NCBI RefSeq assembly: GCF_000186865.1
Contig: NW_008705562.1
Location: forward strand, 1,925,056 to 1,989,055
Reading direction: 5' to 3'
Length of the DNA: 64,000 bases
From: Aureococcus anophagefferens
Taxonomy: Eukaryota > Sar > Pelagophyceae > Pelagomonadales > Pelagomonadaceae
The notes under the pieces are model-generated. The model was not told the origin of the DNA, did not search any database, and saw only the letters and a list, made by a program, of their open reading frames with translations. Position numbers and translations under genes: made by a program. Shown in pieces: positions 1 through 64,000 of the stretch. Each line of letters starts with the position of its first letter. Positions within the stretch are counted from its first letter, which is position 1.

Positions 1-76
1 CGCCTCCGCCGTCGTCGGCCGCGAGTTGCCACAAGCAGCCGATAGATGCAGCCGATTGAGGTAAATTGAAGGCCAT
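1..76 (-). CDS. 5' end of an unidentified gene, cut by the left window edge
   Basis: An ATG on the minus strand at 76 opens a frame that runs without a stop to base 1 and gives about 25 residues, beginning MAFNLPQSAAS and ending in an Asp/Gly run. The gene would lie in tandem downstream of the OvoA gene, whose stop is about 300 bases away. The stretch is too short to recognise a family, and an open frame of this length is not surprising at this GC content, so it is only a candidate start. Confidence 0.25.
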   Translation of the reverse strand, partial: MAFNLPQSAASIGCLWQLAADDGGG

Positions 77-378
77 CTTGAAGGCAAGACCTCTTGGCCG
101 CTCACGGTCGCGCCGCAAGACTCGCCGCAACGGGGGGGGGGACCCCCGAGGGATTGCCGCGACCATACCAGAAGTTCCTGCGCACGTCACTTAGCGCCCG
201 GCGGGACTCTTCGCCAGGGCGGTGGGAAGCGGAGGTCGGGGGCCAATTCACCATCGCGCGCTCTTCGCGCGATCGTCAATCCGCACGGAGGGGGAATTCG
301 TGGGGCTCGCTTCGCCCGGCCGCGGCGGCGGCGCCGGTGGGGCGCGGCGGCGGCGGCGGGCGGGACTCGCGGCGCGCT
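77..378. other. intergenic, 302 bases
   Basis: No gene is seen here. The stretch has a run of ten G at 131-140 and short direct repeats (gcagccgat twice near 36-55, ttgaaggc twice near 66-87). It should hold the OvoA 3' untranslated region and the upstream region of the partial gene at the left edge. No polyadenylation signal could be pointed to with confidence. Confidence 0.4.
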
Positions 379-2999
379 CTAGCCGGTCTTGCGGAAGAGC
401 ATGCCGTGGGAGACGATGAATTGGAACTTGCGCGCGTGGTCGCGGATGACGAGCGCCTCGGGCGTCTCCCTCTCGAGGTCGAAGCCGTTGGCCTTCATCT
501 TCGCCTCGAGGGCCTCGGGCGAGAGCCACGACGCCTCGGGCGTGTACTCCTCCATCCAAGAGAAGGGGCTGACGATGTAGACGGCCCCGCCCGGGTTCAC
601 GAGGCCCGCGCCGAGGCGGTCGAGGAACGCGGCCGGGTCCGGGAGGCGGCAGAGCAGGTTCGCCGCGAGGACCGCGTCGAAGCCGCCGAGATCCGCGGGC
701 AGGTCGCAGGCGTCGGCCCTGCGGAAGCTCAGGGCGCCGCTCGACGCGACGGCCGCCGTCGCGCGCGCGCCGCGGCCGCCGGCCTCGCCCGACCGCTCGT
801 AGCGGAGCTCGCCCGCGGCGTTGAGCTCCGCCGCCGCGTCGACGAAGGACTGCGCGAAGTCAACGCCGACGACGTCGCCGAAGGCGCCGCTCTCGGCCAT
901 GGCGAAGGCGCTGCCGCCGACGGCGCAGCCGACGTCGAGCGCGCGCGCGCCGGCCGCGGCGCCCGTCGCCGCGACGAGGACGTCCGCGCAGCGCCGCGGG
1001 AAGTCGAGCGCGTCGCGGAGGTCGTAGGACGCCAGGTCCGCCGCGGGCCCGTCGAGGGCGCCCGCGCCGCCGTGGTGCAGGTCCAGGTAGGCCGCGAGCT
1101 GCGCGCGCGACTCGTACTTGTGGCCGCCCTCCTCGCTCTCCTTCTCCCTGACGTACGCGGGCGGCACCCAGCCCGCGGCCCAGGGCGGCGGCGCGTCGTG
1201 GGACGAGAGCTCCGGGTTGGTCGTGCCGCGGACGACGCGGAAGCCGATCATGTTGTGGAAGTGGGGCCGGAAGTGGAAGCGGCTGAACAGCGACGCCTCG
1301 TTGCCCGTGGCCACGAAGGACCCGCCGAGGATGAGCGCGTGCTGGCCGTCGAAGCAGGGCGTCGAGAAGTCCTCGTAGAGGGGCGACGCTTTGAAGCCCG
1401 GCAGCGCCGCGAACCAGTCCTCGCAGTACTCCCAGCAGTTGCCCGCGAGCGACGGGAACGGGAGCCGCGCCTGCGCGCCCGCGTCGACGGCCGACGGCGA
1501 CCCGTAGGCGAGGCTCAGGTTCACGTCCTTGGCCCGGAGCTCCGGCGCGTCGAGCGCGACGGCGGCGTCGCGCGCCTCGTCGACGGCGGCGTCGCGGATC
1601 GACGGGCCGGCGCCCTCGGCGTCCGCGTTGACCTCGCGGAGCCGCGCGTACTCGGCCTCGCTGGGCAGCCGCAGGTCGCAGCCGAGCGTCGACGCGAGCC
1701 AGGCCGTGTAGGCCGCGGCCTCGTGCTTGTTGATCTCCACGGGGAGGCCCCGGGGCAGCGCCGACGTCTCCGCGAACGGGAGCCGGAGCGCGTAGTCGTG
1801 GAGGCCCTGGGGGCCCTTGGAGACCCAGAAGTGGGGCCACTTCGTGTTGCGGAAGGAGCGCCAGGCCCAGCCCTCCTCGGTCCAGTGCGCCGGGTCCGCG
1901 TAGCCGCCGGCCCTGACGAACTCGAGGAACTGGCCGTTCGTGACGGGCGTCCGCGCGCACTCGAACGCGGGCACGTCGATGGACCGCGACCCGTACTCGT
2001 TGTCCCAGGAGTAGGACCCGTGGGTCCGGGGCTTGCCCAGGGTCACGGTGCCCGCGGCGACGCGCCGGAGCTCGACGGGCGCGTCCTCGCCCTCGGCCCA
2101 CGCGGACGCGTGGTCCAGGGGCCAGTGGTCCGGGCGGCGCACGCACTCGAGCGGCAGCTCGCGGATCAGGGTCGTCGACGTCTCGAGGTGGATGCGCTCG
2201 TGCTCGCAGATCATGCCGAGGGACCAGACGACGGCGTTGCTGTCCGTCGGCGCGCCCGCGGCGAGCGGCGCGTCGAGCGCCGGGTGGTTCCGGACGACGT
2301 CGAGGTAGACGTCGCGGCACCGGCGCCGGTAGTCCGTGACCGCGCCCACGGTCGGCCAGGCCGTCTGGGGCGTGTCGAGGTCGTCCCAGGACATCTCGTC
2401 GACGCCCGTCTCGAAGAGCACCTCCCACCGGGGCACGACGCCCTCGGTGATCGCGCCGGCGACGCCTACGAAGCACGACGGTGACCGTTTTCCACCCGAA
2501 ATCTCTCGAACGTCGTCGCGGCCGCGGGACGCCGGGCGGCGCGGAGCTTGTTGATCGCGAGCGCGGCCGGGTGGCCGTAGTAGAAGATCATGGCGTGGCG
2601 CAGGCCGTGGGCCGGCGGCCGCACGAAGACGTCCTCGTCCTTGAGGCCGCTGAAGAGCACCTCCGTGAGCGCCCAGCCGTTCTCGAAGTAGGCCTCGAGC
2701 GCGGCGCGCAGCGCGGGCCCGCGGAGCCGCAGGTCCGGAGGCTTGAGCGACGACAGCGTCGCCGTCGCCGGCTCGAAGCCGGGGCAGGCCTCGGGCTCGA
2801 GGCCCGTCCAGTAGTCCGGGCACTGGCCCGGCGCCAGCGACGTCGGCGCCGCGGCCTTCTCGCTGAAGCGGCGCGCGAGCACCGGCAGCGCGCGGCCGCC
2901 TTGCGAGCCCAGCTGGCCGAGGCCCAGGGCGCCGCGGCGCGCGTTGAAGGCGAAGCAACTGGGGCCGCGCGCGAGCATCTGAATCGTCTTCACCGCCAT
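379..2999 (-). CDS. OVOA: OvoA: 5-histidylcysteine sulfoxide synthase with C-terminal methyltransferase (ovothiol biosynthesis)
   Basis: OvoA is a non-heme iron enzyme that joins cysteine to histidine with oxygen, making 5-histidylcysteine sulfoxide; its C-terminal domain methylates the mercaptohistidine to ovothiol. Exon 1 is 2999-2543 and exon 2 is 2465-379 (about 847 aa). Visible parts in order are an N-terminal domain with the iron-ligand pattern HxxxHxE (HERIHLE), a formylglycine-generating-enzyme-like sulfoxide synthase domain (GSYSWDNEYGSRS, GNCWEYCEDW, GGSFVATG, RPHFHNMIGFRVVRG), and a SAM-binding methyltransferase (LDVGCAVGGSAFAMAE). The first 45 residues are Arg-rich with an RRFS site before an acidic stretch, which suggests mitochondrial import (inference). 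An in-frame ATG at 3041 is an alternative start; 2999 is preferred because it places the presequence at the N-terminus. The gene diverges from a second methyltransferase across 112 bases. The single intron is a transposon-like introner. Confidence 0.93.
2466..2542 (-). mobile_element. introner element (short family A) forming the OvoA intron, 77 nt, GC-AG
   Basis: Read on the minus strand, the intron starts at GCGCCGCC and ends in ...CTTCGTAG, followed by GCGTCGCC, a 7-of-8 target-site duplication. Removing one copy plus the element joins INKLR to VAGAITEGVVPRW in frame, as expected for OvoA. The core TTCGAGAGATTTCGGGTGG and the start CGGCGTCCCGCGGCC are shared with the introns at 21713-21800 and 39075-39162. 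The donor dinucleotide GC comes from the duplicated target, and the acceptor AG from the element end. Confidence 0.82.
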
Positions 3000-3111
3000 A
3001 ATCGCAGATTCAGCGGCGCGGTGCCTGCGTTCTTGCAGCACGCGACTTCAGCCGACGAGATCGTGGAAGAGCTCTCACAACAGGCTTGATTGAAGCGATT
3101 GGTGAAGTTTT
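3000..3111. promoter_or_regulatory. short divergent upstream region shared by OvoA and a methyltransferase
   Basis: Only 112 bases separate the two start codons, so both 5' untranslated regions and promoters must lie within or across this stretch. No TATA box or other known motif stands out. Shared regulation of two SAM-using genes is possible but is inferred from position only. Confidence 0.35.
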
Positions 3112-3948
3112 GTGGCAAGGCGCATGCTCGCTCGAACTCGCACTGCGGTCCGCGCTGCGCTGCCCAGGACGCAGGCACGGATGGCCAGCGAGGCGGCGCA
3201 CTACGACGCCGTCGCGTCGCACTACGGCGAGGCCGACTTTTACAAGCGCGGCCCCTACAGGGATTGGCAGCTCGCCGTCATCCGCGCGGCGCTGCGCCTC
3301 GAGCCCGGCGCGCGGCTCGCGGACGTCGGCGGCGGCGACGGGGCCTTCGGGCTCGACTGCGTGCGCGGCGTCGAGGGCTGGGCCCTCGAGGTCGTCGAGC
3401 CGTCCGCGGCGATGCGCGGCGCCGCCGGGTCCGCGCCGGACGGCGTGACGTTCGCCGCGCAGGACGCCGTCGCCTGGGCGCGGGACGCGGGCGCGCCGCG
3501 CTGCTCGCGCCTCCTGCTCAAGGAGGTCGTGCACCACGTCGACCCCGCGGCGCGCGCCGCGTTCTTCGCGGACGCGCGCGCTAACCGGCTCGCGGCCGGC
3601 GGCCGCGCGCTCGTCGTCACGCGGCCCCGGGTCGACATCGACTACCCCTTCTGGGACGCGGCGCGCGACGTCTGGGCCGCGCACCAGCCGTCGGAGGCCG
3701 ACCTCGCGGACGAGCTGCGCGCCGCGGGCTTCTCCGCCGTCGACGTCTCCGTCGAGGCCTACGCCATGGAGCTGCCGCTGGAACGCTGGCTCGACCTCGT
3801 CGCCGCGCGCTTCTGGTCCACCTTCGCCCACTTCGACGACGCCGCGCTCGCCGCGGGCATCGCCGACGTCCGCGCGCGCGCGACGCCGGACGCGGCCGGC
3901 GCGATCCGCTTCGAGGAGCGGCTCGTGCTCATCGACGCCCAGGTCTAA
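3112..3948 (+). CDS. SAM-dependent methyltransferase, class I
   Basis: A single open exon of 278 codons. The Rossmann-type glycine motif LADVGGGDGAFGLDC (about residues 70-84) is the SAM-binding loop. The following acidic residue in LEVVEPSAAM, the post-loop LLLKEVVHHV and the strand ALVVTRPRVDIDYPFW fit a small-molecule methyltransferase of the methyltransf_11/25 type. The first 23 residues are Arg/Ala-rich without acidic residues, like an organelle presequence; an internal ATG at 3181 (MASEAAHYDAVASHYGEAD) would give the core enzyme alone. The gene diverges from OvoA. The substrate cannot be named from sequence; a link to thiol-histidine metabolism is only suggested by position. Confidence 0.8.
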   Translation: MARRMLARTRTAVRAALPRTQARMASEAAHYDAVASHYGEADFYKRGPYRDWQLAVIRAALRLEPGARLADVGGGDGAFGLDCVRGVEGWALEVVEPSAAMRGAAGSAPDGVTFAAQDAVAWARDAGAPRCSRLLLKEVVHHVDPAARAAFFADARANRLAAGGRALVVTRPRVDIDYPFWDAARDVWAAHQPSEADLADELRAAGFSAVDVSVEAYAMELPLERWLDLVAARFWSTFAHFDDAALAAGIADVRARATPDAAGAIRFEERLVLIDAQV

Positions 3949-4274
3949 GCGTGGGTCCGTTTCTTTTTTCTTGTGTTCACGCTGGTTGCGGCTTTTTGGT
4001 TTGGAGCTCCGCAATCTGCGCCGCCCCAACATCGTTGAGTCCGCGGACGGCGCTGAGCCCGCTGCCGCCCGCGGCCATGATGATAGATTGTAAAACGCAC
4101 CAGAGCCTGCCGAAGGTTCGATAAACGTGCAATTGCGGATCACGGATGCGGAGGAATTACGGGCAGCCCCGGCAGCGCGCCGTCCACATTGCGACTTCAT
4201 CATGAATTCATGATGCCCCTCGTCAAATAGCAGTTTTCGGCCCGCGCAACCAGCGGCGGCGGGGGCTTCGAACA
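3949..4274 (+). other. intergenic, 326 bases
   Basis: This lies between two genes on the plus strand and contains the 3' end of the methyltransferase and the upstream region of the SLC35F6-like gene. It is locally poorer in GC than the genes, with a T-rich tract at 3957-3970 and no open frame with family features. Nothing else was identified. Confidence 0.5.
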
Positions 4275-5588
4275 ATGGAAGCACCGCGCCAGGGTAGCTT
4301 GACGATCGAGCAGCCGCGCGCCGCGGACGACGGCGACGAGACGGTGTGCTGCGGCGTGTTTGAAAAGGACGACGAGGACGTCGAGTTCGGCTGCGTCGTC
4401 GGCCCCGTGCTGCTGTCCGTCCTCATCGTGGTCTGCGGCACCGCCAGCACGATCACGAGCAAGCTCCAGTACGAGGTCCGGTCCGCGGGCTTCGTCCAGT
4501 GCAAGTACCACGACGACGACGGCCACGCGGACGACGACCTCACGCGGCGCGAGTGCTTGTTCACCAAGCCCTGGTTCCAGACGCTGGTCATGAAGATCGC
4601 CATGTCGACGTGCCTCGGCATCTCCATGGTCGCAAAGTACTTCAACAAGCGCGCCAAGAGCGCGTCGCTCAACGCGGACCCGGAGCTCGGCGCGGGCCTC
4701 CTCGGCGGCGAGAAGCGGGCCGCGGGCGAGCCGACGATCAAGTCTATAATCTTCATCGCCATCCCCGCGCTCACGGACCTGCTCCAGACGGTCCTGAGCC
4801 AGGCGGGCCTCATCTGGGTGAGCTCGTCGGCGTACCAGATGACGCGCGGCTCCGTGATCATCTTCACCTGCGCGCTCTCCGTGCGCTACATGGGCAAGAA
4901 GATGGAGTCCGTCCACTGGGTCTCCGTGCTCATCGTCTGCCTCGCGATCGTCGTCGTCGGCGTGAGCGGCGTCTTCGGCGCGTCCGACTCCGGCGGCGCG
5001 TCCGCGGGCGAATACATCCTCGGCCTCATGCTCATCCTCCTGGGCCAGGTCGTCGGCGCCGTGCAGTTCGTCCTCGAGGAGTGGCTCATGAACGAGTGCG
5101 ACGTCACGCCGACGCTGCTGGTCGGCTGGGAGGGCGTCTGGGGTATGGGCTACTTCCTCATCCTCGCGCCCGTGCTCTCGTACACGCCGACGGTCAACGA
5201 CGACGGCGAGCTCGCGTCCGCGTCGACGATCTGGCACGAGAACTTCGCCGAGACCTGGGACCAGCTCAAGAACTCGACGGACCTGATTATTCTGACCATC
5301 CTGTCGATGATCGCGCTCCTGGTCTACAACCTCGTCGGCAACATGGTCACGAAGCAGCTCTCCGCGATCATGCGCTCCATCCTCGAGTCGTGCCGCACGC
5401 TCGGCGTCTGGATCACGTCCATCGTCATCTACTACGGCTGGCACGACTCCAAGAGCGGCGAGGAGTGGACGAACTGGTCCTACCTCGAGTTCGTCGGCTT
5501 CGTCCTGCTGGTCTACGGCACGGTCGCGTACAAGGAGATCCTGCCCATCCCGGGCATCTCCAAGCCCGCGCCCCAGGTCGAGCAGTGA
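4275..5588 (+). CDS. SLC35F6: SLC35F6-like transporter (drug/metabolite transporter superfamily)
   Basis: A single exon of 437 codons encodes a polytopic membrane protein with about ten hydrophobic segments from near residue 38 to residue 425. The segment VSSSAYQMTRGSVIIFT (about residues 180-196) matches the conserved SLC35F6/DMT motif in which a stacked Ala/Ser-Tyr-Gln-Met-x-Arg-Gly precedes a long helix. The following SVRYMGKKM, and the LEEW-MNECDV stretch after the seventh helix, also fit. Family members are found in lysosomal, mitochondrial or Golgi membranes, and their substrates are mostly unknown. The 39-residue N-terminal tail is acidic and cytosolic. A degenerate copy of the 3' coding part lies at 9733-9782. 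Confidence 0.85.
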   Translation: MEAPRQGSLTIEQPRAADDGDETVCCGVFEKDDEDVEFGCVVGPVLLSVLIVVCGTASTITSKLQYEVRSAGFVQCKYHDDDGHADDDLTRRECLFTKPWFQTLVMKIAMSTCLGISMVAKYFNKRAKSASLNADPELGAGLLGGEKRAAGEPTIKSIIFIAIPALTDLLQTVLSQAGLIWVSSSAYQMTRGSVIIFTCALSVRYMGKKMESVHWVSVLIVCLAIVVVGVSGVFGASDSGGASAGEYILGLMLILLGQVVGAVQFVLEEWLMNECDVTPTLLVGWEGVWGMGYFLILAPVLSYTPTVNDDGELASASTIWHENFAETWDQLKNSTDLIILTILSMIALLVYNLVGNMVTKQLSAIMRSILESCRTLGVWITSIVIYYGWHDSKSGEEWTNWSYLEFVGFVLLVYGTVAYKEILPIPGISKPAPQVEQ

Positions 5589-5653
5589 GCCGCCCTCGCG
5601 CGAATTTTATGTGCTCGTTAGCGATTGTGGGGGGGGCGGAGCGTGACGAGGCG

Positions 5654-5661
5654 TATAAAAG
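5654..5661 (+). promoter_or_regulatory. TATA-box-like octamer between two convergent genes
   Basis: The sequence TATAAAAG lies in the 181-base spacer between the stop codons of the SLC35F6-like gene and the protease gene. It is a perfect match to a core TATA element, with a G-rich flank. No sense gene follows on the plus strand before the antisense protease gene, so if it is used it would drive a non-coding or antisense transcript. It may be chance. Confidence 0.25.
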
Positions 5662-5769
5662 GGGGCGAGCGCGAAATCGGACTGCCACGGCGTCGTCCGA
5701 GTCCGCGTCATCGAGTTAATTTGCACGGCGCGGCGCCCGATTCCCGAGGACACAACTACCTTAAGGGGC

Positions 5770-8700
5770 CTACTCCTGCTTCTTCGCGAGGCACTTCTCC
5801 TCGCTCTTCTTCCACTTGCAGCCCGCCTTTTTGCACTTTTTGGATTTCTTCTGCTTCGCGCAGTCCGCGCACTTCTCCTTCTTCGCGTTCCACGCGCAGC
5901 CGGCCTTGGTGCACTTCTTTTCCTTCTTCTGCTTCTTGCAGGAGACTCCCGAGGAGGCCACGCACTGCCCCTTCTTCCACTCGCAGCCGCCCGCCTTCTT
6001 GCAGGGCTTCTTCTCCGCGTTGGACCCGCACGTCTTCGAGTGGCACTTGTTCGTCTCGTCCCACTGGCACAGCGTTTGGCCCTTCTTTTCGAACTTGAGG
6101 CACTTCTTCTTCTTCTTCTCGAGCTTCTTCTTCTTGCAGGGGTCCTTCTTCCCCGTATCACCGCCGCTAGCCGCGAAGCCGGCGGTCGTCGTCGTCGCGC
6201 CGACGACCGCGCCAGAGTCGCCGCCGCCGCCGATAACGACGACGTCCGCGAACGCGTCGGCGGCGTCGAGCGCCTCGGCCTGCGCGACGACCTCCTCCGC
6301 GACGGCCTCCGGCGTGAGGTCTCTCGCCAGTATCTCGTCGATCTCGTCCGCGTTCGAGGCCGACGCCGCGTTCACGAAGAACACGACGACGATGACGCCG
6401 TCGATCGTTTCGATCGTCACCTCGACGTCGCCCGCATCCACGTCCGCGCCCGCGATGGCCGCGACCGTCGCTGCGAAGACGTCGGAGTTGTCGACCGCAT
6501 CAGCGAGGGTCATGCCGCCGATGTCGAGCTCGCCCGCGACCCCGGGCGGCGCCGCGGGCGCGGGCGTCGTCGTCGTCGTCGTCGCGGGCGTCGTCGTCGT
6601 CGACGCGGGCGTCGTCGTCGTCGGCGCGGGCGTCGTCGTCGTCGGCGCGGGCGTCGGCTTGGCAGTTGGATCGGCGGACGGGTTGGGCGTCGGCGTAGAC
6701 GAGGCTGGCTCGGTCTCGGGCTGGGGCGTCGGCGCGGCCGTCGGCGCGGTCGTCGAGGCCGTCGGCGCGGCGGTCGGAGCGGCCGTTGGCGCGGCCGTTG
6801 GCGCGGCCGTTGGCGCGACCGTCGGCGCGGGCGTCGGCGAGAGGTCGCAATTCGGTGAGCACTGGGGTACGTCGCAGTAGTCCCAGCGATCCGGCCGCCC
6901 GTCGGCGCCCTCGGGCGCGTCCGCGTTGAAACACCACGCCCCCCCGCTTTTGCCGTCCGGGTTGCGGCAGAAGTTGTGGTCGCCGAGGCCCGTGTTCGGG
7001 TAAGGGTTCCCCCCCCCGCACGCGAAACACATGTCGTTGGAGGAGAAGTCGTCGTCGTCGAACAAGCCGCACCAACTTGGGTTGCCCTGGTACGCGGCGC
7101 AACCGTCGCCGTCTTGGTCCGTCGCGCCGTAATCCGTGTCGAGATATGTGTGCGCGTTGGGTTGCTGCGACGTCCAGTACTGGCACGGCCGGCCCGTCCT
7201 ATCCTCTGCGACGAAGCCCCGGTAGTCGCTGTCGTCAGGATCATGGGCGCAGGGAGTCGTGCAATCCTCGGACGTCGGCGCGAACGTGCTCGTCGGCGCG
7301 TCGGTGCCTTCCTTCCGGCCGTAGACCTCGATCCTCCAAGACACGAGTTCGCCGTTCTGGTCGCCGTCGTCGTCGCCGTAGACAAAACCAGGATAGGCCC
7401 ACTCGGGGAAGCTCGAGCCATCCGTCGTGCCGCGGCGCTTGTCCGCGACGCGGAGCGTGAAGGGGCCCAAGTCCGCGGCTTCACCCCAGTGGCGCAGCGT
7501 CAGGTACTTCCAGTCGGAGTAGCGCGTGGATGCGTCGTACATGTCGTCCGTCAGGATGCTCGTCACGCCGTTCCGTTCGAGCTCGATCCAGAGTTCGCCG
7601 CGGTGGGGATGTTTGATCGTCACATAAACCACCACAGATTCGATGAGAAACTCCGCCTCGGGGACCTCGATTTCCGACTCGACCCAGTGCTCCGCGCCGT
7701 CGAAGTCGAGGATGACCGCTCCCTCGTGCTTCGCCGCCTCGAGCTTCTGCTCCTCCGGCCAGTTCGTCCAAGTCTGCGCCGCCCGCACCGCGGCGAGCGC
7801 GTCGACCAACCCGAAGCCGTACTTGTAGCTGTGGCTCACGCCCGCGAGGTTCGTCGTCCACGAATCGTCGCTCGCGAGGTCGACGCGCTGCGACGTCGAC
7901 GCCAGGATGCCTTGGACGTCGCGCCACCCGAGTTGCGGGTTCGCCTCGAGCACGAGCGCCGCGACGCCCGCCACGAGCGGGCACGCGAACGAGGTGCCGA
8001 CTCCGATGTCGCCGCAGTCGCCGGTCGCGCCGACGACGACCGGTATGGCGGCGATCATGCCGTGGACGTCGTCGTGGTCGCTGGCGGGCGCGACGACGAA
8101 GGTCGCCGGGCCGCCCTCGCTGTACGAGGACTTCCTCAGGTCCCTGCCGACGGCGCCGACCGTAATCGCGAAGCGGTTGTTCATGTACTCGAGCTGCTGG
8201 TAGTAGCCCGCGTGCTCGTAGCCGTTGCCCGTCGCCCACACGTAGATCACGCCCTTGCCGCCGCGGCCCTCGGCGGCGCCCCGCTCGAGCGCGCGGAAGG
8301 ACTGCCACGCGTTGATCTGGACGCCGTCGCAGCTGGCGTAGAGGTAGTCGAACCTGCGGCACGCGTCCTCGTCGGACTCGAAGTACCACTCGCAGTGATC
8401 CGCGATCGCCGCGTGGCAGGCGTGCGAGACGGCGCTCGCCGTCCAGTCCTGGCCGGCGCACGACGTCGCGCAGAGGTCCGCCGCGGACTGCGCGGACCAC
8501 GCGTCGTCGGAGACGAACGGACACGCGTCGTCCGACGAGAGGCGCCGCTCGTCCGGGTTCGCGCCCATGCTTCGACACTCGTCCCAGCCCCACGAGTTCG
8601 AGCTCACGTCGACGGGGCGGTCGGCGTCGTAGATGGCCCGCGCGTCCGGGGTCGTGCCCCCCTCCCCCATGATCTTGCAGGAGGTGAGACTCGCGCCGTG

Positions 8701-9330
8701 GGCCACGCCGACGCCGCAGTGCGAGTTCGCGCTCCCGACGGCCAGCGACGCGCACGCCGTGCCGTGGCCGTCTTCGCCGCCGGGAAGGTAGAGGTCGCAG
8801 CTCGCCGGCCACTCTTCGAGCTTCGCGAGGTCGGGGTGCGACGCGTCCACGCCGTCGTCGACGATGTCGACCACGACGCCGGCTCCGGTGATGCCCATCG
8901 CCCAGACTCGCGGCGCGTTGATCGCCTCGAGGTGCCAGGCCTGCGCTTCGTAGTAGGCGTCCGCGTACGCGCTCGCTTCGCAGGTCGCGGGATCCGCGTA
9001 GTCCTCGAGCTCGCACGTGAACGCGGCGGTCCTCTCGCTCCACGGGAGGCCGTCTCGGAGAAGCGAGGTGCGCGTCGGCACGGCGTCCGCGGACGCGCAC
9101 ACGCCCTCCTTCGCGCAGAAGACGCAGTCGGCCGCGACGGCCCCGCACTGCTCGCACGTGACCGCGGAGAAGCACGGGTCGCAGTCGACGTCGCAGTCGC
9201 AGTAGCCTATGTCGACGTCGCACCCGGAGTCGAGCTGGTACGGGCAGTCGCACGCCGTGACGTCGACCGCCCCGGCGGAAGAGGCGACGAGCGCCAGGGC
9301 CGCGACGAGGCGCGCGGCGCGAGGCGGCAT
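5770..9330 (-). CDS. secreted kexin/subtilisin-like serine protease with P domain, kringle domain and Lys/Cys-rich tail
   Basis: One exon of 1186 codons. Parts in order: signal peptide (1-21); Cys-rich segment (24-80); peptidase S8 domain (about 125-515) with catalytic Asp158 (VDIVDDGVD), His189 (EDGHGTACAS), oxyanion Asn369 (WATGNG) and Ser447 (GTSFACPLVAG); a P-domain-like beta region (about 535-672), normally needed for convertase folding; a kringle-like domain (about 694-824, with HNFCRNPDG, GAWCF and RWDYCDVPQC) carrying an extra Cys-containing insert; a PTAAPT linker; a GGMT domain (about 905-1020) also present in the giant gene at 22.4 kb; and a tail of Cys/Lys repeats of the type CKKAGCKW. 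The catalytic set is complete, so an active secreted or surface convertase is likely. The kringle combination is unusual. The substrate is unknown. The gene converges on the SLC35F6-like gene. Confidence 0.88.
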   Translation of the reverse strand: MPPRAARLVAALALVASSAGAVDVTACDCPYQLDSGCDVDIGYCDCDVDCDPCFSAVTCEQCGAVAADCVFCAKEGVCASADAVPTRTSLLRDGLPWSERTAAFTCELEDYADPATCEASAYADAYYEAQAWHLEAINAPRVWAMGITGAGVVVDIVDDGVDASHPDLAKLEEWPASCDLYLPGGEDGHGTACASLAVGSANSHCGVGVAHGASLTSCKIMGEGGTTPDARAIYDADRPVDVSSNSWGWDECRSMGANPDERRLSSDDACPFVSDDAWSAQSAADLCATSCAGQDWTASAVSHACHAAIADHCEWYFESDEDACRRFDYLYASCDGVQINAWQSFRALERGAAEGRGGKGVIYVWATGNGYEHAGYYQQLEYMNNRFAITVGAVGRDLRKSSYSEGGPATFVVAPASDHDDVHGMIAAIPVVVGATGDCGDIGVGTSFACPLVAGVAALVLEANPQLGWRDVQGILASTSQRVDLASDDSWTTNLAGVSHSYKYGFGLVDALAAVRAAQTWTNWPEEQKLEAAKHEGAVILDFDGAEHWVESEIEVPEAEFLIESVVVYVTIKHPHRGELWIELERNGVTSILTDDMYDASTRYSDWKYLTLRHWGEAADLGPFTLRVADKRRGTTDGSSFPEWAYPGFVYGDDDGDQNGELVSWRIEVYGRKEGTDAPTSTFAPTSEDCTTPCAHDPDDSDYRGFVAEDRTGRPCQYWTSQQPNAHTYLDTDYGATDQDGDGCAAYQGNPSWCGLFDDDDFSSNDMCFACGGGNPYPNTGLGDHNFCRNPDGKSGGAWCFNADAPEGADGRPDRWDYCDVPQCSPNCDLSPTPAPTVAPTAAPTAAPTAAPTAAPTASTTAPTAAPTPQPETEPASSTPTPNPSADPTAKPTPAPTTTTPAPTTTTPASTTTTPATTTTTTPAPAAPPGVAGELDIGGMTLADAVDNSDVFAATVAAIAGADVDAGDVEVTIETIDGVIVVVFFVNAASASNADEIDEILARDLTPEAVAEEVVAQAEALDAADAFADVVVIGGGGDSGAVVGATTTTAGFAASGGDTGKKDPCKKKKLEKKKKKCLKFEKKGQTLCQWDETNKCHSKTCGSNAEKKPCKKAGGCEWKKGQCVASSGVSCKKQKKEKKCTKAGCAWNAKKEKCADCAKQKKSKKCKKAGCKWKKSEEKCLAKKQE

Positions 9331-9732
9331 GAGGCCGTGGCGCGCCTACGGGCGAGGTCGTCGTCAGGAGGGGGGTCGAGTTTCGGGAGGGGGTCGGGGG
9401 CGTCTGCCGCGGGACTCGCGACCCGGGACGATCGCTCCGCTCGACTCGAGCGACGATATTTTCGATCGACTATCGCCGCGCCAGGCGCCGGCCGTCTCCC
9501 CGTCGACGAGAGCGGCGAAAAGACACGCGGACGCCGCCGCGTGCGGTGCGGGGGGACCTCGGAGCGCCGACAAATTGGCTTGCTCAAGTCGCGTGGCGCA
9601 CCTCAAAGCCTTGATCTGCGGCAAAAATTTTGAGGCTTTTTAGGCTCACCGAGGCCTACCTCGCCTACGCCTACGCCTGCCCGCCCACCGCCACGTACGT
9701 CCGCCTTCATCGACACGGCTGGTGCGACTTAC

Positions 9733-9782
9733 AAGAGCGGCGAGAAGTGCACCGACTGGTCCTACCTCCGTTTCCTAGGCTT
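9733..9782 (+). pseudogene. decayed 50-base fragment of the SLC35F6-like 3' coding region
   Basis: By eye, 41 of 50 positions match bases 5451-5500 of the transporter gene without gaps. The translation keeps KSGE, then a short break, then DWSYL, against KSGEEWTNWSYLEF in the intact gene. No other part of the gene is seen nearby, so this is a small duplicated and decaying piece, not a second gene. Confidence 0.5.
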
Positions 9783-10066
9783 TTGGTGGACATCGCGCGT
9801 CGAACCGGCGTCGTCGCGGCCCGCGGACTGGGCTCGCGATCGCGCCTAGAGCTACGACCATGATCGCGCCGCGTCCACGCTCACTGCGGTGCTCATGAGC
9901 GCGGTTTCCCGCGACGTAACACGAGAGCGGCGTCGCGGACTGGCGCGTGCGGACTGCAATCTACCTTCAACTTGCAGTGATCTTGCACTCCCGGTCGGCA
10001 GCTCAGCATGGAGCCTCTCAGTGCGCCGAGAGCGTGATCATATAGCAAGCGTTCGCTCGAGCGCTC

Positions 10067-10118
10067 GCCGCGCAACTGCTGCGCGCGCGACAGCCGCGCA
10101 ACTGCTGCGCGCGCGATA
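10067..10118 (+). repeat. two tandem 26-base units before the carrier-like gene
   Basis: The unit gccgcgcaactgctgcgcgc followed by gcgaca (copy 1) or gcgata (copy 2) occurs twice head to tail, with a third partial gccgcgcgac after it. It ends 28 bases before the start codon at 10147, so it lies in the likely promoter or 5' untranslated region. Confidence 0.8.
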
Positions 10119-10146
10119 GCCGCGCGACGCGAGAGCACGGCCAGCC

Positions 10147-10650
10147 ATGTTCTGCCTCGACTTCGCGCTCTCCTTCGCCTGCTTCGGCTACGCGACGTCC
10201 GAGTCGAAGAAGCGCGGCTACGACCTCTGGCGCGCGCCGTACGTCTTTGGCCTCGGCGCGCTGTCCGGGCTCTTCGCGGCGACGGCGCTCTACCCCTTCG
10301 ACCTCGTGCGCCAGATCGCGCTCGACGACGGCGCGGCGCCGGGGCGGCGCGCCGCGGGCGGCGCGGCGCGCGCCGTGACGACGACGCCCCAGTTCGCGGC
10401 GTCGTCGATCCCCTTCTCCTGCCTCTACTTCGGGCTCTACTTCTCCGGCGCGTCCGGCGACGCGCCCGTGCAGGAGCGCGTCGCGCGCGCGTTCGGCGCG
10501 TCCGGCGTCGCGCTGGCCGCGGAGCTGCCCTTCGACAAAGCGAAGATCGCCATCGCCGGCGGCGCGCGCAACGCCGCGCTCTTCTCGCTCCTGCGCTGGC
10601 CCTTCTGCAGCCTGCTGCTCGTCGCGTTCGAGACCGCGTCGCGACGGTGA
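10147..10650 (+). CDS. shortened mitochondrial-carrier-like protein
   Basis: One exon of 167 codons. Two mitochondrial carrier signatures of the Px[DE]xx[RK] type are visible: YPFDLVRQ at about residue 50 and LPFDKAKIAI at about 127. A hydrophobic helix precedes each, and GLGALSGLFAATALYPFD is the usual carrier layout. Ordinary carriers have three such repeats in about 300 residues; this one has two in 167. It could therefore be a degenerate family member, a half-size protein acting as a dimer, or a gene with an unrecognised further exon. The substrate is not predictable. Confidence 0.7.
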   Translation: MFCLDFALSFACFGYATSESKKRGYDLWRAPYVFGLGALSGLFAATALYPFDLVRQIALDDGAAPGRRAAGGAARAVTTTPQFAASSIPFSCLYFGLYFSGASGDAPVQERVARAFGASGVALAAELPFDKAKIAIAGGARNAALFSLLRWPFCSLLLVAFETASRR

Positions 10651-10677
10651 CGGTGCTAATTTTTAGCCGCGCGGCGC

Positions 10678-11613
10678 TTACTGCCGCACCTCCTCGTCCG
10701 GCGGCGCGGGCGGCCGCGCCTTGGCGTCGCGCATGGCCTTCTTGAGGGCGAGCTTCATGAGGAACTTGTGCAAGTCCTTCTTGCCGCCGGACGCCTCCTC
10801 CGGCGCGCGCTCCGGCGCCTCGGCCGCGCCGTCGCTGTCGCCGGCGAACTCGAAGCGGACCGTGAGCGACATGGACGCGGGCGAGCCCGCGTCGCACTCG
10901 ACGTCGTGGTAGAGCCCCGCCGGGAGCACGAGGCAGTCGCCCTCGCGGAGCACGGCGAGCTCGCCGGCGACGAGCGTCGGCGCGGCCTCCGACAACCCGA
11001 AGACGTCCTCGATGGACCCGTCGACGCAGTGGTCCTCCGTGTTGCCCGCCTCCAGGACGCCGCGCGGGAGCCGCGCCGCCGCGACGGCGTCCGCGACGCT
11101 CGAGCGGCTCGACAGGAAGAAGCGCTTGCTGCCGACGGCCTGGTAGACGAGCGCGTGGACGTCGTCCTTGTGGAGCGGCGTCCGCGAGCCCCCCGCGCCG
11201 GCCCAGAGGCTCGTCGACGTCACCGCGAGCGCGTCCGCGAGGGCCGGCCCGAGGATGGCGTCGACCTCGCCGGGCCGCAGCTCCAGGTCGCCGCGGAGCT
11301 GCCAGCCGGGCGCGCCGCGGCTCTCGCCGAGCCACCGGAGGAACTCCAGGGACGGCTTGATCGCCGCGCGGCTCTCGTGGCACTTCTGGCGCGAGAACGC
11401 CGTCATGGCGCCGCTCGACGCCGGGTAGAACGTGAGGATCTGGCGCGTCGCCGCCTCGGCGACGGCGCCGGACCAGGTCCGCGCCGACTCCGCCAGGGCG
11501 CCGCGGACGACGGCGCCGCGCGTCGGCGCCTCCGCGAGCGACCGCACGAGGTCGACGGCCGGCGCCGCGCCCAACGCCGTCTCGTCGTCTCTGCACTTCG
11601 CGCACCAGCCCAT
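10678..11613 (-). CDS. JmjC/cupin-8-type Fe(II)/2-oxoglutarate oxygenase-like protein
   Basis: The start at 11613 (MGWCAKC) gives 311 codons; an upstream in-frame ATG at 11724 is less likely. The segment RTPLHKDDVHALVYQAVG (about residues 160-177) carries the HxD pair, and GDCLVLPAGLYHDVEC (about 247-262) carries the distal His in the usual JmjC layout 'P-G-x-x-H'. The strand MSLTVRFEF closes the barrel. This fits JmjC hydroxylases of the HIF-inhibitor/tRNA-hydroxylase type, which modify protein or RNA side chains, more than histone demethylases. The C-terminal 50 residues are Lys-rich. The gene lies convergent with the carrier-like gene (27 bases between stops) and divergent from IFT56. Confidence 0.72.
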   Translation of the reverse strand: MGWCAKCRDDETALGAAPAVDLVRSLAEAPTRGAVVRGALAESARTWSGAVAEAATRQILTFYPASSGAMTAFSRQKCHESRAAIKPSLEFLRWLGESRGAPGWQLRGDLELRPGEVDAILGPALADALAVTSTSLWAGAGGSRTPLHKDDVHALVYQAVGSKRFFLSSRSSVADAVAAARLPRGVLEAGNTEDHCVDGSIEDVFGLSEAAPTLVAGELAVLREGDCLVLPAGLYHDVECDAGSPASMSLTVRFEFAGDSDGAAEAPERAPEEASGGKKDLHKFLMKLALKKAMRDAKARPPAPPDEEVRQ

Positions 11614-11805
11614 GGTGCGGCGTCGGCGCTGCGTCGGTCGCGCGCAGGATGGTCGGCTTCCAGGGGCTGCCGCTTCGCTAACCTCTGCACGTATACCGCA
11701 CGTATCCAAAGCTGCCCGGCGCACCGGCCGCGGGCAGCTCGGTTCGAAAAGCGGGCAGCGTTTGCTGCCACCGCCGCCCGACAGGTCGCCGCGTCGTCCG
11801 GCACC

Positions 11806-13931
11806 ATGTTGATGAGCCGCCAGCCCGGCCGCATGCGCGGCGGGCGCAACAACAAGACCCAGCCCGAGTCCAAGTCGGCGAAGCTGACGCGCCTCGACGA
11901 GTACATCAAGAAGCGCGGCGCCGGCGTCGGCGACGCCGCGGGGGCAAAAAGGGTGGGGAGCGGAGGCGTCGCGCGCGCACGGCGCGCGCCAGAGAAAGAC
12001 GCCGAGCGCGCGCCGTCCGCCCCGGGAGACGGCCGCGCGCGCGCGCCGCGACGCCGCGCGGCCCCCTCTATAGGCGCGACTACACGGGCGCGCTCGCGCT
12101 CCTCGAGTTCAACCGCAAGGGCGCGGACGCCCAGGAGCAGCAGGACGCCCTGCTCTGGATCGGCTACTGCGCCTGCCACCTCGGCAACTACCAGCGGGCC
12201 TACGACGCGTACAGCGAGATCCTGACGGGCGCGGTGCAGGCGTCGAACTCGCAGCAGCGCAAGCTCGAGGCCGAGGGCAAGGACGGCGAGGCCAAGGCCG
12301 CCGGCGGCGAGGCCAAGTCGCAGGCCGAGTTCTTCGAGATCCCCCGCGAGGTCCACCTCTACGCCGCGTGCTGCCTGTTCTACATGCAGATGTACAAGGA
12401 GGCCGAGGAGACCGTGGGCCACTACGACGAGGAGGAGACGAGCTCGCTGGACCGCCGGGTGCGCGCGGCGACGACGCCGAGCGCCATCGCCGCGCGCCGG
12501 CGCCAGATCCAGCAGGAGGCCAACGCCGAGGGCGGCCGGGGCGCGGGCTCGCTGAGCGACGACGACGTCGCGAAGCGCGTCGACCGCGAGCTCCGCCTCG
12601 AGGACACGTCGAAGCGCGCGCCGGAGCGGGCGTTGCGGAACCGGCTGCTCTTCCACATCGCCCACAAGCGCGACGACCAGGACAAGCTCATGATGCGGCA
12701 CCAGGACCTCACGGACACGAACGAGGACCAGCTGTCGCTCGCGGCGATCCACTACCTCCGGTCCCACTTCCAGGAGGCGACGGACATCTACAAGCGGTTG
12801 CTCCTGGAGAACCGCGACGACCTGGCGCTGAACGTCTACGTGGCCATGTGCTACTACAAGCTCGACTACTACGACGTGTCGCTCGAGATCCTCGCCGTCT
12901 ACCTCCAGGCGCACCCCGACAGCGCGATCGCGGTCAATTTGAAGGCCTGCAACCACTTCCGCCTCTACAACGGCAAGGCCGCCGAGGCGGAGCTCAAGGT
13001 CCTCGCGGACCAGGGCCACGCCCTCCAGGCCAACGACCTCATCCGCCACAACCGCGTCGTCTTCTCGCAGGGCGAGGGCGCGCTCCAGGTCCTCCCCGCG
13101 CTCGGCGACTTCATCCCCGAGGCGCGCCTGAACCTCGTCATCTACTACCTGCGCCACGACGGCATGCAGGAGGCCCACGAGCTCATCAAGGACGTCGAGC
13201 CGTCGACGCCCCAGGAGTACATTTTGAAGGGCGTCGTCAACGCGTCCGTCGGCCAGGCGCTCTGCTCGCGCGAGCACATCAAGATGGCCCAGCAGTTCTT
13301 CCAGCTCGTCGGCGCGTCGGCGTCCGAGTGCGACACGATCCCCGGCCGCCAGTGCATGGCGTCCTGCTTCTTCCTCCTCAAGCAGTTCGAGGACGTGAAC
13401 ATCTACCTCAACTCGATCAAGGCCTACATGTACAACGACGACGACTTCAACTGGAACCACGGCATCTCCCTGGCCCAGACGGGCAACTACAAGGCCGCCG
13501 AGGAGGCGCTCCTCCTCGTCCAGAACGAGCGCTACAAGACGGAGTACTGCTACATCTCCTGGCTCGCGCGCTGCTACATCATGAACGCGCAGCCCAAGAA
13601 CGCGTGGGAGCTCTACCTGAAGATGGACACGTCCAACGAGTCCTTCAATTTGCTCCAGCTCATCGCCAACGACTGCTACCGCATGGGCCAGTTCCTCTAC
13701 GCGGCCAAGGCCTTCGACGTGCTCGAGCGCCTCGACCCGGACCCGGAGTTCTGGGAGGGCAAGCGCGGCGCGTGCGTCGGCGTCTTCCAGCAGGTCGTCG
13801 CGGGCAAGGCCGCCAAGGAGGACCTCCGCGACGTGCTCGCCATGGTGCGCAACACGTCCAACCCCCAGGTCGAGTACATGGTCCGCGTCATCTCCAAGTG
13901 GGCCGCGAGCTCCGGCATCAAGATCTCCTGA
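11806..13931 (+). CDS. IFT56: intraflagellar transport protein 56 (TTC26), TPR protein of the IFT-B complex
   Basis: IFT56 is a TPR subunit of IFT-B needed to carry motility proteins into cilia. Exon 1 is 11806-11912 and exon 2 is 12074-13931, giving 654 aa. The protein is collinear with animal TTC26 as recalled: an N-terminal basic tail leading to [13 protein letters not shown], then [82 protein letters not shown], and a C-terminus ending in [12 protein letters not shown]. There is a stramenopile insertion of about 45 residues before NRLLF. Full-length conservation argues for a working gene, hence for a flagellated stage. It diverges from the JmjC-like gene. Confidence 0.96.
11913..12073 (+). 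mobile_element. IFT56 intron, possibly a diverged introner, 161 nt, GC-AG
   Basis: Intron GCGCGGCG...CTCTATAG is followed by GCGCGACT, a 6-of-8 match to its own start. Removing it joins KK to RDYTGA exactly where other IFT56 proteins read KRD(F/Y)TGA. The layout (8-base start repeated after the acceptor, GC donor) is that of the introners in this window, but the interior matches no other copy, so an ordinary GC-AG intron is the alternative. Confidence 0.5.
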
Positions 13932-14070
13932 AGGCTCCTCCCCGATGGCGCCTGGGCCATCGACCTCGCCGCGAGGCCGGGGCCCGCGCCGTCGCCGCGA
14001 CCGTGAGACGCGGGGCGCGGGTAACGGTAAGCCGCGAACCAACTTAGAGCCAACGGAAGCCGCGAAAAAC

Positions 14071-15594
14071 TTACAGCCGGTAGGAGTGGAGCGCGCTGCC
14101 CGTCGCGAGGAACCGGTCGAGCTCGGCGTCGCGCGCGTCGTCGCGGGGCCCGCGGTTGCCCAGCGCGAGCCGCGCCTCCGGGTGCGCGACGAGGTGCGCG
14201 CGGAGCCGCGCGAGGTGCGCGCGCGTGACGTTGCGCCGCGCCCCCGGCGTCGCGTAGCGCGGCGGTTCGGCCGGCGTCGCGAGCCAGCGGCGGCAGCGGA
14301 GCAAGAGCGGCACTACGACGGCCGCCGCGGCCGCGGCCGCGCCGCGGCGCGCGTCGCGCGGCGCCGACGCGATCGCCGCGAGGCCCGCGGCGCGCAGGAC
14401 CACCGCGGCGACGGCCGTCGCGGCCGCGTGGGGCCACCGCGCGGCCGCCGCGGCGCGCCGCCGCGCGGCCGCGAAGCCGAGCGCCGGCACGAAGAAGCCG
14501 CGGCCGTCGTCGTAGACGCAGTCGTCGTCGTCGTCGTCGCCCGCGTCCGGGTCCGGCCTTCCTAGAACCCAGGCGCCGCCGACGGCGAGGAGGAGCGCCA
14601 GCAACGCGGCCGCCGCGTCGCCGCCCGCGGGCGAGAGTTTGACGACGACGCCCGACGCGGAGCCGAATTCGACGCGGACGACGTCGTCGGCGACGAGCGC
14701 CGCCAGCATCTCCGCGAGCGCCGGGGGCAGCGCGGGGCCCGCGGTGAAGACCGCGGCGGCGGCGGCGGCGGCGAACGCGGCGGCCCGCGGCAGGCACCGC
14801 GACGCGACCGCCGCGGCGACCAAAGCGGCCGCGGCGCCGCGCCGCGTGACGCGCCACGTCCGCGGGAGCCGCGCCCCGGCCCGCGAGCCGGCGGCGGCGC
14901 CCAGGGCGGCGCCCAGGGCGGCGCGAACGACCCGCGGGGACGCGGCCGCGCCCCCGAAGCGCCAGAGGAGCGCGCCGCCCGCCGCGCGCAGCGCGGCGTC
15001 CCGCGCGCCGCGCGCCGCCTCCCCGCGGCCGCCGGGCCAGCCGTCGTCCCAGAGCGCGACGGCGCCGAGCACGCAGCCGGGCTCCGCCGACGTGAAGGTC
15101 CAGGCGCCGCCGGGGTGCTCTTCGCAGCGGCCGTCGCTCGCGCAGGCGACGCGCTCGACGCGGCCGCCGGGCCGCCGGAGGACGAGCGACGGCGCCGCGG
15201 ACCGCGCCACGGACCAGGCGAAGGACGCGTTGGCGCCCGGGGGGGCGAGCGCGCCGCGCGCCGCGGCGCTCGCGCGCGGCGCGAGCCCGAAACGCGCCTC
15301 GAGGAGCTCGAGCGCGGCGACGAGGTCCGCGGCGCCGCGCGGCGCCGCGCACGACCACGCCGGCGCCTCGCCGGGGCTGGCGACGTCGGCGTCGACGAAA
15401 AGCGGCGCCTCCGGCGGCGGCGGCGCATCAGCGGCCGCGGCGCGTTGCGGCGGCGCGCCCGCCGCGGCGAGCGGCTCTGCGGCGACGTCCGCGCTAACAG
15501 TTGTTGTTTCGGCGGCAGCGTCGTCGCCGGCGACGATCAGCGCCGCCGCGACGACCACGAGCGCTCGGAAAATGCGCATTGCTGCAACGCGCAT
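14071..15594 (-). CDS. unrecognised signal-peptide-bearing multi-pass membrane protein
   Basis: One exon of 507 codons. It begins with a signal peptide (MRIFRALVVVAAALIVAG), followed by about 190 residues of Ala/Pro-rich lumenal or extracellular sequence with four or five Cys and Trp-rich beta-like stretches. Five or six hydrophobic segments span about residues 240-440, broken by an acidic GDDDDDDCVYDDG loop at about 355. A soluble tail ends in FLATGSALHSYRL. The layout (signal peptide, beta-rich lumenal part, helix bundle, helical tail) resembles nuclear-envelope NEMP proteins only in outline; no diagnostic motif was seen, so no function is assigned. Confidence 0.6.
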   Translation of the reverse strand: MRVAAMRIFRALVVVAAALIVAGDDAAAETTTVSADVAAEPLAAAGAPPQRAAAADAPPPPEAPLFVDADVASPGEAPAWSCAAPRGAADLVAALELLEARFGLAPRASAAARGALAPPGANASFAWSVARSAAPSLVLRRPGGRVERVACASDGRCEEHPGGAWTFTSAEPGCVLGAVALWDDGWPGGRGEAARGARDAALRAAGGALLWRFGGAAASPRVVRAALGAALGAAAGSRAGARLPRTWRVTRRGAAAALVAAAVASRCLPRAAAFAAAAAAAVFTAGPALPPALAEMLAALVADDVVRVEFGSASGVVVKLSPAGGDAAAALLALLLAVGGAWVLGRPDPDAGDDDDDDCVYDDGRGFFVPALGFAAARRRAAAAARWPHAAATAVAAVVLRAAGLAAIASAPRDARRGAAAAAAAVVVPLLLRCRRWLATPAEPPRYATPGARRNVTRAHLARLRAHLVAHPEARLALGNRGPRDDARDAELDRFLATGSALHSYRL

Positions 15595-15896
15595 CGTCGC
15601 GTCGCGGCGTCGCCGCGCGGCGTGGTGCCTGATCTCGCGGAGTGGAGCTCGAGCTCGCGAGCCTCGAGCCCGGGCGCCCGCCGGCGGCGAGCCGCCAGCC
15701 GCCGCCGGCGCCAGCCCGCGCCGCTACCTGCTGCCCATCGGCGCCTGCCGCAGAGATCTCTGCCGACTTCGGTCGGGATGCGGCGGCCACACACAGCCCG
15801 CTCCTCAACTCCAGCGCCCGGTCGATGCGACGCATCGACGGCCCGCGCGACCGCGACCCGCCGAACGCGCGGGACGCGCGGCGCGAGACGAGTGGC
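15595..15896 (-). other. intergenic, 302 bases
   Basis: This lies between two minus-strand genes and should contain the NF-YA 3' untranslated region and the promoter of the membrane protein. It is GC-rich without a convincing frame. Nothing specific was found. Confidence 0.45.
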
Positions 15897-16277
15897 TTAT
15901 GCCGACGATGCCACCGCGCTCGGTGGGGCGGCGCTCTCCTGCGCGGGCGCCGGCGTCCCGTCGCCGCCTGTGTCGCCGCCGTCGGCCTTGGCGTTCGATT
16001 GCGCGGCGAGCTCCGCGAGCTCGGCCTTTGTCAGGAAGCGGCCGCCCGGCCCGCGCTTTCGCCGGCAGGCGTGCTTGTGGCGGGACTCGTGCATGTAATT
16101 CTTGCGGTCCGGCTCCGGTTTCCGGAGTGTCTCCAGCTTGGCGCGGGCCAGCCGCCGTTTCAGGATGCGCTCGAACTGTTTCGGGTTCACCAGCGTCGTC
16201 CCCGATTCTTTCGCCGGCTCCGCCGCCGCGCCGGCCGTCGCCGCGTCCGACGACCCGAGCGGCATGACGGAGTCCAT
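15897..16277 (-). CDS. NFYA: NF-YA (CBF-B/HAP2), CCAAT-binding transcription factor subunit A
   Basis: NF-YA joins the histone-fold pair NF-YB/NF-YC and gives the trimer its CCAAT sequence specificity. The protein has only 126 aa, little more than the core. The subunit-contact helix is VNPKQFERILKRRLARAKLE (about residues 30-49), and the DNA-binding part is YMHESRHKHACRRKRGPGGR (about 61-80) with the invariant HESRHxHA and GxGGRF. The linker between them is of normal length. The Gln-rich activation region of animal NF-YA is absent, as is common in protists. The start is the first ATG (MDSVMPLGSS). It diverges from the giant receptor-like gene over 275 bases that contain a CCAAT box. Confidence 0.95.
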   Translation of the reverse strand: MDSVMPLGSSDAATAGAAAEPAKESGTTLVNPKQFERILKRRLARAKLETLRKPEPDRKNYMHESRHKHACRRKRGPGGRFLTKAELAELAAQSNAKADGGDTGGDGTPAPAQESAAPPSAVASSA

Positions 16278-16337
16278 GTAGCGGCGGCGCGCGAAGCCCC
16301 TGCGACGGTGCCGGCGTCTTGCTTGGCCGCGCTTTCT

Positions 16338-16342
16338 ATTGG
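16338..16342 (-). promoter_or_regulatory. CCAAT box between NF-YA and the giant receptor-like gene
   Basis: The plus strand reads CTATTGGCTCAT; on the minus strand this is ATGAGCCAATAG, a good NF-Y site (purine-purine before CCAAT). It lies 61 bases upstream of the NF-YA start and about 210 upstream of the divergent gene. Use of the site is inferred. Confidence 0.5.
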
Positions 16343-16552
16343 CTCATTCACATTCTTTTGCAACTTTGACAGATTTGCAAGTTCAAGGAGGAACACACAT
16401 TCGAGATTATGCGCGACATTTTGTCGAGCACGACGTCGAGGCTGGGCACCGTCTCCGGCCTAGGCCGCGGACGTCCACCCAAATGGTGGTGATGATGCAT
16501 AAGCACGTGTGCTGGTAGCGCGCCAGTTGTTCGGGCTGCTGCCAGCGTCGCC

Positions 16553-19500
16553 ATGCGACCGCTGCTCTTGGGCTGCGTCTTGCTCACAGCGGCTGCGCAC
16601 GAGTTCACCTTCGCGGCGCGCAGGATCACGAACGCGGCGGATAACGCCTTCTTCGTCTTCGCCATCGACGTCGACGGCGACGGCGACGTCGACGCGCTGT
16701 CCGCGTCGCGCAGCGACGACACGGTCGCGTGGTACGAGAACGACGGCTCCGAGTCCTTCGCGAAGCGCGACGTCACGGCTGCGGCGGATGACGCCGTCTG
16801 CGTCTTCGCCATCGATATCGACGGCGACGGCGACGTCGACGTGCTGTCCGCGTCGCGCAGCGACGACACGGTCGCGTGGCACGAGAACGACGGCTCCGAG
16901 TCCTTCACGGAGCGCGTCGTCACGGCGGCGCAGGACGGGCCGTGGGTCGCGCACGTCGTCGACGTCGACGGCGACGGCGCCGTCGACGTGCTCGCGGCGT
17001 CGGATGGGGACGACACGGTCGCGTGGCACCAGAACGACGGGTCCGAGTCCTTCACGGAGCGCGTCGTCGACGACGGCGCGGACGGCGCGCGCTTCGTCTA
17101 CGGCGTCGACGTCGACGGCGACGGCCTCGTCGACGTCGTCGCGGTGCACAAGAGTGCCGGCGCCATCGCGTGGTACGAGCAGCAGACCTCCGCGAGCTCA
17201 GTCCGGCCGACGTTCGCGGAGCACGTCGTCACCGCCAACCTCGACACGCCGCTCGACGTCTCCGCGGCAGACCTGAACGGCGACGGCGTCCGGGACCTGG
17301 TCGTATCGGCCTACGGCGACGACCTCGTCGCCTGGTACGACGTCGACGCGGGCCTTTCGTACTCGGTCGCGGCGTCGGTCTCGAACCCGCGCGGCGTCTT
17401 CGCCGTCGACGTCGACGGCGACGGCGACCTCGACGTCCTCGCGGCGCTGGACGGCGCGAACACGGTGGCCTGGTACGAGAACGACGGGGCGCTGTCCTTT
17501 GCGGCGCGCGTCGTCGCGTCCCCGTCGAGCCCCGCGAGCGTCTACGCGCTCGACGTCGACGGCGACGGCGACGCGGACGTCCTGTCGGCGTCCATGGACG
17601 ACGACGCGGTCGCGTGGTACGAGCAGGTCTACGAGCCGAGCGCCGCGCCGACGCCCATCCCGTCGGCGGCGCCGTCGTCGCGGCCGTCGTCGGCGCCGTC
17701 GTCGGCGCCGTCGTCGCGGCCGTCGTCGGCGCCGTCGTCGCCGCCGACCGCGGTGCCGACCGCGCCGCCGACGTCCTACGCGCTCGAGGGGTCGCTCGTC
17801 GCCCACTTCTCCTTCGAGTCGGAGAGCTCGAGCGGCGACGCCTACTACGACGACGCCGGGAGCGGCCTCGTGCTCGCGACGGACGCGACCGCGACGACGC
17901 GCTACGGCGGCGCGGCGCTCGCTTTCGACGGCGCCGACGACTGCGCGCTCGGGTCCGACGCCATCGCGGACGCCGTCGCCGGCGGAAAGGCGCGCACCGT
18001 GTGCCTCTGGGCCGCCGTCGACGACTGGAACGGGGGCTACCTCTTCTCCTACGGCTCGGACGTCGACCTGGGCTTCTTCGGCCTCCGCGCGGCGGACGCG
18101 GGCGAGGTCGACGTCGTCTTCTCCGGTCAGACCGCCGAAGTGGCGCTCGCCGGCTCCGACGACGGCGGCTGGCACCACTACTGCCTCGCCTACAAAGCGA
18201 CGAGCGGGGTCTGCATGCTCTACTACGACGGGGAATTCGCGGCGGAGACGTCCGTCGCGCTCGACACGGGCGGCGCCTACGAGTTCTCGGTCGGCGCGGC
18301 GGCGAACTGCGGCCAGGACTTCCTCGCGGGCGCGGTCGACGAGGTCTACATCTACGCGACGGAGCTCTCGGCGGCGCGGATCGAGGCGCTCTACGATGAC
18401 GGGCTCACGGCCGCGCCGACGGCCGTATTCTTCCAGGAGACGCTCGTCGCGTACTACTCCTTCGACGACGGGACGGCCGCGAACGACGGCGGCGACGGCG
18501 ACCTCGACGGGACGATCACCGGCGCGACGGCGACGACGGGCCGCGACGGGAGCGGCGCGCTGTCCTTCGACGGGACGGACGACTACGTCGCGTTTCCCTC
18601 GGCCGCGACGGCCAAGATCCAGGGGAGCAACCCGCGGACCGTGTGCCTGTGGGCGGTGATCGACGACTTCAGCGGCGACGGGGGCCTCTTCGACTACGGA
18701 AGCTACGAGGACTCGGAGAACTTCGCGCTCCGGGTCGACAACACGGACGGCAGCCTCCGAGTCCAGCTCTGGGGCGTCGACGCGGACGTCGCGCTGTCGG
18801 GGTCCGACGACGGCGGCTGGCACCACTACTGCCTGACCTACGACGGCTCCGATTGGGTCCTCTACTTCGACGGGTCGCAGGCGGCGACGGGGCCCCAGGC
18901 GTTGGACACGGGCGACGACGCGGCCCTGTGCGTCGGCCGCTGGGGGGGGGATTACTACCTGCCCGGGACCATCGACGAGGTCTACGTCTACGCGAGCGCG
19001 CTCGACGCGGCGCGCATCCAGGTCCTCCACGCGGGCTACGCCGTGACGCCGCCGCCGACGCGCGCGCCGACGCGCGCGCCGACGCTGACGCCGCTCCCGA
19101 CGCACGTCTCCGCGGCGACGCTCGTCGCGCGCTACGCCTTCGACGACGGCACCGCCGCGGAGGAGAGCGACGCCGACCTCGACGGGGCCATCTTCGGCGC
19201 GACGGCGACGAAGGGCCTCGACGGCGGCGGCGCGCTCGCCTTCGACGGCGCGATGGGCTACGTCGAGTTCCCGGCGGCCGCCGTCGCGGACGTCGTCGGA
19301 AGCGCGTCGCGGACCCTCTGCGCGTGGGCCGCGATCGACGCCTTCGGCGGCGGCGGCATCTTCGCCTACGGCGCCTCCCAGGCCCTCGCGGAGTTCGGCC
19401 TGCGGACGAACGAGGACGCCGCGGCCGCGGCCGGGTCGCTCGTCGTCCAGCTCTACGAGACCGACGTCTCGTCGGTGACCCTCGCCGGCGCCGACGACGG

Positions 19501-22500
19501 CGGCTGGCACCACTACTGCCTGAGCTACGAAGGGACGAGCCAGGTCTGGTCCCTCTCCTACGACGGGGCCCTCGCCGCGGAGGGCGCGGCCGCGCTGGAC
19601 ACGGCGTCGTCGACGCTCGCCGTCGGGCGGTGGGGGTCCCTCTACTTCGACGGGTCCATCGACGAGGTCTACGTCTACGCGAGCGCGCTGACCTCCGTGG
19701 CCGTCGCGACGCTCTACGCCGCGGTGACCGCGCCGCCGTCGCCGGAGCCCACGGCCGCGCCGACGCTCACGCTCCGGCCCACGCACCCGTTCGCCGGCGC
19801 TGGGAAACTCATCGCGCACTACGCCTTCGACGACGGGCTGGCGGCCGACGACGTCGCGGGCCTCGACGGGGTCGTGAGCGGCGGGGCGTCGACGCACGGC
19901 CGCGACGGCGCGCCCGACGGCGCGCGCCTCTTCGACGGCGTCGACGACTACGTCGAGCTCCCGGCCGCGGCGACCGCGGACGTCCTCGGGGCCGCGCCGC
20001 GGACCCTGTGCCTCTGGGCCCGCACGGACACCTTCGTCGAGAAGGCCGGGCTCTTCAACTACGGCGCGAATGCGGACCGCAACGAGTTCGGCCTCCGCGC
20101 GCGGACGGAGGAAGGGGTGATCCGCGTCCAGTTCTTCGGGGGCGACTACGACTACGACGAGACCCTCGGCGCCGACTTTTCCCTCGGCGCCTGGCACCAC
20201 TACTGCCTCACCTACGACGGCACCTCCTGGGTCTTCTACTTCGACGGCGCGGGGCGCCACTCGGAGAGCGTCGCCGCGGACACGACGGACGATCCGCTCT
20301 GGGTCGGGCGCCAGGGGAACAAGTACTTTTCCGGCGCCATCGACGAGTTCTACATCTACGGGACCGCGCTCGACGCCGACGAGGTCGCCGTGCTCTTTCT
20401 GGACGGCATGCCGTCGCCCGCGCCGTCCACGGGCGCGCCGTCCTCCGCGCCGTCGCTCCGGCCGACGCTCGCGCCCTGCGACGACAACGATGCCTGCCAG
20501 GACCTCCAATTCTGCAACAGCGACGCCAGCGCGAGCCACGCGGGCTGGTGCGAGGACTGCTACTACCCCGGGGACTTTTTTGCGGGCACGGACGTCTGCG
20601 GCCGCTTCATGGCCGCGTGCTGCGCCGGCGACGCCTCTTCCTCCCCCTGCGACTTCTGCAACGACGAGGGCACGCCGGCGCCCACGCCTCTGCCGTCTTC
20701 GAGTCCGAGCGCGAGGCCGTCGGGGCTGCCCTCCGCGTCGCCAAGCTCAAGGCCGAGCTCCAGGCCGTCGTCTTTGCCAAGCGCGAGTCCTACGCTGCTT
20801 CCGATCCCGGAACCGTCCCAGGCGCCTACGGCGTCGCCCACATTGCCTCCGCTTCCGTCGCCGACCAATACTCCGATTCCGGCACCGACCACCGCGCGAC
20901 CCACGTACGCTCCGAGCGACGCGCCGAGCTCGGAACCGAGCAGCGCTCCTAGCTCGGAGCCATCGCCGTTGCCCTCAAATACACCCTCCTCGCGTCCCAC
21001 GCCGGCGCCGACGCCGTCGCCGACGCCGGAACCCACTCCTGCGCCGACCGTGCATCCCCTCCCGGCTCCCACTCCGAATCCGTCCGACAGACCGACGCCG
21101 AAACCGTCGGGTAGACCCTCGCCTTCACCCTCGACATCGCTGCCATCGCCCAATCCGTCTGATAGACCAACGACGGCCGCTCCGAGCGCGACTCCGAGTG
21201 GTACGCCCACCGCGGCTCCGACTGCTGCGCCCACGACCCGTCCGTCCGCCGCGCCGTCGTCCAACCCATCGGCCGCGCCCTCCGCGACGCCCAGCGCGAC
21301 CCCCAGCACCGCGCCGACGTCCATCCCATCGTTCGCGCCCACGCCTACTCCGTCTCTCTCCTGCCCCGACGGCAGCTTCCTCTTCAAGCTGATCTTCGAG
21401 TCGTCGGACCTCTTCACGGCGTACGTGACCTGGGCGTTCTACAGCCAGGACGACGACGTCGAGAACGCGCGCCTCTTCGCCCAGTGCGACGGCGACGGGG
21501 ACGGCCGCTGCGACGAAACCTACCCGGACGTGTTCTACACGTGCATGCTGCCGCGGTGCTTCACGTACGCCCTCGAGAGCTCGAACGCGAACGCGACGAC
21601 CGGCCTCTCGCAGCGCCTCGTCCACGCCGCGGGCGAGCAAAAGGTCGTCCTGGGAAAGAGCGGGAAGAAGTACTACGACTTTTGCATCAGCCAGGACGGC
21701 GCCGTGTACCAGGCGCCGTCCAGCGTCCTGTGGCCGTGACGATTTTCGAGAGATTTTGGGTGGGAAAGCAATGAGAAATCGTCACCGTCATGCTTGGTAG
21801 GCGCCGTCGCCCGCGCCGACCGGGTCGCTTTCGCCCACGTCGGCGCCGTCGCTCGAGCCGTCGACCTCGCTGCCTTCGTTGGAACCGACGCGGGCGCCGA
21901 CGCCCGCTCCGACGACGCCACCGCAGAGCGCCCCGTCAAGCCAACCCACGTCGCTGCCCTCCCTCTCTATCGCCCTCGACAGCTGCCCCGTCGACCTTTC
22001 AGCCGTCCCGCGCGCCGACCGTCTCCCCGACGTCCGCGCCGACGACGCCGCATCCGACGGCGGAGCGCGGCGCGCCGACGCGCGCGCCGTCCACGGCGGC
22101 GCCGTCGACGGCGGCGCCCTCAAAAAAGCCGTCCGCGTCGCCCACGACCCGCTCGCCGACGACGCGATCGCCGACGACCGCCGCGCCGACGACCGTCGCG
22201 CCGTCGACGGCGATGCCCTCGTCGAAGCCGACCGTCGCGCCGTCCACGGCCGCGCCCTCGACGGCGGCGCCCTCAAAGAAGCCGTCCGCGTCGCCCACGA
22301 CCCGATCGCCGACGACCCGATCGCCGACGACCGACGCGCCGACGACCTTTTCCCCGACGACCTTTTCCCCGACGACCTTTTCCCCGTCGACCCTCGCGCC
22401 GTCGACGTCGTCGCCGTCGCCGGCGCCGTCCGCGGCGAGCTACAGCGTGTCCGGCCGCCTGACCTTCGGCGGCATGACCGTGGACGAGGCCGAGGCGCAC

Positions 22501-25500
22501 GACTTCGTCTTCGTCGCCGCCGTCGCGGACGTCGCGGGCGTCGACGGCGGCGCCGTGTCCGTCGCCTTCTCCGGCGCGCGGCGGCGCCTCGACGAAGGCG
22601 GCGGCGTCGCCGTGACCTACGGCATCGCCGCGGCGTCGAGCGCCGAGGCGTCGGCCCTGGGGTCGGACCTCGCCGACGTCGACGCCGGGGCCGTCGACGC
22701 GGCCGTCGCCAAGGCCGCGGAGGACGCCGGCGTCGCGGACGCGTTCGCGGACGTCGAGACCGTCGACGTCGCCGCGCCCGTCGTCGAGGTCCTCGCGCCG
22801 CCGACGCCGCGGCCGACGCGGCCGCCGACGCCGGCGCCGAACCCGGCGCCGACGACGGCGCGCCCGAGCCGCGCGCCCAGCGACGCGCCGACGACCGCGG
22901 CGCCGTCCGCGGCGCCGACGGCGGCGGCCTGCGCGGACCTCGCGGCCGCGGGCGCCGTCGCGGCGCCGCCGCGGCTCGCGTCGGCGGCGTTCTCGGACAC
23001 GGGCGCGGAGCTCCTGGCGACCTTCGACGTGGCGACGGACCGGGCGGGGTTCGCGGCGGGGGTGCCCTTTGGCTGCGGCGCCGTGCTCGCGTTCGCCGGC
23101 GCGGACGCGGCGAGTTGCTACTGGGTCGACGCGAGCCGCGTCTCCGCGGACGTCGGCCCCGCGACGGCCTTCTCGCCCGGGGATAACGCGACGCTCGTCG
23201 CCGGCGTCCTCCGCGTGCGCTGCGCCGGGCGCTGCGACTGCGACGCGCCCGCGAACGCGTCGTCCGTCGTCGCGGCGCCGCCCGCGGCGCCCGTCGCGCC
23301 CGTCGCGGTCCTCGAGGGGCCGACGACCGTCGGCGCGTGCGACGGCCTCGCCGTCGACGCCTACCTGTCGACGGGCGGCGGCGGCCGCGACCTGACCTAC
23401 GCCTGGAGCGCGGCGCCGGGCGACGCGAGCGCCGTCGCGGGCCTCGTCGCCGCGGCGAACCTCGACGGCGGCCGGCCCGAGTTTCTGGCGGCGCCCGCGG
23501 ACCTCGAGGCGCTCCACGCGGCGGGCGTCGACGCCCTCGAGGTCACGGTCGTCGTGGCCAATTTCCTCGGCGGCGTGAGCGCGCCGGCGGCGCCCCTCGT
23601 CGTCGAAATCCGCCGCGACGCGCCGCCCGTGCTCGAGGTCGTCGGCGGCGTCGCGCTCGCCGCGTACCGGCCCGACGCGCTCAGCGTCCGGGCCGAGGCC
23701 ATCGCGACGTCCTGCGACGGCCGCGAGGCCGCGGACCGCGCCGTCGCCATCACCTGGCGCCTCTTCGACGACGCTGGTGGCCTCGTGGACCTCGCGTCGA
23801 CGTCCAACGACCAGCGCTACTTCAAGCTCCCCGCGTACAGCCTCGAGGCGGCGAAAACCTACGCCCTCGAGGCCACGGCCGTCGACGTGGTCGGCGGCGC
23901 CAACGCGACGCAGACCGTGGCGCTGTCCGTGGGCACGTCGCCCGTCGTCGCGGTGCTCGCGGGCGGCGACCGCGTCGTCCCGGCGGCGGCGGCGCTCGAC
24001 GTCGACGCGTCCGGCTCCTACGACGGCGACGTCGAGGCGACGGCGCCGTCGAAATTGACCTTCGCCTGGGCCTGCGACGACGCGGCCTGCGACGCGGCCC
24101 TGGGCGACTCCCAAGCGCCGAAGCGAACCGTCGACCTCGCCCCGGGAACGTACGCGATCGCGGTGACCGCGACGGCCCCCGACGGCCGCGCGGGCGCCGC
24201 GGCCGCGACCTACGTCGTCGCGGCCGAGCCGGCGCCGGTCGTCGCCGTCGACGGGCCCGCCGGGCGCGTCGCGGCGACGAGCCGCGTCGTCCTGTACGGC
24301 TCGGCGTCGCACGACGGCGGCGGCAACGTGACGACGGCGTGGCGCCTCGCGGCCGGCAACCTCGCCGGCGACGCGCCCCTCGGCGCCTGGGCGCGCACGG
24401 CCCTCCGCGATGCGGGCCCCCTCGACGGGCTCCGGCGCCACGACCTCGCGCTCGAGCCGCGCGCGCTCGTCGCCGGGGCCGCGTACTCGTTCGCGCTCGA
24501 CGCGGCCACGGGCGGCGCCGTCGGCGGCGCGTCCGTGACGATCTACGCGTCGCGGCCGCCGTCGAGCGGCGTCGTCGCCGCGGCGCCGCCGCGCGGCGTC
24601 GCGCTCGAGACGCGCTTCGAGCTGCGGACGTCCTCGTGGGCGTCCGAGGACCCGCCGCTGACCTACGCGTTCCGCGCGCGGTCCGGCGCGTCCTCCTCGA
24701 CGCTCCACGCGTCGAGCCTCGCGACGTCCCTCGGCGACGTCGTGCTGCCCGAGGGGAACAACACGATCGTCGCCGTCGCGACGGACGCGCTCGGCGCCGC
24801 GGCCGAGGCCGCGGCGACCGTCGCGGCGTCCGCGGCGCCCGCGGGCGACGCGCTCGCGGCCCTGGCGGCGGAGCGCCTCGACGAGGCGCGGGCCCTCGGC
24901 GACAGCGAGGGCGTCTGCATGACCGTCGTCGCCGCCGCGCCGGGCGCCGACGCGGGCCTCGTCGCGTCGCTCGTCGACGCCGTCGCGGGCGTCGCCGCGG
25001 CCGTCGACGCGGACGGCGAGCTCGTCGAGCAGACCGCGGCGGCGCTCGTCGCCGTCGCCGCCAACGGCAGCGCGCTCGGCGCCGCGTCGGCGTCGGCGGC
25101 GCTCGGCGCGGCCGCGGACCTCGCGGGCGCGTCGCGCGGTTTGGGCGTCACGTCCGCGGCCGCGGCGAGCCTCGGCGCGTCGCTCGGCGGCGTNNNNNNN
25201 NNNNNNNNNNNNNNNNNNNNNNNNNNNNNNNNNNNNNNNNNNNGGCGGCGCGCCGGCGCTGACCGTCGCCGGCGCGTCGACGGCCGCGGGGCTCGGCGGC
25301 CTCGCGGGCGACGCGACGCTCGCGGAGTACGACGCGCCGCCCTACGCGGGCGCGCTCGCGTCCAAGGTCGCGCGGTTCGGCCTCGCGAAACCGTCGCGGG
25401 CGCGGCGCCTCGCGGCGGCGGGCCGCTTCTCCCTGACCTTTTACGGCGCCGCGCCCGCGAACGCGACGGGCGGCAACGCGACGTGCGCGCCGGGCGCGGA

Positions 25501-28500
25501 CGACGTCTCGTGGGCCTGCGGGGGCAACCTGACGTTGACGGCGCCGTGCCTTCCGGGCGCCGTCGTCGCCTTTTTCTGCCCCTTCGACGAGGCCGCGTGC
25601 GTCGCGTGGAACGGCACGGCCTGGGACGCCGCGTGCGACGCGGCCGTCGACGGCGCCGCGGTGACGTGCGACTGCCCGGCGGCGCCGGCGCCGGCGGACT
25701 ACGCGGTCACCGCGCGGTCCGTGCTCGGCACCTACGCCTACGCCTTCGCCGCGGCGCCCGGCGCCGCCATCGCGGCGACGCCCCTCCTCTACTGGACGCT
25801 CGCGGCGCTCGTGGGCGCGTGCGCGGCCGTCGCGGCCGTCGGCGTCGTCCTCGACGCGCGCGACGAGGCGCGGCTCGACGACGACGCCTGGCGCCGCGCC
25901 TACGAGCGGTCCCGCGAGCGGGGCGCGACGCTCGGTGAGATCGTCGAGGCGAGCATGCCGTCCTTCGTCGGGCGCCTCCGCGGCGGCGCGCTCCGCTGGG
26001 CGCTCGAGCTCGTGCGGTCGCACCACTCCTGGTGCCGCATCCTGACGCACTTCGCGCGCGACGCGCCGCGGCACCGAAGGTGCGTCACGTTGCTCTTCAC
26101 GGTGCTCATGATCATGTTCGGCCAGGCCGTCGCGTACTGGTTCGCGTACCCCGTGGGCTTCTGCGAGCGGGCCGAGCACCGCGACGACTGCCTCGCGAAG
26201 CGCACGTTCTTCGCGGAGATGGTCGGCGCCCTCGCGGGCGACGGCGACCCGGACCGCGACGCGTGCGTCTGGAGCGACGCGCCGCGCCGCGGCGAGGACC
26301 GGTGCGCGCTGCGCGCGCCGGAGCCCCACGACGTCGGCTTCAAGCGCCTCTTCCTCATCTTCCTCGGCGTCGTGCTGGCGATCCCCTTCACGGAGCTCTT
26401 CGACTCGACCTTCGTGCGCTACGTCTGCGCGCCCGTGGCCTGGACGCGCGCGGCCCGCGAGGCCCCGGAGAAGCGGCGCGCGAGCCGGACCGCGAGCGTC
26501 CACGGCGGCGAGCTCAAGGGGAACCTCGTCGTCACGCCGGGCAAGACGGCGGCGAAGCACCACCACGCGGTCTTCGGCGAGTTCGAGACGTCGGGCCACG
26601 ACGAGGACGCGCGGCGGCCCGCGCACCGGCGGCGGCGCGCGCGCGACCGCCACGGCCGCGCGGACGCGAGCCTCGTCGCGCACGACGTCGGCCGGCGGCT
26701 CTGGCGCAACCTGCACATCGACGGCCCGTCGCTCGCCGTCGCCGAGGTGCCGCCGGCGACCTACTACGCGCTCCGCGCCGTCGTGCCCGTCATGGCGGCC
26801 GTGCGGTTCCAGCACCGCGAGCTCCTCGACGCGCTGGGCGACGGCGGCGCGGCCGCGGGCGCCGTAGCGCGGCTGCTCGACGACCTCGAGCGGCGCTGGG
26901 CCGCGGCGCCGCTGCGGAAACCGCGCGCCGAGCGGCCCCGGGGCTGGGAGCGGGCCTTCGCGGAGCGGACGCTCCGGCGCCTCGTCCACGGGCAAAGGGT
27001 CGCGGCGCACTACGCGGAGATCGCGCGGCGCGTCGACGACCGCCGCAAGGCCGCGGCGCTCGTCGTGAATCTGATGCGCCTCGCGCGGCTGAGCGACACG
27101 GAGGCGAAGATTCTGGAGCAGCAGCTCGCGGCGGACGGCGCCTTCGACGCGCCGGGGCCCGCGCCGGCGCGCCTGCCCGCGGTGTCGCCGCGCGCGAAGG
27201 TGGCGGCGTCGGTTGCGTGCCTCGCGGCCTTCGCGGGGCCCGTCTACTTCCTGCTCGTCTTCGCCGCGGCCGAGGGCCGCAAGATGACGCGCGCGTGGTA
27301 CTTCTCCACGCTCTTCTTCATCTTCATCGCCGTCGGCATCGTCGAGCCCTTCACGGTCTTCATCCTCAAGTTCTGCCTGCCGGCGTCGGCCTACGCGAAG
27401 CTGCGGTGGATGCGCGACCCGACGCTCCTCGACGACCCGGCGCGCGTGCGCCTCTTCGTCGAGCCCGCGGCGCTGCTGCCCGACGACGTGGCGTCGTGCT
27501 TCGGCGCGCTCGGCGCGGACGCGCCCGCGCGGCTGGCCGCGCGCGACGCGCTCGCGCCGCGGGCCGAGAGCCTGGCGGAGGAGCCGGCGAAGAAGTCCCT
27601 CGCGGCGGCGGTCGGCGCGCCCGTGGCCCGCGGCGCCGTCGAGCGCGCGCTGCTCGACGAGGCCGCGGCGGGCTTCGCGCGCGTCGACGCGGCCGCGGAC
27701 GCGGACCGCGACGGCGAGCGGCGGGCCCACGAGGCCTTCGCGGCGCTCGGCGGCGCCTGGGAGGTCGCGGCCCTCGAGCGGCAGGCGAAGCGCGCGAAGT
27801 TCGCCGCGCCGTTGTACCACGGCGCGGCCATGGCGGCCGCCGCGGCCGTGCTCGCGGTGCACCCGGCGCTCCGGAGCTGCGTCATCAAGCAGGGCATGAT
27901 CCTCGTGAGCCTGGGCATCTGCGGGTCGCGCGTCGCGTTCCTGCGCGCGTTCCTCGACCGCGCGGACCGCGCGGCGCCGGGCCTCGGGCCCGTCGCGCTG
28001 GCCTGGGCCGCGATGGTCGCCGCGTGCCTCGCGGCCGTCGCGGTCTTCAAGGTGCGGTGGTGGCTCACGTCCCTGCGGCGCTCCGCCGTCGCGGCGGAGA
28101 GAGCGCTCGAGCACGCGGCGTCGGAGGTCGCCGAGGTCGCGACGTCCGCGACGCGGCGCGCGTCGCAGCTCCTGCGGCGGAGGACGGACGACGACGGCGG
28201 CGACGCGGCGGACGTGCCCGCGCTCTCCATCGACTTCGGCGACGACGTCGCCGAGAGCGACGGCCGCGACGCGCCGCCGCGCCAGCTGTCGCGCGCGCTC
28301 TCGCGCGACGTCGCCGCGCGGGCCGCGCGCCTGGACCACTCCGCGGCGGCCGCGCGCCGCGTCGCCGCGCTCGTCGACGCGCACCACTTCGGCTGGGCGG
28401 GCGTCGCGGGCACGGCGCTCTCGTCCGCGCTCCTCTACGCGGACGTCGCCGACGGCGGGCCCGACGTCGAGGTCGCCGCGGGCGCCGCGAGGCGCGGCTC

Positions 28501-28585
28501 GAAGGCGTACGCGACGCTCCTCACGAGCGCCAAGGGCCAGGCCGCCAAGGCCGTCAACGAGCTCCGCGGGTCCGTCTTCTCCTAA
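16553..28585 (+). CDS. giant FG-GAP / LamG / REJ-GPS membrane protein, polycystin-1-like
   Basis: Exon 1 (16553-21712, 1720 codons): signal peptide; about seven FG-GAP/VCBS repeats with the motif DVDGDGDVDVL (about residues 20-360); a Ser/Pro linker; four LamG-like domains (about 412-619, 630-828, 856-1065, 1084-1285), each with a GGWHHYCL-type or AWHHYCL core and a DEVY(V/I)YA-type end; a Cys-rich patch; a long Pro/Ser/Thr linker; and a Cys domain. Exon 2 starts at 21801: more Pro/Thr linker, a GGMT domain shared with the protease gene, PKD/REJ-like beta regions, then after the gap a GPS-like site (CVAWNGTAWDAAC...VTCDCP) and about seven membrane helices, including LLFTVLMIMFGQAVAYWF. The order REJ-GPS-membrane is that of polycystin-1/PKDREJ receptors. 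A frame change near 21.95-22.0 kb (short intron or indel) and the gap leave the model incomplete. Total is about 3,960 codons. A LamG-only gene plus a separate receptor is the less likely reading. Confidence 0.7.
21713..21800 (+). mobile_element. introner element (family A) inside the giant gene, 88 nt, GC-AG
   Basis: A perfect 8-base duplication GCGCCGTC lies at 21713-21720 and again right after the acceptor at 21801. The element starts CAGCGTCCTGTGGCC and ends CATGCTTGGTAG, with GTGACGATTT and AAATCGTCAC as inner inverted repeats. Removing it joins ...VYQ to APSPAPTGS in frame and deletes the stop codon at 21737. The core TTTTCGAGAGATTTTGGG links it to the OvoA intron and to the intron at 39075-39162. 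Confidence 0.85.
25194..25243. other. assembly gap, 50 N
   Basis: Exactly 50 N, a placeholder length. It falls within the REJ/PKD-like part of the giant gene. The coding frame differs before and after the run, which carries no information because the true gap size is unknown. Confidence 0.98.
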
Positions 28586-28617
28586 CGCGAGCTCCACGGG
28601 TCCATCTTCTCCTGACG
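28558..28617 (+). repeat. 30-base in-frame tandem duplication across the stop codon of the giant gene
   Basis: Two 30-base units (28558-28587 and 28588-28617) differ at three positions. The first ends ...GSVFS then TAA at 28583; the second, in the same frame, ends ...GSIFS then TGA at 28613. The real C-terminus was therefore duplicated together with its stop. Confidence 0.85.
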
Positions 28618-28761
28618 TCTGTTTTGTTTCCGTGGTGGTTTCCTGTCTATTTTCCGTGCCCGTCCGCGTTTTGGCGACGACGACATTTGGCGCCTAACTT
28701 GAACAAGATGTTGAAGCCACGGAGCCGTGGGATCTCGTAGATTGACTCTTGAAGCGGTGTC

Positions 28762-29322
28762 ATGCGCTCTGCTCTCGCACTCACGCTCATCTGCGCGGCC
28801 ACCGCGCTGCGCGCGCCGGTGGCGCACCGGCGGCTCTGCCTCAAAGCGCTGGCCGCGCCGTCGGAAGCTGAGCGGCGCGCGTTCCTCGCCGCGAGCGCCG
28901 CGACGCTCGCCGGCGCCGCGGCGCCGGCGACGGCGTCGACGGCGGAGCCCACGGCGTCGGGCGTGGGCAAGGCCGTGGACAAGGCCGTCGGGCGGAAGAT
29001 CCTCCAGATCGAGCGCCTCGACGTCGACTCCAACGGCCAGGGCCCGCGGAAGCTGCTCAAGCCGCGGCTCGAGTTCAGCGGGTCGACGGTGACGGTGAGC
29101 AACGACTTCGCGCCGGACCCGGAGCGGTCCGAGTCCTTCGTCCAGTACCTCTGGATCAAGAACGAGGACACGGACACCATCGTCGCCGCGAAGGAGTTCA
29201 CGAACAAGGAGAAGGGGCCGCCGTCGCTCAGCGCGAGCCCCGTCAAGCCCGGGAGCACCTACGCCCCCGCCGCGTACCACTCCCTCTACGGCCTCTGGCT
29301 CGGGCGGTCAGAGATCGCGTGA
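28762..29322 (+). CDS. superoxide-reductase-fold protein, thylakoid-lumen targeted, metal ligands apparently lost
   Basis: One exon of 186 codons. The first 24 residues form a signal peptide ending in ATALRAP, as in heterokont plastid presequences. A twin-arginine segment, RRAFLAASAATLAGAAAPA (about 36-54), would carry the protein into the thylakoid lumen. The rest follows the desulfoferrodoxin/neelaredoxin pattern: FVQYLWIKNEDTDTIVAAKEF stands where superoxide reductases have HYIEWI, and AYHSLYGLW where they have AYCNxHGLW. The iron ligands Cys and His are thus His and Tyr here, and the first His is missing. A degenerate, probably non-catalytic member is the best reading; the family assignment rests on two short motifs. 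Confidence 0.55.
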   Translation: MRSALALTLICAATALRAPVAHRRLCLKALAAPSEAERRAFLAASAATLAGAAAPATASTAEPTASGVGKAVDKAVGRKILQIERLDVDSNGQGPRKLLKPRLEFSGSTVTVSNDFAPDPERSESFVQYLWIKNEDTDTIVAAKEFTNKEKGPPSLSASPVKPGSTYAPAAYHSLYGLWLGRSEIA

Positions 29323-29416
29323 GGAGGAAGCTGGGTAAGCAAAAGATGCGCCTAGGCCGTCGCGCGCAGCGGCAGTGGCCGGAGTCGTCGTCGTGAGTCT
29401 GAACATCAACTGATCG

Positions 29417-31240
29417 ATGGCAATGGCGTTTGCACCCCTAATGCGCGCCGTCACCTTGGCCCTCCTGGCCGCCAACTGCGACGCCTTCGCGACGCCGGCG
29501 CGGCGGCCGCCGCGCCGTGCGGCCGCGACCATGGCGCTGCCCGGCCGCCTCGTCGGCCGCGCGTCGGCGCTGGCCCTGCGCGGCGGCGGCGCCGTGGGCG
29601 TCGGCGCGGCGACGGCGCTGGCGCTGCGCGGCGGCGGCGGCGCCGTGGGCGTCGGCGGCCCGCTGTCGCTCCTGCCGCCGGTGGCGACGCTCGCCGTCGC
29701 GCTGGGCACGAAGCAGGTCGCCGTCGCGTTGCTCGTGGGCATCTGGTCCGGGTGCCTGTTGCTGCACAGCCGGAACCCGGCCGTCGCCCTCCTGCGCGCC
29801 GTCGATATGCACGTGCTCGACGCCGTCGTCGACAAGGAGCACGCCACGGTCATCCTCTTCAACCTGCTGCTCGGCGGGACGATCGGCGTCGTCCAAAAGG
29901 GCGGCGGCGCGCAGGGCCTCGCGCGGAGCCTCAAGCGCTTCGCCAAGGACGCCAAGAGTTGCCTGGCGACGGCCTGCGGCCTCGCGGGCCTCATCTTCTT
30001 CGACGACTACGCGTCCATCCTCATCGTCGGCAACTCGTTCCGCCCGCTCGTGCCCGCGCTCCGCGTCTGCCGCGAGAAGTTCGCGGCGCTGCTCCACTTC
30101 GTCGCCGTGTCCGTGTCGGCGTCGTCGCCCGTGAGCTCCTGGATCGGCCAGCAGGTCGGCATGGTCTCCGCGGCGACCGCGGCCGTGCCGCCGGGCGCGA
30201 TCCCGTCCGCGTTCGTCCTCACGGTGCGCACGCTGCCCTACCGCCTCTTCCCGCTGGCGCTCCTCGCCTTCGTCGCCGCCAACGTCGCGTCGGACCGCGA
30301 CTTCGGCCCCATGCGCGACGCCGTGGCGCGGAACGAGGCCGCGCCCGCGCCGGGCGCGGCGGCGGCGCCGGACGGCGGCGCGGCGCCGGACGCGGGCGCG
30401 CTCGAGCCCGCGCCGGGCACGCCCCTGCGGGCGCTCAACGCCTTGGTGCCCTTTGGCACCATCGTCGCGGCGACGCTCGGCGGCATGGTCCTCGACGGCC
30501 GCGCCGCGCTCCGCGCGGCGGACCCGGCGGCGCCCGCGGGCGTTCTGGCGGCGCTGAGCGCGGGCGACAGCGTGCTCGCGCTGCTCTGGGGGTCGCTGCT
30601 CGGCGCGACGTCGTCCGTGGGTTTACTGTTGGCCCAGAAGATCCTCTCGCTCGACGTCGCCGTCGCGACGTTCATCGAGGGCATGAAGGACGTCGTCGAG
30701 CCCGTCATCGTGCTCGCGCTCGCGTGGGCGCTGGGCGGCATCATCGGCGCCGCGGGCACGGCGGACTTCATCGCCGGGGCGCTCCTCGCCGGCGGGTTGC
30801 CGGCCTGGGCCCTGCCCGCGTCGAGCAGCCTCCTCGCGTACGTGATCTCGTTCGCGACGGGCTCGTCCTTCGGCACGATGGGCATCCTCTTCCCGCTCAT
30901 CGGCCCCCTGGCCTGGCGCCTCGGCGGCGGCGACGTGGCCATGCTCACGCACTGCTTCGGCGCGCTCCTCGGCGGCAGCCTCTTCGGCAACGTCTTCTCG
31001 CCGATCGCCGACACGACGATCCTCACGCAGCTCGCGACGCGCGTGCCCCTCGCGGACCACGTCAAGACCGCGGGGCCCTACGCGCTCCTCGTGGGGGCGC
31101 TCTGCGTCGTGCTCGGCGACGTGCCCGTGGGCCTCGGGCTCTTCGGGCCCCTGCCCGCGCTCGCGCTCATCGTCGCCGCGCAGACCGCCGTGCTCGCGGC
31201 CGTCGGGCGCAAGCCGCCGAGCGCGGGCAAGGGCAAGTAG
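29417..31240 (+). CDS. NhaC-type Na+/H+ antiporter, probably plastid-targeted
   Basis: One exon of 607 codons with 11-12 hydrophobic segments. The motif FFDDYASILIVGNSFRPL (about residues 194-211), the following RVCREKFAALLHFVAVSVSA and SSWIGQQVGM match the NhaC/YheL antiporter core, and a second half-domain has SFGTMGILFPLIGPL and GSLFGNVFSPIADTTIL. The N-terminal 45 residues have a hydrophobic stretch followed by CDAFATPARRPPRR, a bipartite plastid signal with an A-F cleavage site, then ALRGGG repeats. In a plastid envelope it would exchange Na+ for H+. It follows the superoxide-reductase-like gene by 94 bases on the same strand. Confidence 0.82.
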   Translation: MAMAFAPLMRAVTLALLAANCDAFATPARRPPRRAAATMALPGRLVGRASALALRGGGAVGVGAATALALRGGGGAVGVGGPLSLLPPVATLAVALGTKQVAVALLVGIWSGCLLLHSRNPAVALLRAVDMHVLDAVVDKEHATVILFNLLLGGTIGVVQKGGGAQGLARSLKRFAKDAKSCLATACGLAGLIFFDDYASILIVGNSFRPLVPALRVCREKFAALLHFVAVSVSASSPVSSWIGQQVGMVSAATAAVPPGAIPSAFVLTVRTLPYRLFPLALLAFVAANVASDRDFGPMRDAVARNEAAPAPGAAAAPDGGAAPDAGALEPAPGTPLRALNALVPFGTIVAATLGGMVLDGRAALRAADPAAPAGVLAALSAGDSVLALLWGSLLGATSSVGLLLAQKILSLDVAVATFIEGMKDVVEPVIVLALAWALGGIIGAAGTADFIAGALLAGGLPAWALPASSSLLAYVISFATGSSFGTMGILFPLIGPLAWRLGGGDVAMLTHCFGALLGGSLFGNVFSPIADTTILTQLATRVPLADHVKTAGPYALLVGALCVVLGDVPVGLGLFGPLPALALIVAAQTAVLAAVGRKPPSAGKGK

Positions 31241-31401
31241 GAGGCGCGTGCGCCACGCGAGATTTAAGCGTCAAGATGAGACTAGTTCTACTAGTGGTAG
31301 TCAAGTTCAGTCTGGACCCCTTGGAACTAGTAGTAGCCCGCGGTACCACCTCGAGCGCAGCGGAACGCCCCGACATATAGATGAACAACAAACAACACAG
31401 G

Positions 31402-34400
31402 TTACCCGGGGTCGTGGTGGACGCGGACGCGGTGGATCGCGCCGCGCGCGGTCGCCGCGGCGAACGTGAGCCGGTCCGCGGGCGACGGCGCGACGCAGGT
31501 GACGTCGCCGCCGGCGTCGTAGCGCGAGAGCACGCGGCCGCTGGACGTCTCGAGGTACTGGACGTCGGAGCCGCGCGCGACGAGCACGCGGCCGGCGTCG
31601 CGGACGAACGCCGCCGCGGCGGCGCGCCCGTCCCCCCGGAAGGACCGCTCCACGGCGCCGGTGTCGCGGCCCCAGACCTTGACCGTGCCGTCGGCGCTCG
31701 CGGACAGGATCTTCAGCCCGTCACGAGAGAAGGAGCAGCACGTCAGCGGCAGCGCGTGGCCGTCGATCGTCTTCTCGTAGTCGGAAGGATCGAGGCGCCG
31801 CGCGTCGTAGAGCACGAGCAGCGCCCCGGACTCCGCGTCCCAGAGCCGCAGCGTGCGGTCGCGGGACCCGGAGAGCACGCGCATCCCGTGGCGCGGGAAC
31901 GCGAGGCACGTCACGTCGTCCGAGTGGCCGTCGTCGTCGAGCGGCGTCCCCCGGATCAGCACCGCCGCCTCGCCCGACGTCGACCGCCAGAGCCGCACGG
32001 TCTTGTCGGCGCCGCCCGTCGCGACGAGGCGCCCGTCGCCGGAGAACGCGACGGCCCAGAGCGGCCGGGAGTGGCCCTCGAGGACCCGGAGCCGCTCCCC
32101 GTCGTCCGCGGACCAGACCGCCGCGGTCCGGTCGCGGCTCGCCGTCGCCACCCGCGACCCGTCCAAACTCACGGCGCAACAGGTCACGCGGTCGACGTGG
32201 CCCCGGAGCGTCGCGACGAGGTGGCCGTCCGCGGACCGCCAGACGCGCGCGGTCCGGTCGTCCGACGCCGTCGCCAGCAGCCGGCCGTCGCCGCTGTAGC
32301 CCAGGGCCCGCACGGCGCGCGCGTGGCCCCGGGCCGACTCGAGCCCCGCGTCGGCGTCGGCCTCGCCCGATCGCAGCGCGTCGTGGAGCGACGCCGCGGC
32401 CGCGTGCTCCGCGAGCGCCGCGACGACCTTCCGGCGGCGGCCGTCCAGCTTCCGCGCGACGCGGCCCGTCGACCTAGGGAGAGCCATCGTGTCGCGTCGT
32501 GGGGGAAAAAAAAAACGGGACCCCGGAGGCGCGTGCGGGTCCCAGACGCGCGCGTCGCGGTCGCGGCCGCCCGAGACGACGTTCTCCGCGTGGTCGCTGA
32601 AGGACACGCAGCGCACGGCCGCGCCGCCGTGGCCGCGCCAGCGTTTCAGGAACACGGGCTTCGTCGCGTCCCAGACGCGCGCGCAGCCGTCGTGGCAGGC
32701 CGTCGCGACGCGCGCGCCGTCGGCGGACACGTCGACGGACGCGACGCGGTCGGCGTGGCCCGTGAACGTGAGGAGGAGCTCGCCCGAGGCCGCGTCCCAG
32801 AGGCGGCCCGTGCCGTCGTGGCTCGCCGTCGCGAGCCGCGCGTCGTCGCCGGAGAAGGCCGCGGCGACGACGTTCTCCGCGTGGCCGACGAGCGTCGTCC
32901 GGCGCCGGTCGAGCGCGCGGCCGGCGTCGAGGGCCGCGTCCCAGAGGACCGGCGACCGGCCCGCGGCCGTGACGATCGTCGCGCCGTCGTGGGAGAAGAC
33001 AATCGCGTCGACGGCGCGGTCGTGCTCGAGGACGAAGCGGATCGCGCCCTTGGTCGCGTCGAGGCACCGCGCCTTTCCGTCGGCGCAGGCGACGCAGAGC
33101 GCGGACCCGTCGGGCGAGAACGCCAACCTTCGGAAGGAGTAGACGTGGTTGTCGAGGCTGCGGATCGCCTCGACGACGGGCGTCGCGGCCCTGGGGCCGA
33201 GCTTGCGGTACGCGGCGCGCACGGGGAAGAGGAGCACGTTGCCCTCGGCGCCGCACGTCGCCGCGTGGGCCCCGGCCGCGTCCAGGGCGACGCAGGACAC
33301 GGCGTCCTGGTGGCCCCGGAACTGGACGAGGGCCCGGCCGTCGGCCGCGTCCCAGAGGCGCGCCGTGCGGTCCGCGGACGCCGTCGCGAGGCGCGCGCCG
33401 GGGCGGTCGTACGTGACCCACGCGACGCGGCCCTTGTGGCCCCGGAGCGCGAACGCGAGGCGCCCCGTCGACACGTCGTGGACCTCGGCGTCCGTCGGCC
33501 CGCCGGCGGTGGCGACGCGGCGCCGGTCCCGAGAGAAGGCGACGCAGGTGAGCGCGGCGCCCGCGCGGACCGCGCGCTCGAGTCGCGTCCGCGCGGCGCT
33601 CCAGAGCCGGACGTCGCCGTCGGCGGACCCCGTGACGACGTAGGCCGACCGGCTGAAGTCGCAGGACGTCACGGCGCCACCGTGGCCGCAGAGCGCCTGC
33701 TGGAGGACGCCGTTCGTCGCGTCGAAGATGAGCGCGCGGCCGTCGGCGCCGCCCGTCGCGACGCGCGCCGCGTCCCGCGAGAACGCGACCGCGAGCACCG
33801 CGGCCGCGTGGTAGATGCAGAAGAGGTAGCGCCCGCTCGCCGCGTCCCAAAGGCGCGCCGTCTCGTCGAGGGACGCCGTCGCGACGCGCAGGTCGTCGCG
33901 AGAGAGCGCGACGTCGCTCACCGAGGCCGCGTGGCCCTCGAACGTCGCGACGAGCGCGCCCCGGCGCGCGGCCCAGAGCCGCGCGGAGCGGTCCTCGCTG
34001 CAGGAGACGACGTAGGTGTCGTCGCGGGAGAAAGAGACGGACGTGACGGGCAGCCGCGTCGCCCGGCCCGCGGCGTCGCGCGCGTGGATGTCGAGGACGT
34101 GCTCGACGGCGCCCGTGTCGACGTAGTAGACCGTGACGACGTCCGTGCCGACGGCGACGCGCCGGAAGTCGCGGTTCTCGGCGCCGAGGGCCACGGCCGT
34201 CACGGGCGCGCCCCCGGCCGCGCCGAAGCACCGGCCGGCCGCGCCCGTCGCCGCGTCCCAGAGCCGCGCGACGCCGTCGGCGCCGCCCGTCGCGACGTGG
34301 CCGCCGTCCGCGCCGTAGCAGCAGCAGAGCACGGCCCCGCCGTGGGCCAGCGCCGGGCATGGTACGTCGAAGCGCTGGCCCGGCGGCACGTCCGGCGGGA

Positions 34401-37400
34401 CCGCGACCGTCGCCGCGACGCCGTCCGGGCGGACGCACGCGACGGCGTCGCCGGCCTCGGCGCCCGGCGGCGCGCGCGCCGAGGCGACGCAGGCGCCGTA
34501 GGCCTCGAGGGCGAACATGGTCTCGGACGTCAGGGGGTGGTGCACGAGCGCGCGGCCGTCGGCGCCGCCGGACGCGACGCGCGGCGCGTCCTCGGAGAAC
34601 GCGCAAAAGTAGACGTTGCCCGCGTGGCCCCGCAGGTCGCGCTCGAGGGCCCCCGTCGCCGCGCACCAGACCTTGACCGTCTCGTCGCGCGACGACGTCG
34701 CCACGTGGGCCGCGTTGTGGTGGCTGAAGGCGCAGCACAGCAGGCCGCTGCCGTGGCCGCGGAGGACGAAGCGGACCTCCGCGGTCGCGACGTCCCAGAT
34801 CTTCGCGACGCCGTCGTCGCCGCCGGACGCGCATTTGCCGTCGACGCTCAGGCAGCAGCAGGTCACGGCGCCGCCGTGGGCCCGGAGCGCCGCCGAGACG
34901 CTCGCGCCGTCCGCGGCGGACCAGAAGCGGAGCGCGCGGTCGCGGCCGCCCGTCGCGACCGTCGCGCCGTCGACGCTCGACGACAGCGCGCAGGCGGCGC
35001 CCCGGTGCGCGGCGACGCGGAGGCGCGGGGCGCCGTCGGCCGCGCCCCAGAGCGCGACGGCCCCGTCGTCGCCGCCGGAGAGGAGCAGCGCCCCGGTCCG
35101 GTCGAACGCGACGGCGCGGACCGCTCTCTCGTGGGCCTCGGCGCTCCAGGCCAGCGCGCCCGTCGCCCCCGCGAAGACGCGCACGCGCTTGTCGACGCAG
35201 CCCGTCGCCAGGCGCGCGGCCGGGCCGACGGGCGGCAGCGCGACGCAGGTGACGGCCCCGCCGTGCGCGCGCGCGACGGAGACGAGCTTGCCGTCGACGG
35301 CGCCGAAGAGCCGCGCGCAGCCGTCGCTGCCCGCCGTCGCGACCCAGGCGCCGTCGTGGGAATATGCCACGCAGGTCACGTCCTTGGCGTGGCCTCCGAG
35401 GCGCGTCTCGACCTCCGCGACGACGGGCCGGAGGTCCTTGCGCGCGTCGCGGTGCGCGGACTTGGCGAGCGCGCGGCGCTCCGGGTCGCGGCTGAAGGCG
35501 ACGCAGGTGAGCTCTCGCGCGTGGCCCCGCAGGAGCGCGTAGAGCGTGCCGTGGGCGCCGTCCCAGACGCCGCAGGTGCCGTCGAAGCTCGCCGTCGCGA
35601 CGAGCTCGCCGTCGGACGAGAACGCGACGCCGGAGACGTCCCGGGCGTGGCCGTGGAGGGCGAGCTTGAATCTGCCGTCCGAGGCGTCGTGGATGCGCGC
35701 GGACCTGTCCGCCGACGCCGTCGCGAGCCACTTGTTGTCCGGCGTGAACGCGACCGCGGTCACAGCGCCGTCGTGGCCGCCGTGCGCGCGGATCGCGGCG
35801 CCGCCGCCGGCGTCCCAGAGCACGGCCGTGCGGTCCTCGGAGCCCGTGAGGATGGCGCGGCCGTCGCGGGCGAAGGCGACGCAGGTGCCCGCGCGGCGGT
35901 GGCCCGAGAGCTTGCGCGCGAGCTTTCCCGTCGCCGCGTCCCAGACGCGGACGCCGTTGTCCCGGCTCACGGTCACGACGAGGGACCCGTCTCTTGAGAA
36001 GTCGCAACCCGTGACCTCCTTGGCGTGGCCCCGGAGCACGGCGAGGGGCTTCCGCGGCGCCGCGTGGCCCCCGAGGCGGAGGAGCGGCGCGGGCGCCGCC
36101 GCGGCGGCGCCGGCCGGCGGCGCGTCGACGAGCGTGTCCCAGACCCGCGCGGTCCTGTCGTCCGACGCCGTGGCGACCTTGGTGCCCGCGCGGTTGAAGC
36201 GGCAGCAGGTCACGGCGGCGCCGTGGCCCCGGAGCACGCCGTCGCACCTGGGCAGCAAAAGGGTGCGAAATTCCCAACTTCAAAGGCTCCTATCTCGGTC
36301 GTTTTCCGCTCGTTTCGGCTGATTTTTGGACGAGCGATCATCTCTCGGAGCGCTCTCGAAGCGCGGGTGCTGTTTTCGAAACGCGCGCGCGCGGCACACT
36401 CACGTTGAAGCGACGTTGAATCACCCTGTTGCTGCCCTGCGTCGCACGCGCCCGCGGCGACGTCCCAGAGGCGGCACGTCGCGTCGGCCGACGCGGTCGC
36501 GAGGCGCCGCCCGGAGCCGTCGAAGGCGACGCTCAGCACGTAGTTCGTGTGGCCCTTGAGCTTGTGGACGCACTTGAAGGAGCCCGCGTCGTAGAGCCGC
36601 GCGGTGTTGTCGCGCGAGCCCGTCGCGACGCGCGCGCCGCCGTGCGCCGCGGCGGCCGCGGCCTCGACGAGGCCCCGGCCCTCGACTAAAATCTTCCTCG
36701 CCGTGCCCGTCCAGGCGTCCCAGATGCGCACGCTCCCGTCCTGGCCGCCCGTCGCCACGCGGCGCGCGTCGCCGTCGAACGCGACGCCGCGGACCGCGCC
36801 CGCGTGGCCGAGGAGCGTCGTCCGCAGGGCGCCCGTCGCCGCGTCCCAGACGCGCGCGCCGCCGTCGGCGCCGCCCGTCGCGACGGCGCCGCCGTCCTTG
36901 GAGAAGGCGCAGCAGAGCACGCTATTGGATCGATCCTCGAGCGCGAGCCGCAGGTCGCCCGTCGCCGCGTCGTGGAGCCTAACGGGGTGACGCGACGTCG
37001 CTTCATTCCGCGCGCGCGCGTTCCAAAGAAATCGCCCACGCGTCGAGAGCGCTCCGAGGGATGATCGCTCGTCCAAGAATCGGCCGAAACGAGTGGAAAC
37101 CGGCCGAGCTCGGAGCCGTTGAAGTTGGGCGCGTCGCGCCCTTTCGTTCCCGCGCCGCGCGGCGCCGGCCCAGGTCCGCGGGCTTCGCCCGGGCCCGCTT
37201 GTCGACGCCCCGGAGCGTGCCCGACGCCGCGTGCCACTTGAGCGCCTTGCCGTCGGCCGTGGACCGCGTGTAGACCTCGCCGCCGTCGCGCGAGAAGCGG
37301 AGGCAGTCGACGGGCCGACCGTGGCCCGCGTGGCCCCGGCCGCCCTGGCCGTCGAGCACGGCCTCGAGGGCGCCCGTCGCCGCCGTCCAGAGCTTCGCCG

Positions 37401-40400
37401 CGCCGTCGCCGCCGCCGGAGAGCACGCGGCGGCCGTCGGGCGAGAAGGCGACCGCGTAGCACGCGCGGCCGCCGTGCGCCTGTGCCGGAAACAACCGGTG
37501 GAACGCCCCGTCCAGCAAAAACTTCAAACCTCTCGAGCTCGGTCACATCGAAGTCGTTTTGGCTGATTTTTGGACGGATCGTGTTCTCTCGGCGAGTTCC
37601 TTTGAGAGAGTGAAAAAACGATTTCAAAACTGTGCGAACACATGCATATTGAAGTCGTGTTGAATATGTTTGTTTCCCGCCCGGCCGCGCGCCTGCTCGA
37701 CGGCCGCGAGGCACGGGTCCGCGTCCTCGGGCTTGTCGACGCGCTCGAGGACGCAGTTCGCCTCCGCCGCCGGCGGCTTGGCGTCGCGGAGCCGCGCGAA
37801 GGCGCGGAAGACGTGGGAGCCGTCGGGCGCGTTCGCCGCGAGCGCGTAGACGCGCGCGGGCTCGCCGCGGATCTCGTCCGCGTGCCGCAGGAGCCAGCGC
37901 TTGACCTCGCGCAGCGCGGCCGAGTCCCAGCCGTGGTCCGCGAGGGCCGCCAGCTCGCGGACGAGGGCGGGCACGCGGCCGTGCTTCGCGGACGCGCAGA
38001 GGAAGCGCAGGCTGCCCAGGACGCGCTCGCCGCGCGCGACGTCGTCCGGCGCGGCGCGCCGCGCGCGGCGCGCGTGCGCCGCGAAGTGGCGGAGCGCGTA
38101 GCGCACGAGGTCGTCCTCGGCCTCGATGGCGTCGCGGCCGCCCCGGAGGACCTCGCCCTCGTCCAACAGCGGGCCGAGCAGCGTCGCCGCGTAGTCCGCG
38201 AGCCTCGCGTCCGCGGCGGCCTGGGCAGGAAAAGAGTGATTCAACGTCGCTTCAACATGAGTGTTCCGCGCGCGCGCGTTCTCAAAAAAAGCATCCACGC
38301 TTCGAGACCGTTCCAAGAGATGATCGATCGTCCAAAGATCAGCCGAAACGAGTGGAAAACGGCCGAGAGAGGAGCCTTTGAAGTTGGGAATTTCGCTCTC
38401 TTTTCCTGCCCTGGCGGCGGCGACCGCGTCCGCGTCGAGCGTGAAGTCGTGGCGGCCCTCGGGCCAGGTCAAAAAGTCGACGACGGCGGCGTGGCGCGCG
38501 ACGAAGCGGCCCCGGGCCACGGGGAAGAGGCGCGCGAGGGCGCGCGTCGCGCGCTGGAGGTCCCGGGGCTTGAGCCGCAGCGCGCCCGCGGCCTGTGTGG
38601 AAATCAACCAGTGAGCTGGGACGTCGGGGCCAAACTTCAGAAATCTCTAGCTCGGTCAAATCGAAGTCGATTCGGCTGGTTTTTGAACGAATCGATCGCT
38701 CTCGTCGAGGCCTCGAAGCAGAGCCGAAGCGCTTGTGTCGAAATTTTCGACTACGCGCACATTGAAGTCGGGTTGAAGATTTGATTTCCACACCGCCCGC
38801 GGCGAGCTCGACGGGCAGCGGCTCGCGCGCGGCGACGACGGCGGCGACGACGGGCCGCGCGCGCGCCCAGGACCCCGGCTCCGCGAAGGCCTCCCGGAAG
38901 CAGGCGAGGAGCATGGCGTCCAAGCCCTCGGGCAGCTCGAGGAGCGCCGCGTGGGTCAGCGCGCCGCGCGTCGCCGCGTCTGTCCCGTCGTCGCGCCGCG
39001 CGTCGTCGGCCGCGGCCGCGGCGTCGCTCGCGGCGTCGAGCCGCTCCGACAGGAGGCCCGCCCAGGCCATGGACCTACCACGCACGTCGGTCGCGACGGT
39101 TCATCGTGTTCCCACCCGGAATCTCTCGAAACTCGTCGCGGCCGCGGGACGCTGCCATGGACCCCATGGACAGGGACACGAGCGTGTCGACGGCGACGTC
39201 CTCCTCGGAGTTGGACAGTCGTCCGACGACGCGGCGCTCGGCCGCGTGCGCGCGCGCGCGGATCGGGAACCGCGCGTCCGCGCCTGTCGTCCCCGGCGTC
39301 CGTCGGAGCGCCGTCGAGGGGTTCGGACCGGAGCCCTTCGAGCACGCGACGAGCGCGGACGGCTCGTCCAAAGATCGGCCCCATCGACGTCGATGTTCGG
39401 AAGTCCGGCCCCGACGTCCCGGCTCGCCGGCGCGATGCCCGCGCGGGCCCGCGCCGCGCCGCGCGAGGTCCCGGAGCTCGGCGAAGATGGCCGCGCCCTC
39501 GTCGAGGCGCCAGGCCTCGAGGGCGAGCACGACCTCGGCGTTGTGGTGGCGCCCGTCGCCCAGGGGCACGCGCACGACGCAGCGGACGTCGCGGTTCCCG
39601 CACGGCGTCGGCCGCCGCGCGCGGTTCTCGAGCGACGCGAGCCGCAGGCCCGCGGCCTGCGTGGAAATCAAATCTTCAACCCGACTTCAATGTGCGCGTA
39701 TGCGACCGTTTCGACGCAAGCTCTTCGGCTCTGCTTCGAGAACTCGACGAGAGCAATCGATCCGTCCAAAAATCAGCCGAATCGACTTCGATTTGGCCGA
39801 GATAGAGAGGTTTGAAGTTTTGCTGGACGCGTCCATTCCACTGGTTGATTTGCACACAGCCCGCGGCCCGCTCCAGCGCCGGCGCGTCCATGAGCTCGTC
39901 GAGCGCGGCCCGGAGGCCCGCGCAGGTGCCGTAGACGAGCGTGAGCCGCGCGAGGTCCGTGAGCCGCGACGCGTCGCCGTCGTAGTCGTACGTCGCCTTG
40001 GCCTCCGCGGCGCCGCGGTCCTTGACCTGCGCGGGCGATTCGACGTCGCTTCACCGCGCGGGTGCCGCGCGCGCGCGTTCCTAGAAAAGGCGTCCGCGCG
40101 TCGAGAACGCGGCGGGAGACGATCGCTCGTCCGAACATGGGCCGAAACGCGCGGAGCGCGGCCGAGGGGGACGTCGGGCGCGTCGCGCGCGTTCGCCGCG
40201 CGGTCGTCGACGCCCGGGCTCAGCGCGCGGGCGACGCCCGGGAGCCGCGGGCGCGCGGCCCGCCGAAAAGGCCCGTCGATCTCCCAGTCCGCGGCGGCGA
40301 GGCGCTCGAGGAACGCCTGGGCCTCGCGCGCGTCCTCGTAGAGCGCCTCGAGGCTCGCCCGGCCCCGCGCCTGGGCAGACAAGGGTGCGAAATTCGCAAC

Positions 40401-41727
40401 TTCAAAGGCTCCTTTCTCGGCCGTTTTCCGCTCGTTTCGGCTGATTTTTGGACGAGCGATCATCTCTCGGAACGGTCTCGAAGCGTGGATGCTTTTTCCG
40501 GAACGCGCGCGCGCGGAACACTCACGTTGAAGCGACGTTGAATCACCCTTGTCCTGCCCTGCCCCGCGCGGGCGGCGGCGGCGCGAAGACGTCGTCGACG
40601 GCGAGGAGCCGCGCGTAGCCCTCCGGGTCCTCGGCCGCCGTCGACGCCGCCGCGGCGCCCTGGAGCTCGCGGCCGCGCTTCAGCAGCCCGTCGAAGCCGC
40701 GCTCGCGGCCCCGCGCCGCGAGGTCCTCGCGCGTCGCGCGGAGCATGCCCGCGACGCGCTGCCCGCACGCGCGCTCGACGTCGGCCTCGAGGTCGCCGCT
40801 GCGCACGCGCGCGTCGCATTTGGCCGGGACGACCTCGCGGAAACAGCGCCGCAGGTCGTTGAGGTTCCGCCACTCGTCGTAGGCGAGGTCCGCGGTGGGG
40901 TAGCTCCGGAGGACGCCGTCGACCTGGGCCGCGAACGCCCGGCTTCACGGGCTCCCTAGCTCGGCCGTTTTCCACTCGTTTCGGCTGTTGTTTGGACGAG
41001 CGATCATCGCTCGGAGCGCTCTCGAAGCATGCATGTTCTATTTGGAACGCGCGCGCGTAGAACAGTCACGTGGTAGCGACATCGAATCACCCGTTCGCGG
41101 CCCCGCCGTCGACGTCGGGCGACCGGCGGCTCGTGACGACGACGCGGAGCCACCAGGGGAAGCGCCGCGCGAGGTCGTGGGCGAACTGGAGCAGGGCCGC
41201 GCGCCCGAAGCGGCCGCCGAGCTCGTCGATGCCGTCCAGGAGGAGGAAGTAGGGCTCCGCGCGCGTCGGCGCGCGCGTCCGCGCGACGGGCTCGAGGAGC
41301 AGCGCGGCGACCGCGGCCTCGGGCCGCCCGCGGCGGAGCGCCGCGGCGACGGCGGCGTCGTCGGGCGCGAAGCCCGCGACGCGCTCCCGGAGCATCGCCG
41401 CCATGGAGCCCGCGACGGCCGCGACGTCGCTGAGCGCCGCGGCGTCGCGGCGGCAGAGGTGCCACGCGCCGCAGCGCGGGCCGAGCTCGCGCAGCAGCGC
41501 GGCGGCGACGACGCCTGCGAGGGGCGCCTCGGCGGCGCGACGGCGCGGTCGCCACGGCGCCGCGGCGCGCTCTTGCCCATGCCCGCGTCGCCCGTGACGC
41601 CGAAGAGCCGCGCGCCCCGCGGGTCGTCGAGCCAGGCCCGCACGAGGTCGATGACCCAGGTCCGCGTCCCGGCGACCTGCTTCTCGCGCAGCTCCTTGAG
41701 GAGCACCGAGAAGTTCTGGGCCTCCAT
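31402..41727 (-). CDS. NACHT (STAND) P-loop ATPase with RelA/SpoT-like segment and about 39 WD40 repeats
   Basis: Thirteen exons, all phases checked and summing to 2743 codons including the stop: 41727-41556, 41514-41114, 40923-40570, 40370-40212, 40026-39868, 39656-39455, 39283-39163, 39074-38804, 38592-38422, 38220-37693, 37479-37166, 36978-36448, 36247-31402. Visible features: Walker A GVTGDAGMGKS, Walker B YFLLLDGIDEL and RVVVTSRRSP (NACHT); a segment YDYDGDASRLTDLARLTLVY...NRDVRCVVRVPL resembling RelA/SpoT-fold domains; a winged-helix-like region (REPLPVELAAG...LARLFPV...VVDFLTW) typical of NACHT-WD proteins; a helical spacer; then some 39 WD40 repeats with ends such as VWDAATG. Such proteins sense ligands through WD40 propellers and oligomerise by ATP binding. 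Eleven of twelve introns are introners; the last exon of 4.85 kb has none. An A10 tract at 32507 lies in frame. The RelA/SpoT resemblance is tentative. Confidence 0.85.
36248..36447 (-). mobile_element. introner (family B), 200 nt, GT-AG, duplication GTGCGACG
   Basis: A perfect octamer flanks CAGGGCAGCAACAGGGTG...CACCCTTTTGCTGCCCAG, an 18-base near-perfect inverted repeat. The GT donor is the first two bases of the duplicated target, the AG acceptor the last two of the element. Splicing joins DVAAGA to CDGVLRGHG exactly. Confidence 0.92.
36979..37165 (-). mobile_element. introner (family B, inverted, diverged), 187 nt, GC-AG
   Basis: Start GCGCCGCG and post-acceptor GCTCCACG agree at 6 of 8. 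The interior carries CCCAACTTCAACGGCTCC at its left, as in inverted B copies. Splicing joins AKPADLGR to LHDAATGDLRLALED in frame. Confidence 0.75.
37480..37692 (-). mobile_element. introner (family C), 213 nt, GC-AG
   Basis: Start GCGCGCGG and post-acceptor GCGCACGG agree at 7 of 8. Ends CGGGAAACAAAC and GGTTGTTTCCGGCACAG are inverted repeats of a C subtype. Splicing joins CLAAVEQ to AHGGRACYAVAFSPDG, the first WD40 repeat. Confidence 0.85.
38221..38421 (-). mobile_element. introner (family B, inverted), 201 nt, GC-AG, duplication GCCGCCGC
   Basis: A perfect octamer duplication. Ends CAGGGCAGGAAAAGAG and CTCTTTTCCTGCCCAG are complementary over almost their whole length. Splicing joins LDADAV to AADARLADYAATLL. 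The interior is nearly the reverse complement of the copy at 40371-40569. Confidence 0.9.
38593..38803 (-). mobile_element. introner (family C), 211 nt, GC-AG, duplication GCCGCGGG
   Basis: A perfect octamer flanks CGGTGTGGAAATCAA...TTGATTTCCACACAG-type ends (right end seen as GGTTGATTTCCACACAG). Splicing restores PVELAAGALRLKPRD. Same target octamer as the copy at 39657-39867 but opposite orientation, so two separate insertions. Confidence 0.9.
39075..39162 (-). mobile_element. introner (family A), 88 nt, GT-AG, duplication GTCCATGG
   Basis: A perfect octamer lies at the start and after ...GTGCGTGGTAG. Begins CAGCGTCCCGCGGCC, core TTTCGAGAGATTCCGGGTGG, as in the OvoA intron. Splicing joins SLSMGSM to AWAGLLSERL in frame. 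Confidence 0.88.
39284..39454 (-). mobile_element. introner (family C related, diverged), 171 nt, GC-AG
   Basis: Start GCGCGGGC and post-acceptor GCGCGGAC agree at 7 of 8. The interior segment GAGCCGGGACGTCGGGGCC matches GAGCTGGGACGTCGGGGCC of the copy at 38593-38803 in reverse orientation. Splicing joins LRDLARRG to ADARFPIRARAHAAERR in frame. Confidence 0.7.
39657..39867 (-). mobile_element. introner (family C), 211 nt, GC-AG, duplication GCCGCGGG
   Basis: A perfect octamer duplication flanks CTGTGTGCAAATCAACC...GGATTTCCACGCAG-type ends (left CTGTGTGCAAATCAA, right TTGATTTCCACGCAG). Splicing joins LERAAG and LRLASLEN, using one copy of the duplicated Ala-Ala-Gly codons. It lies in the opposite orientation to the copy at 38593-38803, which hit the same octamer. 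Confidence 0.88.
40027..40211 (-). mobile_element. introner (family B, inverted, diverged), 185 nt, GT-AG
   Basis: Start GTCGACGA and post-acceptor GTCAAGGA match at 6 of 8 positions. The interior runs in reverse relative to the forward B copies (GGTGAAGCGACGTCG near the right end). Splicing joins ARALSPG to VKDRGAAEAKATYDYDGD in frame. It is more decayed and GC-richer than the others. Confidence 0.75.
40371..40569 (-). mobile_element. introner (family B), 199 nt, GC-AG, duplication GCGCGGGG
   Basis: A perfect 8-base duplication flanks CAGGGCAGGACAAGGGTG...CACCCTTGTCTGCCCAG, an almost perfect inverted repeat. Splicing joins APPPP to ARGRASLEALYED. The interior is very close to the copies at 36248-36447 and 38221-38421. 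Forward orientation. Confidence 0.9.
40924..41113 (-). mobile_element. introner (family B), 190 nt, GT-AG, duplication GTCGACGG
   Basis: The octamer GTCGACGG occurs at the intron start and directly after the acceptor (8 of 8). Ends CGGGGCCGCGAACGGGTG and CTGGGCCGCGAACGCCCG (reverse complement of the right end) are inverted repeats. Splicing restores SPD-VDGVLRSY. Forward orientation relative to the gene. Confidence 0.88.
41515..41555 (-). other. short GT-AG intron of the NACHT-WD40 gene, 41 nt
   Basis: The Walker A exon and the next NACHT exon are in different frames. An intron GTGGCGACC...CCTCGCAG joins KSAPRR to VVAAALLRELG in frame. There is no target duplication, so this looks like an ordinary small intron. 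The exact donor is the weakest junction in the model. Confidence 0.5.
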
Positions 41728-41922
41728 GCGGACGGCGGGAGGCCGGGCAGGCAGCCCAGTGCTAGCCCATCATGCCTTCCCGCTCCGCTCGACGCTGCAG
41801 CATCGGCCTCAATCACCCTGCCAACACGGCGTTGCCTTCTCGTTCCCGCCCGCGCCCGCGCCCGCCGGGCTCGGCGAGGCGCCCGTGCCGCCCCTGGATT
41901 GGTGGGACGAGCCGCCGTTTTA

Positions 41923-42513
41923 TTAGGCCTCGGCGCGGATAGGCGGCGACGCCTCTTCCACTCCCGAGGGCTCTTTGAAGAGACTTGTCCACTTCAATTC
42001 CCCGACACGTGTCGTGACGAATGTCTTTTTACTGCACTCTAGCGGCGGCCAGCTCGGGGAGCGGCGGCGGCTGCCGGGCGCCGGGCGATGGGCCGTCGGG
42101 GGACCTCGTTCGCGTGGTGCCGGCGGGACGAGTGAGCTCGTCGGAGTGCTTCTTGGCTTGTGGGCTTCTTGTGGCGCCGGTGATGGCGCCGTGGGCGATG
42201 TCCGAGGACGTCGGCCGGGGTCGGCTGCTTTCGCGAAGGGCGGAAGCGGCCTGGTCGCGGGCGAAGTATCGCCCGCGGTCTGGTGCGGCGGCGTCGCCGC
42301 GCGGGAAACGCGGACGATGTCGTCGGCTTGTGGCGCCGGTGATGGCGCCGAGTTGACCGCTTCCGCGAGGGACGCAGCGGACGGTGAGGCGACGAAAGTT
42401 CTTTCGCCGCCAACTTGCTCCGAGATGAAGCGGCGCCGCGATGACGACGCCGTGGAGTGGACACGTTTGGGGGAGGGGGAGGGGGCTTGGGGGGCATAGC
42501 CATCGCCGTCGAC
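41923..42513 (-). other. possible extra 3' exon: Pro/Ser-rich cytosolic tail of the repeat surface protein
   Basis: A frame of 196 codons runs from VDGDGYAPQAPSPSPK to a TAA at 41923. It would follow a 50-nt GT-AG intron (42563-42514) that removes the TGA at 42546, joining KLDAE to VDGDGY in frame. The frame is rich in Pro, Ser, Thr and Arg, without known domains. If this exon is not used, the stretch is 3' untranslated or intergenic sequence. Confidence 0.35.
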
Positions 42514-42545
42514 CTTGGAGGTCAGGGCGCGGCTCTTCGCGCCCC

Positions 42546-44436
42546 TCAGGCCTCGAGCTGGACCTCCGCGTCGAGCTTCGGCGCCGACGTCTCCTCCGCG
42601 GCGCGGCCGCGGAGCTTGCGGACGACGACGGCGAGGACGAGGACGAGGACGGCCGCGCCGACGCAGAGGCCGACGATGAGCGGCGTGGAACTTTGGTTGA
42701 CGGAGTTGCCTTTGCCGTCCGTTTTCGATTCTTTCGTTGTCTCGTCGGGAAGGTAGAAGGTGTCCGTGCCGGCGCCGCCCTACGAAGAACATGTCGAAAA
42801 ACGCGGCGATGGTTTCGGAATGGACGCGGGAGACGCTGACGTAGAGGAGATTGTTGGAGCCCTCGACGACGGTGAGCTTGTCGTTGTCCGCTTCTCCCTA
42901 CGCGTGCGCGAAACGTCGACGCGAGCGTCGGGCCACGCGCGCGCGCGGACGAGGCGACGACGGGTGGGGATCCCGGATGGACGCGGGAGACGCTGACGTA
43001 GAGTTTGTTCTTGTCGCCGGACTCGACGGTGAGCGTGTCCTTGTCGTCGCCTCCCTACGCGTGCGCGAAGCGTCGACGCGAGCGTCGGGCCGCGCGCGCG
43101 CGGACGAGGCGACGACGGGCGGGGATCCCGGATGGACGCGGGAGACGCTGACCTTGAGCATGTTGCCGTCGCCCTCGACGACGTTGAGCGTGTCGTCGCC
43201 CGCATCTCCCTACGCGTGCGCGAAGTGTCGACGCGAGCGTTGGGCCGCGCGCGCGCGGACGAGGCGGCGACGGACGGGGATGCCGGATGGACGCGGGAGA
43301 CGCTGACCTTGAAGAGGTTGTACTTGCCCTCGACGACAGTGAGCTTGTCCTTGTCGTCGCCTCCCTACGCGTGCGCGAAGCGTCGACGCGAGCGTCTGGC
43401 CGCGCGCGCGCGGACGAGGCGGCGACGGATGGGGATCCCGGATGGACGCGGGAGACGCTGACGTGGAGGGAGTTGCCCCTGCCGGACTCGACGGTGAGCG
43501 CTTCCTCGCCCAGGCCTCCCTACGCGTGCGAGAAGCGTCGACGCGAGCGTCGGGCCGCGCGCGCGGACGAGGTGGCGACGGGTGGGGATCCCGGATGGAC
43601 GCGGGAGACGCTGACGTTGAGGAGGTTGTCGTCGCCCTTGACGACGGTGAGCGTGTCCTTGTCGTCGCCGCCCTACGCGCGTGCGCGAAGCGTCGACGCG
43701 GGCGTCGGGCTGCGCGCGCGCGGACGAGGCGGCGACGGACGGGGATCCCGGATGGACGCGGGAGACGCTGACGTTGAGGCGGTTGTAGCCGCCCTCGACG
43801 AGGGTGAGCGTGTCGTCGCCGTCGCCGCCCTACGCGTGCGCAAAGCGTCGACGCGAGCGTCGGGCCGCGCGCGCGCGGACGAGGCGGCGACGGACGGGGA
43901 TGCCGGATGGACGCGGGAGACGCTGACGTAGAGGTAGTTGTAGTCGCCCTCGACGACGACGATCGCGTCGTCGCCGCCTCCTCCCTACGCGTCGCGCTGA
44001 GGCGAAGAAGAGCCGCGGACGTTTCAGACGCGGGGAGGTTGCGAAGATTTTGTTGTAGCTGCCCTTGAGGAGCACGCAGTCGTCGTTGCCGGTGAGGGGG
44101 ATCTCGTTGCGCTTAGCCCACGACCCAGACACCGTAAGTTCCTGGCACTTGCCCGCGATGCCCTCGCAGCACTTGGCGCAGCTGCCTTCGGAGCCCGCCA
44201 GGCAGTCGGCGCGCGTCTTGGCAGACGCCTTGGCCGGCGGCGGCGCGGGCGTCGTCGTCGTCGTTGTGGGCTTGTCCGTAGGCTTGGCGCTGGGCTTGGC
44301 GCTGGGCGCGGGCGTCGTCGTCGTCGTTGTGGGCTTGTCCGTAGGCTTGGCGCTGGGCTTGGCGCTGGGCGCGGGCGTCGTCGTCGTCGTTGTGGGCTTG
44401 ACCGTAGGCTTGGCGCTGGGCTTCACGGGTTCGGGC

Positions 44437-44468
<32 letters not shown>

Positions 44469-44897
44469 GGGCTCGGGTTGAGGTTCTGGTTGCGGTTCCG
44501 GCTGCGGTTCCGGTTGGGGTTCCGGTTGCGGTTCGGGTTCCGGCTCGGGCTCTGGCTCGGGCTCGGGTTCGGGCTCCGGCTCGGGCCCCTCGCAAGCACG
44601 CCCCCCACACTCGTCCTCGCACTGTGCGCGCGCGGCGTTGCACCAGTCGCCGCCTTCTTCCACGCCGTTGCACCCGCTCCAATTGCAGTACCACGTGCGC
44701 GGCTCGGCCACGCCCGTGAGGCGTCGCTTGAGCGGAGCATCCTTCACCGGAAAGGCCGTCGTCACGGCTGGCGCGAAGATCTCATCGGGCAGAGCTGGAT
44801 ATTTGGCAAAGGCGAGACCCAAGCCGCCGATGGCGGCCCCAGTGCGGAACGCAGCCGCTCCCGTGGCGCCGAGGAGGAGAGCGATGATGGTCTTCAT
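42546..44897 (-). CDS. single-pass surface protein with eight tandem 24-residue repeats, each on its own exon
   Basis: Exon 1 (44897-44043, 285 codons): signal peptide [17 protein letters not shown], a Cys-rich patch ([10 protein letters not shown]...[10 protein letters not shown]), a run of Pro-Glu/Pro-Gln pairs, three copies of a [21 protein letters not shown] linker, and a second Cys patch ending [14 protein letters not shown]. Eight exons of exactly 72 nt follow, then a last exon (42779-42546) with a juxtamembrane Ser/Thr stretch, one membrane helix ([20 protein letters not shown]) and a short basic-acidic tail. All introns are phase 0. The repeat consensus is GG-x4-TLTVVEG then xxNxLxVSVSR, probably a two-strand beta unit. 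No known family was recognised. The extracellular part probably acts as an adhesin or recognition surface (inference). Intron 1 (44042-43985) would be GC-AG. The total is 554 aa if the stop at 42546 is used. Confidence 0.72.
42826..43984 (-). repeat. tandem array of eight exon-intron units, period about 155 bases
   Basis: Exons at 43984-43913, 43829-43758, 43672-43601, 43519-43448, 43364-43293, 43209-43138, 43054-42983 and 42897-42826, each 72 nt. The introns between them are 81-85 nt, begin GTCCATCCGG (read on the minus strand) and end ACGCGTAG, with an internal GCGTCGACGC palindrome. The introns look almost identical to one another, while the exons differ at many codons, mainly in the residues around VVEG and the following Asn. 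Confidence 0.9.
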
Positions 44898-45287
44898 GTT
44901 TGGCCTGCGCGAGGGCGCCCGTCGGCGAAGCGGCTCGAGACGCTCGACGTCGTCGCCGATGTCGCGAGCGCGCGCGCCCATCTCGTTCGGGGGGGGGTCC
45001 CAGGCGCGCGCGCGCCGCTTCAGGTATGTAAGTTGCGTTTTGGCGGGTACGNNNNNNNNNNNNNNNNNNNNNNNNNNNNNNNNNNNNNNNNNNNNNNNNN
45101 NCTGAGAGCTGTCAAGCTTGGTGCCTGATCGACTTGGCCGGGGGTCGGCGAACTCTCGCCCGACAAGCGACCCTTTTACCCTCGACACCTCCCACGATCC
45201 CGCTGCTCGCACATAGTTCTCTCGAGCGCACTAGGCGACGCACCACGCCTACGCGCCTGCCTTGGGCGGACTTACCAGCGTCCGGTC
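44898..45287 (-). other. intergenic, 390 bases, contains an assembly gap
   Basis: This holds the promoter region of the repeat surface protein and the 3' end of the threonine-dehydratase gene, both minus strand. A run of 50 N interrupts it at 45052-45101. No gene was seen in the readable part. Confidence 0.5.
45052..45101. other. assembly gap, 50 N
   Basis: Exactly 50 N, a placeholder for a gap of unknown length, upstream of the repeat surface protein. Confidence 0.98.
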
Positions 45288-46619
45288 TCACTCGAAGGGC
45301 GCGGGCTCCGCGGGCCCGCCCGTCGTCGTCTCGAGGAGCTGGGTCGTGTTGGGGTCGCCGCGCGTGTAGACCTCGCGGCCCCAGACGAGGATGGTGACGC
45401 CGGCGTCGATCATGGCCTCGCGCACGGCCCGGGAGTGGTCGGCGCCCGTGCACTCGAGGATGAACTTGATCTGGACGCGGTCGACCGCGGACTGGAGCCA
45501 GGCGCGCTCGTGGAAGACGTCCTTCACGGACGCGCCGTGCCTGGAGAGGATCTCCGTGCACTGGGCGATGCCCCCCGAGCGGTCGCTGACCTCGGCGACG
45601 AAGCGCACGAGGCGGCCGTCCGCGGCCATGCCGCGGTCGATGACGCGGCCGAGCGTCGTCACGTCGATGTTGCCGCCGCAGAGCGGCACGGCGACCTTCG
45701 CGCCCCGGACCTGGTCGTGGTAGGGCCCGCCGGGCAGGATGGCCGCGAGGCCCGTCGCGCCGCCGCCCTCGATCGTGACCTTCTCGTTCTCGAGGAGGCG
45801 CAGCACGGCGAGCGCGACGTCCGCCTCGTCGACGATGCAGACGTCGTCCGCGTGCGCGCGCGCGACCTCGAACGCGTTGGCCCCCACCGTGGGCACGGCG
45901 AGGCCGTCGGCCAGCGTCGACGTCGTCTCCACGGGGTCCGGGTGGCCGACGGCCAGCGCGTGGCTGAACGACGCGCAGTTCCGCGGCTCGACGCCGACGA
46001 CCCGCGTCTGCGGCCGCAGCGTCTTGATCGCGAGCGACACGCCGGCGAGGAGCCCCGCGCCGCCGCAGGGCACCATGACGTAGTCGAAGTGGTCGCCCTC
46101 GGGCAGCTGCTCGATGAGCTCGAGGCCCAGCGTGCCCGCGCCCGCGATGATGGGCACGTCGTCGTAGCCGTTGACGTACGTCATGTCGCAGAACGGCGCC
46201 GTCGTCTCCGCGTGGAGCTTCGCGTCGCCGATGGTGTCGCCGTGGACGACGATGTGCGCGCCGAACGTGGCGCACTTGGACCGCTTCGCCATCGGCGCCA
46301 CCGTCGGCATGAGCACGGACACGGGGACGCCGAGCTGCTTCCCGTGCCACGACAGCGCGAGCGCGTGGTTCCCGGCGGACGCGGCGACGACGCCCCGCGC
46401 CCGCTCCTCCTCGCTCAGGGAGAGGAGGGCGTTGCGCGCGCCCCGCTCCTTGAAGGAGCCCGTGAACATGGTCTGCTCGTGCTTCAAAAACACCTCGCAG
46501 CCGCAGAGCTGCGACAGCCAGTGCGAGTGCGTGAGCGCCGTGCGCGTCACGCCGCCGCGGATGCGCGTCGCCGCGATGGCCACGTCCTCGAAGAGCACGG
46601 GGAGGCGCCCGGCCGCCAT
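45288..46619 (-). CDS. threonine ammonia-lyase (threonine dehydratase), PLP fold type II with C-terminal ACT domain
   Basis: This enzyme deaminates threonine (or serine) to 2-oxobutyrate and ammonia. One exon of 443 codons. The PLP Schiff-base lysine is Lys57 in TGSFKERGARNAL. SAGNHALA (about 81-88) is the substrate-binding loop, VPCGGAGLLAGVS (about 183-195) the glycine-rich phosphate loop, and VAVPLCGGNID the conserved end of the catalytic domain. From about residue 335 an ACT-like domain (RLVRFVAEVSDRSGGIAQ) follows, as in catabolic-type enzymes (TdcB/IlvA with a short regulatory domain). There is no clear organelle presequence. Serine racemase or hydroxyaspartate ammonia-lyase share the fold, so the exact substrate is open. 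It diverges from the GT31-like gene over about 180 bases. Confidence 0.88.
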   Translation of the reverse strand: MAAGRLPVLFEDVAIAATRIRGGVTRTALTHSHWLSQLCGCEVFLKHEQTMFTGSFKERGARNALLSLSEEERARGVVAASAGNHALALSWHGKQLGVPVSVLMPTVAPMAKRSKCATFGAHIVVHGDTIGDAKLHAETTAPFCDMTYVNGYDDVPIIAGAGTLGLELIEQLPEGDHFDYVMVPCGGAGLLAGVSLAIKTLRPQTRVVGVEPRNCASFSHALAVGHPDPVETTSTLADGLAVPTVGANAFEVARAHADDVCIVDEADVALAVLRLLENEKVTIEGGGATGLAAILPGGPYHDQVRGAKVAVPLCGGNIDVTTLGRVIDRGMAADGRLVRFVAEVSDRSGGIAQCTEILSRHGASVKDVFHERAWLQSAVDRVQIKFILECTGADHSRAVREAMIDAGVTILVWGREVYTRGDPNTTQLLETTTGGPAEPAPFE

Positions 46620-46798
46620 CGTCCTGGATGTGGGTCGTGCGCGCTGGGGCGCGCGGCGAGAGCGCGACCGGAGGATCTGGCCTTGTCACCTTCCGACAGC
46701 TTCGAGCTTTAGCGCACTTCGTCAACGTCTTACCTTGAAGCTGCTCGGCACTATGGGAAGCTCGACGCGCGCCGTGGCGTGCTCCGACTAGGGGAGGC

Positions 46799-48228
46799 AT
46801 GCATCGAAGCATGGCAGCCCCTGTTTGCCGAACCACGGCCCTCGCGCTGCTCCTCGCATGTCATGCCCTGCCGCTCGACGACTTGTACGAGCGCGACGCC
46901 GCGTCGCGCGACCGGCGCTTCGTCGTCACGGCGGGCTGCCCCGGCGCCTACGACGCCGCCGCCGCCGTGCGCCTCTTCGTCGCCGTCCCGTCGGCGGCGC
47001 ACTACGCGACGCGGTGGGTGGACGCCCGTCGATGTCGTCCGCGACCGCGGCCCCGGCGTAGGCGGCAGCGCGCGCGCGCGACGTGGTGTCGCGACGGCGC
47101 GGCGCTCGCGCGCGCGTCCGCGGCCGTGAAATTCTTCGTCGGCGTCGACGCGGCAACGGGCGGCGCCGCGCCGGCCGTCGCGGCGGAGGCGGCGCGCTAC
47201 GGCGACGTCGTCGTCGTCGACTCCTGGGACGGCCAGGACAACGTCACGGCCAAGCAGGTGACGCTCCGACCGCGTCCCGCGGGAACCCCCCCCCTTCGCA
47301 GGTCAACAGCTTCCGCTACTTCGCGGCGCTCCACGGCGACCGCGTCCGCGGCGACTTCGGCGGCGTCGCGGCGCCCGCCGCGCCGCCGACGCACTACGCG
47401 CGCTTCGAGGACGACGTCTTCCCGTTCCTCGACGTCGTCGCCGCGGAGCTCGCCGCGGGCGTCGTCCGCGCGTTCCCCGGGCCCGACGCGGCCCTCGAGG
47501 GGCCATTCGCGCGCGCGCCGCGTCCCGCGTCGTCGGCACCCCCCGAACGTCACCCCCTTCCGTAGGCCTGGTCCTTCTTCATCCAGGGCCGGCCGCCGTA
47601 CCCGGCGGGTTCGGGATTCGTCTTGTCCGCGGACCTCGCGCGCGCCGTCGCCGCGGGCGACTACCACGTGGCCCTCGACGCCGGCGCGCCGCGGCCCGCG
47701 GAGACGACGCGGCCGGCCTGGGGCAAGGGCGGCTTCCGGGGCTCCGCGGTGCCGGGCGGCGGCTACTCGTGGAGCACGGACGACGCGTTCGTCGGCCTCT
47801 GCCTCCACCCCTTCGCGTTCTCGCGCGTCGACGACCGGCGCTTCCACGACCCCCTGGGCGCGGGGCTCAACTCCTGGCCCGCGAGCGCCCACTCCGTGGC
47901 GATCGCGGGCTTGCGGGACTGGGCCCAGTTCGAGGTCCTGTCGCGCCGCGACTTCGCGGCGTTCAACGCGGCCGCGGGCACGCCGGGCCTCGCCCACGGC
48001 GACGACGGCACGTCCGTGCTCACCATGGAGGTCGACGGGCGGAGGTACGACGTCGCCCTCGCCGGGTGCGACGGCGTCGACGACCTCGCGGCGGCGTGGT
48101 GCGGGGATTTCGCGCTCTCCGGCGACATGTGCGCCACGCTCGGCGGCCACTTCCGCCAGGCCTGCGCCGCCGCCGCGGACCACGCCGACGCCCACAGACG
48201 GCGGGCGGCGGAGGTGGCCGGGGGGTAA
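46799..48228 (+). CDS. GT31-like beta-1,3-galactosyl/N-acetylglucosaminyl transferase
   Basis: Four exons: 46799-47013, 47062-47257, 47302-47508 and 47566-48228, 426 aa. Introns 1 and 2 are GT-AG of 48 and 44 nt; intron 3 (47509-47565) fits best as GC-AG. The N-terminus has a hydrophobic stretch (TTALALLLACHALPL), a signal or anchor. GT31 hallmarks in order: KFFVGVDA; YGDVVVVDSWDGQDNVTAKQ; a DxD-like RFEDDVFPFLD; RPPYPAGSGFVLSADLA (the donor loop that reads YPPYxxGxGYVLS in the family); and DDAFVGLCL (EDVFxGxCL). It would add sugars to secretory glycans in the Golgi. An uncharged Cys-rich tail follows. Exon 3's end is the least certain junction. Confidence 0.78.
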
Positions 48229-48517
48229 AGGTCCACCACGCCGTCCACGGGGGCATGCGTCAGGGAGGAATCTCTCTCTCTAGAGCATTAGACGAGCTAG
48301 CCCGACGGCACGCCGCCTTGGGCGGGCGTGGGCGCTGTGGCCTCTTGAAAGCCGCACCGACTTCTCCTTGGTTTTGGGCTACGATCGCACCTCCTGAGGG
48401 CTCGAGATCGACAACAGATCGACGAGGCGAGTCCCCGCGGCCGGGGCGCGGGGCGACGACGACGACCCCTAACACCCTTGCGCCACCCCACGACGACCCC
48501 CGAGCGCCTCGAAGCCG

Positions 48518-49942
48518 ATGTTCTTTCGCAAGAAACGCCCCGACGCCCGAAAGGCGGCCGACCCTGAGACGGCGCCCCCGGCGGCGGCCGACCCTGAGAC
48601 GGACCCCCCGGCGGCGCCCCCGGCGGCGCCTATCGACGCCTCCCCCCCGGAGGGCCTCTCGCCCACGTCGCCCGCGGTCGTGTCGCGCGCGTCCGACGAC
48701 GCCGCGTCGCCCGGCGCCGCCGCGCGGGTGCCCGAGCAGTACGTCTGCCGCATCTCGAACGAGGTCATGCGGGACCCCGTCGTCCTCGCCGACGGCTACT
48801 CCTACGAGCGGCGCGCCGCCGAGGCCTGGCTCGCGGCCCGCGACACGTCGCCGGCGACGAACCGGCCGCTCGACCACACGCTTTCCTGCCCGAACCGCGA
48901 CCTCGCGGACCTGATCCGCGGCGACCCGCGCGTCGCCGCGGCCGCCGCGGGCCTGCGGCGCCTGAGCGCGGGCGCGCCGGCGGCGGCGGCCCGGGTCGAG
49001 ACGGGCGTCGTCGACTGGTTCGGCGACCAGTACGGCTTCGTCCGCCGCGACGGCGGCGGCGACGACCTCTTCGTGCACCGCGCGAACGTGCGGCGCCACG
49101 GCGCCCTCGAGGCCGGCGACGCCGTCGAGTTCGTCGTCGCCTGGGACGGCCGCGTCGGCCGCCTCGAGGCGCGCGACGTCGGCGCGCCCGGCGCGCCGGA
49201 GGCGCCGCGCGCGGACGGCAAGGCCACGGGCGTCCTCGACCGCGCGCCGCGCGCCGCCTACGGCTTCATCCGCCGCCACGGCCCCCAGCTCGCCGACGTC
49301 TTCGTCCACGAGTCCGCGCTCCCCCGCGACGCCCGGGCGGGCGACGCACTCGCGTTCCGCGTCGACGCGCGCGACGGCCGGCCCCGCGCCGTCGACGTCG
49401 AGGCGCTGCCCCGGCGGCGGCGGTCGTCGGCGTCGTCCGCGTCGTCGGCCGCGTCGACGGCGCCCGTGCGCCGCCGGTCGTCGGCGTCGTCGGCGTCGAG
49501 CCGCCGGTCGTCGGGGCTCCGCGCCGAGGGCGAGGTCCGCCTCGGGGGCGCCGTGACCTGGTTCCAGGGCGACTACGGCTTCATCCGGCCCGACGACGGC
49601 TCGCCCGACGTCTTCGTCCACGCGGCGGCGACGGGCGACGTGCCGGGGGGCCTCGAGGCCGGCGACCGCGTCGACTTCCGCGTCGCGTGCTTCAACGGGC
49701 GCGACCGCGCGCAGGACGTCCGCCGCGCGGCCGCGTCCCTCGTCGTCATGGCGCCCATCGGCCACCGGCCGCCGGGCGCCGCGCCCATCGGCCCGCCGGG
49801 CGCCGAGGCCTACCGCCCCGTGCTCGACAAGCAGACGTCCCTCGCGCGGTCCGTCTTCGCGCGCGCGGACTCGGACCGGGGCGAGCCCCCGCCCGAGGAG
49901 GCGAGCCAGATCGCCGACGACTTCGCGCGGGCGCAGCTGTAA
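48518..49942 (+). CDS. U-box protein with three cold-shock domains
   Basis: One exon of 474 codons. After a Pro/Ala-rich N-terminus with a duplicated ADPETxPPAA unit comes a U-box (about 72-140: CRISNEVMRDPVVLADGYSY then a TNRPL turn), the E2-binding fold of ubiquitin ligases. Three cold-shock-type OB folds follow at about 161-222 (VVDWFGDQYGFVRR, DDLFVH), 236-296 (YGFIRRHG, DVFVH) and 342-403 (VTWFQGDYGFIRPDDG, DVFVH). A Ser/Arg-rich linker (about 299-333) separates the second and third. Cold-shock domains bind single-stranded RNA or DNA, so an RNA-guided or RNA-regulated E3 ligase is a reasonable inference. The second domain lacks the first aromatic of the RNP1 motif. It converges on the SET/MYND gene with 21 bases between stops. 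Confidence 0.85.
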   Translation: MFFRKKRPDARKAADPETAPPAAADPETDPPAAPPAAPIDASPPEGLSPTSPAVVSRASDDAASPGAAARVPEQYVCRISNEVMRDPVVLADGYSYERRAAEAWLAARDTSPATNRPLDHTLSCPNRDLADLIRGDPRVAAAAAGLRRLSAGAPAAAARVETGVVDWFGDQYGFVRRDGGGDDLFVHRANVRRHGALEAGDAVEFVVAWDGRVGRLEARDVGAPGAPEAPRADGKATGVLDRAPRAAYGFIRRHGPQLADVFVHESALPRDARAGDALAFRVDARDGRPRAVDVEALPRRRRSSASSASSAASTAPVRRRSSASSASSRRSSGLRAEGEVRLGGAVTWFQGDYGFIRPDDGSPDVFVHAAATGDVPGGLEAGDRVDFRVACFNGRDRAQDVRRAAASLVVMAPIGHRPPGAAPIGPPGAEAYRPVLDKQTSLARSVFARADSDRGEPPPEEASQIADDFARAQL

Positions 49943-49963
49943 GCTTGGAGCGTCAGCTTAGGC

Positions 49964-51796
49964 TCAGTCGTCGATGGAGTAGTCCGACGCGGAGTCGAGG
50001 TCGCACTCCTCGATGTGGAGCACGCCCGGCAGCGGCGGCTCGGGGACGTAGTACTTCTCCGTGGACCGCGCGGCCGGCGCGTTGGAGAGGAGGTCCGGCG
50101 AGCGCTTGGGCTTCTCCGCGGCGCGCGTCGCCGCGTAGGACCGCGGGTAGCCGCCCTCGGGCTCGGGCATGGGCGGGTGGATGACGCCGCCCTTGCCCAT
50201 GGGGTTGCCGCGCTTCGGCGCGTTGACGGCCCGGATGTCGCCGTCGATGAGGTCGATCTGGGACGTCGCGCGCGCCGCGAGCTTGGACCGCTTCGCGCCG
50301 TGGACGAGCCGCGCGAGGTCGCGCGCGCGCTCGAGCGCGGGCCGCGCGACGAGGCCCTTGGCCGGGTCGCCGCGCGCGTCCTGGAGGATGAGCTCCGCGA
50401 GCATGAAGTGGTCCAGGACGACGCGCGGGTGGGGCAGGGGCGCGTAGAGCCGCGCGCGCCGCTCCGCGAGCGTCCGCGCGTGGCCGATGGCCTCGGCGTT
50501 CTCGCCGCGCGCGAGCGCGTTGGCCATGAGCATCTCGACGATGGACAGGACCGCCGGGTGGCAGGGCGCGACGCGCGCGCTGAGCACGTCCATGGCCTTG
50601 GTCAGCGAGGCGTACGCGTCCTCGATGGTCGTCGCCGCGGACGCCTCGCGCTGGAACGTCGCGATCGTCTCGAGCGCGGCCTTGCCCTCGTCCGTCTCCG
50701 TGATCTTCTCGCGCATCGCCGCGTCGCCCTCGATGAGCGCGTCGCGGTCCGCCCAGGCCGCCGCGCAGCGGGCGCAGTCGCAGGGCCGGTCCCGCGGCCG
50801 CGCGGTCGTCGGCTTGAGCACGCCGCCGTAGACGGCCTTGAGGCGGTGGTGCCGGAGCCACGTGGGGCTCATGGGGTCGACCCAGGCGCGCGTGAGCTCG
50901 TCGCCGGCTTTGAGCGGCACCATGGCCACGAAGCGCTGCTCGAGGGACGCCGCCGCGCCGACGCCCGTCTCCACGAAGTCGTAGGCGACCGCGCAGCTCG
51001 GCAGGCACGAGTGCCGCACGGCCGCGCCGAGCGCGAAGCAGCCCACGGCGATGCCCGACGTCGTCGGGTCCGTGACCATGAAGTGCGTCGCCGCCGAGCT
51101 CCGGAGCAGCGTCGCGAGGCGGCCGTCCTCCTTGGCCGCGCCCGCGCGCGCGGCCGCCGCCGCGCACCGCGCAGCGTCCTTGGCGCGGTCCGCGTCCGCC
51201 GCGCCGTCGTCGCAGACGCGGCACGCGTTCATGACGTCGACGACGCTCGGCGCGACGGGCGTGTACTTGCCGACGACCTCCGTGCCCCGGGCGTCGCCCC
51301 GCCGCTCGTCGTCCAGGATCTTCCGCATCGTCCGCGCCGCGAGCGCGCAGTCGAGGAACTCGCCCTCGACGTCGCGGTCCGGCGCGTCGAGGAGCCGGCG
51401 CAGCTTCCCGAAGCACTTGCACTCGACGCGGTGGGGCCCGCGCCAGGCCGCGCGCTGGCAGTCGAGGCCGCAGTAGCGCGCGGCCTTGCAGCCGCCGCAG
51501 CGCTTCGGCTTCTTCTCGTCGCCAAACTTGGCGAGGCACTGCGCGCAGTGCGTCGCCTCGTTCCGCGGCAGGAGCAGCGTCTCGTAGGCCCGGCTGCTGA
51601 AGGCGACCTCGCCCGGCGCGATGTCGCCCGTCGCGACGACGCGGAACTGGCCCTCGACCTCGTGGAGCGTGCACTTCCAGAGCTCGAGGCGCCGCCGCAG
51701 GCGGCCCGCGCCGCTGATGCGCACGTCGCCCGCTTCGGGCGCGGGGCCCGCCTCCTTCGGGACCTGCCGCGCCTTCGGCATCATGTCGGCGACCAT
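49964..51796 (-). CDS. SMYD-like SET/MYND-domain protein
   Basis: One exon of 610 codons starting MVADMMPKARQ. A split SET domain is seen: its start near residues 38-75 (FRVVATGDIAPGEVAFSS), a MYND zinc finger at about 84-126 (CAQC...CGGC..ARYC...C....W..H...C), then GAAVRHSCLPSCAVAYDF (about 250) and a post-SET Cys cluster RPCDCARC. The cofactor motif is RHSCxPS rather than the canonical NHSCxPN, so methyltransferase activity may be weak or lost. The C-terminal third is helical and TPR-like (AIGHARTLAERRARLY). SMYD proteins methylate lysines of histones, chaperones or muscle proteins; the target here is unknown. The last residues are acidic (LDSASDYSIDD). Confidence 0.82.
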   Translation of the reverse strand: MVADMMPKARQVPKEAGPAPEAGDVRISGAGRLRRRLELWKCTLHEVEGQFRVVATGDIAPGEVAFSSRAYETLLLPRNEATHCAQCLAKFGDEKKPKRCGGCKAARYCGLDCQRAAWRGPHRVECKCFGKLRRLLDAPDRDVEGEFLDCALAARTMRKILDDERRGDARGTEVVGKYTPVAPSVVDVMNACRVCDDGAADADRAKDAARCAAAAARAGAAKEDGRLATLLRSSAATHFMVTDPTTSGIAVGCFALGAAVRHSCLPSCAVAYDFVETGVGAAASLEQRFVAMVPLKAGDELTRAWVDPMSPTWLRHHRLKAVYGGVLKPTTARPRDRPCDCARCAAAWADRDALIEGDAAMREKITETDEGKAALETIATFQREASAATTIEDAYASLTKAMDVLSARVAPCHPAVLSIVEMLMANALARGENAEAIGHARTLAERRARLYAPLPHPRVVLDHFMLAELILQDARGDPAKGLVARPALERARDLARLVHGAKRSKLAARATSQIDLIDGDIRAVNAPKRGNPMGKGGVIHPPMPEPEGGYPRSYAATRAAEKPKRSPDLLSNAPAARSTEKYYVPEPPLPGVLHIEECDLDSASDYSIDD

Positions 51797-51909
51797 GGCG
51801 GACGGCGCGGGGGCGGCGTGTAGGCGGACGGCGCGGGGGCAGCCTCGGCGGCCACCAGAGGAGTAGGCGACTTCTCCCAAAGCCGACCGTGACTCCCGCA
51901 CTCTTAACT

Positions 51910-54159
51910 TCAAGAGGGGCCGTGGAGGTCGCCGGGCACGTGGCGGACGCAGCAGTCGCGGAGCCGCGCGGCGGCGATGGACTCGTGGTCGTCCTCGCGC
52001 GGGCGGAACTCGGGCGGGACCTCGAAGAACTTCTGGAGCGTCCACTTGCCCGGCGCGTCCGCGTGGATGGCCATGCCCCCGTGCCACGCGCCCGGGTCCG
52101 GGTGGCCGTCGGCGTCGCGCGAGTAGAAGACGGCGAGGGCGCCCTTGTCGCAGGGCAGGCACACGCCGGCGTCGCGCCGCTCGACGCAGCGCTCCATCGC
52201 GAACTCGAGGAGCCGGTCCGCGGCGCGCCTCGCGCGCGGCGGCGCCGCGCGCGTGTGCGTCGCGCCGTGGCGCAGCGCGCGCGCCGCGTAGGTGCGGGCC
52301 TCGTCGCTCTCGGCGACGGGGAAGAGGGTCTCGCCGCCGAGGCCCTCGCCGAGGCCGTTGAGGTACGCGATGGCCGTGCAGAAGCGGTACGGGTGGCCGT
52401 TGTTGCTGTCGACGTGGAGGCCGACGTTCGGGCCCGGCGGGCCGCGCGCGCCGGGCCGCGTGTAGGTCAGCGTGAGGCCGCTCTGGAGCGCGTGGGGCTC
52501 GATGCCGACGCAGGCCGCGAGGCGCCGCTCGACGGCCGCGACGACGGCGTCGAGCGAGCCCGCCGTCGCGTCGCAGAGCGGCGGCAGCTCGCAGCGCGCG
52601 GTCTCGTTGGCGCAGTCCGGCGCGCGCACGTGGGGCGGCGGGCCCGCGCAGGCGCAGCGGGCGGCGCCGAGGCGCACGAGGTGGTCGCACTCGGCGTCGC
52701 TGAGGAACCCCGCGACGCCGAAGACGTGGGGCCGCGCGGCGAGGCGCGCGTAGGCGTCCGGGAATTTCAGCGCCCGGCCGGGCCGCGGCAGGAGCGGCGG
52801 CGCCGGCGGCGCGTCGTCCGCGGCGCGCGCGAAATAGTCGCGCATCCAGCCCGCGGCGAAGCGGTCGCCGCCGCGCCGCGCGTCGAGCGCCGCGACGCGC
52901 GCGCCCATCTTCCGCGCGCGCGGCGGCTGGGCCAGGGCCTCGGCGGCGGGCCAGGGCAGGCGCAGCACCCGGTCCGCGCCCGCCGCGTCGTCGTCGAGGA
53001 CCTGGCGCGGCGGCCGCTCGACGTCGAGCGCGGCCGCCAGACCGCCGCCGAAGGTCGGCAGGCGGAGCCAGGCGCTCGGCCGGTCGTAGACGTGGCGCGC
53101 CCAGTAGCAGGGCTCGCAGAGCGCGCCGGCGACCGGGTCCGGCGCCGTCGCGTCGAGCCAGAGCGCGCCCTCGACGGGGCTCGCGCGGCACGCGGCGCAC
53201 GCCGCGTCGGGGTGGCTCGCCGCGTCGCAGGCGCCGCCCGCCGCGGGCGGCCGCAGGTTCGACGCGCCCCAGCGCAGGTCGCGGCCGAGGCGCGCAAAGG
53301 CCGCGCGGCCCTCGGCGACGAGCCGCGCGGTCCGCGCGGTCCGGTCGAAGCCCGCGACGGCCGCGCCGCCGCGCGCGCAGCCGTCGCAGACGACGACGCA
53401 GATCTGGCCGTCGAGGGTCGCCGTGCGCGCGGCGCCCAGGGCGGCGCCGCAGCCGTCGCAGGTCCGGCCGTCGCGCGTCGCGGCCGCGAGCGCGCTCGCG
53501 GCGAAGTCGCCGCCCGGGTGCGCGTCGCCGACGACCTCGACGTCGAAGGCCGGCCGCGCGCCGCCGAAGGGCGCCTCGCAGCACCGCGCGAGCTCCCGGG
53601 CGAGGCAGGCGGGGAGCGCGCCGACGAGCCGCACGCCGCTCCGCGTCTCCGCCGCGCGGCCCGGTGCGGACCACCGCTCCTCGTACTCGACGACCGTCGC
53701 GCCGGCCCACGCGGGGCACCGGTCGTCGCCGCAGGCGCGGTCCGCCGCCGCGAGGAGCGGCCCCAGCGCCGCGGCGCGCGCCGCGCCGTCGAGGGACGCC
53801 CAGGTCCCCGCCTCGGCCTCGGGCGACGACGCGCCGCGCGAGTAAAAGGCCTCGACGGCCGCCGCGAAGTGCTCCGGCGACCGGCGCACGCCCGCGGCGA
53901 CGGCGACGCGGCCCGCGGCGACGCCGGGGCACCGCTTGACCAGCGCCTTGCGCGCGCCGCCCCAGGCCTTGGCGTCGGCGAGGTCCACGAGCCCGAGCAC
54001 CTCGACGTCGCGCTTCCGGACCGGCCCGCCGACGCCGAGCACGGGGAACTCGTGGCGCAGCTCGACGGCGTCGACGACGCGCAGGGCGCCGAGGCCCGGG
54101 ACGCCGAGGATCTCGTGCAGGGTCGAGGTCTCGTCGTCGTCCCGCGAGAAAGTGGACAT
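51910..54159 (-). CDS. prolyl-4-hydroxylase-type Fe(II)/2-oxoglutarate oxygenase with N-terminal Cys-pair regions
   Basis: The preferred start is 54159 (MSTFSRDDDETSTLHEIL), 749 aa; an in-frame ATG at 54258 would crowd the divergent gene. The C-terminal 260 residues form a P4Hc domain: FLSDAECDHLVRLG; the iron pair HxD in NVGLHVDSN (about residue 580); CTAIAYLNGL...GGETLFP; then the distal AWHGG followed by GKWTLQKFF, the usual His and Lys. The ligand set is complete, so it is probably active on protein prolines or a similar substrate. The middle has two CxxC pairs (CDGCGAAL, CDGCARG) and a third CxxC-containing patch (CAACRASP, CEPCYWA) that may bind zinc. The N-terminal 150 residues were not recognised. 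No signal peptide was seen. Confidence 0.78.
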   Translation of the reverse strand: MSTFSRDDDETSTLHEILGVPGLGALRVVDAVELRHEFPVLGVGGPVRKRDVEVLGLVDLADAKAWGGARKALVKRCPGVAAGRVAVAAGVRRSPEHFAAAVEAFYSRGASSPEAEAGTWASLDGAARAAALGPLLAAADRACGDDRCPAWAGATVVEYEERWSAPGRAAETRSGVRLVGALPACLARELARCCEAPFGGARPAFDVEVVGDAHPGGDFAASALAAATRDGRTCDGCGAALGAARTATLDGQICVVVCDGCARGGAAVAGFDRTARTARLVAEGRAAFARLGRDLRWGASNLRPPAAGGACDAASHPDAACAACRASPVEGALWLDATAPDPVAGALCEPCYWARHVYDRPSAWLRLPTFGGGLAAALDVERPPRQVLDDDAAGADRVLRLPWPAAEALAQPPRARKMGARVAALDARRGGDRFAAGWMRDYFARAADDAPPAPPLLPRPGRALKFPDAYARLAARPHVFGVAGFLSDAECDHLVRLGAARCACAGPPPHVRAPDCANETARCELPPLCDATAGSLDAVVAAVERRLAACVGIEPHALQSGLTLTYTRPGARGPPGPNVGLHVDSNNGHPYRFCTAIAYLNGLGEGLGGETLFPVAESDEARTYAARALRHGATHTRAAPPRARRAADRLLEFAMERCVERRDAGVCLPCDKGALAVFYSRDADGHPDPGAWHGGMAIHADAPGKWTLQKFFEVPPEFRPREDDHESIAAARLRDCCVRHVPGDLHGPS

Positions 54160-54295
54160 CGTGTGGCAGCCCTTAAATGCAGCCCTTGCAGGTGCTCGAG
54201 CAAATGCCGGCACCAACAGCTCGGCAGCCTTGGAATTCGACGATGGCACCGATGCCACGGGGCAGCCTTTTCAACTAATCTCTTGGAACTCGTCG

Positions 54296-55155
54296 ATGGC
54301 CGGCCTCGTCGCGCCGCTTTTGCTGGCCGCCGTGCGCGACGGAAAGTTGGACGTCGTCCGCGCCGAGATCGCGGCGGGCGCGGACCTCGCGCAAGAAGAC
54401 GAGGACGGCCAGTCGGCGCTCCACTACGCCGCGCAGCAGAACGCCGTCGACGCCGCGACGCTCCTCCTCGACGCCGGCGCGTCCGTCGACGCCGTGGATC
54501 AAGACGGATGGACGGCGCTCTACGCCGCCTGCGAACAGAACGCGTGCGACGTCGCGAAGCTGCTCATCGCGCGCGGCGCGACCGTGGACCGCGAGGACAA
54601 CGACCGCTGGACGCCCCTGTTTTCCGCCTGCCAATTGGGCCAGGCCGCCGTCGTCGAGCTCCTGCTCGCCAACGGCGCGGACGTGAAGCGCTGCGACGCG
54701 GACGGCTGGACGTGTAGCTACATCGCCTGCCAGGGCGGCCACGTGGCCGTGCTCAAGCGCCTCGCCGACGCGGGCGCGGACGTCCACCAAAAGTCCGAGA
54801 AGGGGCGCGGCGCCGGCGTCTTTCCCGGGCGAGTCGGCGCGACCCCGTCCCCCTTTCGCTTCCCGGGCGAGTCGGCGCGACCCCGTCCTCCGTTCGCAGG
54901 TTCACGCCCATCTACGTCGCGGCGTCGCGCGGCCACGCGGCGGTCGTCGCGTTCCTCCTCGACAACGGCGCGGTCACGACGGGCGACTGGAGCCCGCTCG
55001 CCGCGGCGGTGGAGCACAACCACGTCGAGGTCGCGAAGCTCCTCGTCGCGCGCGGCGCCGACCCGCGCGACCCGGCGGCGAAGGCCGCGGCGGACGTCGC
55101 GCGGTCGCGCGGCTACGACGTCGTCGCGGTCCTCGAGGCGACGCCCGCGGACTAG
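54296..55155 (+). CDS. ankyrin-repeat protein
   Basis: Two exons, 54296-54804 and 54900-55155, 254 aa, consisting almost wholly of ankyrin repeats: DGQSALHYAAQQNAVDAATL, DGWTALYAACEQNACDVAKL, DRWTPLFSACQLGQAAVVEL, DGWTCSYIACQGGHVAVLKR, FTPIYVAASRGHAAVVAFL, and two weaker ones. The intron 54805-54899 is GC-AG and joins KSEKG to FTPIYVA. Ankyrin proteins bind partners without their own catalysis; no other domain is present. The gene diverges from the oxygenase gene and converges on the IQ/WW gene with 16 bases between stop codons. Confidence 0.85.
54822..54888 (+). repeat. 29-base direct repeat inside the ankyrin-gene intron
   Basis: The unit ttcccgggcgagtcggcgcg followed by accccgtcc occurs at 54822-54850 and again at 54860-54888, 38 bases apart. 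The intron doubled in size by this internal duplication; removing one 38-base period would leave a 57-nt intron, like the small introns nearby. Confidence 0.85.
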
Positions 55156-55171
55156 GAGCGCGAGACACAAT

Positions 55172-57572
55172 TCACAGGTTACCTAGGTAGGTCACCACGA
55201 GCGCGGTCTCCTCGCCGTGGTCGAACTTGACGAAGGCGGACGTGCCCGGGTGGCTCCACTGGGACATGCCCGTGGAGACGTTGTAGAAGTACATCTGGCC
55301 GCTGCCCTCGTCGCGGTGCGCCTCCCACTCGTCGGCGTCGTTGGCGGGCTTCTGCTCGTTGGCCTCGGCCATGAGCTTGAGCTCCTCGGGCTTGGGGTAC
55401 TTGGGCCGCTGCCAGGTCGACGTGCCCGTGGGCACGTGGAAGTAGAACGTGTACCGGCCCTCGCGGTGCTCCTCGTACTCGGGGTGGAGCCGCGGGTCGT
55501 CGTCCTCCTCGTCCTCCGAGTCGATCTCCTGGGGGACGATCTGCGACCCGTCCTTGCCGATGTAGACGAGGTCGTCCAGATCGTCGGGCTCCTGCCAGAC
55601 CGAGAGCCCGCGGACCGTGTCGTACCAGTAGACGCGGCCGCTCGCGTCCGCGCCCTCCTCCCAGCGCCGCACCTGCTTGCCCCGCAGCCGCTCCTCCTCG
55701 GAGTCGACGGAGCTCACGCTCGCCGCCTCCTCCGACGCCTCGCTCTCCGACTCCTCGGAGAAGTCCTCCTCGTCGACCTCGCCCGCCTCCAACGCCTCGA
55801 GCCGCGCCTTTTCCTCCGCCTCGCGCTTGTTCTTGAAGTAGTCCCGCCCCAGGATCTCCTGGAAGAACTGGCGCCGCCGCCAGGCCATCTGGATGCGCAT
55901 CGTCGCCGCCTGGACCCGGGGGTCGTTGCGCTGGCGCTCGCGGCGCTTCTCCTCGTTCTCGAGCTCCCGAACCATCTGGCGCGTCGCGTCCTGGCGGATG
56001 ACGTCGTAGCAGGAGATGGAGTCGCGCTTGTTCGGGTAGGCCTTGTCGAGAAAAAAGTCGAAGTTCTCCTGGATGAGGCGGTCGTGGGGCGCGCACTGCA
56101 CGGACCGGACGAACGCGCGCTCCGCGCCCTTCATGTCGCCGTACGCGAGCCAGCGGCAGAGCGCGTAGTTGTGCCAGGTCCAGCCGCAGGGGTCCGCCGC
56201 CGTCGCCGCGCGGAAGAAGCCGCCGTCCGCGAGGTCGTAGCCCCGCCGGTCGCCGTGGAGCGGGCCCTCGGGCGCGACGCGGCCGCGGTGCGCGCACTCC
56301 TCGATGACGGGCCAGTCCTCGTCGCCCGTCGCCGCGCAGAAGACGGCGTAGGAGATGAGCACCCAGGCGTCGTCGGGCCCCCGGTCGCGCATGCGCGTCA
56401 TGCAGTGCTGGTAGAGGGGCCGCGCGCGCTCCTCGTCCTTCGTCATCGCGTGCAGGTAGAGCACGTAGTAGGTCATCTTCCGCAGGTTCATGGGGTCCTC
56501 GAGGTACTCGTCCTCGCAGGACCGCATGAGCTTGGCGCCCTGGATCGTCGCCTTGAGGTTCATGCGGTCGCGGCGGCCCTTCCAGATGGCCTGGAGCGTC
56601 GACGCGGCCGCGGCCTCCTCGTCCGTGAAGCCGCGCTTCCGGCTCTCCTCGCGCTTCCGGAACTCGTTGGCGTCGTGGACGATCCAGTCGCTGGGCATGT
56701 CCCAGTCGCAGCGGCCCGTGACGCGGTTGTAGTAGAACTTGACGTCGCGGAAGCACGGGCCCAGGTCCGCGATGCGCTCGCAGTCCTTCGGGTGCGCGAA
56801 GCGCCGCGGGTAGAGCCGCTCCTCGTAGATGCCGTACTTGCGCAGGGGCTCGCCGCTCTCCGTGACGACGAGCGCCCAGGCCTCGAAGCGCCGGGGCCCG
56901 TACTTCATGCACCGCGCGCGCCGCAGGAACCGGCGGCTCACGTGGCCGCGCCAGAGGCGCTGCATCTTGACGCCGAGGTGGCGCTCGGCCCGCCGCCACC
57001 AGAGCAGGTCGTGCGTGAAGTTGGCCCAGCTCCGCCGCGCGTCGCGGCCCCGGTACGTCTTCGACAGGAGCGTCGCCGCCGCGTCCATGCGGATCTTGAG
57101 CCGCCGCCGGTCCTCCCACTGGCGCCAGCGCACGAGCCGCTGCATGCCCCGCGCGCCCGCGCGGCGCTCGCGGAGCAGGCGCGCCATGAAGATGGCGTCC
57201 AAACGCCGCCAGATCGTCTGGAGCACCGTCGCGCCCGCGTGCTCGCGCCGCAGCTGCGCGACTTCCCGGTCGTGCTTCTTGCGGTCGTACTCGTACTCCG
57301 CGGCGCCGACCTCGATGTCGTCGCCGTCCGTGTCCTTGGCGACGACGAGCTGGCGCTTGAGCACGGTCTTGGGCCAGGCCTTGCGGCAGAGGTCGCGGAC
57401 GTGCTCCGCGGTGTCCGACGGCGGCAGCGCGCGGACCTCGCCCGTGTCCTCGTGGGTCCAGACGATGTCGCTGAAGCCCTCCTCGCCGCTCCAGCCCTTG
57501 ACCCACTTGTCCGCCTTGGACGACACGGGCAGGTCCCAGAGGGGCAGCGCGACGGCGTCCCCGGCCGCCTCG

Positions 57573-57613
<41 letters not shown>

Positions 57614-60600
57614 GAAGATCCACTTGCGCTGCTTCTTGTCGAAGTAGGGCTGGGGGTCCTCCGCCTTCTTCCGTTCCACCTCGGCCTGGACCTCGTCGTC
57701 CGCGCCGCCGTCGTAGTCCTTGACCTCGAAGACGCCCATCGTCTCCGGCGCGACGGTGTCCTCGAGGAACCGGAAGGCCGCGCGCCGGCCGCACATGCGC
57801 GCGACGCCGATGGGCGTGAAGCCCGCCCAGTTCCGGCAGCCCAGGGGCGCGTCGTAGGCGACCAGGGTCTCCACCGTGAGCACGTCGCCGCCGCGGCACG
57901 CCGCGTGGACGGGCTGGTTGCCCTCGTGGTCCATGACGCGCACGTCGTGGCCGCACTTGAGCAGGGCCTTGACGGTCTTGACGCTGCCGACGCGCGCGGC
58001 CATGTGGAGCGCCGTCTGGCCCTTCTTGTCCGTGGCCAGGATGTCGACGTCCGCGATGTTGACGAGCGCCTGGACCGCGTCGACGCGGTCCGCCTTCGCC
58101 GCGAGCATGAGGGGCGTCATGTCGCGCGAATCGCGCACGTTGCCGTCGACGGACCGCTCCAGGAGCATCTGGAGGATCGCGGCCTCGGGCGTGCCGTCGG
58201 CGTCGTTGTCGTCGTCGCTGTCGTCGTCGTCGCGCGCGTGGCGGCAGCCCACGGCGTGCATGAGCGGCGTGCGGCCCTCGTCGTCGGCGCCGTGGACGTC
58301 CGCGCCCGACGCGAGCAGGATGCGCAAAAAGCGCGGCGCGAAGCGCTTGTTCGCGCGCATGCAGACCTCGTGCGCCGCGCAGCGGCCCGACCGGCCCGGC
58401 AGGTCCACCTCCGCGCCGCGCCTGACCAGACTCCGCGCGATGAGCACGCGGCCGCGCCGCGCCGCGAGGCTCAGGCACGAGAAGCCCGCGTAGTCGACCG
58501 CGTTGACGTCCGCGCCGCGGTCCATCAGGATGCCGCAGAGCCCAAAGTCGCCGCGGTCGATGGCCGCGTGGAGCGGCGTGCGGCCGACGGCGTCCGGCGC
58601 CTCGATGTCCGCGCCGTGGCGGAGCAGCGTGTCGACGACGGCGTTGTAGTGGTCCGCGCCGGCCTCGAGCAGCGTCGCGGCCGCGGACGAGATGTGGCTC
58701 TGCAATTCCTCGAGGTCCGACGCGTCGGACCCCGCGGAGCCGAGGGAGCTCCGGTCGCTCTCGACGTCCGAGTTCAGCGCCTCGACGTCGCCCTGGAGCG
58801 ACTCCTCCTCCGGGTCGAACCAGTCGTCGAACATGGACAGCACGCCCTTCTTGACCTCGTCGTCGTCGAGGTCGTCCAGACGCTTCGCGGACCCGAGGCG
58901 GTGGCCCTCCTTGGGGTCCTCGGCGCCCGCCTCGCCCAGGGAGCTCTCGGCGACGCTCGGCTGCTCGCCCAAGGCGTGGGGCCCGCGCATCGACTGGCGC
59001 GTGTTCGTCTTGTCCTGCTCGTCGACGGCCGCGTCCTCCTTCACGGCCTTCTGCGCGAGCTTCAGGAACTCGGGCTTGCCCGCCTCGAAGGCCTGCTCCG
59101 CCTCGAGCGCCGCCGCGCGGTCCGCCTTCTGCTCCTGCTCCCAGAGGCGCTGCTTCTCGCGCTCCTTCTCGCGGATCCTCACGATGCGCGCGGGCGGGTC
59201 CAAGTCGAAGCCCACGAGGTGGAGCGGCGCGGAGCCGCCGTCGTTGTAGCAGTCCGCGGCCATGCCCAGCGCGCCGATGCAGGACGCGACGGCGTGGGGG
59301 CCGACGCCGCGCGCCGCGCGGTGGATCGCGAGGTCGCCCTGGGCCGGGTGCTTCGTCGTCAGCGCGTGCGTCGACGCCAGGGACCGCACGCGCAGCGCCG
59401 CGCGCTGGCGCTTGACGAGGACCTTGGCCGTGTCCGCGTAGGCCGCGGCGAGCAGCTCGTGGCGGTTCCAGGCCCGCAGCCTTTCGCGGCCCCGGACGCC
59501 GCGGAGCCACCGCTGGACCTCGCGCGCCGCCCACGTCGCGTGGACGCGCCGCGTGAAGTCGTTGCGCGCGAGGTACTTGCGCACGAGCGTGTTCTGGACG
59601 AGGCGCGCGGCGTGGTGGCGCCGCACGACGCGCCGGTAGGCCTTGCGCTGGAGCCGGCCCCGAACCACCAAACGGATCTTGTCCGCGGCCCACGTGCGCA
59701 GCGCGTCGTTCTCCGCGACCTGCGCGTCGACGAAGGCGCGCCAGTGGGGGTAGACGCGCCGCAGGAGGCACGCCTTGCCCAGCGCCTCGGCCCGCGCGCA
59801 GCGGCGCCAGTGCCGGAAGACGTCGTGGCTCCAGCGCCGCATGACGCGCTTCTTGAAGTAGACCGCCTCCTGCTCCCGCTTCTTCAGCGCGAGCTTGACC
59901 TTTTTCGTCTCCCGCAGGTCGCGCACGAAGCGCGACGCCACGAGCGTCCGGTACCAGCACTGGATCGCCAGCGACCCGCGCGCGACCGCGTGCTCGCGGA
60001 CGAGCGTCGCGACGCCCGCGAGCCTCCCGCGGACGAGGCGCTGGAGCTTGCGCGCGAAGCCCCGGCGCCGCAGGGGCGCGGCCTTCGTCCACTTGCGCCA
60101 CGTGCGCAACACTCTACAAAGAAAGTTGAGCTCGAGCTCCCGGGCCATGCGCCGCCCCGCGGCGCGCGGCGCGGCCCACGACGCCCACGCGTTGACGATG
60201 CGCTGCGTGCGGCGCTCGCTCGCCTTGCCGTGGAGCCGCACGGCCTCGCGCCGCCGCCGCAGCTGCTCCTCGCGCATGATCTTGACGCGCGCCGCGGCCA
60301 TGATGATGCGCCAGAGCGTCTGGACGAGCCGCGCGGCGCGCTTCTCCGCCGCCGTCTCTTTCGCGCTCTCGTGCCACGCGGCGTAGATGGCCCGGAGGAG
60401 CCGCGCGCCGCGGCCGAGGCCGAACTTGCGGGCGACGACGAGCTGCTTCCAGGCGCGCACGAACTCCTTGAGCAGCTTCGCGTTCGCGATCTTCGCGCGG
60501 CGGTCCACCTCCATGGACTGGAGTTTTAATCTCGCGTTCTCCTCCGCGTCCCTGAACTCCTTGCGCCGCTTCTGCTCCTCGCGGCGCAGCGTCAGGAGGC

Positions 60601-63508
60601 GGATCATGTCGCGGTCCGCGGCGCGGACGGCGTCCTCCTTGGAGCGCTGCTCCTGGACCATGGCGACGTAGCGCACCTTGTCGCGGTTCTGCACGAGCGC
60701 GACGACGGTCGGCCGCGCCATGACGCGCTTCTTCGCCTGGCGGCCGCGGACCCAGCGCTGGATCTTCGCGCAGTGCGCGTCCTGCCAGGCGACCCAGGGG
60801 GCCAGCACGGCGTCCATGTCGGCGGCGTCGTAGTGCTCCGTCGTGTCCGGCGGCGCGAACTCGAGCTCCGACTCGCGCGTCTCGCCGGAGTCGCCGACGA
60901 CCTTGGGCGTGGGCCGGAACGCGAACGTCGCGTCGCCGGCCGCGCGCGCCTTGAGGCGCCGCGCGGCGAGGCGCCGCTGCTGGGCTCGGTAGCGCGCCTC
61001 CTCGACGCAGAGGCGCGCGCCGCAGCTCGCGAAGAGCCGCAGCGCCGCGGGGATGGGCGTGGACGCGCGCGCCGCGACGGCGCGCGTCCGCCGGACGCGC
61101 TTCGTCGCCTTGGCGACGCCCGCGCGGATGTCGCGGCGCTTCGCCTCCCAGGCGTCGTGGTCCTTCGTGTGGCCCACGGGCGCCGCGTGGGCGCTGTTGG
61201 CGATGAGGGAGTCCCACGTCGCGTCCGCGCGGCGCTCCAAATTCGCGAGCGTCGACCGCTTCTCCTCGAGGACCGCGCGGTTCCGGCTCACCTCGGCCTC
61301 GGCGACGAGGAGCTTCGTGCGGAAGGCCAGCAGCGCCCCGGCGGCGGCGGCGTCGCCCGCGCTCTGCATCTTGTCGAGGCGGTCCTTCTGGAACTTGACC
61401 TTCATCGTCGCGACCTCGGCCCGCGTGACCGCGCGCTCCGCGACGCGCACCTCCTGGATGAGGTCGTTGCTCTGCGTCGCGTCGTCCATGGCGCTCTGGA
61501 GCGCGTTGACCATGCTCAACCGCTCGCCGTCGTCGTCGAACTTGACGAAGGCGACCAAATCCTCGGGCGCGGAGTCGATCGCGAGGCTCAGCGCGTCGAG
61601 CAGCGTCGTCAGGTCGCAGTACTCGAGGCCGTCGAGGCGCGGCGCGCCCAGGGCCGGGAAGACGAGGCAGGCGCCCGCCGGCGGCGGGCCGAAGAGCGCG
61701 CGCTCGCCCGCGTACTTGACGAGGATGAGCTCCTCGAGGCGCTCGAGCAGGAAGCCGACCATGGCTTTGGGCGTCGTCGCGGCCTCGAGGTCGCCCGACG
61801 GCGTGTCGTCGGCCTCGACGACGTCGAAGCCCTTCTCCTTGGCCTTCTTCGCCGACATGCCCCGCGCCGAGATCTCGTCGTCGGACGCCTGGAGCGCGCC
61901 GGCCTCGCCGCCGCAGAGCTCCGCGAGGATCGCCGCGACCGCGCGCCGCGGCAGCAGGAGCTGGAGCACGTGGGGGTCGTGGAGCGGGCTCCTAGCGAGG
62001 CGCAACACGTCGCCGGTCCAGAGGCCGTGGGCGACGAGCGCCGGGCACTCGTCGACGACGGGCAGGAGCCCCATCTCGTCGCAGCGGCCGTCGGCGCCGT
62101 CGACGACCATCTCCTTGGGCCTCGCGAGGTCCAGGCTGTAGAGCGCCTCGGCGACCTTGCGCGCCATGAGGATCACGGACAGCGGGTCGTCGTTGCGCAC
62201 TTCCGTCAAAAAGGAGATGAACTGCGTCGAGTCCTCGCAGCCGCAGATCTCCGCGCGCTCGAGCTCGCGCAAAAACTCGTAGGCGACGCAGGGCGCGACG
62301 GCGCCGTGGCTCCGCCAGAAGGCGTCGGCGACGACGTCGGGCACGCGCGGCGGCCGCACCTTCTTCGTGTGGAGGTTCTCGATGGCGTCGGGCCGCGGCG
62401 GCTTCGACTTGGGCTTTTGGCCCGCGTCGCGGCCGCAGCGGCCGTTCGCGTCGTAGAGCGCGTCGTAGCAGAACGCGAGCGTCGCCAGGAGCCAGGCGCT
62501 GCCCCGGTCCCGCGGCGGCGCCATGGCGTCCGCGCGCGCGCCGTAGTCGAGGATCTTCATGCGCTCGCCGAACCACGGGAAGCGGCCGCAGACGGACCGG
62601 CAGTCCGCGGCGACGGACGTCACGGGCGCGGAGCCCGTCTTGACGCGCTCGGCCTCGACGGCCTTGCGCTTCATGCGGCGCAGGAGGCGGGCGCTGTGGT
62701 CCGTGAGGTAGACCGTGTCGTCGGGCTCCCGCAGGAGCGCCGTCCGCTGCCGCGTTGCCTTGCTCTCCGCGGGCGTCATCGCGCGCCGCAGCTTCTTGTC
62801 CTGCGCCGCCGTGACGTCGGGCACGTGGACGGACCCGTCGAGCGACTCGGCGTCGGCGGCGAGCAATTCCCGCGCGCGGAGCTTGCGCAGCTTGCGGTCC
62901 TGCGCGTCGGGCGCGCAGTCGCGCGCGAAGAGGTCCTCCGGGGCCTCGTCCTCGCGGACCTTGCGCTTCACGCGCGTCACCTCCATGTCGTTGTAGTGGA
63001 TGCCCTCGAGGTAGGGGAGCAGGGCCTTGCGCTTCGCCATGAGCCGCGCGGACTCGGCCTTCTTGCGCCGGAGCGCCTCGCGCGCGCGCGCCGCGCCGCG
63101 CCGCGGCGGCTCGCGCACGGACCGCGCGGCCTTTTCCAAATCCTCGAGGCTCAGGGGCGTGCCCACCTTGGACCGCCGCAGGCTCGCCCCGCTCAGCGAC
63201 GGGTCCATGAGGGGCAGGGGCCGCTTCTTCGCGGGCTTCCCGAGGCCGTAGCGCGACGTCGGGTGCACGAAGTCGTCGACGGGCCCCAGCGGCGCGCCGT
63301 AGGGGCCCCGCGCCGCCTCGCGCGCGCGGCGCACCTCCGACGCCTCCATCATGCCCTCGCAGTAGTCCGCCGACGCGCGCAGCACCGACTCGATGTCCTC
63401 GGCCTCCTCGAGGGGCTTGGCCTTCTCCACCTGCACCATGGCGAGCTTCACGGCCGACCGCGGCGACAGCGCGATGTCCGCCTTGGTCCGCCGGTCCCGC
63501 GCCACCAT
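55172..63508 (-). CDS. 2,778-residue IQ-motif / ankyrin / WW-domain protein, intronless
   Basis: One uninterrupted exon of 8.3 kb. Parts in order: a basic helical N-terminal third without known domains (1-900); a long helical array of IQ-type calmodulin/light-chain sites (about 910-1370; for example AKIQRWVRGRQAKKR, LVQTLWRIIM, RKLQRLVRGRLAG); a charged coiled-coil segment; about seven ankyrin repeats (about 1600-1900; TPLHAAIDRGD, TPLMLAAKADR, TALHMAARVGS); a Pro-Glu run at about 1965; more IQ motifs (about 2080-2230); a helical TPR-like part (about 2335-2490; MTYYVLYLHAMTKDE); and three WW domains at the C-terminus (about 2615-2760), preceded by a WW-like WDMPSDW. Such proteins are scaffolds, often in flagella or the cytoskeleton; a role beside IFT56 is only a guess. 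The whole protein was not recognised. Confidence 0.8.
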
Positions 63509-63753
63509 TTTTTCTTTCTTCTTTTCTATTTAGCCAGCCCCTGGCGGTCGTCGGGCTGCCCCCGCGGGGGCGCACATCGTTGCCAACGCGCGCCTCTGCA
63601 ACTTTGACGCCGTCGATTGCATCCCCTTCAATAACAAGTCCAAGGCTTTGCCGACAGGATGTTGCCCCCCCCCAGCTCTGGGCAGAGGCAAATCTCGAGC
63701 ATCCCGAGCCGAAGCGCTCGAGCGTGCGTGCTTCTGCTTGCCGCAAAGCCACC

Positions 63754-64000
63754 ATGGAGTCCGACGCGTCGGCGGAGAACACGGCGACGGAGCGCGAGGC
63801 GTCGCCCTGGCGCCTCGCCTTCGACGCCCTGCGGCGGAGCCTCTGGACGCGGCGGTCGACGGACGACGCTTTGAGCTCCTGCGGCGAGGAGAGCGCGCCG
63901 TTCCCCTGGCCGGACCTGGAGATGGCCGAGTACGAGTACGCGCGGCAGCTCCGCGACGACGAGTACGGGCGGCGGGGCCTCGAGGGCGTCGTCGTCGTGG
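63754..64000 (+). CDS. 5' end of an unidentified gene, cut by the right window edge
   Basis: An ATG in the context ACCATGG, divergent from the IQ/WW gene over 245 bases, opens a frame of 82 codons that reaches the window end. It begins MESDASAENTATEREASPW and continues with WRLAFDALRRSLWTRR and an acidic stretch with Tyr (EMAEYEYARQLRDDEY). No family was recognised. Codon use and the start context fit a real gene. Confidence 0.6.
   Translation, partial: MESDASAENTATEREASPWRLAFDALRRSLWTRRSTDDALSSCGEESAPFPWPDLEMAEYEYARQLRDDEYGRRGLEGVVVV

Follow-up and report, generated by a model that had tools for sequence, protein, structure and literature searches.

Probable introner insertions with 8-bp target duplications in eleven introns of a WD40-repeat gene of Aureococcus anophagefferens

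Huff, Zilberman and Roy are said to have reported in 2016 that Aureococcus introners carry one splice site and co-opt the other from the duplication. Introners are a documented genome-scale source of new introns, as set out in passages of PMC9860276, and those of Aureococcus are presented in parts of PMC9481584 and PMC7789003 as units about 200 bp long that have direct repeats and terminal inverted repeats (TIRs) and act as introns. That introners are established in Aureococcus, as the original prediction for this locus stated, agrees with these three sources, whose relevant passages describe or cite them. The survey by Gozashti et al. 2022 (PMC9860276) uses methods that, in the portion describing them, allow opposite-orientation insertions; the Aureococcus sp. 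example described in the legend to its Fig. 2F brings both splice sites with it and makes the transcript 12 bp longer, in contrast to +0 at the locus studied here. The Amoebophrya introners, in the sections of PMC7789003 that deal with them, are alike in having inverted repeats that can fold to a hairpin joining the exon boundaries, but have direct repeats of 3–5 nt and non-canonical splice sites, as opposed to 8 bp and GT/GC..AG here. The elements analysed below are of the same kind as the Aureococcus anophagefferens introners, with no difference in kind, and the eleven insertions are a dense, readable case of a process already known in such algae. From this genome we describe the split into one-way and two-way families, the donor-side asymmetry at TIR position 2 and an 80-bp family. 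No report of the end asymmetry was met in a limited search of open-licence papers, and we make no claim that it is unpublished.

The window, that is the whole stretch of DNA analysed, comprises 64,000 nucleotides with a G+C content of 64–81% in 2-kb bins; the genome searched comprised 49.05 Mb in 86 contigs. On the minus strand of the window lies a gene readable from about 41.5 kb to a stop at 31402 (31402–41536). It has a spliced frame of 2692 codons and encodes a STAND-type NTPase with a long WD40 array behind it, and all eleven introns sit in its 5′ half. The label NACHT–WD40 given to this gene in the original prediction needs a correction: the WD40 array is clear (Pfam WD40, E 4.9e-52), but in the profile search the NTPase part of the focal gene scored with Pfam NPHP3_N (25.4 bits vs a cut-off of 24.8, E 1.8e-05) and had no Pfam NACHT score. 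A NACHT match below the cut-off was obtained for the C9 paralogue. Near 41540–41566, the Walker A piece and the remaining NTPase domain lie in different frames, and NPHP3_N profile positions 1–36 and 50–164 map to these two pieces. The frame change may be a small unrecognised intron, an assembly error or damage; given this change, the gene copy may be damaged or may have one further unrecognised intron.

The eleven predicted introns occupy 4.9 kb between 41113 and 36248, all on the minus strand and all with GY..AG borders, and their elements range from nearly intact to decayed. Family A+ contributes introns 1 (40924–41113; octamer GTCGACGG duplicated 8/8; diverged 182-bp element matching E40569 at 83% over 150 bp; phase 0), 2 (40371–40569; GCGCGGGG, 8/8; the 191-bp element E40569; GC donor; phase 0) and 11 (36248–36447; GTGCGACG, 8/8; 192-bp element with 40 of 41 scored genome matches at 97% or above, itself included; phase 2). 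Family A- contributes introns 3 (40027–40211; GTCGACGA, 6/8; diverged 177-bp element, orientation opposite to E40569; phase 0), 8 (38221–38421; GCCGCCGC, 8/8; the 193-bp element E38421, matching E40569 at 91.5% on the opposite strand; GC donor; phase 0) and 10 (36979–37165; GCGCCGCG, 6/8; decayed 179-bp element matching E38421 at 85% over 125 bp; GC donor; phase 2). Introns 4 (39657–39867; GCCGCGGG, 8/8; the 203-bp element E39867; GC donor; phase 0) and 5 (39284–39454; GCGCGGGC, 7/8; decayed B-like 163-bp element matching E39867 at 76% over 59 bp; GC donor; phase 1) belong to family B, which recurs in the opposite orientation in introns 7 (38593–38803; GCCGCGGG, 8/8; 203-bp element matching E39867 at 85.5% on the opposite strand; GC donor; phase 0) and 9 (37480–37692; GCGCGCGG, 7/8; diverged 205-bp element matching E39867 at 76%; GC donor; phase 0). 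Intron 6 (39075–39162; GTCCATGG, 8/8; phase 2) has an 80-bp element of a separate family, C. Phase 0 is found in 7 of the 11 introns, phase 1 in one and phase 2 in three.

Pairwise matches place ten of the eleven elements in one superfamily with a common central core, and both A and B occur in the two orientations within the host gene. The three element types proposed earlier stand as A, B and C, with the amendment that A and B are mutually related. The statement that the elements end in inverted repeats was borne out in eight of the eleven introns, where the TIRs are clear, but not at 39454 and 37165, whose ends are decayed, or in the 80-bp element at 39162. A search of the rest of the window with the eleven elements at E 1e-3 found, outside family C, no relative other than a 30-bp match at 27525–27554. 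One family-C copy lies on the plus strand at 21713–21808, where two copies of GCGCCGTC enclose an 80-bp element (21721–21800; duplication 8/8) that is homologous to that of intron 6 and has the same ends; TIRs were seen in neither of these two 80-bp elements. A shorter family-C relative with CGG on its donor side and a duplication of 7/8 by eye lies at about 2466–2534. Further family-C matches occur in L016 and L023, where the scan finds no clean duplication.

Base-by-base comparison confirmed that each intron begins with an octamer repeated after its acceptor: the pairs match at 82 of 88 positions, seven of the eleven being perfect and the others 6–7 of 8. Permuted pairings averaged 47.5 matches and never exceeded 72 in 20,000 permutations, and chance repeats were rejected on this result; mismatched pairings were perfect by chance in 2 of 110 cases. 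As had also been claimed, removal of the element and one octamer restored the frame at all eleven sites; read from 41536, the joined exons form a single open frame 2692 codons long. A blind scan (octamer at least 6/8, GY..AG, TIR at least 10/16) returned 11 rows, namely eight of the introns and the segments 41566–41318, 40219–40003 (overlapping intron 3) and 37857–37693, which were taken as chance. Alternative boundaries for introns 5, 6 and 10 were rejected. For intron 6, donor 39162 is favoured over 39171 by the ungapped paralogue alignment and by the same ends in the copy at 21721–21800. The longest-ORF criterion alone would leave no intron at 39454 and would put the intron 10 donor at 37139; donors 39454 and 37165 were chosen over that result because exon frames, octamers and element alignment favour them.

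The A/B copies in the host gene form a strong cluster. Twenty 10-kb regions at regular positions on four contigs contained 21 matches of at least 160 bp in 200 kb, and the nine A/B copies detected in 4.9 kb have a Poisson P of about 6e-9 at 22 copies per 200 kb, a value that is descriptive only, the region having been picked for its density, and that used 22 copies where the strict count is 21. Such dense clusters are not unique to the focal gene, because other loci (C40:90212-91102, C7:843904-846377 and C17:568795-570127) hold about four A/B-query matches each within 1–2.5 kb.

The proposed comparison with empty sites was run with paralogues rather than strains, by searching the same genome with a 697-residue stretch of the spliced host protein. 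Four other loci were found at 34–39% identity, and three of them (C9, C14 and C4), aligned in detail, are intronless at the alignable junctions. These alignments cover 8 of the 11 junctions, those at 37692, 37165 and 36447 lying outside. The C9 paralogue (L113) has two stop-free stretches, the first spanning junctions 41113, 40569, 40211 and 39867 and the second spanning 39454, 39162, 38803 and 38421. Between the two stretches it has a 203-bp family-B introner of its own, with octamers GCTACCGC on both sides (duplication 8/8), and the focal gene is uninterrupted at that site. The C14 paralogue (L112) is stop-free over query residues 74–539, across six junctions, with stops at residues 73, 540, 549 and 552 outside that range; the C4 paralogue (L114) is stop-free across four junctions. 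At junction 40211, GVK reads through in all three aligned paralogues and PGVK in two of them. The focal gene offers eleven insertions, nearly intact to decayed, together with intronless paralogue sites. Made with paralogues, the comparison shows that relatives lack the introns and does not date an insertion; its outcome favours the original prediction.

A first look at the genome gave 3219, 1788 and 1767 candidates for the three queries, with 40 scored each time, and patterns with intact ends matched 1132 times for family A and 416 times for family B. The elements are of high copy number, and the genome search that had been proposed thus came out in favour of the original prediction. We aligned 118 copies (67 A and 51 B), of which 113 have an 8-bp duplication matched at 6/8 or better; the 5 with less were dropped. 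TIRs are present in both families. Among the A copies, 28 came from the listing of intact patterns, 14 were matches to the symmetric pattern and 7 were top matches (L002–L008), and in these picked copies the ends are as they are by construction and only the octamers are informative; 38 of the 51 B copies are top-scoring matches of one query.

Introner elements almost certainly account for the eleven introns: they would be short DNA transposons of the non-autonomous type that duplicate 8 bp of their target, with the octamer providing the donor and the element the AG. A non-autonomous element would insert and generate the 8-bp duplication, the upstream copy of the octamer would become the 5′ splice site (GT or GC), the element's own end would serve as the acceptor AG, and removal of octamer plus element would give back the original coding sequence. 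The duplication, the ends, the copy number, the intronless paralogue sites and the frame can be read in the DNA itself. Ordinary old spliceosomal introns, alike by chance or through gene duplication, would have GY..AG borders throughout, as any intron does, but they would hardly produce octamer duplications far above permutation, the same elements at many other sites with duplications of at least 6/8 in 113 of 118 copies, or paralogues that lack them at alignable junctions, and we regard this origin as vanishingly improbable. Reverse splicing of RNA copies has been proposed for fungal introner-like elements, and a spread by that route instead of DNA transposition would agree with the splice-consistency of nearly all copies examined here. 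It would, however, predict one orientation and no such duplication, against the two orientations, 8-bp duplications and TIRs observed; very improbable on these grounds, it was rejected on both orientations plus TIRs.

For the introner elements we infer splicing in vivo and insertion driven by a transposase, and domain searches were made for a mobiliser. The hAT dimerisation domain PF05699 had 0 matches in the genome, and likewise in 0 of 14 control genomes. The P-like transposase domain PF21787 matched one locus (E 1.4e-9, with internal stops; control genomes 0 of 14), at 3873–4801 of L116 (C25:178372-179300). This locus counts as a target and not as a proven source, because about 0.4 kb downstream of the domain there is a sequence resembling the introner core. 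The element ends around it amount to a lone CNGGGCAG match (L116 7040) with no partner end in a region where 3362 of 9001 bases are N. Neither the hAT nor the P-like domain search led to an autonomous partner whose ends match. P elements duplicate 8 bp at palindromic targets rich in G+C, which would fit.

The claim that the donor comes from the duplicated host octamer and the AG from the element end was supported by the sequences of both families. In A copies that have a single AG end, the donor-side octamer starts with GY in 57 of 58 (GC 31, GT 26, TT 1), compared with a GY frequency of 0.195 in the flanks; the boundary of the TT exception, L101, is apparently one base off. In family B, 49 of 50 copies are splice-consistent, with a donor matching an AG end, in at least one orientation, and it is this count that serves as the B test, the B copies having been oriented by the octamer itself so that the GY share of oriented copies is no test. 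After exclusion of 12 ambiguous copies, the donors of the 101 orientable ones are GC in 59, GT in 41 and TT in 1. Passages of PMC3033335 put GC-AG introns in Aureococcus at 39.6% and call their abundance an enigma; the present data bear on its cause, the donors coming from duplicated G+C-rich host sequence and being GC in 59 of 101. The A octamers carry RC at their far end in 23 of 58 cases against a background of 0.223 (P 0.002), a weak palindromic target preference. Target preference alone would leave 36% of B copies donorless at both ends (independence assumed) versus 1 of 50 observed, and as a full account of the donor octamer it was rejected. Selection or a stricter target rule would also act, because so few B copies are donorless.

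The two ends of the elements are not equivalent. From intron 1 to intron 11 the donor-side bases at position 2 are G, A, C, T, C, A, G, A, C, G and A, non-complementary to the acceptor A in ten of the eleven, with the only T in intron 4; TIR positions 3–8 match at 44 of 48 in the eight introns with clear TIRs. The 1132 exact A matches genome-wide are of the pattern CAGGGCAG..CTGCCCAG, with AG at one end (reversed-pattern control 2). The symmetric pattern CTGGGCAG..CTGCCCAG gave 14 matches (control 5). Host octamers that end in CTGGG account for 7 of these; the other 7 are real, one of them (L089) with a duplication of 5/8. The form without AG, CAGGGCAG..CTGCCCTG, gave 0 exact matches genome-wide (control 2); these A counts leave out copies with a donor-side C or G. 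In the twenty regions L009–L028, where ends were unpicked, a single AG end is seen in 11 of 12 A copies, none is symmetric and one has misplaced ends; 5 of 8 B copies are symmetric, 2 are broken at position 2 and 1 is misplaced.

Genome-wide, family B gave 416 symmetric matches, 82 with one end broken at position 2 and 9 with either end broken at position 6, with pattern controls of 0 in all three counts; the difference between the two positions has a Fisher P of 8e-15 with related copies treated as independent and with position 6 as the single control position. At least two of the 82 are not B by sequence (C12:1243616 and C27:39448), and one is intron 7 of the window. Among the 38 B copies that were oriented, 7 have a base other than T on the donor side and 0 have a changed base on the acceptor side, so that the 7 broken ends lie on the side marked as donor by the octamer; the other donor-side positions together show 10 departures in 342. 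TIR pairs 4 and 8, over both ends, fail in 6 of 38 copies each, about as often as pair 2 (7 of 38), which counts against a special role of position 2. As judged from these patterns, family A is one-way, with a single AG end, and comprises two closely related classes that would splice in opposite internal orientations; family B is mostly two-way, with AG at each end through the symmetry of the TIRs, and such elements would be splice-competent in either orientation.

We weighed three readings of the end asymmetry. TIR position 2 may not be read by the transposase, so that the donor side drifts while splicing holds the AG on the acceptor side, a reading to which we give an even chance. It agrees with the mixed donor-side bases of the eleven introns, with the 82 breaks at position 2 vs 9 at position 6 in B and with the variation at B TIR positions 4 and 8; moreover, some broken B copies look amplified, hence mobile, because 13 of the 82 position-2-broken rows start CTGTGTGGATTCC. 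The occurrence of the same donor-side base, A, in both intact A direction classes speaks against drift and would need two coincidences or shared history. Alternatively, selection may have favoured a mismatch opposite the acceptor A in the TIR, keeping the AG from being buried in a TIR hairpin of the pre-mRNA, which we consider possible but not probable. When folding was predicted for real copies as isolated RNA, pairing of the acceptor A was 0.14 in 51 A copies with a donor-side A (an A/A mismatch) and 0.10 in 5 B copies with a donor-side C, vs 0.97 and 0.95 in the symmetric copies of A (4) and B (31), respectively; the stem at positions 3–8 stayed at 0.60–0.98 across these groups. Against such selection stand the persistence of the 416 symmetric B matches, the exceptions in folding (a pairing of 0.77 in one B copy despite its donor-side A, and of 0.67 in three A copies that have a donor-side C and form no TIR stem) and the prediction of pairing on isolated RNA.

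It has also to be considered that the TIR was once without AG (CAG..CTG) and that each of the two A classes gained its acceptor separately, through one change at one end. This would explain the single AG end of each lineage, the other end being ancestral; CAG..CTG has 0 matches in the whole genome (control 2), compared with 7 real copies of the symmetric form CTG..CAG, although copies without AG would be purged from genes, and the related family B is mostly symmetric, so we think it improbable. The data agree both with drift and with selection for an unpaired AG, and we lean towards drift as the simpler. Tentatively, and with the odds against it, two-way introners may have turned into one-way lineages by losing, on the donor side, the one TIR base complementary to the acceptor A; this loss would have recurred across lineages and directions and would release the acceptor from the hairpin. 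If true, this would be a base-level record of a transposon end turning into a dedicated splice acceptor. The asymmetry raises the question of whether an unpaired acceptor AG improves splicing of a transposon-derived intron.

The two direction classes of family A differ by a mean distance of 0.089, as compared with 0.076 and 0.077 within them. Nearest neighbours have the same direction in 53 of 56 copies, against a mean of 28 and a maximum of 41 in 200 shuffles. Apparent recombinants of A+ and A- end segments are seen among the A copies, for example at C1:3092517, C2:736410 and C1:2003308.
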